Assembly (NCBI GenBank): GCA_025642075.2 | Contig: JAODUO010000879.1 | Span: 205,966-269,965 of the forward strand | Source of the DNA: Ridgeia piscesae | Lineage: Eukaryota; Annelida; Polychaeta; Sabellida; Siboglinidae | DNA length: 64,000 nucleotides | Reading direction: 5' to 3' | Part shown: positions 1 to 64,000 of the stretch, in pieces | How positions within the stretch are numbered: position 1 is the first letter of the stretch | Layout: each line of letters begins with the position of its first letter | Made by a program: the position numbers and the translations under genes | The notes under the pieces: model-generated | Databases searched by the model: none | The model's input: the letters and a program-made list of their open reading frames with translations, nothing else | What the model was told of the DNA's origin: nothing

Positions 1-3000
1 GAACCTGTGGGGTGTCACAGACTACAGGGGTACATTATTGGAACCAGTGGGGCGTCACAGACTACAGGGGTACATTATTGGAACCAGAGGGGCGTCACAG
101 ACTACAGGGACACAGGGGTACATTATTGGAACCTGTGGGGTGTCACAGACTACAGGGGCACATTATTGGAACCTGTGGGGCATCACAGACTACAGGGGTA
201 CATTATTGGAACCAGTGGGGTGTAACAGACTGCAGGGGCACAGGGCTACTTTATTGGAACCTGTGGGGTGTCACAGACTACAGGGGCACAGAGGTACATT
301 ATTGGAACCTGTGGGGTGTCACAGACTGCAGGGGCACAGGGCTACTTTATTGGAACCTGTGGTGTGTCACAGACTACAGGGGCACATTATTGGAACCAGT
401 GGGGCGTCATAGACTACAGGGGTACATTATTGGAACCAGAGGGGCGTCACAGACTACAGGGACACAGGGGTACATTATTGGAACATGTGGGGTGTCACAG
501 ACTACAGGGGCACATTATTGGAACCTGTGGGGTGTCACAGACTACAGGGTTACATTACTGGAACATGTGGGGTGTTACAGACTACAGAGGCACAGAGGTA
601 CATTACTGGAACCTGTGGGGTGTCACAGACTACAGGGGCACATTATTGGAACCAGAGGGGCGTCACAGACTACAGGGGCACATTATTGGAACCTGTGGGG
701 TGTCACAGACTGCAGGGGCACAGGGCTACTTTATTGGAACCTGTGGGGTGACACAGACTACAGGGGCACATTATTGGAACCTGTGGGGTGTCACAGACTG
801 CAGGGGCACAGGGCTACTTTATTGGAACCTGTGGGGTGACACAGACTACAGGGGCACAGGGGTACATTATTGGAACCAGTGGGGCGTCACAGACTACAGG
901 GGCACAGGGGTACATTATTGGAACCAGAGGGGTGTCACAGACTACAGGGGCACAGGGTACATTATTGGAACCTGTGGGGTGTCACAGACTACAGGGGCAC
1001 AGGGCTACATTACTGGAACCTGTGGGGTGTCACAGATACAGGGGCACAGGGTACATTATGGAACCTGTGGGGTGTCACAGACTACAGGGGCACAGAGACA
1101 TTATGGAACCTGTGGGGTGTCACAGACTACAGGGGCAAGGTACATTATGGAACCTGTGGGGTGTCACAGACTAGGGACACAGGGTACATACTGGAACCTG
1201 TGGGGTGTCACAGACTCAGGGGCACAAGGGGTACATTATGGAACCTGTGGGGTGTACAGACTACAGGGGCACAGGGTACATTATTGGAACCTGTGGGGTG
1301 TCACAGACTACAGGGGACAGGGTACATTATTGGAACCTGTGGGGTGTCACAGACGCAGGGGCACAGGGGTACATTATTGGAACCTGTGGGGGTCACAGAC
1401 TACAGGGGCACGGGTATTATTGGACCTGGGGGTCACAGACTGGGTACATTATTGGAACCGGGGGCGTCACAGACTAGCCAGGGTACATTTTGGAACCTGG
1501 GGTGTCACAGACCAGGGGCACAGGGACTTTATTGGAACCGTGGGGTACAGACTACAGGGGGACCAGTGGGGCGTTACAGAACGGGGGGTACAGACTTTCA
1601 GGGGCTTTGGGACAGACACAGGGGCTATAGAACACAGGGGCCAGACTACAGGGGCACATTATTGGAACCGGGGGTCAGGCACATATTGGAACGGGGGCTA
1701 CAGACTGGGGGTACATGAACAGGGGGGTACAGACTGGGGGACACAGGGGTACTTTATTGGAACGGGCTACAGAACCCGGGGGCACAGACTACGGGGGTAC
1801 ATTATTGGAACCAGTGGGGCGTCACAGTACAGGGGCACAGGGGTACTTATTGGAACCTGTGGGGTGTCACAGACTACAGGGGCACAGGGGGTCAGACTCA
1901 GGGGTACATAGACCAGGGGCACAGACTACAGGGACAGGGCTTATGACCTGGGGCCCACAGGGGTATTGGAACCAGAGGGGCTTCACAGACTACAGGGGCA
2001 CAGGGGTACATTATTGGAACCTGTGGGGTGTCACAGACTGCAGGGGCACAGGGCTACTTTATTGGAACCTGTGGGGTGTCACAGACTACAGGGGCACAGG
2101 GGTACATTATTGGAACCAGTGGGACGTCACAGACTACAGGGGCACAGGGGTACATTATTGGAACCTGTGGGGTGTCACAGACTGCAGGGGCACAGAGGTA
2201 CATTACTGGAACCTGTGGGGTGTCACAGACTACAGGGGCACAGAGGTACATTACTGGAACCTGTGGGGTGTCACAGACTACAGGGGCACAGGTACATTAT
2301 TGGAACCTGTGGGGCGTCACAGACTGCAGGGGCACAGAGGTACATTACTGGAACCTGTGGGGTGTCACAGACTACAGGGGCACAGAGCTACACTACTGGA
2401 ACCTGTGGGGTGTCACAGATTACAGGGGCACAGAGGTACATTACTGGAACCTGTGGGGTGTCACAGACTACAGGGGCACAGAGGTACATTACTGGAACCT
2501 GTGGGGTGTCACAGACTACAGGGGCACAGAGGTACATTACTGGAACCTGTGGGGTGTCACAGATTACAGGGGCACAGAGGTACATTACTGGAACCTGTGG
2601 GGTGTCACAGACTACAGGGGCACAGAGGTACACTACTGGAACCTGTGGGGTGTCACAGACTACAGGGGCACAGAGGTACATTACTGGAACCTGTGGGGTG
2701 TCACAGACTACAGGGGCACAGAGGTACATTACTGGAACCTGTGGGGTGTCACAGACTACAGGGGCACAGGGTACATTACTGGAACCTGTGGGGTGTCACA
2801 GACTGCAGGGGCACAGAGGTACATTACTGGAACCTGTGGGGTGTCACAGACTACAGGGGCACAGAGGTACATTACTGGAACCTGTGGGGTGTCACAGACT
2901 ACAGGGGCACAGAGGTACATTACTGGAACCTGTGGGGTGTCACAGACTACAGGGGCACAGAGGTACATTACTGGAACCTGTGGGGTGTCACAGATTACAG

Positions 3001-3540
3001 GGGCACAGAGGTACATTACTGGAACCTGTGGGGTGTCACAGACTGCAGGGGCACAGAGGTACATTACTGGAACCTGTGGGGTGTCACAGACTACAGGGGC
3101 ACAGAGGTACATTACTGGAACCTGTGGGGTGTCACAGACTACAGGGGCACAGGGGTACATTATTGGAACCTGTGGGGTGTCACAGACTACAGGGGCACAG
3201 GGGTACATTATTGGAACCTGTGGCGTGTCACAGACTACAGGGGTATATTACTGGAACATGTGGGGTGTCACAGACTACAGGGGCACATTATTGGAACATG
3301 TGGGGTGTCACAGACTACAGGGGCACATTATTGGAACCTGTGGGGTGTCACAGACTACAGGGGCATATTATTGGAACCTGTGGCGTGTCACAGACTACAG
3401 GGGTATATTACTGGAACCTGTGGCATGTCACAGACTACAGGGTACATTATTGGAACCTGTGCGGTGTCACATTATTGGAACATATGGGCACCACCAACTA
3501 CAGGGGTAAATTATTGGAACCCACGGAGAATCACCAACTA
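1..3540. repeat. 40/48-bp minisatellite array (left edge)
   Basis: A tandem array built on the core GAACCTGTGGGGTGTCACAG plus a tail containing ACTACAGGGGCACA. Two unit lengths alternate: about 40 bp (common at 1-1000 and 3230-3440) and 48 bp, the longer one carrying an extra CACAGAGGT-like block. Units at about 2160-3140 are almost identical, while 1040-1960 is riddled with small deletions. Long open frames on both strands result from the 48-bp period (16 codons) and are not genes. The array begins before the window and decays into a CA-rich stretch at its right end. It lies 3' of the last L3MBTL exon found, possibly within that gene's next intron. Confidence 0.97.
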
Positions 3541-3598
3541 CACACACATATATGCCCACACACACACCCGCACACACTCACCCCCCCACACACAGTGT
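3536..3598. repeat. CA-rich simple sequence
   Basis: Low-complexity CACACA/CACACC run that terminates the left minisatellite array. No gene is seen in it. Confidence 0.8.
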
Positions 3599-5069
3599 TA
3601 CACATTTTATTTAACCCTTTCTACATTATAATACACAGAGTGGGTCTCTGTCGGTTTATGTGCAGATCCAAGGTGAGTGGGATTTACATTTTGTAGCTAC
3701 AACACCCCCCTTGGATGACAAATGCAAACATTTATGCATCTGCCCACCTCTGATAGCTTGTGTTAGTTGTGTTGTATTGAAATAATTAACATACACCCAT
3801 CGAAGGTATTACACTCGTGCATTGTGCATATTTTGGAAACAATATGTTTTGGTTGTAAGAAACATTGTCATCAGGGAAAAACTGAGTTACATACCGCAGC
3901 CTGGGTTTTGGTGAAGAGGTGTTTGGGAGCAGCTGGGAATCGAGAAGACTTGAGGTAAGTAGCCCAACTGAACGTGTCCGTCGTGTAGCCTGGGAACATG
4001 GAACACACTCAACTACAAAACCATCCTGTCTCACCCGATTCAAGAGCAGATTTAACAATTAAACAACTATTTACTGAAATATGTTGAAATGCAAATATCT
4101 TTAAATTGTGAGTACCATCTAAGACAACACTAAACATATTCCTTAATTATGTTAATGATTTTGTGTAAGTGATGGCAATTGATCATTAATAATGACAAAT
4201 TGTTAACGATGACAGATTGTTAATAACAACTGACTGGTAATAAATGATGACTGGCTGATTACTTGTCAGTGCATAGGTGTAATGTGGTGTAACCACTGTG
4301 TTGATTTGGTAATTCACTACTGGGTAGAAACATTACTTTAAGGCTGAGTTGGGGATCAAATACATAGTCATATTTTAACATGATTAAATTCCATATTCGC
4401 CTCTGAATTATTCCAATGCGTGTATTTTATGTCCACAGTTTGTGTATTCTTTGAATAACGATGAATGAATGATCTTATGTACACATCTCCCTCAACTAAT
4501 CAAAGTTTTCAACAATTCATTCACTAAAATACTTTGGTAAATGCAAACATGTTATTAAATGAATAAAATATTCAACTGACAGGTTGTACTGTTTTCATTT
4601 TTATGATGCCGCTATTAAAAAGGTAATCATCTTAACATAGAAAATACATTTGACCCTATTTTACGTTCACTCCTTCACAACGTGCAACAGGCACACTTTA
4701 GGCAAGCAAATGTGCATTATATTTCGCCTGGCTACATAGCAAGAAGCAGTGAGTGACAACACAAAGTCTACTTCTCGTCTCAGATATCAACCAAACACTG
4801 TGTGTCACAGCTGTGACTGCCCTAGAGGACTGTAAGACCAGTAACTACCCCCAGGTAGTTACTGACTAGTACTGTGTTAGGTGTCAATTATAACATATTA
4901 CACAATGTTAGAACATTAACAAAAAGGTGCTATTGGTTTTTACTTTTTAGTATATTAAACAGTGTTTTTGAGAATAAATCCGAATCCTGAAACATTCTGT
5001 CTATAAAGACCATTTCATACAAGTGATATCACCGTAAAAGAGATATATTATTAGTACTTACATAAACAA
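3599..5069. other. Non-coding, AT-rich stretch
   Basis: No coding exon, RNA gene or transposon could be recognised. Short open frames near 3770-4060 show no family resemblance and no conserved splice context. The stretch may be intronic to L3MBTL if that gene continues beyond the left edge. Confidence 0.5.
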
Positions 5070-5131
5070 GAAGGTGAAAGGGAGGGGACAGGGAGGCAGG
5101 GAGGGAGAGAGGGAGGGAGAGGGAAGGAGAT
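5070..5131 (+). repeat. Polypurine GGGA tract
   Basis: About 60 nt of almost pure purine on the plus strand, made of GGGA/GGGAG units with several runs of three or four G. Such sequence can form triplex (H-DNA) or G-quadruplex structures. That is inference from composition only. Confidence 0.8.
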
Positions 5132-5559
5132 GAAAACTGATGTTATTAACACTGTTTAGAATCATATTAGAATGTCCCAATCAATTGTTCACAATCTCTG
5201 AATTACACTTAGCAACTTAACAAGTACTGAACACTAGTATGACATAAGACCAGAAGACAGAACCATTTGTTGACAAGCAACTATTAGCAAGTGGCAGCAG
5301 CCCCGATTAGCAAACACCACACTAGCAACCACTGAGCACAAGCAGCACATTGTGAGTTACCAAATACTTCATGCTCCCTCCAGTCATCTAAATCCATGCT
5401 CCCTTAGTAAGTGCTTCACACCACACATGTTTACTTACCACAGCCTTGGTAAGGTTAGACATGTAAGAGAAAGGCACATGCTGTAGTTGAACTTGGTGGA
5501 AGGCCCTTAGAGATACAGGCAGCAGATACCTTGGAACACTGGCATTGCGCTAGTCTAGT

Positions 5560-6200
5560 CACTAGTCACTAGTCACTACCAAAACAGGACTCTCTAAGCA
5601 CCTCAGGCCAAACTAACTACCAAGCTCAAACTAACTCACCCAGCAAAAACTAAGTACCCTGGCACAAACTAAGCATCCCAATACAGATTAAGTTCCCTTG
5701 CAGAATCTAAGACATTGTAAGTACCACAGTACAAACAAAGTACCTCGACCAACACTAAGTACCCCAGCACAAACTAAGCGTCCCAGTACAAACTGAGTTC
5801 CCTTGTGGAATCTAAGAAATTGTAAGTGCCACAGTGCAAACAAAGTACGTAGACAAACACTAGGTATTCCAGCACAAACTAAGTCACCCACATGAAAATA
5901 TATTCCTTTGCACAAAGTTCCGAATTCAAAACTGAGTACCTACGCACAAAGTAGGCACCCCACCAAAACAAAATACATCTGCCTAACTGAGTACTCTAGC
6001 AGCTGATAACTACCAGATGCCAAGCTAAGTACCCTAGCAGAGGCTAAATGACAAACTACAGGCAAAGTTCCTACCACAAATTATATACCCCATAACAAAT
6101 CATTGGCCAAGAATTCAAGTACCCTACAGACAAGGTAAGTAGCCTTGTACAAACTATGACACCAACCAACCAAAGCTAAGCACACACCTACAGATTTTCA
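5560..6200. repeat. Degenerate short-period repeat (AACTAAGTACCC-like)
   Basis: The motif CAAACTAAGTACCC and variants (AAGCATCCC, GAGTTCCC, AAAGTACCTC) recur at irregular 15-35 bp spacing. This looks like an old, decayed minisatellite. The open frame on the minus strand at 5688-5915 is a by-product of the repetition. Confidence 0.6.
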
Positions 6201-6923
6201 GCACACATCTACCGACTAGTCATAGCAAAACATATATCAATTAGGCTTAGGCAAGGATTTTTCACTCAAATTAACCATATTTCTGTGTGACTTACACATA
6301 GAAGTACTAAACTTTGTGGAATAAAATGTGTATACCTAAAACGTCATTATGTTGTCTCTTTATATGCCAAATTTCGTTCTTGTTACGCAAATATAACGTG
6401 TTCATTAGCATTTCAAAAAGACCCACTACTGAACAAAAAACTGCCTGTGATGACACCTTCCTGTGCTAAGCTGCTATGTTGTTATGCTAATGTGAGTGCC
6501 TCATTGCGCGTACCATCAGGATGAAAATTTAAACGTAAAATAGGCTTTGTTCTCAAACGTCGTGCTGTGTCAATTTTTGACCAATTCAATCAGAATAAAG
6601 TGTATTTTGAAGATAATTTATTACTCTACTGAATGGTGATACACATTACGCTGAACTAATAAGAAATCATCCACTAAAACGCAAGTAAACATGACCACTT
6701 ATGTCATGGTCGTATTTCATGAGCAATGTCGCCATTCCGCATCATATCGTGTAGTGTGTGGTACCATTCGATTAAATTTGCTATCCAGTACATGTAATTC
6801 TATGAATATGACATTTTATTTGTGGGCACACATGCCTTTGAAAGTGGATGGTACTATTTCCTCGAGGCGCAACGCTTCAGCAGATCGCCGCACGCGTTAT
6901 TAGGTAAGTTACTAATGTTGTAA
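6201..6923. other. Non-coding stretch 3' of the LINE
   Basis: AT-rich sequence without a recognisable gene. The open frame at 6691-6903 matches no family I know and lacks any supporting context. Confidence 0.5.
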
Positions 6924-7049
6924 TCTCAGGTTGTTTACTCCAAACAGCCCAAACTTGGCCTAACGCAGGAGTTTGTAGTGCTTCTTGTGCGCATGCGTTT
7001 GGTTGTATGTATGTTTGTTTGTTTGTTTGTTATAACTTGTTTATTTGTT

Positions 7050-10000
7050 TTACAGGCAATTTAGGTGATTGGGTGTTGGGAAGGGGAGGTTCATTATTGC
7101 TGCTTGAAAAGCTATGGGATTTTCTATTGCAGTAATGTGTGGTGGGATCATGTTCCAGATGCGAATTGCACGGGGGTAAAAGGAGAACACTGCAGTGTTG
7201 ATGCGGCACCTGGTGGCGATGTAATGGCCACGGTTTTTTGATGGTTTTAGTAGGCCCGGTGGTGGTGTGATGTTGATTATGTTATTTAAAATTTTGTAAA
7301 ATGTCATTGCTTGTTTGATAATCCTGCGTCGCTCAAGAGTGGGCCATCCAAGGGTGGCTATTAGGTCTGTTGTGGCTGTTTGGCGTCGATGGTTGTTTTT
7401 GACAAATCTGGCTGCACAGTGCTGTACCTTTTCAAGATGTTTAATTTGGGTAGTGGTGTGTGGATTCCATATAGGAGAGGCATATTCAAGTTTTGGTCGG
7501 ACTAGCATGTTATAGGCCGTTTCTTTTACATTAGGTTTGCATGGTCCGAGGGTTCGTTTGATCATACCTAAAACTTTTGATGATTTGGAAGCTATGTCAG
7601 TGATGTGATTCGCCCAGGTTAGTTTAGTATCTAATTTTATTCCAAGATATGGGTGGCTGGAGACTGTGGAGAGTGGCACACCACAAAGGGAATACGAATG
7701 TAGTCTGGGTTTGGTTTTGTTTGTTATTGGGAGGTGCACACATTTGGGGATGTTAAACTCCATTTGCCATTTGTTGGACCATGTTTGTAGTTGGATCAGG
7801 TCAGATTGGAGGATGTTGTTATCTGTTTCAGATTTGATTTTGCGATAGATGATGCTGTCATCAGCAAAGAGCCGTATTGGAGATTGAATGTTGTTGTTTA
7901 TGTCATTTATGTATAGCAGAAAAAGAACTGGTCCTAGGACTGAGCCCTGTGGTACTCCAGATGTAACACATGTATTATCCGACAGGGCGCCGTTGACTGA
8001 AACTCTCTGTTTTCGGTGTGAAAGAAATGATTTTATCCAGTTTTTTGTGTTTCCAGTTATTCCATAGAAGGCTAATTTTGATAGGAGGCGTTTATGAGGG
8101 ACTTTGTTAAAGGCTTTGGCGAAATCAAGCAGGATGGCATCTATCTGTGACTTGTTATCCATAGCTGTTATCCAGTCATGGACTGTCTCGATGAGTTGGG
8201 ACTCACAAGACAGCCCTGACTGGAAACCATGTTGAAAGTGGAGGAGGATGTTGTGTTTGTGTAAGTGTTTCCACATGTTGCTAAGGATAATGTGCTCCAT
8301 CACTTTGCAGAGGATGCATGTTAATGAAATGGGTCTGTAATTGGCAGGGTCTGATTTGAGGCTCTTTTTGTGTATTGGTGTTACTAGTGCCTGGAGCCAG
8401 TCATCTGGAAGTTTGGAAGTGTTGTATGACTGCTGAAAAATGTGTGTGATAATTGGGGCTATTTCTGCTGCAGCCTCTTTGAGGACCCTAGCAGGTAATT
8501 CGTATGGGCCTGTAGCTTTATTTTGATTTATATTTTTCAGTTGCTTGACTACTCCGTCTATCCCAATTTCGAGGAAGGGGATATCGGAGTAGACGGATGG
8601 AGATAGTTTGGGGATGGGGTAGATTTCTTGGGTGAACACGGAGCTGAAATGGTTGTTAAGGGTATTTGCCTTGTCGCGATCATTTGTGATTATTTGGCCA
8701 TTTGTTTGCAAAGTAGGGATGCCAATGCATTCACGTTTGTTTACTTTCATGAATGACCAGAATTGTTTTGGGTTTGTTTTTAGACTTTCTCCAATGTGGT
8801 TATTTAGGTAGTCTGAGTAGGATTTGCCTGCAGCTTTGCTGGCTTGTCTTCGGAGTTGCCTAAACTTTTCCCAGTCACTGTTTCGTCCAGTTTGTTTTGC
8901 TTTTTTGTGGCTTTTGTTGCGTTTTCTTTGCATTCTTATTATTTCACGTGTAATCCAGGGGAGGTGCGCTTTGGCTTTGGTGTTTCGGCTAGGAATATTG
9001 CGGTCAACTAACGAAGTAAGATTATTCCTGAAGAAGTTCCAATTTTCATTTATGTCTCTTGAGTTTGGGTTCCTGTGGAAGTATGTTGATGTTAGTTGAT
9101 TTATATCATCCTTGAGTTTATCCCAGTTTGCAGATTTATATTGGAAGATTTTGTGTGGTAGTTTTCTGTTACGGACAGGGTTTAGGTTTACATTAAAGGT
9201 CACAGCTTCGTGGTCACTCATTCCAGGGGTATTTACGATTATTGATGGGTTTGAGGTGAGTATAAGGTCAAGGATATTGCCAGAGTCAATTTGTGTGGGA
9301 TTGTTCATCATGTTTTGCAGGCCAAATTCATTAATGATTTCAAGAAGTTTATTGTGTTTGCTGGCTGTTCTGTTGTTAGTGATTTGCTGTTTACTCCAGT
9401 TGATATCGGGAAGGTTGAAGTCTCCTGCTATGACTACATTTGGTGGGGTTTTCTGTGTTCTATATAGTTTTGTCAGAGATTCGTGCAGGGCTTCAAGTGA
9501 TTGGAGATGGTCATTGGGGGGTCGGTAGTAGCTGGCAAAGTAAATGGATTTATTTCTTGTAAAATGAACTTTTGTCCACACTATTTCACAGTTTGAGTTT
9601 AGGTTGGTTAGTGGCTCGGCAACAATGTCATCTCGAAAGGCTATGAGGACACCACCTCCATGAATGCTTCTGTCTTTACGGATGGCGTTATAGTTGGGAG
9701 GAAGGAATGAGTAGGTAGGGTAGTTTTCGTCTATTTTGGTTTCAACTAGGAACATGATGTCTGGATTATTTGACTGGATGGTTGTTTTTAATTGGGTTGT
9801 CTTGGTGATACTTTTGATGCTGTTGGTATTGATCAGGATTGCGTTAAGTGTGTTTCGTTTGGTTTTCTTGCTACGTTCAGGGGTTGAAGTATTTTGGGGG
9901 TTCGGTCCAAAGGTTAGATCATAGGTTTGGGATGTGTCATTTGTGTTTGTTCTGTCAATGAGGCTGTTAGATCGTGTAGGGTCAACATGATTAGTGGTCA

Positions 10001-10388
10001 GGATTTCGGTATCTTTGGAGATGGGGCCTGGATTTAGTTGGATGTCTCCTGATAGGATGATGCACAAAAGTAGGGTGAATGTTGTTGCTGTCTTGTTTGA
10101 CCTGGGTCTGTATGATGGTGGAGTGGTAGATAATCTAGTAGAACTGTTTGATCTCAGACATTTTAGCTGTGCGATGGTATTCCAGATGGGACTGTATATG
10201 TAGTGTGATGTGATAGAATTTGTGTTTCCTTTACTGGTTTTGTTGTCTATGTGGTCGGTCTCGGTTATGTTGTTATGAGAGCACTTCAGTTGGTGATTAA
10301 GTCTACAGGTGGCGTACAGACATGCAATCATGAACAAAGAGTATTTGAAGGTGCGTCTTGAGTGGGTATTATGCAAAGAACCAGCCAT
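7050..10388 (-). CDS. LINE ORF2-type polyprotein: endonuclease + reverse transcriptase (1112 aa)
   Basis: The protein nicks target DNA and reverse-transcribes its own RNA. Residues 1-122 form a basic leader ending in a hydrophobic stretch and a 2A-like motif, SGDIQLNPGP (113-122). Residues about 183-400 are an exonuclease/endonuclease/phosphatase-fold endonuclease, with AGDFNLPDINW near 321-331 and SDHEAV near 393. The reverse transcriptase follows, with PVLFLLYIND and the catalytic FADD at 841-844; motif A reads LDFAKAFNKVPH, keeping the catalytic Asp (about 755) but carrying Asn at about 761 where most relatives have a second Asp. The C-terminus has the usual LEYASPIWNPH block of CR1/L2-type elements. 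There are no internal stops. The first Met was taken as the start; no Kozak comparison decides it. Confidence 0.93.
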   Translation of the reverse strand: MAGSLHNTHSRRTFKYSLFMIACLYATCRLNHQLKCSHNNITETDHIDNKTSKGNTNSITSHYIYSPIWNTIAQLKCLRSNSSTRLSTTPPSYRPRSNKTATTFTLLLCIILSGDIQLNPGPISKDTEILTTNHVDPTRSNSLIDRTNTNDTSQTYDLTFGPNPQNTSTPERSKKTKRNTLNAILINTNSIKSITKTTQLKTTIQSNNPDIMFLVETKIDENYPTYSFLPPNYNAIRKDRSIHGGGVLIAFRDDIVAEPLTNLNSNCEIVWTKVHFTRNKSIYFASYYRPPNDHLQSLEALHESLTKLYRTQKTPPNVVIAGDFNLPDINWSKQQITNNRTASKHNKLLEIINEFGLQNMMNNPTQIDSGNILDLILTSNPSIIVNTPGMSDHEAVTFNVNLNPVRNRKLPHKIFQYKSANWDKLKDDINQLTSTYFHRNPNSRDINENWNFFRNNLTSLVDRNIPSRNTKAKAHLPWITREIIRMQRKRNKSHKKAKQTGRNSDWEKFRQLRRQASKAAGKSYSDYLNNHIGESLKTNPKQFWSFMKVNKRECIGIPTLQTNGQIITNDRDKANTLNNHFSSVFTQEIYPIPKLSPSVYSDIPFLEIGIDGVVKQLKNINQNKATGPYELPARVLKEAAAEIAPIITHIFQQSYNTSKLPDDWLQALVTPIHKKSLKSDPANYRPISLTCILCKVMEHIILSNMWKHLHKHNILLHFQHGFQSGLSCESQLIETVHDWITAMDNKSQIDAILLDFAKAFNKVPHKRLLSKLAFYGITGNTKNWIKSFLSHRKQRVSVNGALSDNTCVTSGVPQGSVLGPVLFLLYINDINNNIQSPIRLFADDSIIYRKIKSETDNNILQSDLIQLQTWSNKWQMEFNIPKCVHLPITNKTKPRLHSYSLCGVPLSTVSSHPYLGIKLDTKLTWANHITDIASKSSKVLGMIKRTLGPCKPNVKETAYNMLVRPKLEYASPIWNPHTTTQIKHLEKVQHCAARFVKNNHRRQTATTDLIATLGWPTLERRRIIKQAMTFYKILNNIINITPPPGLLKPSKNRGHYIATRCRINTAVFSFYPRAIRIWNMIPPHITAIENPIAFQAAIMNLPFPTPNHLNCL
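10023..10052 (-). other. 2A-like ribosome-skipping motif in LINE leader
   Basis: Codes for LSGDIQLNPGP, preceded by a hydrophobic LLLCIIL stretch. The consensus of active 2A peptides is D-V/I-E-x-N-P-G-P; here Gln replaces Glu, while NPGP is perfect. 2A-like sequences in the same N-terminal position are known in sea-urchin and other invertebrate non-LTR elements. Whether this variant skips is unknown. Confidence 0.6.
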
Positions 10389-10440
10389 ATCACCAGCTTA
10401 TATGATAATGGTTAATAGTCAATAAAAATGTGTAATAATA

Positions 10441-11087
10441 AATAGATACGCACACACTTGTGGTCTTTAAAAAGATATAAATAAATAAATATGAATAATT
10501 AAATAAGCACACGCTTAAATACACTTACACTTAAAAGACTAAAAAGTAAGATATATGCACACTATAATATACACAATTAAAGCCGTGAGGTGATAAAATA
10601 AATACAATAAGATAAATATAATAAAAGTAATATTTAAAAGTATGAATGGTTAAAAATGTTTCCCGTCTAAAGGTTTAAGTACTAATTTCTATAGACTGCA
10701 GTATTATGATGGTATGTGTTTTGACAAAATGTGTGATGGTATATGCTGTGAGGCGCTCATGCTAGAATAATAACATAGCCACGGGCTGTTATTTGTTGAT
10801 TTGTGGGTTGTTTTGAAATGCTACTGAACGCGTAATATTTGAATAATCAGAACAAGATGTTTTAGTCATATAAATTTTATTCCAGAAAATGTAATACTTA
10901 TATCTGTAACCCTTGCAGAAATAAGGTTAATTTGAATGAACAATCTTCACCCAAGCCTATTTTATATACAGTTATTGATATAATTATTAGACTGACAGAT
11001 AACGAAGGTGGCATCTACCCCAATACATGAGTAAGCCATGTTTTATTAATAGTTTGTTATCATGTGTGGGAATAAATATTTGTTATT
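10441..11087. other. Non-coding, strongly AT-rich
   Basis: AATAAATA-rich sequence between the LINE and the piggyBac-like element. Part may be LINE 5' UTR. No gene is seen. Confidence 0.5.
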
Positions 11088-11091
11088 TTAA

Positions 11092-12221
11092 CCCATTTTA
11101 TCCAGAATACGATTCTAGTTGTAGTTACCCTTTTTATCCGGAATATGATTCTGGTCGTAGTTTGCACTTGACACGGCTTCCCTGCACTCTGACGTTTTGG
11201 AATCCCATTGGCTGGTTAACACCGAATGACGTCAGTATATCGGGATCACTAGGAAACTCATATTTTTCAACCAATCAGCGCCGTTATTTAGGTATTTGCA
11301 GTACAAAGCGGGTATCCCCAAGCTAAAGTGAAATCAAAGATGGCGTCGTGTCGCAAAGAACGTTAAATGTTGAAGTATTTTGAAGGATAACTCCACTAAT
11401 TTACTTCATACTGGTGATGACAAGAAGGCAGACAAGTGGATAGACGATATAAGATGGACGGTTATGGTATTTGATGCGACATTTGTCCGTGAAGACATAC
11501 TTTGAAGCCATCGAAGTGGGTCAACCGACAACGGCATCCATTTTCACCCACCTCGCTCCACACTGTATTTTTGGCGCCAAACAAAGTTAAGATTATTTCA
11601 AACGACGGTAACTACTTCATAAATAAAGTGATGTTGAAATGTTGAACAAAGTTGTTACTTTAGAGTACTTCTTTATTAGTTATAAGAAATGAGCCACAGA
11701 ATTATACATTGGTGACAGAAAATATTTCACAAATTTGCATAATTCCGCTCAGCGGCGCCACACGTTGGCGATTCAATCGACTGACGTGGGGGTTTGACAA
11801 ACAATTTTACATTATGAAATTATTATCCAAGATGTGTGGACAAGTTGTATACCTTTATTTTCAGCAGAGACTAATGCATAAAATAAACTCAACTTGCTCG
11901 TTGACATGTTGCCTCCTTCATGGCGAAAATGTCGGGTGAAAAGTAATGTGACAAACCTCAACATAGGTTTGAATTTATTGGGCATGTTTTGCCATATGCC
12001 ACATATAATATATGTGATAAAACTGAGTTTGTCGATGCGACTGTATAGTTTATTTTATCTACTTTCTATAGGTATATCACATTTAAAAATTGATTGAGAA
12101 ATAATAAAGTTATGTCCATTTTAAATGAAGGCCTGTCATTTTTTAATGCTGGCAGATTGGTTTGAGGAAATGATCAGGAACTGGCTGCAACTCGTTTGCA
12201 CTAGCTTCAGGATAAAATGGG
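11092..12221. mobile_element. piggyBac-like non-autonomous element (MITE), copy B1
   Basis: Terminal inverted repeats start CCCATTTTATCC and end GGATAAAATGGG. The left flank is TTAA (11088-11091); the right flank reads ATAA, one change from TTAA. A TTAA target and CCC/GGG termini are typical of piggyBac elements. The 1130-bp body has no transposase. A second copy lies at 38505-40890, where both TTAA flanks are intact. The body carries a perfect CRE (TGACGTCA, 11227-11234) and CCAAT-box-like sequences in both copies. Superfamily assignment is inferred from termini and target site. Confidence 0.82.
11227..11234. promoter_or_regulatory. CRE palindrome TGACGTCA inside copy B1
   Basis: A perfect 8-bp cAMP-response element flanked within 70 bp by CCATTGG and CCAATCAG (CCAAT boxes in both orientations). 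The same arrangement occurs in copy B2 at 38640-38647. Function as a promoter is inferred. Confidence 0.5.
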
Positions 12222-13357
12222 ATAAACAGTCATAACCGTGAAGTTATGAGATTTTTCCCTGAGGTAAAGATATCAGGAAAATAAATAAAAAGGCATACAA
12301 AATACAAACAAAATGACAGACCTGAACAAAACTTGTTTTAATGTTCAAATGTCAAGTTTATCTTCCACACGTTTATATTTGTATTGCTTTTAGTTAGATT
12401 TTCTATTTTGAGCTTGTCTCGTGTCAAATGCCAATTTGCCAAAATAACACATTTCTCTGAAATATCTCTGGAAGTATCAGTCACATATCTGTAAAAATGT
12501 GTGTCTTTGTAGTGTGTGTTATTGTCTTTGGACAGATGTAATATTATCTATGTACAAACTTTCGTTTTCTGTTTTGGTCAACTTTTTACAAATGTTTCAA
12601 GTTGAACAAATGAGGTGGCATCCCCAGGAATTCTTTGTATTATTCATGTTTATTTAAGAGCATTTCTTTTACTAAATGTATAGTCTACTGCGGTGATGGC
12701 AAAATTGTAGTATGGCCATTCTTGCTACAGCCAACCCAAAAATAATCAGTTCTTTCTCGGACTATGGCGCCATTCTTGTGTCTAAATTCTCAAGTAAACA
12801 TCAGAGTCGCTAGTTTGTAGGTGTGTGCTGGCAAAAGTCGGCGCTAGTTGGCGGAACTAACTGGCATTTAGCACCGACTGCTTTTTATGCCGACTGCCAT
12901 CTGAAATCAGGTGTGTGCTTGACATATGTGACCCATCACAACCCATGTATGTAATGCAGAGGCCAGGTACCCTATGACAAGCTAAATATCCCATCTCTAA
13001 ACATCTCCGTATAAACCAAATATGTCACACCCAAGTACAAATCTGGTATTATGAGATTATGTATCATCCTTGGATGTAAATGACACCTTGCTACTCACTT
13101 ATGCATACAACGACAGAAGCAATGCGTTACAGTATTAACACACACCCAACCGTTGTCAATCAGACTGGGTGAACCAACCATTACAAGGTGCAACACCCAA
13201 CGAATCTGATCTAATTATTCACGCAGAACTCGATTCTTGATAGAACATCTGAAAACCTCTGTTTTCTTTTCAACTAATTCTACCATAGACATACCTCTAA
13301 AACTGTTGCATGCATGACTAACGTTAATCTGAACTGAGAAGTGTGTGAAGTGCTCAC
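12222..13357. other. Non-coding; probably L3MBTL intron
   Basis: This region lies directly downstream (minus strand) of the last L3MBTL exon found. No second MBT repeat exon could be recognised, and no other gene. Confidence 0.5.
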
Positions 13358-13592
13358 CTTTTGGAGGTTGCAATGTCTTGCCGTTTTTTTCCGCCCAGCC
13401 AGCGGGGAAGAGAAAGGGGTTGTTAGCATTCACCCAGAAGTCGTAGCACTCTGAGTAGCCGTCAAAGTGGAGTCTCAGTCTGAACCCCTTCACCTCAGCC
13501 ACACTGAGCACAGTGTAGAGCTGGGGGTGGCGGGGGTCTATACCCTCCAGCTTCATGCCCACCTTGAAGCCATTCTTGGTGCCCGGGAATGC
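13358..13592 (-). CDS. L3MBTL: L3MBTL coding exon 7: body of MBT repeat 1
   Basis: Acceptor CCTACAG, donor AAAAG|GTGAGC. It codes for NGFKVGMKLEGIDPRHPQLY, then LSVAEVKGFRLRLHFDGYSE, CYDFWVNANNP and LQPPKG, a near-canonical MBT repeat core. It ends one base into the Gly of PPKG, so the next exon should start with phase 1 and open MBT repeat 2. That exon was not found in the 13 kb to the left. Confidence 0.96.
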
Positions 13593-16500
13593 CTGTAGGA
13601 ACAGTCATCTACTTACTTGTATGACACTTGCATTGCAAATGGTGCTAGGCTACTGATCAGATATGACCTTAGTCAGATATGAAGACCACTAAATTTACCA
13701 GGATCTGTGCAGAAAACAATCCATGGTTTCTACCAGACGTTGGTCTGATACATTTTAATTCTGTCACTATACTGACCATCAAAGCAGACACCCAACTATA
13801 ATTTAATAGATTGTCAAAAATGACATACTGCGATGCATAGCTTGCACGATAAAACAATTCTGGAATGTATACTGTTAGGGCAATAGGTAATTGTTTCGAC
13901 AAAATAACACATAATTGTGAAGACAGTGTTATTGCATAAATCATACATGTTCAAATAAAACACCCTGAAGGTCATTATGAAATAATACCACTGCTGTATA
14001 TTTTAATTCAATTTTGTGCACAATACCACAATGACGCCAGCAGCTTACATCCTTGAACAGCTTCATGGGAGCAGCGACTGCGTTCTCCCGCTCCAGGTAG
14101 TGGGCCCAGTGAAAGCCACGCGACTTCTTGGGTGTGTGTGTGTGTGTGAAGGTAATCTTTGTTGTCAAGTGTCCATTCTGCTCCTCCCTGTCTGGGTCCA
14201 TCTTCACCACCTTCGCCTCTCTGTGCTCCTCGGGCAGACTCAGCCTCCGTCTCTTTTTCTTCTCCTTTTCGTGGGACGTCTTCACATGCTTCATCATGCA
14301 CTTCCTGGTACACACACATCATTTAGGTGACTCTTCCTTGGTCTGATTCCTTCTTTTTTTAATTCAGTTTTGTTTTACTAAAAAGCTTATCTAAGTAGTA
14401 TTTATTTTTGCATTTAAAAAAACTGGATTCATAACACACAGATTAAGGAAGCAACTTTAAGCAACCAATGGAGAAATAAAATCTTGTGACCTCAACAGTG
14501 TGCCCTCAGGTCTCAGGTTGTTTACTCCAAACAGCCCAAACTTGGGCTAACGCAGGAGTTTGTAGTGCTTCTTGTGCGCATGCGTTTGGTTGTATGTATG
14601 TTTGTTTGTTTGTTTGTTATAACTTGTTTGTTTGTTTTACAGGCAATTTAGGTGATTGGGTGTTGGGAAGGGGAGGTTCATTATTGCTGCTTGAAAAGCT
14701 ATGGGATTTTCTATTGCAGTAATGTGTGGTGGGATCATGTTCCAGATGCGAATTGCACGGGGGTAAAAGGAGAACACTGCAGTGTTGATGCGGCACCTGG
14801 TGGCGATGTAATGGCCACGTTTTTTGATGGTTTTAGTAGGCCCGGTGGTGGTGTGATGTTGATTATGTTGTTTAAAATTTTGTAAAATGTCATTGCTTGT
14901 TTGATAATCCTGCGTCGCTCAAGAGTGGGCCATCCAAGGGTGGCTATTAGGTCTGTTGTGGCTGTTTGGCGTCGATGGTTGTTTTTGACAAATCTGGCTG
15001 CACAGTGCTGTACCTTTTCAAGATGTTTAATTTGGGTAGTGGTGTGTGGATTCCATATAGGAGAGGCATATTCAAGTTTTGGTCGGACTAGCATGTTATA
15101 GGCCGTTTCTTTTACATTAGGTTTGCATGGTCCGAGGGTTCGTTTGATCATACCTAAAACTTTTGATGATTTGGAAGCTATGTCAGTGATGTGATTTGCC
15201 CAGGTTAGTTTAGTATCTAATTTTATTCCAAGATATGGGTGGCTGGAGACTGTGGAGAGTGGCACACCACAAAGGGAATACGAATGTAGTCTGGGTTTGG
15301 TTTTGTTTGTTATTGGGAGGTGCACACATTTGGGGATGTTAAACTCCATTTGCCATTTGTTGGACCATGTTTGTAGTTGGATCAGGTCAGATTGGAGGAT
15401 CCAAATGTTTATTGTGATAAAGAAACCATGACACATCGTTTTCCTTTATTCAGTATTGGTCAATCTTCATTTATGAAAGCAAAGCTCAGTGTATTATATA
15501 TAAGTAAAGTTAAACATATTTATTATTTAGCCTTCCAGTCCTCAAAACGTTGTGCTGCACTAAGTCGGCAGTAACAGGAACAACACAGAAATATGTATGT
15601 AAGTTCTTTGTGAAAATAACTCCCAAGTACAAGAAGGCTTCATAAAGATGATTTTCAGTAATTATTCCTTCATTCTCTCTATCACTTCATTGCTAAATGA
15701 TGGTGATAATGAAATCTACATCACATACCCTTAGGTTATGTTTGCCAGTAGAGACAGGATGAGAGCTGGGGACTTACTTGGACGCAAAAGAACCAACGCA
15801 AGACTTGCTACAGAATCTGCCTCCATTACAGAATTCTGTGATCATGCCGTAGACTCCACAGTTCTCACAGCGACAGATGCCATTGGTGTCTGCTGCCATC
15901 TCCTGGGCCTCTGACAACAAACACAACCATGGTGTCACACTGTATCAGCTCACACAACCATACCAAACATGACCAACCCACATCAAACACAACCATGGTG
16001 TCACACTGTATCACCTCACACATCCATACCAAACATGACCAACCCACATCAAACACAACCATGGTGTCACACTGTATCACCTCACACATCCATACCAAAC
16101 ATGACCAACCCACATCAAACACAACCATGGTGTCACACTGTATCAGCTCACACATCCACACCAAACATGACCAACCCACATCAAACACAACCATGGTGTC
16201 ACACTGTATCACCTCACACATCCATACCAAACATGACCAACCCACATCAAACACAACCATGGTGTCACACTGTATCAGCTCACACATCCATACCAAACAT
16301 GACCAACCCACATCAAACACAACCATGGTGTCACACTGTATCAGCTCACACATCCATACCAAACATGACCAACCCACATCAAACACAACCATGGTGTCAC
16401 ACTGTATCACCTCACACATCCATACCAAACATGACCAACCCACATCAAACACAACCATGGTGTCACACTGTATCACCTCACACATCCATACCAAACATGA

Positions 16501-19500
16501 CCAACCCACATCAAACACAACCATGGTGTCACACTGTATCACCTCACACATCCATACCAAACATGACCAACCCACATCAAACACAACCATGGTGTCACAC
16601 TGTATCACCTCACACATCCATACCAAACATGACCAACCCACATCAAACACAACCATGGGTCACACTGTATCACCTCACACATCCATACCAAACATGACCA
16701 ACCCACATCAAACACAACCATGGAGTCACACTGTATCACCTCACACATCCATACCAAACATGACCAACCCACATCAAACACAACCATGGTGTCACACTGT
16801 ATCAGCTCACACAACCATACCAAACATGACCAACCCACATCAAATACAACCATGGTGTCACACTGTATCAGCTCACACATCCATACCAAACATGACCAAC
16901 CCACATCAAACACAACCATGGTGTCACACTGTATCACCTCACACATCCATACCAAACATGACCAACCCACATCAAACACAACCATGGTGTCACACTGTAT
17001 CACCTCACACATCCATACCAAACATGACCAACCCACATCAAACACAACCATGGTGTCACACTGTATCAGCTCACACATCCATACCAAACATGACCAACCC
17101 ACATCAAACACAACCATGGTGTCACACTGTATCACCTCACACATCCATACCAAACATGACCAACCCACATCAAACACAACCATGGTGTCACACTGTATCA
17201 CCTCACACATCCATACCAAACATGACCAACCCACATCAAACACAACCATGGTGTCACACTGTATCACCTCACACATCCATACCAAACATGACCAACCCAC
17301 ATCAAACACAACCATGGTGTCACACTGTATCACCTCACACATCCATACCAAACATGACCAACCCACATCAAACACAACCATGGAGTCACACTGTATCACC
17401 TCACACATCCATACCAAACATGACCAACCCACATCAAACACAACCATGGAGTCACACTGTATCACCTCACACATCCATACCAAACATGACCAACCCACAT
17501 CAAACACAACCATGGTGTCACACTGTATCAGCTCACACATCCATACCAAACATGACCAACCCACATCAAACACAACCATGGTGTCACACTGTATCAGCTC
17601 ACACAACCATACCAAACATGACCAATCCACATCAAACACAACCATGGTGTCAGACTGTATCAGCTCACACATCTATACCAAACATGACCAACCCACATCA
17701 AACACAACCATGGTGTCACTGTATCAGCTCACACATATATACCAAACATGACCAACCCACATCAAACACAACCATGGTGTCACACTGTATCACCTCACAC
17801 ATCCATACCAAACATGACCAACCCACACCAAACACAACCATGGTGTCAGACTGTATCAGCTCACACATCTATACCAAACATGGCCAACCCACACCAAACA
17901 CAACCATGGTGTCACTGTATCAGCTCACACATCTATACCAAACATGGCCAACCCACATCAAACACAACCATGGTGTCACTGTATCAGCTCACACATCTAT
18001 ACCAAACATGACCAACCCACATCAAACACAACCATGGTGTCAGACTGTATCAGCTCACACATCCATACCAAACATGACCAACCTACATCAAACATAACCA
18101 CATCCACTGTCAACACCAGCTACTACTAATCAAACAACTGACCGAACCACTAGAAACAGTTCCAATTCACAACTGGGGCAAAATTAATTTTATTTCAACA
18201 CAACATGCTATGTTTACCAGTAATTTCAGTTAGCTTAGTTTCAGTACCATATTTCAAATGTCATATTTGAATGAATAGTAAGATCTAAACTGTAATAACA
18301 ATCATAACAAATATGCATACTCAATTTGTAGCTCAAACTACATTTCCATGTAACCAGCCAATCCATCAATAGCACAAAATCACAGTGTTCTCCATAACTT
18401 CTCTGTGGCTACTTTTAAACCCATGCTGCCACCTACCTGTCATGCCAGAATCTCCATGCCCCTGCTGACTGCCATCTCCCTCGTCAGTTTCCATGGATAC
18501 CTTAGTGTCCACATCATCATCTTCTGTCACCATCTCAATCACACCAAACTCATTCAGCTTAAACTGCAATGCAGAACAGACAACTATCTAGTCACAGCAA
18601 ACAATTACAAGGAATATCATGCCATTTAGAATACATATTGTCCAGTGTTTCTGTTTTTATCAAAACAACAGTGGTTTGTTTTTTATTTATACAAAGCGTA
18701 AGAAACATCAAAAATATGATGTATAAAAGCAAGTCTGTGACCAAGGCAGATTGCTCCTGTTGCCTGCCAAGGGCTGATTCTGTTTCAGTGAACAAAATTA
18801 TTTATACATTTACCACATGGAGAAAGGATTCATATGCATTCTTGTTTGGCAAACACAACATTGAACAGTGCGTGCAGTGTGATGAGATACACTGAACAGT
18901 GCAGGCAATGTGATGAGATACACTGAACAGTGCAGGCAGTGTGATGAGATACACTGAACAGTGCAGGCAGTGTGATGAGATACACTGAACAGTGCAGGCA
19001 GTGTCATGAGATACACTGAACAGTGCAGGCAGTGTGATGAGATACACTGAACAGTGCAGGCAGTGTGATGAGATACACTGAACAGTGCAGACAGTGTGAT
19101 GAGATACACTGAACAGTGCAGACAGTGTGATGAGATACACTGAACAGTGCAGGCAGTGTCATGAGATACACTGAACAGTGCAGGCAGTGTGATGAGATAC
19201 ACTGAACAGTGCAGGCAGTGTGATGAGATACACTGAACAGTGCAGGCAGTGTCATGAGATACATTGAACAGTGCAGGCAGTGTCATGAGATACACTGAAC
19301 AGTGCAGGCAGTGTCATGAGATACACTGAACAGTGCAGGCAGTGTCATGAGATACATTGAACAGTGCAGGCAGTGTCATGAGATACACTGAACAGTGCAG
19401 GCAGTGTCATGAGATACACTGAACAGTGCAGGCAGTGTCATGAGATACACTGAACAGTGCAGGCAGTGTGATGAGATACATTGAACAGTGCAGGCAGTGT

Positions 19501-22500
19501 CATGAGATACACTGAACAGTGTAGGCAGTGTGATGAGATACACTGAACAGTGCAGGCAGTGTCATGAGATACATTGAACAGTGAAGGCAGTGCCATGAGA
19601 TACATTGAACAGTGAAGGCAGTGTCATGAGATACATTGAACAGTGCAGGCAGTGTCATGAGATACATTGAACAGTGCAGGCAGTGTCATGAGATACATTG
19701 AACAGTGCAGGCAGTGTCATGAGATACATTGAACAGTGCAGGCAGTGTCATGAAATACATTGAACAGTGCAGGCAGTGTCATGAGATACACTGAACAGTG
19801 CAGGCAGTGTGATGAGATACATTGAACAGTGCAGGCAGTGTCATGAGATACACTGAACAGTGTAGGCAGTGTGATGAGATACACTGAACAGTGCAGGCAG
19901 TGTCATGAGATACATTGAACAGTGAAGGCAGTGCCATGAGATACATTGAACAGTGAAGGCAGTGTCATGAGATACATTGAACAGTGCAGGCAGTGTCATG
20001 AGATACATTGAACAGTGCAGGCAGTGTCATGAGATACATTGAACAGTGCAGGCAGTGTCATGAGATACACTGAACAGTGCAGGCAGTGTCATGAGATACA
20101 TTGAACAGTGCAGGCAGTGTCATGAGATACATTGAACAGTGCAGGCAGTGTCATGAGATACACTGAACAGTGCAGGCAGTGTCATGAGATACATTGAACA
20201 GTGCAGGCAGTGTCATGAGATATGGTGAAAGGGCAAATAACAGCAGCTGCAGGTGATGGTGGTCCTGAGATCAACATGACAGATGATGGTGGTCCTGAGA
20301 TCAACGTGACAGGTGATGGTGGTCCCGAGATCAACATGACAGGTGATGGTGGTCCTGAGAACAACATGACAGGTGATGGTGGTCCCGAGAACAACATGAC
20401 AGGTGATGGTGGTACCGAGATCAACATGACAGGTGATGGTGGTACCGAGATCAACATGACAGGTGATGGTGGTCCCGAGATTAACATGACAGGTGATGGT
20501 GGTCCCGAGATCAACATGACAGGTGATGGTGGTCCTGAGATCAACATGACAGATGATGGTGGTCCTGAGATCAACATGACAGATGATGGTGGTCCTGAGA
20601 TCAACATGACAGGTGATGGTGGTCCTGAGAACAACATGGGTCCAATTCAGTAAGATGACGAGGTTATAAACAAATCCATCCAAAAAAATCTAAATCTGTT
20701 GTTGAAGACAAGAGGCTGATGCCTCATGACCAAGAACACAATTTCTGTGAAATAGCATTAAAAATGTCCTGGTCACTTTTAAGGAGTGAAATCAATACTA
20801 ATAAGCAAAACCACACTGACGTGTTCGGCAAAACATGCCACAAGAGAAACCTTGCAGGAAGAGTAAGAACCTACCTTGAGGTCGCTGCCAGGGAGTTGCC
20901 CCACCCCGTCCTTCCACTCCATGGCACTGACGGGATCAAAGTCACTTCCTTCATTCCCCGAGTCCTTCTTCTCTCCTGCATTCTCCTTGCCGGGGGAAGA
21001 CGCTCCAGGGCCAGGCTTACTGTGACTGCCAACCTGCTTCGTCCCTTCCGCTGTAGACGCCAACGTTGATGTAACAACACTGCCACTAGGGGGAGCTGAA
21101 GACAGTCCAACTGTGGACGGATGTGATGTCACAGTGCATATGGCACCACCTGCTGGAAGGATGGGCTGCATAGTCGCCATCCATGATGCCGCACCTGATG
21201 TGTTTGTGATGGCTCCAGAAGAGGGCACTTTACCACGCGGCATGCCTGTAACTATGGGGACGAACTGCGCTGGAACGTGTGCCAGAAGCTTCGCTCCAGG
21301 CGGCAGCACAGTGCCCTGAGTAATGAATGGGGCTCGCAGCGTAGTGCCTGCCGACTGCACCAGCGCCACTTGTCCTGCCATCTGGTGGCTGAATCGCGTA
21401 ACGGTGGGCGCCGGACGAATCATCACAGTTGTACCGCTGACAAATGCCGACGACATGGGAAGATGCCCTGACAGTGGGACGGTTGCCCTTGGGGTGCCAA
21501 GACAAGCGGCTGGTCGCAATTTCACACTTGACGGAATTGTGGAAATCAGGGTTGGTGGGTTGGCGGTCACTGGAAGTACAGATAGTGGTTTTCTGTCAGC
21601 ATACACATGTCTCCCTGCAATTCAGGAAGTGTGAAATAACGTGGCTCTACCATGTCACGTACAACAGAGTTCTGTTTTTCTGCTTCAACTGTCTGCTGCA
21701 TCATGTCACATCAGTAAAATACTGGTGCAGGGAAGCCTGACTTGAGGTTATTAATTTCTTTATGCTGAGCGTTTGGTTCAATTTACTGATGAAATAAAAA
21801 ACTGCAGGTCATATTTGCCTAAAAAACTAGGATTCAGTTTTCAATTAATCAATTTCCTTCTTGTTTTTCAAATGAATAAATATTAAAATGAAATACATTC
21901 ATGACTATAGTTCTGTCTTTACCAAGACTTAATTTAATAATTTCATCCGAAATTTATAGTCAGTTTGAAGAACAAAACACATTAATTTTATGACATGTTC
22001 AGTTTACAAATGTAATGGTTTTTTTCAGTTTAACAGTAAACAAAGGTTTACAAATAAAAAGACTTCACAGATGAGTCGCACTAATGGCTGGATATGAAAA
22101 AAGGGACGTGTTGGTCCATACTTTGGTCTCAGTCTAAAAATTACTCAGTGCACTTTCAAGTGACTGGCAGTGTTTACTCTGTATGAATATGACTCACTGC
22201 ATCCCACGGCTCCAGGCGTGGGTGTGGCCTGTGTTGGGTCAGACTGCGGTTTCACACTCACTGCCCCTAAAAGAACAAAATAGTAATGTTCCTAGACTTT
22301 CACAGAGTCAGAGCCAATCACTAACCTCCAAAAGTGCAGCATAAACAAAACTAGCAGACCGCAACTAACTGAATAGATACATGTATGTACACATTAATGG
22401 CTGCTCATGATAACCTAGGTCAAATATAATTTCAATTGCATAAACATGAGGCTATTTCATCTATAGGAATAAAGCTGGTATGAAATTTTACTACACAAAA

Positions 22501-25076
22501 TATATATCAAATATAAAACCATTGCTTTTGACTGTGTACACACAACTTAGTTAAAATACTATTGCTGCATATTATTCTGTTGAAAAAATCTGATCCCTGT
22601 GACAAAATATGCTAGACAAAAGTAGAAATACAACACTAAATTTTGAGACACATCTTTGACTACAAACACAATACAACTCTTTTTCGTGATGTACATCTTA
22701 GATCCAAGATGGCTCACCATTTGTGATGGTAAGATTGATGGCGCCTGCGAACTGCTGAGTCATGCCACTGGTGGTGCCCCCTGGCAGACTCGTGGGGAAC
22801 ACAACTGCCTGTGGGGTGGCCCCTGGCGGTAGTTGGGGCGCGGTGGTGGCCCTCCATACCCCACTCACTGGGTTGGGTTCAACAACAGCCATGGGCAGGC
22901 TGAAGTTGGTAGACAGCGTGATGATACTGCCATCAGCCGCGACAGCCGTCCGACTTGAGGGGAGAGCATCTTTGGTCGGGACAGACCCACCGACTGTGGC
23001 AGTAGCCACACTGCTTGCAGCAACCGCACTGCTTGCAGCAACCGCACTGCTTGCAGCAACTGCACTGCTTGCAGCTACCGCACTGCTTGCAGCTACCGCA
23101 CTGCTTGCAGCTACCGCACTGCTTGCAGCTGCCGCACTGCTTGCAGCTACCGCACTGCTTGCAGCTGCCGCACTGCTTGCAGCTACCGCACTGCTTGCAG
23201 CTGCCGCACTGCTTGCAGCAACTGCAGTCAGGCCAGTGCTTTCACCAGTTGTCTTTGGAACACTGACAGTGCTGCCATCTGGAGGTGTTTTAATGGAAAC
23301 AGGCACATTGCGACTAACAGCCGATGAATCAGCATCATCTGCTGGACTGGATGTAGATTCAGAAATTGTCATATCACCCTTTGTGACAGTTTCACCTTCA
23401 GGGGGAAAAGATGTTGCTGTTGGAGTAGTTTCACTTTTGTCTGGAGTAGTTTCTCTTTTGTCTGATGGAGCTTCATATTTCTCTGATGTAGCTTCACTTT
23501 TTTCTGAAGTTATGTCACATTTATCTGGTGTCATTTCACTTTTGTCTAACATCGTTGCTGAAGTAGTTTCACATTTTTCCAAAGTAGTTTCACTCATGTG
23601 TGATGTTGTTTCGCATTTGACTGCTGAAATAGCTGTAATAATTTCACTTTCAGCTGTTATTGCAGTTTCACATTTTGTTGGCAAAGTTTTGCTTTCTGAT
23701 GGAGTAGTTTCATTTGTAGACATGGTAGTTTCAGTTTTTGCTGGAGTGCTTTCAGACTGAGGTAGAATAGCTGTACTATCAGTTATAGTAGTTGGAGCTG
23801 TGTCAGATTGAGCTGGAGTACTTTCATCTTTAGGTTGAGTACTCTCACATTCAGATGGACTACTTTCTCCATTAGATTGAGTGTTTTCACGTTTAGGTTG
23901 AGTACTTTCACATTCAACTGGTGTACTTTCTAACTCAGCTGGAATGCTTCCGTCTTTAGGATGGGTACTTTCACATTCAACTGGAGTACTTTCTAACTTA
24001 GCTGGAGTGCTTTCATCTTTAGGATGGGTACTTTCACATTCAACCGGAGTACTTTCTAACTCAGCTGGAGTGCTTTCATCTTTAGGATGAGTACTTTCAC
24101 ATTCAACTTGAGTACTTCCACCTTCTGGCTGTTCACTTTTGGTCTTACTGTGTTCACTTTCAGTTGTAACAGTTTCACACACATATGTGTCAGTTTCACT
24201 TGTAACCCCAGTTGCCCCACACACCGGGCTGGGTGCCTTCTTTACACTAGTAGCAGTCTCATCCAATGCTGGACCACTGCCAACCTGGACACTATCAACA
24301 CTGGGGCTGACAAGAGTGTCAATCATTGTGTCAACCATACTTGCGTCATCTTTCACAATGTCATCAGCAGGGGGGTTGACAGGTTGTAATGACATTACAC
24401 TGTCACCAAGTGTGATCATTCCTGGGTCATGTGAAAACTTGTCAGTGTTAAGTAGTGATGTGACGGAGTCCACAGGTGTGATATTTGGAACATCTGTTTT
24501 GGTGACACTGGTGTCAACTGTGGCTGGTGATCTGGTATCTCCCACTGTCTCTAATGCCGATGTTAAAGTGACAGATGATGTGTCATTTTGTCTGACATCA
24601 TCTGAAGTCTTGGTTGACGAGTCAACTGTCAGAGTTGATTCCGACGAACCGGGCGCAATTGAAGCATTTGCATCAACAGACTCGCTGGTTGTCATGGCAA
24701 CACATGTTTCATCAGTTGACATGGGATCACACGTTTTAGACGTGTCACCGACATGTGACAGCAGTGACACCATGGCAGGTTCGAGTGATATGTCAGTGAC
24801 AGTTGACATCTGTGACTCCATGGTGACATCTGATGTCATAACAATGTCCCCTGATGCAACATCATTGTCAGATGTTACAGCGCAGGGTGGTGTTGCCATG
24901 GAGACATCTTCCAGTGGGGCCCCTGTTGCCATGGTATCGCTGAGCACCCCTGATGATGACTCCGGGGAGATATCTGGGAGGGTATTGAGGAAGTCTGCCG
25001 GGTTGAGGGTGAGGATCTCATCCACAGATACCCCCTGACCTAGGTCACCCGCGGGGTCACATGACATGTTCTCCAT
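13358..25076 (-). CDS. L3MBTL: L3MBTL1/3/4-type MBT chromatin protein, 3' part not found
   Basis: MBT-repeat proteins of this family bind lower methyl-lysine marks on histones, compact chromatin and act as Polycomb-like repressors in the nucleus. Coding exons on the minus strand are 22718-25076, 22198-22266, 20875-21614, 18437-18563, 15778-15910, 14049-14304 and 13358-13592. All junctions are GT-AG and all phases agree, giving 1306 residues so far. Residues 1-1056 are mostly Ser/Thr/Pro/Ala-rich. Then comes the family block ending MEWKDGVGQLPGSDLK and continuing FKLNEFGVIEMVTED across an intron. An FCS zinc finger lies near 1105-1140, a basic KKKRRRLSLPEE segment follows, and MBT repeat 1 (HYLERENAVAAP to LQPPKG) is near 1205-1306. 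MBT repeats 2-3 and the SAM domain should follow but were not found. Start: ATG at 25076, with A at -3 and G at +4. Confidence 0.93.
14049..14304 (-). CDS. L3MBTL: L3MBTL coding exon 6: basic linker and start of MBT repeat 1
   Basis: Acceptor TGTACCAG, donor GAT|GTAAGC. It codes for KKCMMKHVKTSHEKEKKKR, an acidic/basic linker with a plausible nuclear localisation cluster KKKRRR, and then FHWAHYLERENAVAAPMKLF. The last part matches the SWxxYLEEEKAVAVPxKLF arm that opens MBT repeat 1. Confidence 0.93.
14511..15400 (-). mobile_element. 5'-truncated LINE copy, >99% identical to 6924-7814
   Basis: An 890-bp copy of the 3' end of the LINE at 6924, inserted in L3MBTL intron 5 (14305-15777) in sense orientation. 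By eye I count four substitutions and one single-base deletion. The deletion (CACGTTTTTT versus CACGGTTTTTT) shifts the reading frame. Similarity stops abruptly at 15400. No target-site duplication is obvious. Dead copy, recent insertion. Confidence 0.95.
15778..15910 (-). CDS. L3MBTL: L3MBTL coding exon 5: FCS-type zinc finger
   Basis: Acceptor TTGTCAG, donor CAA|GTAAGT. It codes for EAQEMAADTNGICRCENC followed by GVYGMITEF, CNGGRFCSKSC and GSFASK. The CENC...FCSKSC arrangement is the four-Cys FCS zinc finger of Polycomb-group and L3MBTL proteins, implicated in nucleic-acid binding or protein contacts. A 66-bp satellite abuts its 3' splice site. Confidence 0.94.
15914..18106. repeat. 66-bp minisatellite in L3MBTL intron 4
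   Basis: About 33 units of 66 bp with core ACCATGGTGTCACACTGTAT and ACATGACCAACCCACATCAA. Variants alternate GTATCACC/GTATCAGC and a few units lose two or three bases after 17700. Because 66 is 22 codons, long open frames appear on both strands; they are artefacts. The right end of the unit (AAACACAACCATGG) runs into the pyrimidine tract of the zinc-finger exon's 3' splice site at 15911-15913. Confidence 0.97.
18107..18436. other. L3MBTL intron 4, non-repetitive remainder
   Basis: AT-rich intronic sequence containing the donor of exon 4. Nothing else is recognised. Confidence 0.6.
18437..18563 (-). CDS. L3MBTL: L3MBTL coding exon 4
   Basis: Acceptor TTGCAG, donor G|GTAGGT. It starts FKLNEFGVIEMVTEDDD, the direct continuation of the block ending exon 3 (FRVNEFGALEVITDE in human L3MBTL3), and is then acidic. 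It ends one base into a Glu codon, which fits exon 5. Confidence 0.93.
18860..20222. repeat. 31-bp minisatellite in L3MBTL intron 3
   Basis: About 44 units with core TGAACAGTGCAGGCAGTGTC and ATGAGATACA. Variants (GTGATG/GTCATG, CACTG/CATTG, GTGAAGG) make a readable barcode. The stretches around 19461-19640 and 19802-19990 share the same variant order 341 bp (11 units) apart, showing a block duplication within the array. Confidence 0.97.
20255..20640. repeat. 30-bp minisatellite in L3MBTL intron 3
   Basis: About 13 units with core GATGGTGGTCCTGAGATCAA and CATGACAGGT, directly following the 31-bp array. The period of 10 codons gives open frames on both strands (DGGPEINMTG on plus) that are not supported as coding. 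Confidence 0.95.
20875..21614 (-). CDS. L3MBTL: L3MBTL coding exon 3: linker plus conserved WKDGVG block
   Basis: Acceptor TTGCAG, donor AAG|GTAGGT. The exon begins RRHVYADRKP (phase completed by the A of exon 2) and runs through a Val/Thr/Pro-rich region. It ends FDPVSAMEWKDGVGQLPGSDLK. That last block closely matches the N-terminal FDVFSVMDWKDGVGTLPGSD segment of vertebrate L3MBTL3, which anchors the orthology call. Confidence 0.92.
21615..22197. other. L3MBTL intron 2
   Basis: 583-bp AT-rich intron with a clear acceptor (TTGCAG) and donor (GTGAGT) on the minus strand. No other feature. Confidence 0.75.
22198..22266 (-). CDS. L3MBTL: L3MBTL coding exon 2 (69 bp)
   Basis: Acceptor TTTTAG, donor A|GTGAGT. 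The exon joins exon 1 by completing a Gly codon (G|GG) and codes for GAVSVKPQSDPTQATPTPG. Its length is divisible by three, so it could be a cassette exon. Confidence 0.8.
22267..22717. other. L3MBTL intron 1
   Basis: 451-bp intron between coding exons 1 and 2, donor GTGAGC and acceptor TTTTAG. No other feature. Confidence 0.75.
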
Positions 25077-25087
25077 ATTAGGGCATT
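22718..25087 (-). CDS. L3MBTL: L3MBTL coding exon 1: long Ser/Thr-rich N-terminus
   Basis: The exon is bounded upstream by a TTTTCAG acceptor (so a 5' untranslated exon probably exists) and ends at G|GTGAGC. Translation from ATG 25076 gives 786 residues plus one base. The sequence is acidic and Ser/Thr-rich in its first half (many VTSD, TSVT, DDV patterns). It then has tandem ESTPVECESTHPKDESTPAE-type repeats, KCETTS/KSEATSEK repeats and an Ala/Ser run. No folded domain is recognised. The continuous 2.4-kb frame, agreement of phase with the next exon and in-frame repeats argue that it is translated. The open frame on the opposite strand is a shadow. Confidence 0.85.
23010..23225 (-). repeat. 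18-bp in-frame repeat coding Ala/Ser tract
   Basis: Within L3MBTL exon 1, an 18-bp unit (CTGCTTGCAGCTACCGCA on plus) repeats about 12 times and codes for AVAASS/AAAASS. It alternates Val and Ala at one position. It is in frame with the gene and likely length-polymorphic. Confidence 0.9.
23815..24120 (-). repeat. In-frame 78-bp-class repeat, ESTPxE/CESTHPKD
   Basis: Within L3MBTL exon 1, tandem copies code for blocks such as ESTPVECESTHPKDESTPAE, with Thr/Ser-Pro sites and one acidic residue every few positions. They suggest a disordered, possibly phosphorylated region. Three nearly identical units are followed by diverged ones. Confidence 0.8.
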
Positions 25088-25300
25088 CTGAAAACAACAA
25101 TATATGTATAAGAGGATTACAAAAAATAAGTGACTTTGATACAAAGGTACTTACGAAATCAGGGAATTGTGCAGAAACATAACGTTTTATCCCTCAATGC
25201 TAAATTGCATAAACATAATTATTTGCTTACATCATCACTAAAATATCTGCTCTACAATAATTTCAGATGATACTACAACTAAGTTGATGTTTGACTGGTA
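25088..25300. other. Upstream of L3MBTL coding exon 1
   Basis: Contains the polypyrimidine tract and acceptor of exon 1, so this is intron rather than promoter. No transcription start can be assigned. Confidence 0.5.
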
Positions 25301-28300
25301 CAGTAGTCCCTCCCTTCACCGGACCCTCTGATGAGTGGACACCCGCTATGTCGGGACACTATCTCAATGTACAAACTGTTCTATCATGTTAATGTCCCTC
25401 TGATGAGTGGACACCCGCTATGTCGGGACACTATCTCAATGTACGAACTGTTCTATCATGTTAATGTCCCTCTGATGAGTGGACACCCACAACTAAGTCG
25501 ACTGTTTACTGTTAATGTCCCTCTGATGAGTGGACACCCGCTATGTCGGGACACTATCTCAATGTACGAACTGTTCTATCATGTTAATGTCCCTCTGATG
25601 AGTGGACACCCGCTATGTCGGGACACTATCTCAATGTACGAACTGTTCTATCATGTTAATGTCCCTCTGATGAGTGGACACCCGCTATGTCGGGACACTA
25701 TCTCAATGTACGAACTGTTCTATCATGTTAATGTCCCTCTGATGAGTGGACACCCGCTATGTCGGGACACTATCTCAATGTACAAACTGTTCTATCATGT
25801 TAATGTCCCTCTGATGAGTGGACACCCGCTATGTCGGGACACTATCTCAATGTACGAACTGTTCTATCATGTTAATGTCCCTCTGATGAGTGGACACCCG
25901 CTATGTCGGGACACTATCTCAATGTACGAACTGTTCTATCATGTTAATGTCCCTCTGATGAGTGGACACCCGCTATGTCGGGACACTATCTCAATGTACG
26001 AACTGTTCTATCATGTTAATGTCCCTCTGATGAGTGGACACCCGCTATGTCGGGACACTATCTCAATGTACGAACTGTTCTATCATGTTAATGTCCCTCT
26101 GATGAGTGGACACCCGCTATGTCGGGACACTATCTCAATGTACGAACTGTTCTATCATGTTAATGTCCCTCTGATGAGTGGACACCCGCTATGTCGGGAC
26201 ACTATCTCAATGTACAAACTGTTCTATCATGTTAATGTCCCTCTGTTGAGTGGACACCCGCTATGTCGGGACACTATCTCAATGTACAAACTGTTCTATC
26301 ATGTTAATGTCCCTCTGATGAGTGGACACCCGCTATGTCGGGACACTATCTCAATGTACAAACTGTTCTATCATGTTAATGTCCCTCTGATGAGTGGACA
26401 CCCGCTATGTCGGGACACTATCTCAATGTACAAACTGTTCTATCATGTTAATGTCCCTCTGATGAGTGGACACCCGCTATGTCGGGACACTATCTCAATG
26501 TACAAACTGTTCTATCATGTTAATGTCCCTCTGATGAGTGGACACCCGCTATGTCGGGACACTATCTCAATGTACAAACTGTTCTATCATGTTAATGTCC
26601 CTCTGATGAGTGGACACCCGCTATGTCGGGACACTATCTCAATGTACAAACTGTTCTATCATGTTAATGTCCCTCTGATGAGTGGACACCCGCTATGTCG
26701 GGACACTATCTCAATGTACAAACTGTTCTATCATGTTAATGTCCCTCTGATGAGTGGACACCCGCTATGTCGGGACACTATCTCAATGTACAAACTGTTC
26801 TATCATGTTAATGTCCCTCTGATGAGTGGACACCCGCTATGTCGGGACACTATCTCAATGTACAAACTGTTCTATCATGTTAATGTCCCTCTGATGAGTG
26901 GACACCCGCTATGTCGGGACACTATCTCAATGTACAAACTGTTCTATCATGTTAATGTCCCTCTGATGAGTGGACACCCGCTATGTCGGGACACTATCTC
27001 AATGTACAAACTGTTCTATCATGTTAATGTCCCTCTGATGAGTGGACACCCGCTATGTCGGGACACTATCTCAATGTACAAACTGTTCTATCATGTTAAT
27101 GTCCCTCTGATGAGTGGACACCCGCTATGTCGGGACACTATCTCAATGTACAAACTGTTCTATCATGTTAATGTCCCTCTGATGAGTGGACACCCGCTAT
27201 GTCGGGACACTATCTCAATGTACAAACTGTTCTATCATGTTAATGTCCCTCTGATGAGTGGACACCCGCTATGTCGGGACACTATCTCAATGTACGAACT
27301 GTTCTATCATGTTAATGTCCCTCTGATGAGTGGACACCCGCTATGTCGGGACACTATCTCAATGTACGAACTGTTCTATCATGTTAATGTCCCTCTGATG
27401 AGTGGACACCCGCTATGTCGGGACACTATCTCAATGTACGAACTGTTCTATCATGTTAATGTCCCTCTGATGAGTGGACACCCGCTATGTCGGGACACTA
27501 TCTCAATGTACGAACTGTTCTATCATGTTAATGTCCCTCTGATGAGTGGACACCCGCTATGTCGGGACACTATCTCAATGTACGAACTGTTCTATCATGT
27601 TAATGTCCATCTGATGAGTGGACACCTATGTCGGGACACTATCTCAATGTACAAACTGTTCTATCATGTTAATGTCCCTCTGATGAGTGGACACCTGCTA
27701 TGTCGGGACACTATCTCAATGTACAAACTGTTCTACCATGTTAATGTCCCTCTGATGAGTGGACACCTGCTATGTCGGGACACTATCTCAATGTACAAAC
27801 TGTTCTATCATGTTAATGTCCCTCTGATGAGTGGACACCCGCTATGTCGGGACACTATCTCAATGTACAAACTGTTCTACCATGTCAATGTCCCTCTGAT
27901 GAGTGGACACCCGCTATGTCGGGACACTATCTCAATGTACAAACTGTTCTATCATGTTAATGTCCCTCTGATGAGTGGACACCCGCTATGTCGGGACACT
28001 ATCTCAATGTACAAACTGTTCTACCATGTTAATGTCCATCTGATGAGTGGACACCTGCTATGTCGGGACACTATCTCAATGTACAAACTGTTCTATCATG
28101 TTAATGTCCATCTGATGAGTGGACACCTGCTATGTCGGGACACTATCTCAATGTACAAACTGTTCTACCATGTTAATGTCCATCTGATGAGTGGACACCT
28201 GCTATGTCGGGACACTATCTCAATGTACAAACTGTTCTATCATGTTAATGTCCATCTGATGAGTGGACACCTGCTATGTCGGGACACTATCTCAATGTAC

Positions 28301-30231
28301 AAACTGTTCTATCATGTTAATGTCCCTCTGATGAGTGGACACCTGCTATGTCGGGACACTATCTCAATGTACAAACTGTTCTACCATGTTAATGTCCCTC
28401 TGATGAGTGGACACCTGCTATGTCGGGACACTATCTCAATGTACAAACTGTTCTATCATGTTAATGTCCCTCTGATGAGTGGACACCCGCTATGTCGGGA
28501 CACTATCTCAATGTACAAACTGTTCTACCATGTCAATGTCCCTCTGATGAGTGGACACCCGCTATGTCGGGACACTATCTCAATGTACAAACTGTTCTAC
28601 CATGTCAATGTCCCTCTGATGAGTGGACACCCGCTATGTCGGGACACTATCTCAATGTACAAACTGTTCTATCATGTTAATGTCCCTCTGATGAGTGGAC
28701 ACCTGCTATGTCGGGACACTATCTCAATGTACAAACTGTTCTATCATGTTAATGTCCCTCTGATGAGTGGACACCCGCTATGTCGGGACACTATCTCAAT
28801 GTACAAACTGTTCTACCATGTTAATGTCCATCTGATGAGTGGACACCCGCTATGTCGGGACACTATCTCAATGTACGAACTGTTCTATCATGTTAATGTC
28901 CCTCTGATGAGGGGACACCCGCTATGTCGGGACACTATCTCAATGTACAAACTGTTCTACCATGTTAATGTCCATCTGATGAGTGGACACCTGCTATGTC
29001 GGGACACTATCTCAATGTACGAACTGTTCTATCATGTTAATGTCCATCTGATGAGTGGACACCCGCTATGTCGGGACACTATCTCAATGTACGAACTGTT
29101 CTATCATGTCAATGTCCGTTTGATGAGGGGACACCTGGTGGATGTGGACAGCGGACAAGATACTTTGCTAAGGCAGATATCAAGCATTAATTAAAAAAAA
29201 TCGGTCGAAATATTTTATTTACAAAATGGCGGTGGACAGAGCAGCAAATCTCCATTTTCGATGAACCAAACACAAACAAATTCTACCTAATTTCCCAACT
29301 GGGTGTGGATAATTGGTATTATTTATGGCTGGCTATTGTCTTGCATGTTTTCCATGTCACAGCACAAATGAAATGCCTGTTAACTAATTGCAATCTAGTC
29401 TGAGGCTGAGCTAAAGCTCACAGACACCAGTGGAGCTGACAACAAACTGAACAATGCCCTGAATTTGAGTTATTTAAATCACTTCTTACTTTGATGACTG
29501 AGCATTGAAAACAGTCTAATAAATACCTAGGTGCAATGCATACCCCTTGCCCCTTGCCTGTCATTGACATTGTTTATAAGTTTTATTGGAGCTCCCGCAA
29601 ACAGCTTCGGTACCCTATTATCGCCCATCGTATACGTTCCAGTTTTGTAGAATGAAGTGCAATCCGTTCACATCTATACAAATAATGTCCATCCATACAT
29701 CTATACTACATGTGCATGTTTTTAAATGTATGTACTTGTTTGCTAAGGATTATTATTTGAGTATATTAGACATGTAAATGAAAAACATATTTAACAACAA
29801 AAAATAAATACCATGTTCAAGTTTTACATGTAAAGATTATGTTAGTTGTGTAACAAAATATCATAATAGATGCTGCTGCTTTTCATGCAAGGTATTCTTT
29901 GCAACGTATGATCAGAAGTTGAACAAATATGCTAATTTTATACTTAGAACACAAATTACTGAGCATTATGTATTGACCTATAACCATGTCTTCTTTTTTA
30001 AAACAACAACCTACCATACATTTTTATATGAGATTAACAGGTAAATGTCTTTTTCCTTTTTTTGTAACATTATCATATTTATGGTAAAAAAACTCCTCTG
30101 TGATAAATGGTGCGCATACTTAGCGTCTAGAGCCACACACAGCGACTCAAAAATTCTGTCCCTCCGATGAGGGGACACCTGCAATGTAGGGACACTTTTG
30201 CTTGGATACAAGAGTGTCCACTGGACTACTG
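25301..30231. mobile_element. pogo/Tigger-like DNA element expanded by an internal satellite
   Basis: The ends read CAGTAGTCC (25301) and GGACTACTG (30231) and are flanked by TA on both sides (25299-25300, 30232-30233). This is the signature of Tc1/mariner-pogo elements. A 72-bp array starts just inside the left end. A single diverged copy of the same unit (TCCCTCCGATGAGGGGACAC, about 30159-30178) lies just inside the right end in the same orientation. The internal 29150-30150 has no recognisable transposase. Length is about 4.9 kb, of which 3.8 kb is satellite. The match of the inverted repeats is short (about 9 bp), so the element call is less sure than the array. Confidence 0.68.
25330..29140. 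repeat. 72-bp satellite (about 53 units)
   Basis: Highly homogeneous tandem units with cores GATGAGTGGACACCCGCTAT and CTATCATGTTAATGTCCCTC. Variants (TACGAA/TACAAA, CCCGC/CCTGC, CCCTC/CCATC) are clustered in blocks, indicating amplification of multi-unit segments. The third unit is shortened and carries ACAACTAAGT-containing sequence. Because 72 is 24 codons without a stop, a 1287-codon open frame spans the whole array; I do not call it a gene. Confidence 0.97.
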
Positions 30232-30233
30232 TA

Positions 30234-31252
30234 TACTTATTCAGCACTCAGTTGTAATAAATTTGTAAAAGAAATAAGTGATACCTCATTAGGTTTGCAC
30301 TTTGCAGCTTTGATTTCCATATTCCATTTAGGTTTATATGTAGAATGTTGCCAACTATCACAACTTCAGATGGGTCTTTGCTATGCCTGAAACTGAAACG
30401 GGGAGGGGATACTTTGACAGGATCCTTTAGCTCTCAGATGTATTGTTGTCTATATATTCTAGAACAGCCCGATGGTCCTAAGATGTATAAATTATAATCA
30501 ACTACATTTTATTATAATTTTTAAACAAATAATGTTCAGCTTTCAGGAATTTTTTTTTAAACCTGAGTCATTGAGACATTTGCCCAATCAGTATCAGTTA
30601 TTTTATCTGTAATGCTTGCATCAATAATGAATTAGATTTATAAATGATAGATTACATGATCATTATTCACACACAGTGAACCGTTAAAGAAGAAATTACC
30701 AACAAATTTATAATTTATTCTGGCTTTATTACAAACAGGTCAATCATTGCTAAATTAAAGTCAAACTTCAAGAAAGGTGAACACATAATTTGTGGCAGGG
30801 CTTTATGCAGGATCAAATTATTGCCAGTCACACATGTTTTGGTGGACACATGGATGTTAACTGTTAAGCCAGTTTACAAACTATAAATGTGTCTGATGAC
30901 CTGAAATGGACTACAAACACACGAGACACCATTCACACACACTTCTAAGGCATAACTGACAATATCTATGGTTTTGGAAGACTTTTTTCCTTCATTTTTT
31001 TCCACCCATATTTCTACCCGTCCACATGGCTACAGGCCAGTGTTCACCTAGCTGTTTAACTTTACCGCTGCTGGCCAAATGAGCCAGTCAGATAATTTTA
31101 GCATGTATCTAAATGTATAATAGGCTTTAAACATGATCCACAACCAAATTGAAAACACAAACTCTTCCAACAGCTAAATTAAGCACTAAATGTAAAAAAA
31201 TTGACAAAAACAAATATAAATACAAAAGAAATCTAAAGCTGTTCAGACAATT
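30234..31252. other. Non-coding stretch
   Basis: AT-rich intergenic or intronic DNA. No gene or clear repeat is seen. Confidence 0.5.
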
Positions 31253-33683
31253 GTGACCCAGCACAGCAAAATCAGGAATAAGTCGGGATTGCCGAACCTG
31301 GCAAATCAGCTTCAAAGTGCGCGAATGGGTATTTTTGGATGGAAAGGTCGATTTTCAGATATAGGTGAATTTAGTTAATGTAGTTATCGTAGATTACTAT
31401 TATGCTGTTGTAACATCATAAAACGAGTTATAACATTGCTAAAAAGAGATATTTGGAACAGCTATGTCGATCTCAGTGAGCATGAAGAACGAAAAATGTG
31501 CTTCATTCAGATGCATCGTGTCCGCCGTACATCTTGCCTACCCCCGCCATATTGGTATCGTTTTGAAGCTGAACTATTATGGGATGTATTCCCATGCGCG
31601 AAATTTGTCACATGTCAGTATAAAGCCAATTAAAATGCTTGAAAACGGGGCTAAAACGTAAACAAGAGCACGTTGGCGAAATCACGTGATATAATGCGCC
31701 CCGCTGATTGGCGGCTGACCTTTAAACCCACAAGAAACCATGTTTGTTTTGCTTCGACATCGGGTGCACCGGACATCGTTTTTGCATAAAATCTGCGAAT
31801 TCTAATTTATTATTAAGTTGTCAGTGCCGTAGTTTTAGTTGTTAGTTACATAGGTTTTAACCTGTGCAGTGATAGGCTCAACAACAGTATGGATGTTGCA
31901 CAGCAGCGTGACATAGACATCGATCGACCTAGGCCTAGCGCTCAGCGATGGCCGCGGTGGCAAAATCTGCGCGGAGTGTTTGACAACGAATCTTTGACAC
32001 AACTATTGGGTGCGTATCGGATGGGGAGTTTACTGGATTCGTATGTGTCAGACAACAACAGTGAATCAGGGAGTGTCGTTTTGGCGCTGAGTGCAAAAGT
32101 GGCGAGGAAGACTAATACCAAGTGACAGCTGACATTGACAGCTTTGATCATGCATTGCAACGCCAACGCTGCTGAAAATGTACTCGTAGATTTATACCAA
32201 GAACTTGAACACGTTCGTAGATTCATCTGCGGTTGCAGGTGTTTTATGCTAGACCTTGCTGTCAACAATTCATGGATTGGCAAAAATATTTGACAGCCCG
32301 AACGAATGCAAAGGAGATGACAGCCAGACTGAGGGTAAGTTATACTAGCTCTATTGACTGTTTTGCTGTGGTGGCAGGCTCAGCCTCACTCATTGTCACA
32401 TTGAGCTCTCTAACAATGACATGCCATGACTCACATAAACCCGTGGCTTTGCTGTGACTGTGAGAGTATCAATGTCACTGGTAATGTACTAGTACGGTAA
32501 TATACTAGTACCATAATTCATTTAGAATTATGTTGTTCACTTATTTATACCTGCTTGTTATTATCGTAGATCTTCATGAAATTAATGATCACATTTATTA
32601 GGTAGAATATTTTTTATTATTAGGGGAGGGGAGTAATGTTTTGTAACAGGTAAGAAAGAAAACATTTTTATTTACTGATGTTAACGAATGGGATGGAAGG
32701 TTTATAATATTCAGAGCTGACTCTAAATGATCCAAGGTATTCGTCAATTATGCTGTTAGCCTGCTTATTTACCTAGCTGCTGGGCTCACTATGTATATGT
32801 CATCTGATTTAAAGATCAACTATCCATATCTCCAGTTTGAAATAATTGACAGTCATTACATAAACTTTTGCAGGATTAAATGTTTTGTATATAGGAAGTT
32901 AAGACCATTATGTTTGTTTTGTATCAGGTTTACGTCTGAAGAACCCAGTGTCGTGTTCGCCAGGAAGCAGCCATCCGATGACAAACAGCGGTTCGATTTG
33001 CAGCACAGGCGAGGAGTCTACCCACCTGCTGCTCTACCTATAGAACCATCACCCCCATGCCTCAACATCCACCAATAGTGTTTGTTTTACAAGATCAATG
33101 AAGTCTGCGGACATCAACTGTCCAGAGCAAAGCCGACACATCCGAAGCCGCACCAGTCCACTGCTGCAACAGTCTTCCCATCACGTGAAGTGGCTGCTGC
33201 CATTGGCACATCAAAAAATGACAAAAGAAGCAGTGACTGTGTCCAAGTGTGTCGTGCTGTGTCAGAAACAGACAGAACACATGGCTAGATTCTGTAAACA
33301 TTTTACTGTCGATTTCCGATTTGGTGCAGAATGTTCAAAAGGGATATCTCTGGAACTATAAGAGCTGCAAAGGTGAAATTTCACCACACTGTGCACATTG
33401 ATGTGGTCTACAACTGTGCCAAATTTCACATTCCTGTGAGCTGTCTTCATGTTGCAAATGTATTAAAATACTTCATTAAACTTTAAAGCTGTTTTTCTCA
33501 GAATCGGTTTTCAGAAAATGACTTGGGACACCTTCTCTTTATAAAACAATAACTTGGCGACCAATACAGCTAGACATTTGTGTTTGGTACCATTGGAAAG
33601 CCCATAAATTTACCTTTCACATGGTACCTTTAACTCAAAAAGTGATTTTCCTACTTATTCCTGATATTGCTGTGCTGGGTCAC
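31253..33683. mobile_element. Unclassified 2.4-kb DNA transposon with 30-bp terminal inverted repeats
   Basis: The left end GTGACCCAGCACAGCAAAAT (31253) and the reverse complement of the right end (33683) agree at 29 of 30 positions. Both sides are flanked by AATT, which could be a 4-bp target duplication or part of the repeat. The interior has a promoter-like GC-richer stretch near 31680-31770, an ATG-initiated frame at 31889-32125, a strong donor GAGG|GTAAGT near 32335 and an acceptor TATCAG near 32928 followed by open sequence. It may carry a degenerate spliced gene, but no transposase motif was recognised. Confidence 0.8.
31889..32125 (+). CDS. Hypothetical 78-aa ORF inside the TIR element
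   Basis: Starts MDVAQQRDIDIDRPRPSAQR and contains a short acidic/serine stretch. It is unrelated to any family I can name. It lies about 120 bp downstream of a CCAAT-like, GC-richer stretch and could be the first exon of a former transposon gene. No second copy is available here, so coding status is unproven. Confidence 0.3.
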   Translation: MDVAQQRDIDIDRPRPSAQRWPRWQNLRGVFDNESLTQLLGAYRMGSLLDSYVSDNNSESGSVVLALSAKVARKTNTK

Positions 33684-33687
33684 AATT

Positions 33688-36049
33688 AAACAAATGAACT
33701 GGAGCGTGGTGGGCAAACAGATGGTAAATGGATAGAACTGCTATATCAGATTGGAAGCTCAAGTGCACATCTCATGCCACCTGCTTTAGTAATCCACAAG
33801 TCTATTTAAAGAAGACATCTGGCATACTTACAAAATCGCTCTAGCTAGCTGTTGCTATCAGTGAAATGTTTTGCAACTACAACTTATGTTCAACATTACT
33901 GTTAACAGATGATTATGCACTTTATAGTACAGCAAAAACAATATAAATACAATGTGTAAACAAATATGTACCTATTTCCAGCAACCATGGTTGATGTTAC
34001 CTATTTTGGCTTGCTTGACTTTGTTAGAAGAGCCAATTGCAAACATGCAGCTTACCCAGTTAAAAGTGCATGACCTAGAGGCCATTTCAAACTCGTATGA
34101 GGCGATGACACCGCTCATACATACGTCTAAACTGGGTCAACTGTAGTGAATAGATCTGGCGTAGATAATACGTCAACACACCCACTTATCACGACACATT
34201 TCACAGAAGCAGAATAAAAACCTAACATCCCACGTGGTGACGACAGTGTATTTATATCCTGACCACCGTTCATCTAAATGCTATATTCATGAACGTTATT
34301 GTATGAACGTGTTGTTGTACTGCATTGGTCATAAATGTAATTTGTTGCCTTGTAGGTCTATAATTAGTTTACATTGTTAATCCTGTATTATTAATTTAAA
34401 GTTATTATACATGTTTTATTATGTGCATTATGTGCAGGGTTCAATCTAGGATCTTGGCCAAGTGGGCCAATGGCCCATCTAGATTGTAGAAAGTGGCCAT
34501 TTTGGACAATGCAACATGTACCGAATGTACAACATTCAAATTCTGGACCATTTTAATTACGAGTATAGGTGAATTATTACTAGACATCTATTAGATTATT
34601 TAGTGATGAAGCCCGTGACATGAACCAAGTTTGTATTACCTAATTTAATTACCTTAGAAATTTATAATATCATCACTATGTGTATTCTTTATTTTCAGCA
34701 GCCATACATTACTTGTATCGGCGCAACTGAAGCACCACTGACATGACAATTTCGGTGTGCATTTTAGCTAAATTGTGGATGAAAAGTTCACCAAATAAAT
34801 AAATTCATTTGAAAACATTACACGATTGTTAACAATATTATGCTGTCATCCTAGTGATTTTATATATGCATTATTTAATGCGGAGTGAACAACGTATAGG
34901 CTGCTTGACTGGTGATGATGTTGAAGTTTTGAATCAGAACAAGCTAGGTTCCAACAGCAGCCGCCGTGGTAATGCTACGCTTACAATTCAACTCATCGTA
35001 ACTTTTGTTTCCCTGGTGGCATCGCTTTCGTGCAACATTTGCAAATATCTTCTGTAGTGCAGGTTTTTAATTTGCTGCGACCAATGTTGGTGAAATGTGC
35101 ACCAATGGCTGTTCACAGCCATTGGTGCAAAATTGTTGGTGCATATACTGATATATTATTTTTAGTATAACATTTCCAAAATATATAGCCAAGTTTTGTG
35201 ATCTAGTTTGGCATGCACGTTACACTTTAGACACCTTGTTCGCGAGCGCGCTGCTTCCCAGTTGGCGCTAGCAGACGGCAGACAATTTAGGCCTAAAAGA
35301 TCAACACAGAATAATAAGTTTAATAATTATTACTGGTCTTCGTACGCAACAGATTCCACTGTATGCGTTTGCAGAATAGTGCCACAGGACACATTTCTGA
35401 ACAATAAAAAATATGTTAATATATTTTCATATAAAAATATATTATTTTTCGCAAGGGTGCGTTGACTCAATCTGTGTGTCAACTGCTATATTTACACACC
35501 CGAAGTGCGCATTCAAGCAATTTGGGTGGCACAATGTAACAAATATATCACACCTACGGCACAGGGGCATGGCCTGGATTGGCTCCTGTATGTGGTATAG
35601 CTGTTTTATTGAAAAATTTAGTTTTTATATTGGCTGCATTATATGTTGCTACAGCGTACCTAAAACACTGTAATTTCCAGGTATGGTAATTTTAAAATTT
35701 TATTAGTTCAAAGTCACAATCAACACACATTGTATATAGGTCACGTGAGGAGGTTTCAATCAAGAATAGAGCTATGTCGTAAAATGAACACCCTCAAGTC
35801 ACCGTCAAGTGACATATAAAGTTTGTAATTTGTTGTTTCGACTAGTCAAATTATTACCTGGTTAACATAATTTATATGTGTTAACCTACAGACAGACAGT
35901 GGGCTGAAGGATGGTGCATTGCTGAATCCCCTAATTAAAGACAACTTGGCTCACCTGGATTTGTTTTGTAAAATTCCATGTTATAAATATGGTTGCCACA
36001 TCACTTCTCTGTCCATGACTAATACAAATATAATACTGTGTTTGAAAGG
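33688..36049. other. Non-coding stretch
   Basis: AT-rich sequence with short unsupported open frames (for example 33952-34146 and 34854-35057). It holds a perfect 14-bp hairpin at 35099-35128. No gene is recognised. Confidence 0.5.
35099..35128. repeat. Perfect 14-bp inverted repeat
   Basis: GCACCAATGGCTGT, a 2-nt loop, and its exact reverse complement. Could be a cruciform or a transposon footprint. The function is unknown. Confidence 0.75.
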
Positions 36050-36219
36050 TGTTATGTATAATGTTCGATTTCGTATAGCTTGATTTCATTGTAACAGCTT
36101 TGCAAGACACCATTTCGTGACTGTGCGTGTTTTGGCACGAGGGAGAATAAAATGTTTCCAGTTAAGCCACGAGGCTGAGTCGTAGTTGCTCAACGTTACG
36201 CTTGATACAAATCCCTACA
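36050..36219 (+). repeat. 5' LTR (170 bp)
   Basis: Begins TGTTATGTATAATG and ends AATCCCTACA. It contains GAGAATAAAATG, a probable polyadenylation signal. It differs from the 3' LTR at more than ten positions by eye, so the insertion is not very recent. Confidence 0.87.
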
Positions 36220-36252
36220 AAACATGACAATGGCGACGAGGATGGTCCAATA

Positions 36253-36961
36253 ATGGCTGGACGAACTCTCAGGTATGAAGAGTACAATGAGGAAAGGGAA
36301 TTATTAGAAAATTACCTGGAAAGATTCAATTTTTGTTAACAACCAACGCCATGCCAGCCGGCATGAAAAAAGGTTTGTTGCTAAGCAGTGTCAGTGCACA
36401 GGCCTTCACAAAAATCAAGCGCCACCTGAAACCGGAAAACTTGACCGACAAAAGCTACGATGAGGTGGTTGCGGCGGCCCATGCTGTGTACAGCAACTGA
36501 CAGTGATAGGTTGTCAAAACTAATTCATGAACAGAAACCGAAAACCGTCGGAATCTGTATCACGGTATACTTTGGCCTTACGAGAGCTGGGTGGCGACTG
36601 TGAATATTCAGCTGCAATTCAGTTGGAAATATTGCTCGATGTGTTTGTGAAAGGATTAAACCTACCATCAGTTCAGACCAAACTCATGTTGAAAGACAAC
36701 ACACTAACATTTGACAATGCCTACAAAGAGGCTGTGGCTGAAGACAGTGTCAACCAGGTGCAGACCTTGGGTAGGAAGAAACACAATGCCAACAAAGGTA
36801 CAGTTTCCAGTGGTAATGCTTTCAATAGCAAGAAGTCCTGCCACCGCTGTGGTGGAAATCACCAGGAACAAAAATGCAAATACATAAATGAAAGTTGTCA
36901 CTGGTGTAACAACACCGGGCACAAACAGAAATCAAGGCACAACAGTGTGGCCCACGGTTAA
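36253..36961 (+). pseudogene. Ty3/gypsy-type gag remnant (frameshifted)
   Basis: Structural capsid-type gag of an LTR retrotransposon. A first segment from ATG 36253 (MAGRTLRYEEYNEER) is out of frame with a second (MKKGLLLSSVSAQAFTKIKR, from about 36363). Stop codons near 36498 separate that from a third, the open frame 36527-36961. The third segment contains the SESVSRYTLALRELGGDCEY helix region typical of gypsy gag. It ends with a zinc knuckle region CHRCGGNHQEQKC and CHWCNNTGH; the last knuckle Cys is replaced (KSRH). At least two lesions, so inactive. Confidence 0.82.
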
Positions 36962-36985
36962 GTTCTTCTTTTAAGGTTGCGGAAG

Positions 36986-37155
36986 TGTTACGTATAACGC
37001 TTGATTTCGTATAGCTCGATTTCGTTGTAACAGCTTCGCAAGACACCATTTCGTGACTGTGCGTGTTTTGGCACGAGGGAGAATAAAACGTTTCCGGTTA
37101 AGCCACGAGGCTGAGTCGTAGTTGCTCAATGTTACACTTGTTACAAATCCCTACA
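36986..37155 (+). repeat. 3' LTR (170 bp)
   Basis: Partner of 36050-36219, same length and same terminal bases. It is the boundary of the miniature LTR element. Confidence 0.87.
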
Positions 37156-37395
37156 ATAACACGACAAAAGGCTTGATTATACTCAAATGTTTTCAAGAGT
37201 CGACCACTTGTAAATTTTAATGCATTTGGGTCAAACAGGGGTTATAAAGGTATATTCATGATACACAAGGTGATTTTGAATGCAGCATAAAGCCTATGCA
37301 CTAATCCGTACTGGTCGTCAGACTTTCTCATACTCCATACCCATGCAGAACATTATGTAGCACAGTACTATACAATGTTTGTATCGCTCCTCTAC

Positions 37396-37461
37396 GTTAT
37401 GGGTCACTGAAATGTTACCTGGGTCACTGAAATGTTACCTGGGTCACTGAAATGTTACCTG
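37396..37461. repeat. 20-bp triplicate
   Basis: GGGTCACTGAAATGTTACCT occurs three times in tandem (last copy partial at its edge). The rest of 37156-37699 is non-coding. Confidence 0.9.
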
Positions 37462-38639
37462 TATCACGTGACATGTAATTAATTACATTAGCAGGAGGGC
37501 AAAGGCTAGCATTTATAATGGCAAAAATTTACTTTTTCAAATATACTATTAATAATGTAGCTCTTTCTGGTGTGACGTTTAATAGTTTACCAACAGACTC
37601 ACAAATAAAAGTAAAATAAAATAAGTATTAGTTTTTATACAGGGGTATACAGTTGAATTTACATAATTATCAAATATATTGACATGTGCTTGTCACTTGT
37701 ACAGTAGAACTCCTCACGAACGACCACCGATTAACGACCACCCGCTTTTTCACTTTTTCGCTGTATAAACGACCCCTCATCAACGACCACCCGGCAAACG
37801 CGACAATGGCAATTTGACTTTTACCCCTGACGAATGACCATGCGATAGGTGGCGAGCACATTTTTTAACCTAAATGTTGCAATGAACTCTCATTAAACGC
37901 ATGACTAACGGGGCACAGATGCGCATAATGCCATAAAGACAATAAATCGCATGATGACGACCATTATATTTGGCGATCTTTTACTTTCTGACCGAACTAT
38001 GAAAACGACAACAGCTGCTAGACTTTTCCCACATATCTTATATTTATAAACACACACTATGTTATAAGTTTTAGGTTAGTTTAGGATAAAACTGGAATCC
38101 AGACGCTCATTTATGTAGCGACACCGCAATAAAATATCGATATTACGCATCGGTAATCTACGCCTACAGCCTGCGCATAACCGCCGCCAGCGATGTCGAC
38201 TTTAGTTTAGCACGATTTTGATGTGAATTTTATTCTTCACAGGAATTTAATGATTTTATTTTATGACCTAGCGTGTGTATATGTAATATGAGTTATTAGA
38301 GGGGAAGTTTCGCGACTGTAAGAGGTCGTTTTCATGATTAGATCAGAAAGTAAAAGATTGTTTTGCGTTGCTGGAAAGACCAACAAAATGGCGAACGTGG
38401 TGCGATTACCCAGACGCCGGGAGGTGGCACCACTTTTTTTAGCCCCTCAGACCGAATTTGAAATAACAAATGAAATGAGAATATTTATTATCAGGTATTA
38501 TTAACCCATTTTATCCGGAATACGATTCTAGTCGTAGTTACCCTTTTTATCCGGAGTACGATTCTGGTCGTAGTTTGCACTTGACACGGCTTCCCTGCAC
38601 TCTGACGTTTTGGAATCCCATTGGCTGGTTAACACCGAA

Positions 38640-38647
38640 TGACGTCA
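38640..38647. promoter_or_regulatory. CRE palindrome inside copy B2
   Basis: TGACGTCA conserved at the same place as in B1 (11227-11234), with the neighbouring CCAAT boxes. Confidence 0.5.
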
Positions 38648-39195
38648 GTATATCAGGATCACTAGGAAACTCATATTTTTCAACCAATCAGTGCCGTTCT
38701 TTGGGTATTTGCAGTACAAAGCGGGTACCCCGAAGCTAAAGTGAAATCAAAGATGGCGTCGAGTCGCAAAGACCGTTAAATGTTGACGTATTTTGAAGGA
38801 TAACTCCACTAATTTACTTCATACTGGTGATGAGAAGAAGGCAGACAAGTGGATAGACGATATAAGATGGACAGTTATGGTGTTTGATGCGACATTTGTC
38901 CGTGATGACATACTTTGAAGCCATCGAAGTGGGTCAACCGACAACGGCATCCATTTTCGCCCACCTCGCTCCGCGCCGTAACAAAGTTAAGATTATTTCC
39001 AACAACGTTAACTACTTCATAAATAAAGTGATGTTGAAATGTTGACCAAAGTTGTTACTTTAGAGTACTTCTTTATTAGTTATAAGAAATGAGCCACAGA
39101 ATTATACATCGTTGACAGAAAATATTTCACAAATTTGCATAATTCCGCTCGGCGCCGGCGCCATGTTGCCAATTCAATCGACTGACATGGGGGTA

Positions 39196-40503
39196 CAGTG
39201 GAACCCCTCACAAACGACCACCCTCATTTACGACCACCCGCTTTTTACGACCGTTTTTTCATTGACGGAATGTCTACGCTGTATAAACGTTCCCTCACCA
39301 GCGACCACCCGGCAGACGCGACCAACGACCATGGCAATTTGAATTTTACTCCTGACGAACGACCATCCGATAGGTGGCCAGGACATTTGTTAACCTAAAT
39401 ATCCCAATGAATTCTCATTAAAAGCATGACTAACGCGCATCGACGCGCATAATGCCATAAAAACAATAAATCGCCTGATGCCGACCATTCATTTTGGCGA
39501 TCTTTTACTTTCTGACCGAATTATTACTTTCCTCACATATCTTATATATTTATAAACACACAGTATGTTATAAAATTAAATCACTTACATTATTGAAACA
39601 ACTAAAATTCACGAAACAAACTCGCGCAATTAAGAACTCGTCGGCAAGACATCATGGCGGACATGGTCACCGTCGGTAGCTACACGTAACTCTGCGATTA
39701 AATATACATATTGTGTATGACTGAAGTTTAGAAACTTGTGTATGATTAAAGTTTAGAAACGTTTTATGTTAGTTTAGGATAAAACCGGAATCCAGACTTA
39801 GCGACACCGCGATAAAATATCGACGTAACGCCACAGTAATCTACGGCCTGCGCGTAACAGTCGCAGGCGATGTCGACTTTAGTTTAGCACGATTTAGATT
39901 TGGGAATTTTATTCTTCACAGCAATTTAAATGATTTAATTTTATGGCCTAGCGTATGTATATGATATATGTGTTATTAGAGAGGAAGTTTCGCGGCTGTA
40001 AGAGGTCGTTTTCATGATTAGATGAGAAAGTAAAAGTTCATTTTGCAGCACTGGAAAGAACAACAAAATGGCGACCGCGGTGCGATTACCCAGACGCCAT
40101 GAGGTGGCAGCACTTTTTAGCCCCTCAGACCGAATTTTAAATAAATTAAATAAGAATACTTTTTATCAGATATAATTACAAAACGACTCAAAATGAGGAT
40201 ACTTTTTATCAGATATTATTTAGAAAAAAACAATTCAAAATTAAACTTATACTGAAATGTGTCACACATAAAATAAACAGAATAAATAATTTTGTTGTTG
40301 TAAAATGTTATCTCATTTTATATTTTATACCCTTCATTTTGTGTATTTTACTACTTAGTGGTTGTAAGCGCCCCCTAGTGTTGATGTTAGTCATTGTAAG
40401 CGCCCCCTAGTGTTGAATGTTGCAAACCCCTCACGAGAGACCACCCCTCTTTTAAGACTGCCCCACTCTGATTTGTGGGGCGGTCTTTGTGGGGGTTCCA
40501 CTG
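39196..40503. mobile_element. pogo-like MITE A2, nested in B2
   Basis: Starts CAGTGGAACCCCTC and ends GGGGGTTCCACTG, flanked by TA (39194-39195, 40504-40505). Copy B1 shows the uninterrupted site (GGGGGTTTGACAAAC). The 1308-bp body has a GTAAGCGCCCCCTAGTGTTG direct duplication near 40363-40415 and a GC-rich terminal hairpin (AAGACTGCCCCAC / GTGGGGCGGTCTT). Non-autonomous. Confidence 0.87.
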
Positions 40504-41224
40504 TATTACAAACAATTTTACATAATGAGACTAATGCATAAAATAAACTCAACTTGCTCATTGACATGTTGCCTCCTTCATGGCGAAAATGTCGGGTGAA
40601 AAGTAATGTGACAAACCTCAACATAGGTTTGAATTTATTGGGCATGTTTTGCCATATGCCACATATAATATATATGATAAAACTATGAGTTTGTCGATGC
40701 CACTGTATAGTTTATTTTATCTACTTTCTAAAGGTATATCACATTTTAAAATTGATTGAGAAATAATAAAGTTATGTCCATTTTAAATGAAGGCCTGTCA
40801 TTTTTTAATGCTGACAGATTGGTTTGAGGAAATGATCAGGAACTGGCTGCAAGTCGTCTGCACTACCCGGTAGCTCCAGAATAAAATGGGTTAAAAAACG
40901 ATTAAAAATGAGGATACTTTCTATCAGATATTTTTTTTAACGATTCCAAATTAAACTTATACTGAAACATGTCACATATAAAATAAACAGAATAGATAAT
41001 TTTGTTGTTGTTAATGTGACCCTTTTTATTTTTGTGTATTTTACTACTTAGCTTTTTATTGCAGGCATACATGCTATATGGACATTACTTACTATGATAT
41101 GTGTAAATGTATGAATTAATTCGAAACATCAAAATAACCAAACCCCTCACGAGAGACCACCCTTCATTTAAGACCGCCCCACTCCGATTTGGGGGGCAGT
41201 TGTAAATGAGGAGTTCAACTGTAC

Positions 41225-41625
41225 TTATATGTATTTCAACTATACTCCAATTGATTGCATGCATAATGCATTTAGGGGTGTTTGAGTGGAATCTAAAGGA
41301 CAACAAGACAGGGTGGAACTAGCAACCTGAGGTGCCTGGAAATACTGCAGATGTATTATGATTGAATGAAGTCCAAAGTCCAAACTGATTGAAAAGATGA
41401 GAGTGGCGACCAATTAGCTGCAATATCCTCGCAAATCAGGGGTTATTCAGCTGCGTTACTACCCCTGGCTGATCATCTCCCTAAAGCTGGGGATTGAGCG
41501 CAGTTGAACTATACAATTATACTGCATCAGCCGTGGGAACGGAACAAATACTAGCCCCAATTTGAAGACAGATACACAACAGGTGGGAATTCCATTACAT
41601 TACATATCATCCATGGTAGTATACC
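41225..41625. other. Non-coding stretch
   Basis: Sequence between the nested transposons and the Penelope-like remnant. No gene is seen; part may belong to the remnant. Confidence 0.4.
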
Positions 41626-41629
41626 CTAG

Positions 41630-41885
41630 ACAAAACACCAAAAGAACGCCAACGTGGAACCATCTACAACGTAATGTGTGACAACGACAACAGCCACACA
41701 TACATTGGTGAAACTAAGAGACCACTCAGTCAGAGGTTCAAAGAAACCACACACCTGGACAAAGCAACAGGAGTAGGAGACCATTGCCAAGCCACAGGAC
41801 ACTCAGTGTCCATGGATAACACCAAAGTACTGACCCGATAATCCAACTGGCACAAGAGGAAAGTTAAGGATGCTATGTATATATG

Positions 41886-41916
<31 letters not shown>

Positions 41917-42095
41917 CAAACAAAGAGCACCTACCATGAACAAAGACCAGGGATACGACCTGCCCATCATCTAGAACCAAATTATCCCTCGGAAACCTGA
42001 GCCAACACACATGACACCCTACATGACCAAGACCTGTTGATGATGGGTCGAAACGTTGTACTTTTCAAAAGATATGTTCCAATCCAAAGTACGCT
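41630..42095 (+). pseudogene. Penelope-like element remnant: GIY-YIG endonuclease end
   Basis: Translation of 41640-41840 gives GTIYNVMCDNDNSHTYIGET followed by KRPLSQRFKET and DHCQATGHSV. This is the GIY-YIG endonuclease signature found at the C-terminus of Penelope-like retroelements (GxxYxxxC...YxGET...R...H...TGH). Past a (TA)n run, STYHEQRPGIRP-like sequence and ATGGGTCGAAACGTT resemble the usual 3' part. Frames are broken by stops and by the microsatellite near 41880-41917. No reverse transcriptase part is present. Confidence 0.78.
41880..41917. repeat. (TA)n microsatellite inside Penelope-like remnant
   Basis: GTATATATAT run interrupting the remnant where the family reads EAIxIK. Confidence 0.9.
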
Positions 42096-43149
42096 AATTT
42101 CTTACAACATAACCATATCTTAGAGCCATGAACAATGTTCCATATTATATCATGTCCTAAACATTGCATCTAACACAAGCAGCATGTGGCTGAAATCACC
42201 CTAAATTACCACTTGGCTGGAGGCTGACCACACTGCTAGTGGGTGATTTCATTGGCTGATGTTTTTGAAAGGGATGTGCTAGTACTAGTACTGTGGCTAG
42301 TACTGAAGTAATCAGCCACAGCGCCCCCTGGCATCAGGTTGGCCAATGTTGATAAAACAGGAAGAAATATGGTGGAAGATCTAGATGTACACATGAAATT
42401 AAATGACAAGTGGGGAGATAATAAAAAAATTATGCAAAATAGTCTGAGGCAAGAATGAAGCATGTAAGCAGGTAGGGATGTGAAAAGCTGATTTTTGTGA
42501 GAATAAGAAATAGTGGTGGAGATTTGAGAAGGTAGTTCAAGGAGCCACTGAACCAGGAAGGAAGTAACAATGATCTGAAGTTACCAACCTACACCTGTAT
42601 GTAGAGTGATATGGGAGAAAGTCGATACAATATAACCTGGTTTCCATCTCTGTTGAATGTGTTGATAGGGCTGGTATAAATTCTGCTTGATAATTTTTTC
42701 TCCAAATAATCAATTCCAATTCCCACACCAATTCCTTGCCGATCTCCAATTGCGCCATCAGCGAAACGGTTTGCTATTTGGTGAAAATAAATAAAACCAT
42801 TTGCCAAATTGGTGAAATTTTATTTTAGTTGAACATTATTAATGACATTATCAGCAGTACATAACTGCATTTCCTGCCTGCTTCCGTTAAGGTTGCCTAA
42901 ACGATCGGATGTGACACCGATCCAAATACCGGGTAGGTCACTAACCCCTTCATTCAGCCAAGTTCACAGACATTAATTCAATCACGTAATGTGTTGCCTG
43001 AACACTTCACTTTACTTTCCTTAAAAAGGATATGCATTTTACAACTCATGATCACATCTAAAATATATGGGATGGTCTCAACAAAATGCAAATGAATTTC
43101 CAGATGTATACACTACAAGAACAATTCAACCGGGTGACATCAATATGAC
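42096..43149. other. Non-coding stretch
   Basis: No convincing gene. Minus-strand open frames near 42236-42807 match no family I can name. Confidence 0.4.
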
Positions 43150-43500
43150 TCATTTAGCATTCAACATTCTAATGGTCACCGGCATAAAACTCCTGCTATA
43201 GCGAGATGTTTTACATTTTATACAACGGTATCTCCTTTGAGACGGAAGTACATGGAAGAACGTAGAGAGCGGGTGATCAGACTCAGTAGCGACAGCTCGA
43301 GCTTTCTTCAAAATTGCATGGTCGATTATTTTGGAGAGCTTTGGTGTAGGTAAACCAATGATCTTGGCATAAACATGTGAGATTTTCAGAAGCCTGTTAC
43401 GGTTTTTCACAGAAAGAGCAGGGTAGTAACAAATGCTGCAGTAGGTTAAGAGAGGCTCAATTATGCTACGGTAAAGGCGTAGAAGAAGTTTTGGAAACAT
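43150..43500 (-). pseudogene. LINE reverse transcriptase C-terminal remnant
   Basis: The minus-strand frame reads LYRSIIEPLLTYCSICYYPA, then NRNRLLKISHVYAKIIGLP, HPLSTFFHVLPSQRRYRCIK and FMPVTIRMLN. This order (fingers end, HPL..F..LPS.RR, FVP.AI..LN) is the C-terminal tail of CR1/L2-type LINEs common in fish and invertebrates. It ends at a stop; the upstream catalytic part is missing, so this is a 5'-truncated, dead copy unrelated in sequence to the LINE at 6924. Confidence 0.8.
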
Positions 43501-46500
43501 TCAGATGCAGAAATTTTTTACTGCACCAACTAGAGAAACGTACCACTGAAGAAAGATATGATGGAGACTTGCAAAATTCTCAGTAGCTGTTCAGCTTTCT
43601 TGTTATGGTTAAACAATATTTCTATTTAATTTTATGGCTTGTTTATTTGTTTTATATGTTAGCTTTCTTTTATGCTAATCATGATATAAATGTTAGGTAA
43701 ATTAAAACTGACGTCAAAAAATGGCTAAAGAAAATTTCATTTGCAGTGTTTCCCGAGTAAAATGATGGATGAGGTGGTAGGATGGGCTGAGCGAGCACCG
43801 AATGCGTGATGTGCATTATGTGGGTCTGGGGCATGGCCACATAGAACTATTTAAAAAACTACCTGGTAGGTGGCTTAGAAAAACAGCGAGGTGGTCCACC
43901 TCACTCATCACATAGTAGGGGAACATTACATTGCTTTTGGGTAAAGAAATGTCTGACCTTTAGCCAAACTGGCTAAGAGATTTTAGGCCCAGTGCTAGCC
44001 TTGCCTTGCAATTCCTTTTATTAAATTTCAGCTACAAATATTTTTTTAATCTTTCAATTCCAATTCCCACTGCAGCACCAATTCTACACAAAAAACACAA
44101 ATGTCACCCATGTAAGATTAACTGCGGGAGAGCCAAGAGAAGCCTGAAGGGAGTTCTTTAGGATGTACACCTCTACCTAGAGACTTATCCGTCAGTCTCA
44201 GGATGTGGGCCAGTTTGTAAATTATTACAAGGTTGAATTGAATGGCTCTGTATGCAGTTATTGCAGATTTCTTTACATATGTCTAAAAGGCAAACAGACA
44301 TGAATATTATTGAAAACATTATTTATAGACTTTGATTTTGTCCATATGATGTTGCTGTCAGAGTGTAATACTAGTGGTAAACTTTTCTCTTTGATATGCA
44401 GCTGGTGGATAAAATGTAATCCCAAATACAATATAGAATGAAAATAAACTGTACATATTATTTATCTAAAATTCAAACCTAAACAAAATAATTCCCAGAT
44501 GCGCAAATTTGAAATAAAACTATTGCTTTTTGTAACATGACTGGCAGCTTACTATACTATGTACATAAATGGGAACTAGACAATCTAAGATTTCAAATAA
44601 CTGCTTACACAGTGTCATAGGCTGTCATACAATGTTACTGTACGCCTTAGAAATTTTAGACTGATCAATGTTTTGAGATAGGGATATTATGATGTGCTGA
44701 AAGACCTGAACAAGTTTGAATGTATTGTGTCTGACATGGCAACTGTGCTGGAGAAAAACTTCGAGGCAGAACATTCTAACTGCAAGTAGGTTGACTTGAA
44801 ATGTCATGGTTTAAAATGCTAAAACCAGCAATTAACAAGAATTTCTGGTAGAGAAAATTCACGTCAAAGCAGTAAACAGTGACCTATCCAGATAACTCTA
44901 AATCTGCATATTATAGTGCATCATAAACAGTCTAAAAATCACATTTCTCTAACTTCCTCATCAACTTCCATGCTAACAACTTTGAAGGATAACAAATAAT
45001 CGTGCATTCTACATTTTCCCTTTCAAAGTAGGCCTACATGTTTTTTTTATTTCATTTCATTCTGACAGCATAGGTCTGAAAGATTCTTAATTTTACCCAA
45101 AAGGTTTGCACTATCAATCCAAATCATGGACATAGTTTTAGCATGGACCAAGTACAAATAATAGCCTACAGGCATACAAGATAGTAGAGGGAGGATAACC
45201 AGTATTTAGAACAGCTCATTCCTGCAATACACAGCTGTATAATAGGCCTAGATTATAACAGAATGCTGTTCTAATTACTGGTTTTACTCCCTTTTAATTA
45301 TTACTGTAACCAGTTGCTACCTGCAGAATGATTTCTGCATAAACATGGTGGAACCATGGAAATTGGACAACAAAACGTGGATACAAGACACCTAATATAT
45401 TATACATGAAGTTGTACAGTCAATGCATCTGTTGAATGGAAAGGTCCAATGTAATTATTATTACTATCAGGTTGTTGAATTCACTGTTGACATATTTGCC
45501 ATTATAAAACCATTTAATAAATCACAATTTCAATATTATGTAAATGCTAGGTATTATTTTGAAAAAATTCTGCTAATTTTTGAAACGTATGATTTGTGAA
45601 CAAGTGTTATTGTTGCTGCTTATAATGTGTGTCACTCTGGTTATCAACACAAATAACACTGATAAACGATAGCATTCAGAATAATGACTTGCAAGGAAAT
45701 CTATTCATAATGATAACTAAATTTACTGAAGGTTCTAAATATACTATATTGAGGAATTGTTTATTTTTAAGTTTTCTAATTTATCATACAAATACAAAAA
45801 CACAACACCCGGGCCACACTCCAAATACAACTGATGCTGTTGTCTATCAAAATGGGCATCCAGATTATGTTCCCAAAAAGAACATAAATTTATAGCATTC
45901 TTAACTGTTGCTCCAACATACACAAACTGCCAAGCTTTTTAAGATTTGCATGCCATAATAAATTTGTTTTACTGTTCAAACATCATTTAGTTACTTAATC
46001 ATAGCTAATTTACATGTATCACACATTTTTCTATTTAGTTCCACAAATTATGAAGCCCAGCTGACATTGTAACGTAACTTACTAAATAACATATGCACTT
46101 AGATTTACATTGGGCACATTTTGCATGAAAGTAAACATACAAATTTCATTTTTAAGAATACAATTTCCAGTTTATTTTTGTTGTTAAACAATTTAACAAA
46201 GGGTAATTAAAAAACATCAGTACAGAACAGCTTTGAATCCTTTCTCTTTTAAATCAGTTTAAAATTGTATCACAGACACCAGCCAGACAATGGACAAAGA
46301 ACGGTGCAACTGTTGTATGTTAAACTTCTTTACAAAATGTGTGATTGGCAGAATAGACTGGCACTGAAACGGTTAACTTGTTTAAAAAAATAATGTTGTA
46401 TACATGTATGCATGCATCCATTTATCCAAGTATTTACTTTGTATATTCACTTATTTATGAGGTTACGGTTTGTTTAGAACATTAACCAATTCCATGTGTA

Positions 46501-47400
46501 AATTTTCTTTTCCATCCATTATCTCAGTTAGTAAATATAATACTATTATTAATGTAATAAATTTTAATAGCATTTTCCTTTTTTAGAAGCATGTTCTTGT
46601 TATTTGCCAACACCATATACGTAACAGACTTCCAATTGTTTCCAGTGTTGTAATTGCTCACAAGTAGCCTACTCAGTGATCAGTTACGTAACGTTGTGTA
46701 TTTCACGCAAGTTACGTGTTGTCAAGGCTGAAGCGCGCGGGGTGAATCGATAGGGCAGCGCATCAAAGTGGACATCACATTCAGCGATTCACGGGCGGCA
46801 AAAAAACCTGAGCCAACAAAATGCGTATATTTGTTGGACTTGCCATGAAAACAAAACAATGCAAATACATGGTTTATGTTGACCAATTTAGAACTATTCT
46901 TTTGTGAGCAATGTGTTTTGTTTCCTGCATCTAAGACAGCGGTAAAGTGTACTTTAATAGGTTTCATTGCTTTTAATGTGGAATTGCACAGGAAAGACGA
47001 TAGCCTCGTTTTCGCGTTAATTTTATAGGTCGAAAAACGACACATCATCGTACAGAAACATGTCGAAAGAAGGTAAAAACTACAAATAAATGTAAACAAA
47101 CACATGCAGAACTCTAGAACATATTATATATTTAATAAATGTCGCAATCTAATAATCTGACAATATGCACGAGCCCCTGAGGTTTACTTTTAGGCGTATA
47201 ATACCACGCGTGCACGTCGACGTAAAGAAGGAAAACTGGAATAAGGAAAGACCTACGCGATTTAAAAAATACATAAATATCCTTGCCTGAACAATCATGG
47301 AAACAGAGTAAAATAATTGTAAGCATTTCATGATTAAGTGCATGTTTTCGGTGTAATTACACATTCGTATGTCATATGTAAACACGCATTTAGAACATAG
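43501..47400. other. Long non-coding stretch
   Basis: AT-rich DNA with only short, unsupported open frames. No transposon termini, RNA gene or exon was recognised. Confidence 0.5.
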
Positions 47401-47408
47401 TACTCACC

Positions 47409-48785
47409 AAATCAAGACACAAGCCATCACTGCTTGGCAAGGACGAATCGTGTTAGCGGATCAACTTTCTGGGGAGGGAAACGCAACAGCTTCTGGCATT
47501 TGCTATTCTGTCATTTGTCTCATACCCGCCAACATAATTAACAAAAAGCAACTTCTTATAAAGTATGGCAGCTATCAATCAATAAAAATAGTATAATGTT
47601 AAGTAAAAAATAATTTGTGAGCTATATCCTATAAAGTACTCTAGTGGCATTCACAGATACAAGGTAAAATGAGAAAAATATCGAAAAGATGGGTGTGCAG
47701 GTGCTCCCATAGTGCACTGCAATGTTGATAATGACGTCAGTAAGACATATTCTGTAAGAGTTGTGTTTGTTTTGACCGCAGATGAAAAGTGACACGCGTA
47801 TAAGATCCACGCAGCTGCATAACATTTCGTACTAGTAGGTGCGCAAATAACACGTATTTTGTTGTGTATTATCAAGATAATGCAAGCTTGTTGTGATTGC
47901 AGTAACTCATGTTACGTGCCAACGAAGTTATATACGAACACAGCCATCGGAAAAATATTGCCATCTAACTGGCTGTCTAGCAGTGTGATGTCACGGATCT
48001 AGTTCTAGGCTAGGCAGAAGGTGGCATGGAGAATGACTATGACACGCTTAATAACTGCGTGGCAGCATTTAATCGTGATATTTTGCGATCTGTCAAGTGA
48101 TAAGCTTTTGGCAGAGTGTTCTTGTTGTTTCACAAAAGTGAAAGCATATTTTCTGGTTTAAAAATGTGACCAAAGTTTATTTGAGTTTGACGTCATTGTG
48201 ATTGTCGTTGTTTACAGATTGGTTGATTTATAAGTAATAAGACATTGCAAGTCCAAATTATAAGAGCTAAGACTGTTTGCCTTAACTAGTTAAATCAGCT
48301 AAAGTTAATAAACAACTTGTCATATAGTATTGCAACTATATGTAACAAGCTCAAGACTCGATCAAGTTGAAATGAAACAGATGATTTTCATTTATATATA
48401 TATACATACCTAGCTGCAGCTAGGTCCCTGGCATAATTACATATGCATATAGATCTGTCATGCGCCTCTATAATGTTTGCTAGCATTCAGCGACATGCTG
48501 CAACATATATTCCTGTATAGAAATGGGGTCTACATGTAATTATGCTAATCATTCATGCATGCTAGCTATATAGGATATAGACTTTCTATGGCATGTGTCC
48601 AGACATGTCAACTCTATGATCTGAGGTTCATGTACTAATTCTGCTAGTAGCTGAAGCTCACAGGTCCAAGAGTCATGCTTGATCTGCTTTGTACAGATTT
48701 ATCATCTGTTACAGCATATCAAAATTATCACTTGGCTTCATTTGCAGACACATTCATTGTTCAAATGCTCCCAGTATAATCATCT
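47409..48785. other. Non-coding; candidate divergent promoter region
   Basis: Contains two perfect CREs (47732-47739 and 48188-48195). A strong minus-strand splice donor (GTGAGT, seen as ACTCAC at 47402-47407) follows a plausible untranslated exon. It could be the shared upstream region of PCMTD (plus) and an unlocated 5' exon of L3MBTL (minus). This is speculative. Confidence 0.3.
47732..47739. promoter_or_regulatory. CRE palindrome TGACGTCA
   Basis: Perfect match, 2.1 kb upstream of the PCMTD start codon. A second site is at 48188-48195. Confidence 0.4.
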
Positions 48786-49150
48786 CCCAGCAAACAAGGA
48801 ACCATTTCTGAACCAGTTGGCACGTGTCATACTGGTACATAATTGGTACCGCTCCACCAGTATGTGTTTTCATGTGTATTCAAGTGAATATATACACGTG
48901 TTCTGCCTGTTGTCACGAATTTTGAACGAGTTTGACACGAGTCGTAGTGGGTCAGAACTGGTACTGTTTCACTGCATGGTACGTGTCATCACATGAAAAA
49001 CTTGTGATTTCACTGTAAACACGTGTCGACACACCAAATTTGTTCACAGGATCCAGTGAATTCACGTACAGAAACACATGAATTGAGCCAGTTGTACTCG
49101 TGAATTCACTTATACAGAACATGTGAAATCATGGGTCATTGTTTGCTGGG
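48786..49150. mobile_element. Short MITE-like element with CCCAGCAAACA termini
   Basis: The left end CCCAGCAAACAAGGAACC and the reverse complement of the right end (CCCAGCAAACAATGACCC) match over most of 18 bp. The 365-bp body has several CACGTG/ACGTGT motifs. No clear target duplication. Confidence 0.55.
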
Positions 49151-49763
49151 GTAGTTAGAACTTTGTGCCATAAATGCATGATTTCTATTCATGTTATATT
49201 TTATCCATGAAAGGCTGTTTCTTGTGCTGCTTCCCACAACCATGCAGTGTCTTTGTGCAGTAACTGGCACAGATATCAGCCATTCGAGGGATGAATTTCC
49301 CCATTCTGCGACATTAGTTTGGATGCTGGGAAGTTCACAATCGCTGCCATCTTGCTGTTGTTTGCATGTTTTTCTGATGCATCAGTGATGTGTCCCAAGA
49401 ACGTGTAAAGCCTTCCACGGCAGTTATTTTAATAATACAGTTGCAACAATTAATAAAATTGTAGGTTCGTCACGAGGAAGTACTCATTCTCCCAGAGAAC
49501 AAAAAACAAATGGAACTTTATTGATTTTTTAATACAAAATATGTTACTTTATTCCTAACCAGATATGCAGCAATGGAGCACGCTGTGATCATAATTATGA
49601 CCTAAGTTCCCAATTACATTGTAAGTGATAAGATATGGATCAGTTACCCGTAGTCCTGTACCTAGTAATTGTCATAATTGTAATCATACATTGTTTCATT
49701 TGTGATGTACCCTGGGTAGTAATTTCTAGTTCCAGTAGTACACTCAGAAATAAAACATAATGA

Positions 49764-54272
<4,509 letters not shown>

Positions 54273-54500
54273 GGGTGTCTACGAACTCCTGTGAAACTGA
54301 AAGTGAAAATGTTTTCTTGGATACGAGCAGTCAGCATCATTATCTTCTACTGCAAGTGAGGGTGTTTATGGACATGCAAAGCTGAAAGTGAAAGTGTTTT
54401 CTTGGATGTGAGCTATAGGCATCCTTTTCTTGTACCACAAGTGATGGTGTCTGGGAACACGTATGAAGCTGAAAGTGTTTTCTTGAATGCGAAACTGTGG

Positions 54501-55009
54501 TTGTGTTTGGGTGGAAACTGGTTCAGTATCTGCAGATGACTTCAGTAAAGAACCTGGGAACGCGTGTTGGTGTGAACAGCAGGAGTGACGGAATAGAAAA
54601 TGCAAACAGTGTTATATTTCTGATGTCATCATTATAGATGTACAGCAATTTGATCAGTTGTTTAGTATCCCACTTTATATCCCCAAAACCAAGTTGCTAT
54701 TAGATTTGTTTAATCAGATTGTTACACATGACTTGTACTGTATTCAGATGCTGATGCGTTTCTATGTCATTCAGATGTCTGGCAAGGTCAATATGACATG
54801 TGGATTGTGAGGCGTTTCACATGGCCTGGCAGTCTTGGTTAACGATGAAAATGCAACACTTGCTTGATGTGTCACAGGCAGTACATGAATGACAGACTTA
54901 TTACTACTAAGCAAAAAGGGATACTTGCCATATATGACAAATAAATGACAGCTGATTTGCTGTGTCTCAAGACAGAAAATCAAGTTTCCATACACGTTGC
55001 CGTTTGACA
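54501..55009 (+). other. PCMTD 3' UTR, probable
   Basis: Non-coding sequence after the stop with an AATAAA signal at 54939-54944. Transcript extent is unknown. Confidence 0.4.
54939..54944 (+). terminator. Candidate polyadenylation signal for PCMTD
   Basis: AATAAA 667 bp after the stop. A second one lies at 55306-55311, so alternative 3' ends are possible. Confidence 0.4.
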
Positions 55010-55011
55010 GT

Positions 55012-55215
55012 TCGGAGAGCCTCTGTGCTCATCATCACCATCTCATCATACAGAGAGCTCTCTGCTCTTGTGTAGTATCACACAGAGAGCCTCTGTGCTC
55101 ATCATCACCATCTCGTCATACAGAGAGCTCTCTGCTCTTGTGTAGTATCACACAGAGAGCCTCTGTGCTCATCATCACCATCTCATCATACAGAGAGCTC
55201 TCTGCTCTTGCGCAG
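55012..55215 (+). repeat. 70-bp triplicate
   Basis: Three units containing GAGCCTCTGTGCTCATCATC and ACAGAGAGCTCTCTGCTCTT, with the GAGAGCTCTC part palindromic. Located between the two candidate PCMTD polyadenylation signals. Confidence 0.93.
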
Positions 55216-55305
55216 TATCAGCAAAATTCACATTTCTGCCAGTTGAAAAAGAACTTGGAGAACAGGCCATGTGTATGCCAAATTACAATACTGCCATAGT
55301 GTGGG

Positions 55306-55311
55306 AATAAA
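55306..55311 (+). terminator. Second candidate polyadenylation signal for PCMTD
   Basis: AATAAA in GGGAATAAAACATTG. Confidence 0.35.
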
Positions 55312-56210
55312 ACATTGTATCAGCTTCAAGTACAGTAATTACTACGCACTTATTTTATTGTAACACAGTTTTCAACGAGCATTTTATGTGTAATAACAAC
55401 TATCTTTGTAAGAGAAACAGGCCAGTTAATTAACTCACAGAAGACTTTCTGTAGCTGAAATATAAAACTGTATATTGTTGGTGAATGTTAAATATCAATC
55501 AAAAGGTAGTTTATGTGAACGATAACTTGATGTTTATTTGTCTGAATTTGGCTTTGCAAATTGTCCATTTTGTGTATGTCGCATGTAAATACTTGTTACT
55601 TATATTTTCCTTTCACATTTTTAGAATGTCTAATGGTAGCTTTTAGGGTATGTTAACAGTTACTGTGTAGGTTGATTGTTGTTTTAATGTTTTCTTTGGA
55701 TTGCATGTTGAGTAAAATATTTACAAATGGAAGTGATTTTGTTTTTACAACGAAGTTGGAACATCAGTTACTTACATTCCCACTGGTTGTCATTAGAAAC
55801 ACCTGCCTCAGTTTAATTCATACTATGTCGTGTACACACATTCATCTTGGTGAAAGGAACAGCAGCATCTGGTTTATGACTGTGGAGGCTTCTAGATAGT
55901 GATTGATCAGATACCACGTCATAAGTTCTCTATCCTCTCTATTGTGTACAATATGGTTTTCAGTGAAAAACATGACACGTGACCAGTAAAATTAAAATAG
56001 AAATACACATTACATCCAGCACTCAGCTTACATCTAAACAAATTCAACCCCAAAGAAATTACCCAAAAAGCATTTTGTAGGGTTGTCATTATTTTTATGT
56101 GAACTGCTGCAACTGTTCTGTCATACATGGGCAAAAAGGAAAGCTAGTTTTATGATTCGTCACTGGAAATTAATTTACATTTACCAAAAAATAAGCTCAA
56201 TTGAATGATA
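55312..56210. other. Intergenic, no feature seen
   Basis: AT-rich spacer between PCMTD and the hAT remnant. Confidence 0.5.
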
Positions 56211-56224
56211 GCTATGTATACCAG

Positions 56225-56715
56225 ACATGGGGTCAAATACATTTAAAATGTATTTAAATACAAATACTTTTTGATGGATTCAAATGCATATACTTTTAAA
56301 TGCAAATGTATTTTAATACAAATACATTGAAAACTATTTCAAATACTTTTCGTTTTCAGGATACATTACTATATAGGTAAAAGAAACAAAACGATATATA
56401 TCAAAGAGTTCGAGACATCTAGTTTATTGCCATTGTCTAAGTTGTTTGGTTACATTCAGTGGTCCCGTATCTATCTGGCTATTCAGTGTTCAGTGTTCAC
56501 TCTTGCTCAGTTGCTTAATTCACTATTGCTTAGAGTTACACCACAGAAACATCAGCTGCTGGAAAGTGTTGTCAGTGAGGCAGCATCTCTCTGGGCGAAA
56601 CACCTTTTCAGCGATGCTGAAAAGTCTTTCAACTGGAGCCAAGGATGCAAAGAAAGATGGGAGCTAACTTGGCTAGTGCTGGGTATTTATTTTCATTCAT
56701 TTTCCAGAAACTGAG
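56225..56715 (-). pseudogene. hAT transposon remnant (transposase C-terminus, frameshifted)
   Basis: On the minus strand, from about 56712, the sequence reads FWKMNENKYPALAKLA, shifts frame, and continues APVERLFSIAEKVFRPERCC and LTDNTFQQLM. This is the dimerisation region of hAT transposases (usual pattern YPxLxxLA...SSxPVERxFSxAG...LxxxxFxxL). The adjoining 56225-56340 is rich in AAATACATTTAAA-type sequence found near ends of such elements. One frameshift plus missing N-terminal part; inactive. Confidence 0.8.
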
Positions 56716-57059
56716 GGATCACCTTCTCTTAACCCATAGGCTAAGCAAACATTTGAAACAATAGCTGGTCACCAAATCTGGCTGTCACCAGGCAGTTCAG
56801 TTTAATTAACTGGACCAGAAAACACTGACAAGCAGATCAGTGCAAGGGAGTCTTGTTATTGCTAACTACATCACAGTGACAATTGACAAGAGAGGCAGTG
56901 GCTTCTTCTGAACAACCCTTCTTATACAGTGGTATCAAAGGTCTACTGCCTCAATGACTGCTCATATGATGGCTTAATTGCCTTTACGAGAGAGATGGCG
57001 TGCGGCGTCTATAGAAATTTGTGAACACCACGTGGATTTATTTATATTTCATAGTTCCA
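56716..57059. other. Spacer upstream of IFT52
   Basis: Probably contains the IFT52 promoter. No TATA box or CpG cluster stands out. Confidence 0.4.
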
Positions 57060-57138
57060 CCGAACACCGCCAGGGACACGGTCGTATTTTCCCATGATGC
57101 CATTCGTGAATTCTTCGGACATGGCGCCGATAGCCGAG
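57060..57138 (+). CDS. IFT52: IFT52 first exon (exon 0), probable
   Basis: Ends GCCGAG|GTGAGT. ATGs at 57094 and 57121 are both in frame with the downstream ATG 58487 after splicing (MAPIAE joins GMAEVST), and no stop intervenes. Translation could start at any of the three. The exon start is not defined. Confidence 0.65.
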
Positions 57139-58282
57139 GTGAGTGTTGTGTTTTAAAATGATAAAATTCAATTTATGTGAAAAACATGTCCTAAAATGTA
57201 TGTTACTAATAAATAAATGAATACTTATTATCAATTGATTGATGTTTTGTAAATGTCTCTTGATTTTATACAAGAATTCTAAGACTTTTGGCATTGTTTA
57301 TATGCGTAGTTAGGACGAATAAGGGTAAACTGAACGCATGCCGAACTCAGAAATTGCACTCCCGTCACTCGTCACTGCTCGGCTGAAGCCATCTTTCAAT
57401 AATTGGCCTGGTATACTAGCCTGGAAAACCTTGATTGGCACTTTAGGCGATTTGTATACATGGGAATTCAGGATACCTCGATTTCGTCGTTATATAGCTT
57501 TTCAATTTTTGGGCCTAACCTAAAAATGGCTAAATTTAATATCTCAGCCCAGGAAGATGTTCTACTGCAAGAATAAAATTATTTATTTTGATATATATAT
57601 ATATATATATATATGTATATTATTTAGGACCACAGTTTATATATGTTATCTGAATCCTGATTGAACACTAGTAATAGCGACACCTGGTGATAAGGTGCAT
57701 AGTTTTTTGTGTGACAGCAAACATTTTCTTTTGGTCTTCATATTATGCCATATTTGTACAAAAAAAGGAAATGGAGAAGTGAAATAAAACATGTGGACGT
57801 GGCTCCTAGCTATACCAAGTAAATCGCTTGTGTTATGTGACGTATATACTGGCTGGCCCACCAGTCCAACACTTGAATAAAAACTTGTCATATTTTACAA
57901 TTTAAGCATACTTTCTTAATCTATAATATAGCACTTAGACTATTAGATTAAATTTGTGCACACATATGGCTGGTAGAATTTTGGCAAAACACCATGGTTA
58001 TAAATATTCTTGGGTAACGTGCATTCATATGAGAAGGTAGAAATACCAGCATCTTCCAAGTTGCATCTATACAATCTTTCATCTGTATCCGGATGAATAG
58101 TTCCTCAGGCTATTTGACCGTGTCTGGTCACATTTTTGGTCCCCAACATTTTTGGTTGGATAAACAAATTGTATGGATTAGGGAGACACCTTATTATATA
58201 TACATGATATCAACTTGGTACCCATGCACACAAAACATGTAGATCATGGAACAACCGGATAAATGAGACATGACTATATATG

Positions 58283-58355
<73 letters not shown>

Positions 58356-60673
58356 ATAGTATGCTTAGAACAATTAATTAATGTAAAATTGTTATATGAG
58401 TGATCACTGCAACACAGAACATTACATTTCTGTCCAGAAATTATACAATATTTATGGATAATAATTGTTATTGTGTCTTTCAGGGAATGGCAGAAGTTAG
58501 CACTCAGAGAAATACAGTCATATTTAATGCCTCCAAGAAAGAGCTCTTTACGACAAATAGTGGCTTCAAAGTGCTGAACAGAAAACTGAAGACTGCTTGG
58601 AAAGTAGCACAGTGAGTGAAACAGCTACTTTTGTATACTGATGAAATATTGTTTCTTCTATATACTAGTACTAGTAGATCATAATGAAAGATGTCTTGGT
58701 GGTAACAGTTTACAATGGTATTAACATATGTTCAATAAAGCAATAAATGTTCGGTCATTAAGATGTAAACTGTAGATCTTAGACTAGCCAAATTAATTAC
58801 ATAAATATATAAGGAACAGTACATTTCTTTTAAGACCTGTCATACATTCAGGATAATTATAGACCGCCACATGATGACCTCATGATTAATTTTTAATTAA
58901 GAACCACAATACCATTGTGTGAACATTTTGGTGTTATACATTTCAGAAACAAAGATGAGATTGCTGATGACCGGATTGAACAAGCTCGGGTGTTTGTATT
59001 GGCTGGACCCAAAGAGAAATTCACATCATCAGAAGTAAATAACATCTTGGATCATTTCTATGTTGATCTATTTTTATTTTCAATGCGGCCAACAATGTCA
59101 AAATTTAGCAAAAACTGGCACCATGCTAACATTACTTAGACACTTCTGTTGCATTGTTAAATGGTGTGTGTCTGTCTGGTTTCATGTATACATATGCAGA
59201 TATAGACGCCTAGTTGCTAATGATTAACTTTTACATTTGGACATTCTGTATCCTGGTTGTGTTTGTTGTTGGACATACCACACCGTCACATACGTGGTGT
59301 TTGTTGTTGGACATACCACACCGTCACATACGTGGTGTTTGTTGTTGGACATACCACACCGTCACATACGTGGTGTTTGTTGTTGGACATACCACACCGT
59401 CACATATACGTGGTGTTTGTTGTTGGACATACCACACCGTCACATACGTGGTGTTTGTTGTGTGTACAACAGTTTGAGACATTGAAGAAGTATGTGGAGA
59501 CTGGAGGCAGCCTCCTGGTGATGATGGGAGAGGGGGGAGACTCCAAGTACAACACAAACATGAACTTCTTCCTCGAGGAGTACGGCATCGCCGTCAACAA
59601 TGGTACGTCAATAAGTAACAGTTACAAATCATTTTCAATTGATGCTTAGTTCTGTGGAATCTACACATCACAGTCTGACGTTCCCAGATGCATAAGCATT
59701 TCCATTATAATGCAGCACATCTAGAATTAACTGTGGGTTATATGATCTGAATATTGTTTAGGAAGGTAGTTTTCATTAAGAAATTAAACTAACCATAATG
59801 TGACTATGCCTAGGATACATGTAGCAGCTGCACAGGATTAATTCCTAGAAAGTTGATAAACAGTTATGTTTATTGTAAATAAATTATAGTCTTGACTTAT
59901 GACAGTCTTAGAGTCATTACATAGTTGAATCTGGATCACATAATGCTCAAGGAGGACACTGACATATTTACCTGCTTTTATACACACCATTACTGCCATA
60001 TATTTATGTATTTATGTTCCTTGCATGTTGTAGACGCAGTTGTAAGAACTCACTTCTACAAATATTTCCATCCAAAAGAGGCACTCATTGCAAATGGAGT
60101 CCTCAACAGGTGAGGCACAATTTACAGTGCTAAATATACACACACCTGTATCCCAATTGTGGAACACACCACACCAGGTGGCGTAGATCAGTCAAAAATA
60201 AAACATGTTAAAGTCAAAGTTGATTTACCTTAGATAAAACTACTTTTTTATCACTAAAAGAAATTAGTAAACAAATAGTTGTCTGTTACTAATAAAATAT
60301 TACTCAAGTAGGGTACCAAAGTAGTTTTACTTTGTCACATGACTGCGTAGAATGTGTGTGATGTGAGAGCCTGTGTTGTAGGGCCATCAGCCAGGCCGCA
60401 GGGAAGATGGTAGGAGTGACAGAGGACGAGGAGAACAATGCACAGTGAGTGTGACATCAATGATTGACTGGAATAGCCATCACCATTCCTAACTAAGTAT
60501 CTACAATATATGCCTAAATATCTATTAAAAATGCTTTAGGTAGGATGTTAAATTTTTTATATGCTTCCCTCCTTCACTGGATCTTGCACCAAGCTAATTA
60601 ATTAACAGGACAGCCATCAAGCCAACAACCATGGGTTTAACTTGGGTAAAGTATACCTTACAAATATAATTTC

Positions 60674-60709
<36 letters not shown>

Positions 60710-61058
60710 GTACACTATTGGATTTTACGAATATATATATTACACTATTGGTTTTTATTATGACTGCTAGCCAGTTTCAGATTCGCATATTTATGATGTT
60801 AAAATGCGTCATGCATTTGGTCAATAAATGCACCAATATATAATGTGGTAATGTCTTGTTTGGTAAATATATCACTGCTATATGACTGCAGCACCCTGAC
60901 TGCTTACCCTAAGTCTGTCATGTGACTCTAGGGCACTGTCCTTCCTCTATCCATACGGGTCAACGTTGAATGTCATCAAGCCAGCGACGGCTGTGTTGTC
61001 ATCAGGCAGTGTCTCCTTCCCCCTCAACAGACCCGTGTGTGCCTTCTACAAGCACAAG
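57094..61058 (+). CDS. IFT52: IFT52, intraflagellar transport protein 52, 5' half
   Basis: IFT52 is a core subunit of IFT complex B, needed for building and maintaining cilia; it bridges IFT-B sub-assemblies inside the cilium. Exons are 57094-57138, 58484-58611, 58947-59034, 59473-59602, 60034-60109, 60382-60444 and 60932-61058, all GT-AG and in phase, 219 codons so far against about 437 residues in human. The visible part is the N-terminal GIFT domain: VIFNASKKELFTTNSGFKVL, AGPKEKFTSSEFETLKKYVE, TGGSLLVMMGEGGDS, FFLEEYGIAVNNDAVVRTHF, YKYFHPKEALIANGVLNRAI and LNRPVCAFYKHK. All match vertebrate IFT52 in order. The gene runs off the right edge. A 34-bp satellite starts at the exon 6 donor (counting from the exon with ATG 58487 as exon 1; the upstream 57094 exon is exon 0). 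Confidence 0.95.
57139..58483 (+). other. IFT52 intron 0
   Basis: 1345-bp intron. Holds TA microsatellites at 57590-57615 and 58264-58352; otherwise no feature. Confidence 0.65.
58264..58352. repeat. (TA)n microsatellite
   Basis: Two long TATATA runs separated by a TTGA interruption near 58318. Confidence 0.95.
58484..58611 (+). CDS. IFT52: IFT52 exon 1
   Basis: Acceptor TCTTTCAG, donor CACA|GTGAGT. It codes for GMAEVSTQRNTVIFNASKKE and on to LKTAWKVA, matching the human IFT52 N-terminus (ILFNAYKKEIFTTNNGYK). Confidence 0.93.
58947..59034 (+). CDS. IFT52: IFT52 exon 2
   Basis: Acceptor TTTCAG, donor GAA|GTAAAT. It codes for NKDEIADDRIEQARVFVLAG and PKEKFTSSE. Confidence 0.93.
59259..59466 (+). 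repeat. 38-bp minisatellite in IFT52 intron 2, adjoining exon 3
   Basis: Five units containing GTGTTTGTTGTTGGACATAC and CACACCGTCACATACGTG. One unit has a 2-bp insertion. The final partial unit (GTGTTTGTTGT) leads straight into GTGTACAACAG, the acceptor of exon 3, and forms its pyrimidine/GT-rich tract. Confidence 0.95.
59473..59602 (+). CDS. IFT52: IFT52 exon 3
   Basis: Acceptor GTACAACAG, donor AATG|GTACGT. It codes for FETLKKYVETGGSLLVMMGE and FFLEEYGIAVNN. A 38-bp minisatellite runs into its acceptor. Confidence 0.95.
59603..60033 (+). other. IFT52 intron 3
   Basis: 431-bp intron, no repeat recognised. Confidence 0.8.
60034..60109 (+). CDS. IFT52: IFT52 exon 4
   Basis: Acceptor TTGTAG, donor AACAG|GTGAGG. 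It codes for DAVVRTHFYKYFHPKEALIA and NGVLNR. Confidence 0.95.
60382..60444 (+). CDS. IFT52: IFT52 exon 5
   Basis: Acceptor TTGTAG, donor GCACA|GTGAGT. It codes for AISQAAGKMVGVTEDEENNA. Confidence 0.93.
60445..60931 (+). other. IFT52 intron 5
   Basis: 487-bp intron with a (TA)n run at about 60677-60706 and a repeated TACACTATTGG motif nearby. Confidence 0.8.
60932..61058 (+). CDS. IFT52: IFT52 exon 6
   Basis: Acceptor GACTCTAG, donor CACAAG|GTTAGT. It codes for ALSFLYPYGSTLNVIKPATA, VLSSGSVSFPLNRPVCAFYK and HK. Its last 22 bases plus donor are the founder of the 34-bp satellite. Confidence 0.95.
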
Positions 61059-64000
61059 GTTAGTCTGTGTGCGTGCCTTCTACAGGCACAATGTTAGTCT
61101 ATGTGTGTGCCTTCTACAGGCACAAGGTTAGTCTGTGTGCGTGCCTTCTACAGGCACAATGTTAGTCTATGTGTGTGCCTTCTACAGGCTCAAGGTTAGT
61201 CTGTGTGTGTGCCTTCTACAGGCACAATGTTAGTCTATGTGTGTGCCTTCTACAAGCACAAGGTTAGTCTATGTGTGTACCTTCTACAAGCACAAGGTTA
61301 GTCTATGTGTGTGCCTTCTACAAGCTCAAGGTTAGTCTGTGTGTGTGCCTTCTACAAGCACAAGGTTAGTCTGTGCGTGCCTTCTACAAGCACAAGGTTA
61401 GTCTATGTGTGTACCTTCTACAAGCACAAGGTTAGTCTATGTGTGTGCCTTCTACAAGCACAAGGTTAGTCTATGTGTGTGCCTTCTACAGGCTCAAGGT
61501 TAGTCTATGTGTGTGCCTTCTACAGGCTCAAGGTTAGTCTATGTGTGTGCCTTCTACAAGCACAAGGTTAGTCTACGTGTGTGCCTTCTACAAGCACAAG
61601 GTTAGTCTACGTGTGTGCCTTCTACAAGCACAAGGTTAGTCTATGTGTGTGCCTTCTACAAGCACAAGGTTAGTCTCTGTGTGTGCCTTCTACAAGCACA
61701 AGGTTAGTCTATGTGTGTGCCTTCTACAGGCTCAAGGTTACTCTATGTGTGTGCCTTCTACAGGCACAAGGTTAGTCTGTGTGTGTGCCTTCTACAGGCA
61801 CAAGGTTAGTCTATGTGTGTGCCTTCTACAAGCACAAGGTTAGTCTATGTGTGTGCCTTCTACAAGCACAAGGTTAGTCTACGTGTGTGCCTTCTACAAG
61901 CATATCACGTGTGTGCCTTCTAACACAAGGTTATCTATGTGTGTGCCTTCTACAAGCACAAGGTTAGTCTCTGTGTGTGCCTTCTACAAGCACAAGGTTA
62001 GTCTATGTGTGTGCCTTCTACAGGCTCAAGGTTAGTCTATGTGTGTGCCTTCTACAGGCACAAGGTTAGTCTGTGTGTGTGCCTTCTACAGGCACAAGGT
62101 TAGTCTATGTGTGTGCCTTCTACAGGCACAAGGTTAGTCTATGTGTGTGCCTTCTACAAGCACAAGGTTAGTCTATGTGTGTGCCTTCTACAAGCACAAG
62201 GTTAGTCTACGTGTGTGCCTTCTACAAGCACAAGGTTAGTCTGTGTGTGTGCCTTCTACAGGCTCAAGGTTAGTCTGTGTGTGTGCCTTCTACAAGCACA
62301 AGGTTAGTCTGTGTGTGTGCCTTCTACAAGCACAAGGTTAGTCTATGTGTGTGCCTTCTACAAGCACAAGGTTAGTCTATGTGTGTGCCTTCTACAGGCA
62401 CAAGGTTAGTCTGTGTGTGCCTTCTACAGGCTCAAGGTTAGTCTATGTGTGTGCCTTCTACAAGCACAAGGTTAGTCTACGTGTGTGCCTTCTACAAGCA
62501 CAAGGTTAGTCTATGTGTGTGCCTTCTACAGGCACAAGGTTAGTCTATGTGTGTGCCTTCTACAGGCTCAAGGTTAGTCTACGTGTGTGCCTTCTACAAG
62601 CACAAGGTTAGTATACGTGTGTGCCTTCTACAAGCACAAGGTTAGTCTATGTGTGTGCCTTCTACAGGCTCAAGGTTAGTCTATGTGTGTGCCTTCTACA
62701 AGCACAAGGTTAGTCTACGTGTGTGCCTTCTACAAGCACAAGGTTAGTCTATGTGTGTGCCTTCTACAAGCACAAGGTTAGTCTATGTGTGTGCCTTCTA
62801 CAGGCACAAGGTTAGTCTATGTGTGTGCCTTCTACAAGCACAAGGTTAGTCTATGTGTGTGCCTTCTACAAGCACAAGGTTAGTCTGTGTGTGTGCCTTC
62901 TACAAGCACAAGGTTAGTCTATGTGTGTGCCTTCTACAAGCACAAGGTTAGTCTACGTGTGTGCCTTCTACAAGCACAAGGTTAGTCTAGTGTGTGCCTT
63001 CTACAAGCACAAGGTTAGTCTATGTGTGTGCCTTCTACAGGCACAAGGTTAGTCTACGTGTGTGCCTTCTACAGGCTCAAGGTTAGTCTATGTGTGTGCC
63101 TTCTACAAGCACAAGGTTAGTCTGTGTGTGTGCCTTCTACAAGCACAAGGTTAGTCTATGTGTGTGCCTTCTACAAGCACAAGGTTAGTCTACGTGTGTG
63201 CCTTCTACAAGCACAAGGTTAGTCTATGTGTGTGCCTTCTACAAGCACAAGGTTAGTCTATGTGTGTGCCTTCTACAGGCTCAAGGTTAGTCTATGTGTG
63301 TGCCTTCTACAGGCACAAGGTTAGTCTATGTGTGTGCCTTCTACAGGCACAAGGTTAGTCTATGTGTGTGCCTTCTACAGGCTCAAGGTTAGTCTATGTG
63401 TGTGCCTTCTACAAGCACAAGGTTAGTCTACGTGTGTGCCTTCTACAAGCACAAGGTTAGTCTATGTGTGTGCCTTCTACAGGCACAAGGTTAGTCTATG
63501 TGTGTGCCTTCTACAGGCACAAGGTTAGTCTATGTGTGTGCCTTCTACAGGCACAATGTTAGTCTATGTGTGTGCCTTCTACAGGCACAAGGTTAGTCTA
63601 TGTGTGTGCCTTCTACAGGCACAAGGTTAGTCTATGTGTGTGCCTTCTACAGGCTCAAGGTTAGTCTATGTGTGTGCCTTCTACAGGCACAAGGTTAGTC
63701 CATGTTTGTGCCTTCTACAAGCACAAGGTTAGTCTACGTGTTTGCCTTCTACAGGCACAAGGTTAGTCTACGTGTCTGCCTTCTACAGGCTCAAGGTTAG
63801 TCTACGTGTGTGCCTTCTACAGGCACAAGGTTAGTCTACGTGTGTGCCTTCTACAGGCACAAGGTTAGTCTACGTGCATGCCTTCTACAGGCACAAGGTT
63901 AGTCTATGTGTGTGCCTTCTACAGGCACAAGGTTAGTCTACGTGTGTGCCTTCTACAGGCACAAGGTTAGTCTACGTGTGCCTTCTACAGGCACAAGGTT
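61059..64000 (+). repeat. 34-bp satellite copying the IFT52 exon 6 end and its splice donor
   Basis: About 86 units, continuing beyond the window. Each unit holds TGTGTGCCTTCTACAAGCAC then AAG|GTTAGTCT(A/G)T, that is the coding tail of exon 6 followed by its 5' splice site. Many units carry TTCTACAG|GC instead of TTCTACAAGC, which adds a pyrimidine-rich 3' splice-site lookalike upstream of the donor. The period of 34 is not a multiple of three. A few units near 61900-61935 have deletions. The next IFT52 exon must lie beyond the right edge. Confidence 0.97.

Follow-up and report, generated by a model that had tools for sequence, protein, structure and literature searches.

A tandem array built from the exon 6 splice junction of IFT52 in Ridgeia piscesae, and related arrays at other splice junctions

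IFT52, a cilium-building gene, carries at the end of its coding exon 6 in the annelid Ridgeia piscesae a 34-bp tandem array in which the tail of the exon and its splice donor are copied in 88 or more units. In our judgment this is quite probably a junction-spanning minisatellite of the "mirage" type, tolerated because the donor nearest the exon body would stay in use. The repeat type itself is already known; new here are the lineage, the scale, and the recurrence, and we found no report of junction arrays in annelids in the open-licence literature. The array lies in a stretch of 64,000 nucleotides (contig JAODUO010000879.1, C879 herein, positions 205,966 to 269,965), referred to as the window, which we analyzed together with 200,000 further bases fetched from the same contig (C879:5966-205965, including 7,500 N).

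The joined exons 1 to 6 match mouse IFT52 (PDB 5fms, E 2.8e-81) and Pfam family PF23355 (E 8e-99). Coding exons 1 to 5 occupy 58487-58611, 58947-59034, 59473-59602, 60034-60109, and 60382-60444 of the plus strand. Exon 6 (60932-61058, plus strand) ends in phase 0 at CACAAG|GTTAGTCT, and its exon-proximal donor GTTAGT, the one we expect to be in use, is at 61059-61064 (plus strand). The last 24 nt of the exon form the exonic part of the first array unit and encode VCAFYKHK, which falls within a conserved stretch of IFT52: among 120 aligned relatives, the Ala is found in 110, the Tyr in 97, and the final Lys in 92. This conservation indicates that the array derives from the exon and not the reverse. 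The sequence GTGTGTG sits in exon 6 where unit 1 starts, TG-rich sequence precedes the first intronic copy, and such stretches would suit slippage. Upon a protein search of the same assembly, four later IFT52 exons were found on a second contig, C1175, and a reading of its first 9 kb yielded a further one at 1155-1223, which we call exon 8; the numbering 8 to 12 presumes a single missing exon 7. Exon 7 had no match in the assembly by the protein search, which is weak evidence of absence since that search also missed exon 8, and exon 7 may be located between the two contigs.

TRF analysis of the window described the repeat as a single array at 61035-64000 (plus strand) with a period of 34, 87.8 copies, and 94% matches. 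Splitting the array by a fixed word gave 88 unit starts, with units of exactly 34 nt in 81 of 88 cases, in good agreement with the count of about 86 in the earlier note. Each unit consists of 24 nt from the tail of exon 6 and, after them, 10 intronic nt that include the donor. The array starts 24 nt within the exon and the repeat thus spans the exon-intron boundary, so that unit 1 is the exon tail with the real donor. An extent of 61030 to 64000 had been proposed; the array is real and starts at 61035, but position 64000 is where the contig terminates, inside the array, and the copy number of 88 is therefore a lower bound. The proposal that every unit bears the same donor holds for most of them, as CAAG|GTTAGT is present in 80 of the 88 units. 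However, four have CAAT|GTTAGT, and the other four comprise one GTTACT, one GTTATC, one unit lacking the donor, and one clipped by the window end. When the 628-Mb assembly was searched with a 29-base unit pattern, all 56 matches fell within this array, and the reversed pattern, used as a control, gave none. Together, these two results exclude a chance origin. A plasmid search using the exon gave no match, and neither did a search of the whole window against Rfam at the gathering score.

The weak CAAT|GTTAGT donors are unevenly placed, three of the four being in units 2, 4, and 6 (window 61059-61300), directly after the real donor. This may reflect copying of one dimer. Selection could also have placed them there, and dimer copying would give the same pattern. 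As for higher-order structure, only lag 7 of the 30 lags compared fell below P 0.05 (P = 0.0145, a weak signal).

The same kind of array was found at other junctions, on the acceptor as well as the donor side. Within IFT52 itself, a 29-bp array (C1175:1672-3107) extends through the exon 9 acceptor into the start of that exon and contains 48 copies of TTTGTAG|AT, the true acceptor included. At the exon 10 donor, a stretch made up of the final 45 nt of the exon and GTAA occurs a second time, with 44 of 49 nt identical and a duplication score of 73, compared with at most 28 in 500 shuffles. This two-copy duplication is an early, nascent stage, and IFT52 alone thus has donor copies numbering two at exon 10 and at least 88 at exon 6, and 48 acceptor copies at exon 9. 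The contig bearing the exon 9 acceptor and the exon 10 donor was reached via the protein, not via an array. In RNF11, a 36-bp acceptor array (C879:55229-59952; 131 copies by TRF) runs into the last exon, exon 3, and presents 83 places with an acceptor plus exon head, counting the true one. The name RNF11 was taken from relatives; the match to Lamellibrachia satsuma, also a siboglinid, is 99% identical and covers 70% of the query. The annotated L. satsuma RNF11 joins exactly at the exon-proximal position, which would favor use of that site here too if L. satsuma carries the array. Amphioxus, where mirages are known, was considered as the source of the DNA and rejected: Branchiostoma ranks 43rd among the PCMTD relatives and far down among those of IFT52, and RNF11 points to Lamellibrachia, while a tree of IFT52 did not single out a phylum. 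Among the named relatives listed for PCMTD and IFT52 there was no siboglinid, many entries bearing no name. Lastly, a 48-bp array on the minus strand (C879:205780-209436, window 1-3471, starting just outside the window) repeats the start of an MBT exon, MBT2, with its acceptor, in about 57 copies. The acceptor arrays of RNF11 and the MBT-domain gene are the mirror image of the donor array at IFT52 exon 6. Donor and acceptor boundaries are hence both affected, the donors being those of IFT52 exons 6 and 10 and the acceptors those of IFT52 exon 9, RNF11 exon 3, and MBT2. This recurrence, together with the conserved VCAFYKHK, bears out the earlier view that a splice junction gave rise to the satellite, with the exon coming first. 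The same view had held in reserve a neutral minisatellite with only the first donor used; this is close to the reading we prefer, except that the IFT52 array is one case of a recurrent feature and not a singular one.

Other arrays approach acceptors in a less telling way. A 29-bp array (50362-50662, plus strand) runs into the acceptor of exon 2 of a PCMTD-like gene, where we counted by eye six CCCAGG including the true one; this junction scored 17 of 32 in the ungapped comparison described below, no higher than its controls. Three arrays ending 4 to 12 nt from acceptors only abut them, without clear junction copies: a 66-bp array (15914-18100, minus strand) ends 4 nt from the acceptor of the zinc-finger exon of the MBT-domain gene, a 28-bp array (52286-52567, plus strand) ends 5 nt from that of PCMTD-like exon 4, and a 38-bp array (59259-59461, plus strand) ends 12 nt from that of IFT52 exon 3, in which the ungapped comparison found no junction copies. 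The MBT-domain gene is so called since its domain match is to MBT only; we presume that it is L3MBTL, and the "zinc-finger" label of its exon is likewise our assumption. An 85-bp repeat at 54256-54452 (2.3 copies) was considered as a donor copy and rejected, as it is located at the PCMTD-like stop codon. The MBT-domain gene, the PCMTD-like gene, and IFT52 are adjacent across window 13-64 kb, and we take L3MBTL1 and IFT52 to be adjacent on human chromosome 20 as well.

Use of the other junction copies is predicted to be damaging. For the 85 further donors at IFT52 exon 6, the retained sequence contains a stop in 84 cases and shifts the frame in one. The array had been suggested to spread donor choice over its length; by these predictions, such spreading would mostly destroy the mRNA. 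Similarly, use of the 47 other acceptors at IFT52 exon 9 would introduce a stop in 45 cases and a frameshift in two. At RNF11, 60 of the 82 upstream acceptors are disruptive and 22 leave the frame open, and isoforms arising from these 22 are possible. For the right protein to be made, donor arrays require their first copy and acceptor arrays their last. The calculated U1 pairing of the real IFT52 exon 6 donor equals that of its copies (-6.7 kcal/mol each); with the real donor no stronger than the copies, position rather than strength must decide.

These observations are consistent with the following mechanism. Perhaps by slippage between the TG-rich stretches, a short tandem duplication would arise that takes in the tail of IFT52 exon 6 together with the donor. 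If the spliceosome stays with the donor adjoining the exon body, the extra copy becomes intron and could then multiply unhindered, reaching at least 88 units. Acceptors of other exons would behave likewise, the copy adjoining the exon body being the one that yields the right protein. Exon definition, that is, recognition across the exon, seems the likeliest reason that both kinds of array are tolerated, and the need for the first donor and the last acceptor would fit it. From sequence data, we infer that the exon-proximal site is probably the one in use at these arrays, and the arrays are probably neutral in origin. Where donors are duplicated, in vitro splicing often favors the intron-proximal copy. 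Such a preference would predict the opposite of exon-proximal use and, like the equal U1 pairing of the donor copies and the 22 open-frame acceptors of RNF11, counts against our reading.

Arrays that place dozens of nearly identical splice sites next to an exon offer a natural test of the spliceosome's choice among equivalent sites. With a two-copy stage and arrays of 48 and 88 copies in the same gene, IFT52 shows how junctions can themselves be a source of intron growth, a point relevant to models in which introns are gained by duplication of junctions.

Three known systems offer comparisons. Minisatellites called mirages are described in amphioxus Adh3, the globins BflGb6 and BflGb9, TnC, and PGBD5; they consist of units of 10 to 160 bp that repeat over donor or acceptor boundaries with AG/GT in many units, and they are reported as not disturbing splicing (PMC3087553; PMC3902484). 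Their length is described there as differing among alleles and even between tissues. Both the mirages and the worm arrays are tandem repeats across boundaries with copies of splice signals, present in 80 of 88 units at IFT52 exon 6. However, the former are from a chordate and, in the globins, hold 6 and 3 units (PMC3087553), whereas those of the annelid hold 88 or more, 83, 57, and 48. In human genes, internal tandem repeats at exon-intron boundaries are described as altering splicing and forming new introns (PMC2812944). They are minisatellites at boundaries like those of the worm, but they average four units of 30 bp and lie in recently duplicated primate genes, while the worm arrays are far longer and lie in conserved genes (PMC2812944). 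The third system is the human IFI6 (6-16) minisatellite, which is described as having multiple splice donors; two downstream units are in use there, giving three mRNAs (Turri et al. 1995 as cited; PMC4526556). In both IFI6 and IFT52, the minisatellite sits where an exon ends on its 3' side and provides several donors. In IFI6 the further donors are used in mRNA, whereas at IFT52 exon 6 they are predicted to give a stop or frameshift. The IFI6 units are 12 bp long and keep the frame; the further donors of the 34-bp unit do not keep it open.

To what extent junction arrays recur was assessed statistically with hand-made models of four genes. We compared 45 junctions with their own introns, unrelated introns, and shuffled sequences, without gaps over 32 nt. 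Five of the 45 scored 23 to 32 of 32, and unrelated introns and shuffles reached at most 21. Three of these five were known via their arrays; those of IFT52 exons 9 and 10 were not. Both RNF11 exon 2 sites and the IFT52 exon 11 donor were left out of the tests, and the donor of exon E3 of the MBT-domain gene was left out of this comparison alone. Of 37 splice sites, 7 had an array edge no more than 30 nt away, against a null mean of 1.09, with none of 5000 rotations as high; by type, 6 of 18 acceptors but 1 of 19 donors were involved. Within the window, 4 of the 11 intronic arrays, which were entered by hand from the TRF list and include a few of short period, lie no more than 15 nt from a splice site (expected 0.65, P 2.4e-3).

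Taken at face value, these figures, along with the three affected junctions of IFT52 (exons 6, 9, and 10), would suit a mutational process that favors tandem repeats at splice junctions, the arrays then being its signature and not only the survivors of tolerance. Co-transcriptional R-loops and slippage in polypyrimidine tracts are candidate processes, and such a bias would be compatible with neutrality. The excess of acceptors over donors is not predicted by plain tolerance and counts against our preferred reading. However, ascertainment inflates the result, since the RNF11 and MBT2 junctions were found through their arrays and IFT52 exon 6 was the starting finding; with the five ascertained sites removed, array edges lie near 4 of 32 sites (P about 0.016). 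Only four genes with hand-made models are involved, and selection against arrays in exons would gather edges at junctions even if their origin were unbiased. We thus consider junction-biased amplification doubtful. Its broader form, in which splice junctions of this lineage, chiefly acceptors, are amplification hot spots tied to transcription or splicing, and arrays each holding tens to more than 100 splice sites occur genome-wide, seems equally unlikely to us; if true, introns would be longer by kilobases, and new introns or isoforms would occasionally appear.

Mirage-type tolerance also accounts better for the IFT52 array than a regulatory role, in which array length would set the share of wrong-donor, decaying transcripts, or U1 binding would tune IFT52 output. 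Retention of the donor in 80 of 88 units and the decay predicted for nearly all wrong donors would fit such a role, but conservation is not clearly higher in the donor columns of the unit than in the remaining ones, and similar arrays occur in functionally unrelated genes, making regulation quite improbable. Nor does anything in this analysis support the suggested U1 sink or a longer splicing time. An assembly artefact might be suspected from the contig ending in the array and from the unmatched exon 7 (in a search that missed exon 8 too). Against this, the 87 complete units comprise 27 distinct sequences, the longest repeated run of units is four, within the range of shuffles, several other junction arrays exist, one with just two copies, and the contig break suggests that the full array extends beyond the part present here; we regard an artefact as very improbable. 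We give almost no credence to the proposal that the units act as micro-exons, each supplying both an acceptor and a donor. In its favor, the acceptor-like CTACAG lies 7 nt before the donor, as claimed, in 41 of the 84 units parsed downstream of exon 6, and in the remaining 43 CTACAAG precedes the donor by 6 nt. Against it, exons of 6 to 7 nt with 27 to 28 nt to the next unit would fall below usual limits, and inclusion of 7 nt shifts the frame.

Across the fetched sequence and the window combined, 64 arrays with a period of at least 10 occupy 45,481 of 264,000 bases (17.2%). At window 7050-10397 (minus strand), an open frame of 1115 aa encodes endonuclease and reverse-transcriptase domains and is presumably a LINE-like element; a shorter frame at 14735-15445 (minus strand) has a C-terminal stretch in common with it. 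A 72-bp array of 50 copies at window 25510-29135 contains CTGATGAG, which we take to be as in hammerhead ribozymes; an Rfam search of 25300-25800 gave no match up to E 1. Lastly, a 24-bp array of 182 copies at C879:92361-96685 has AAC|GTGAGT in its unit.
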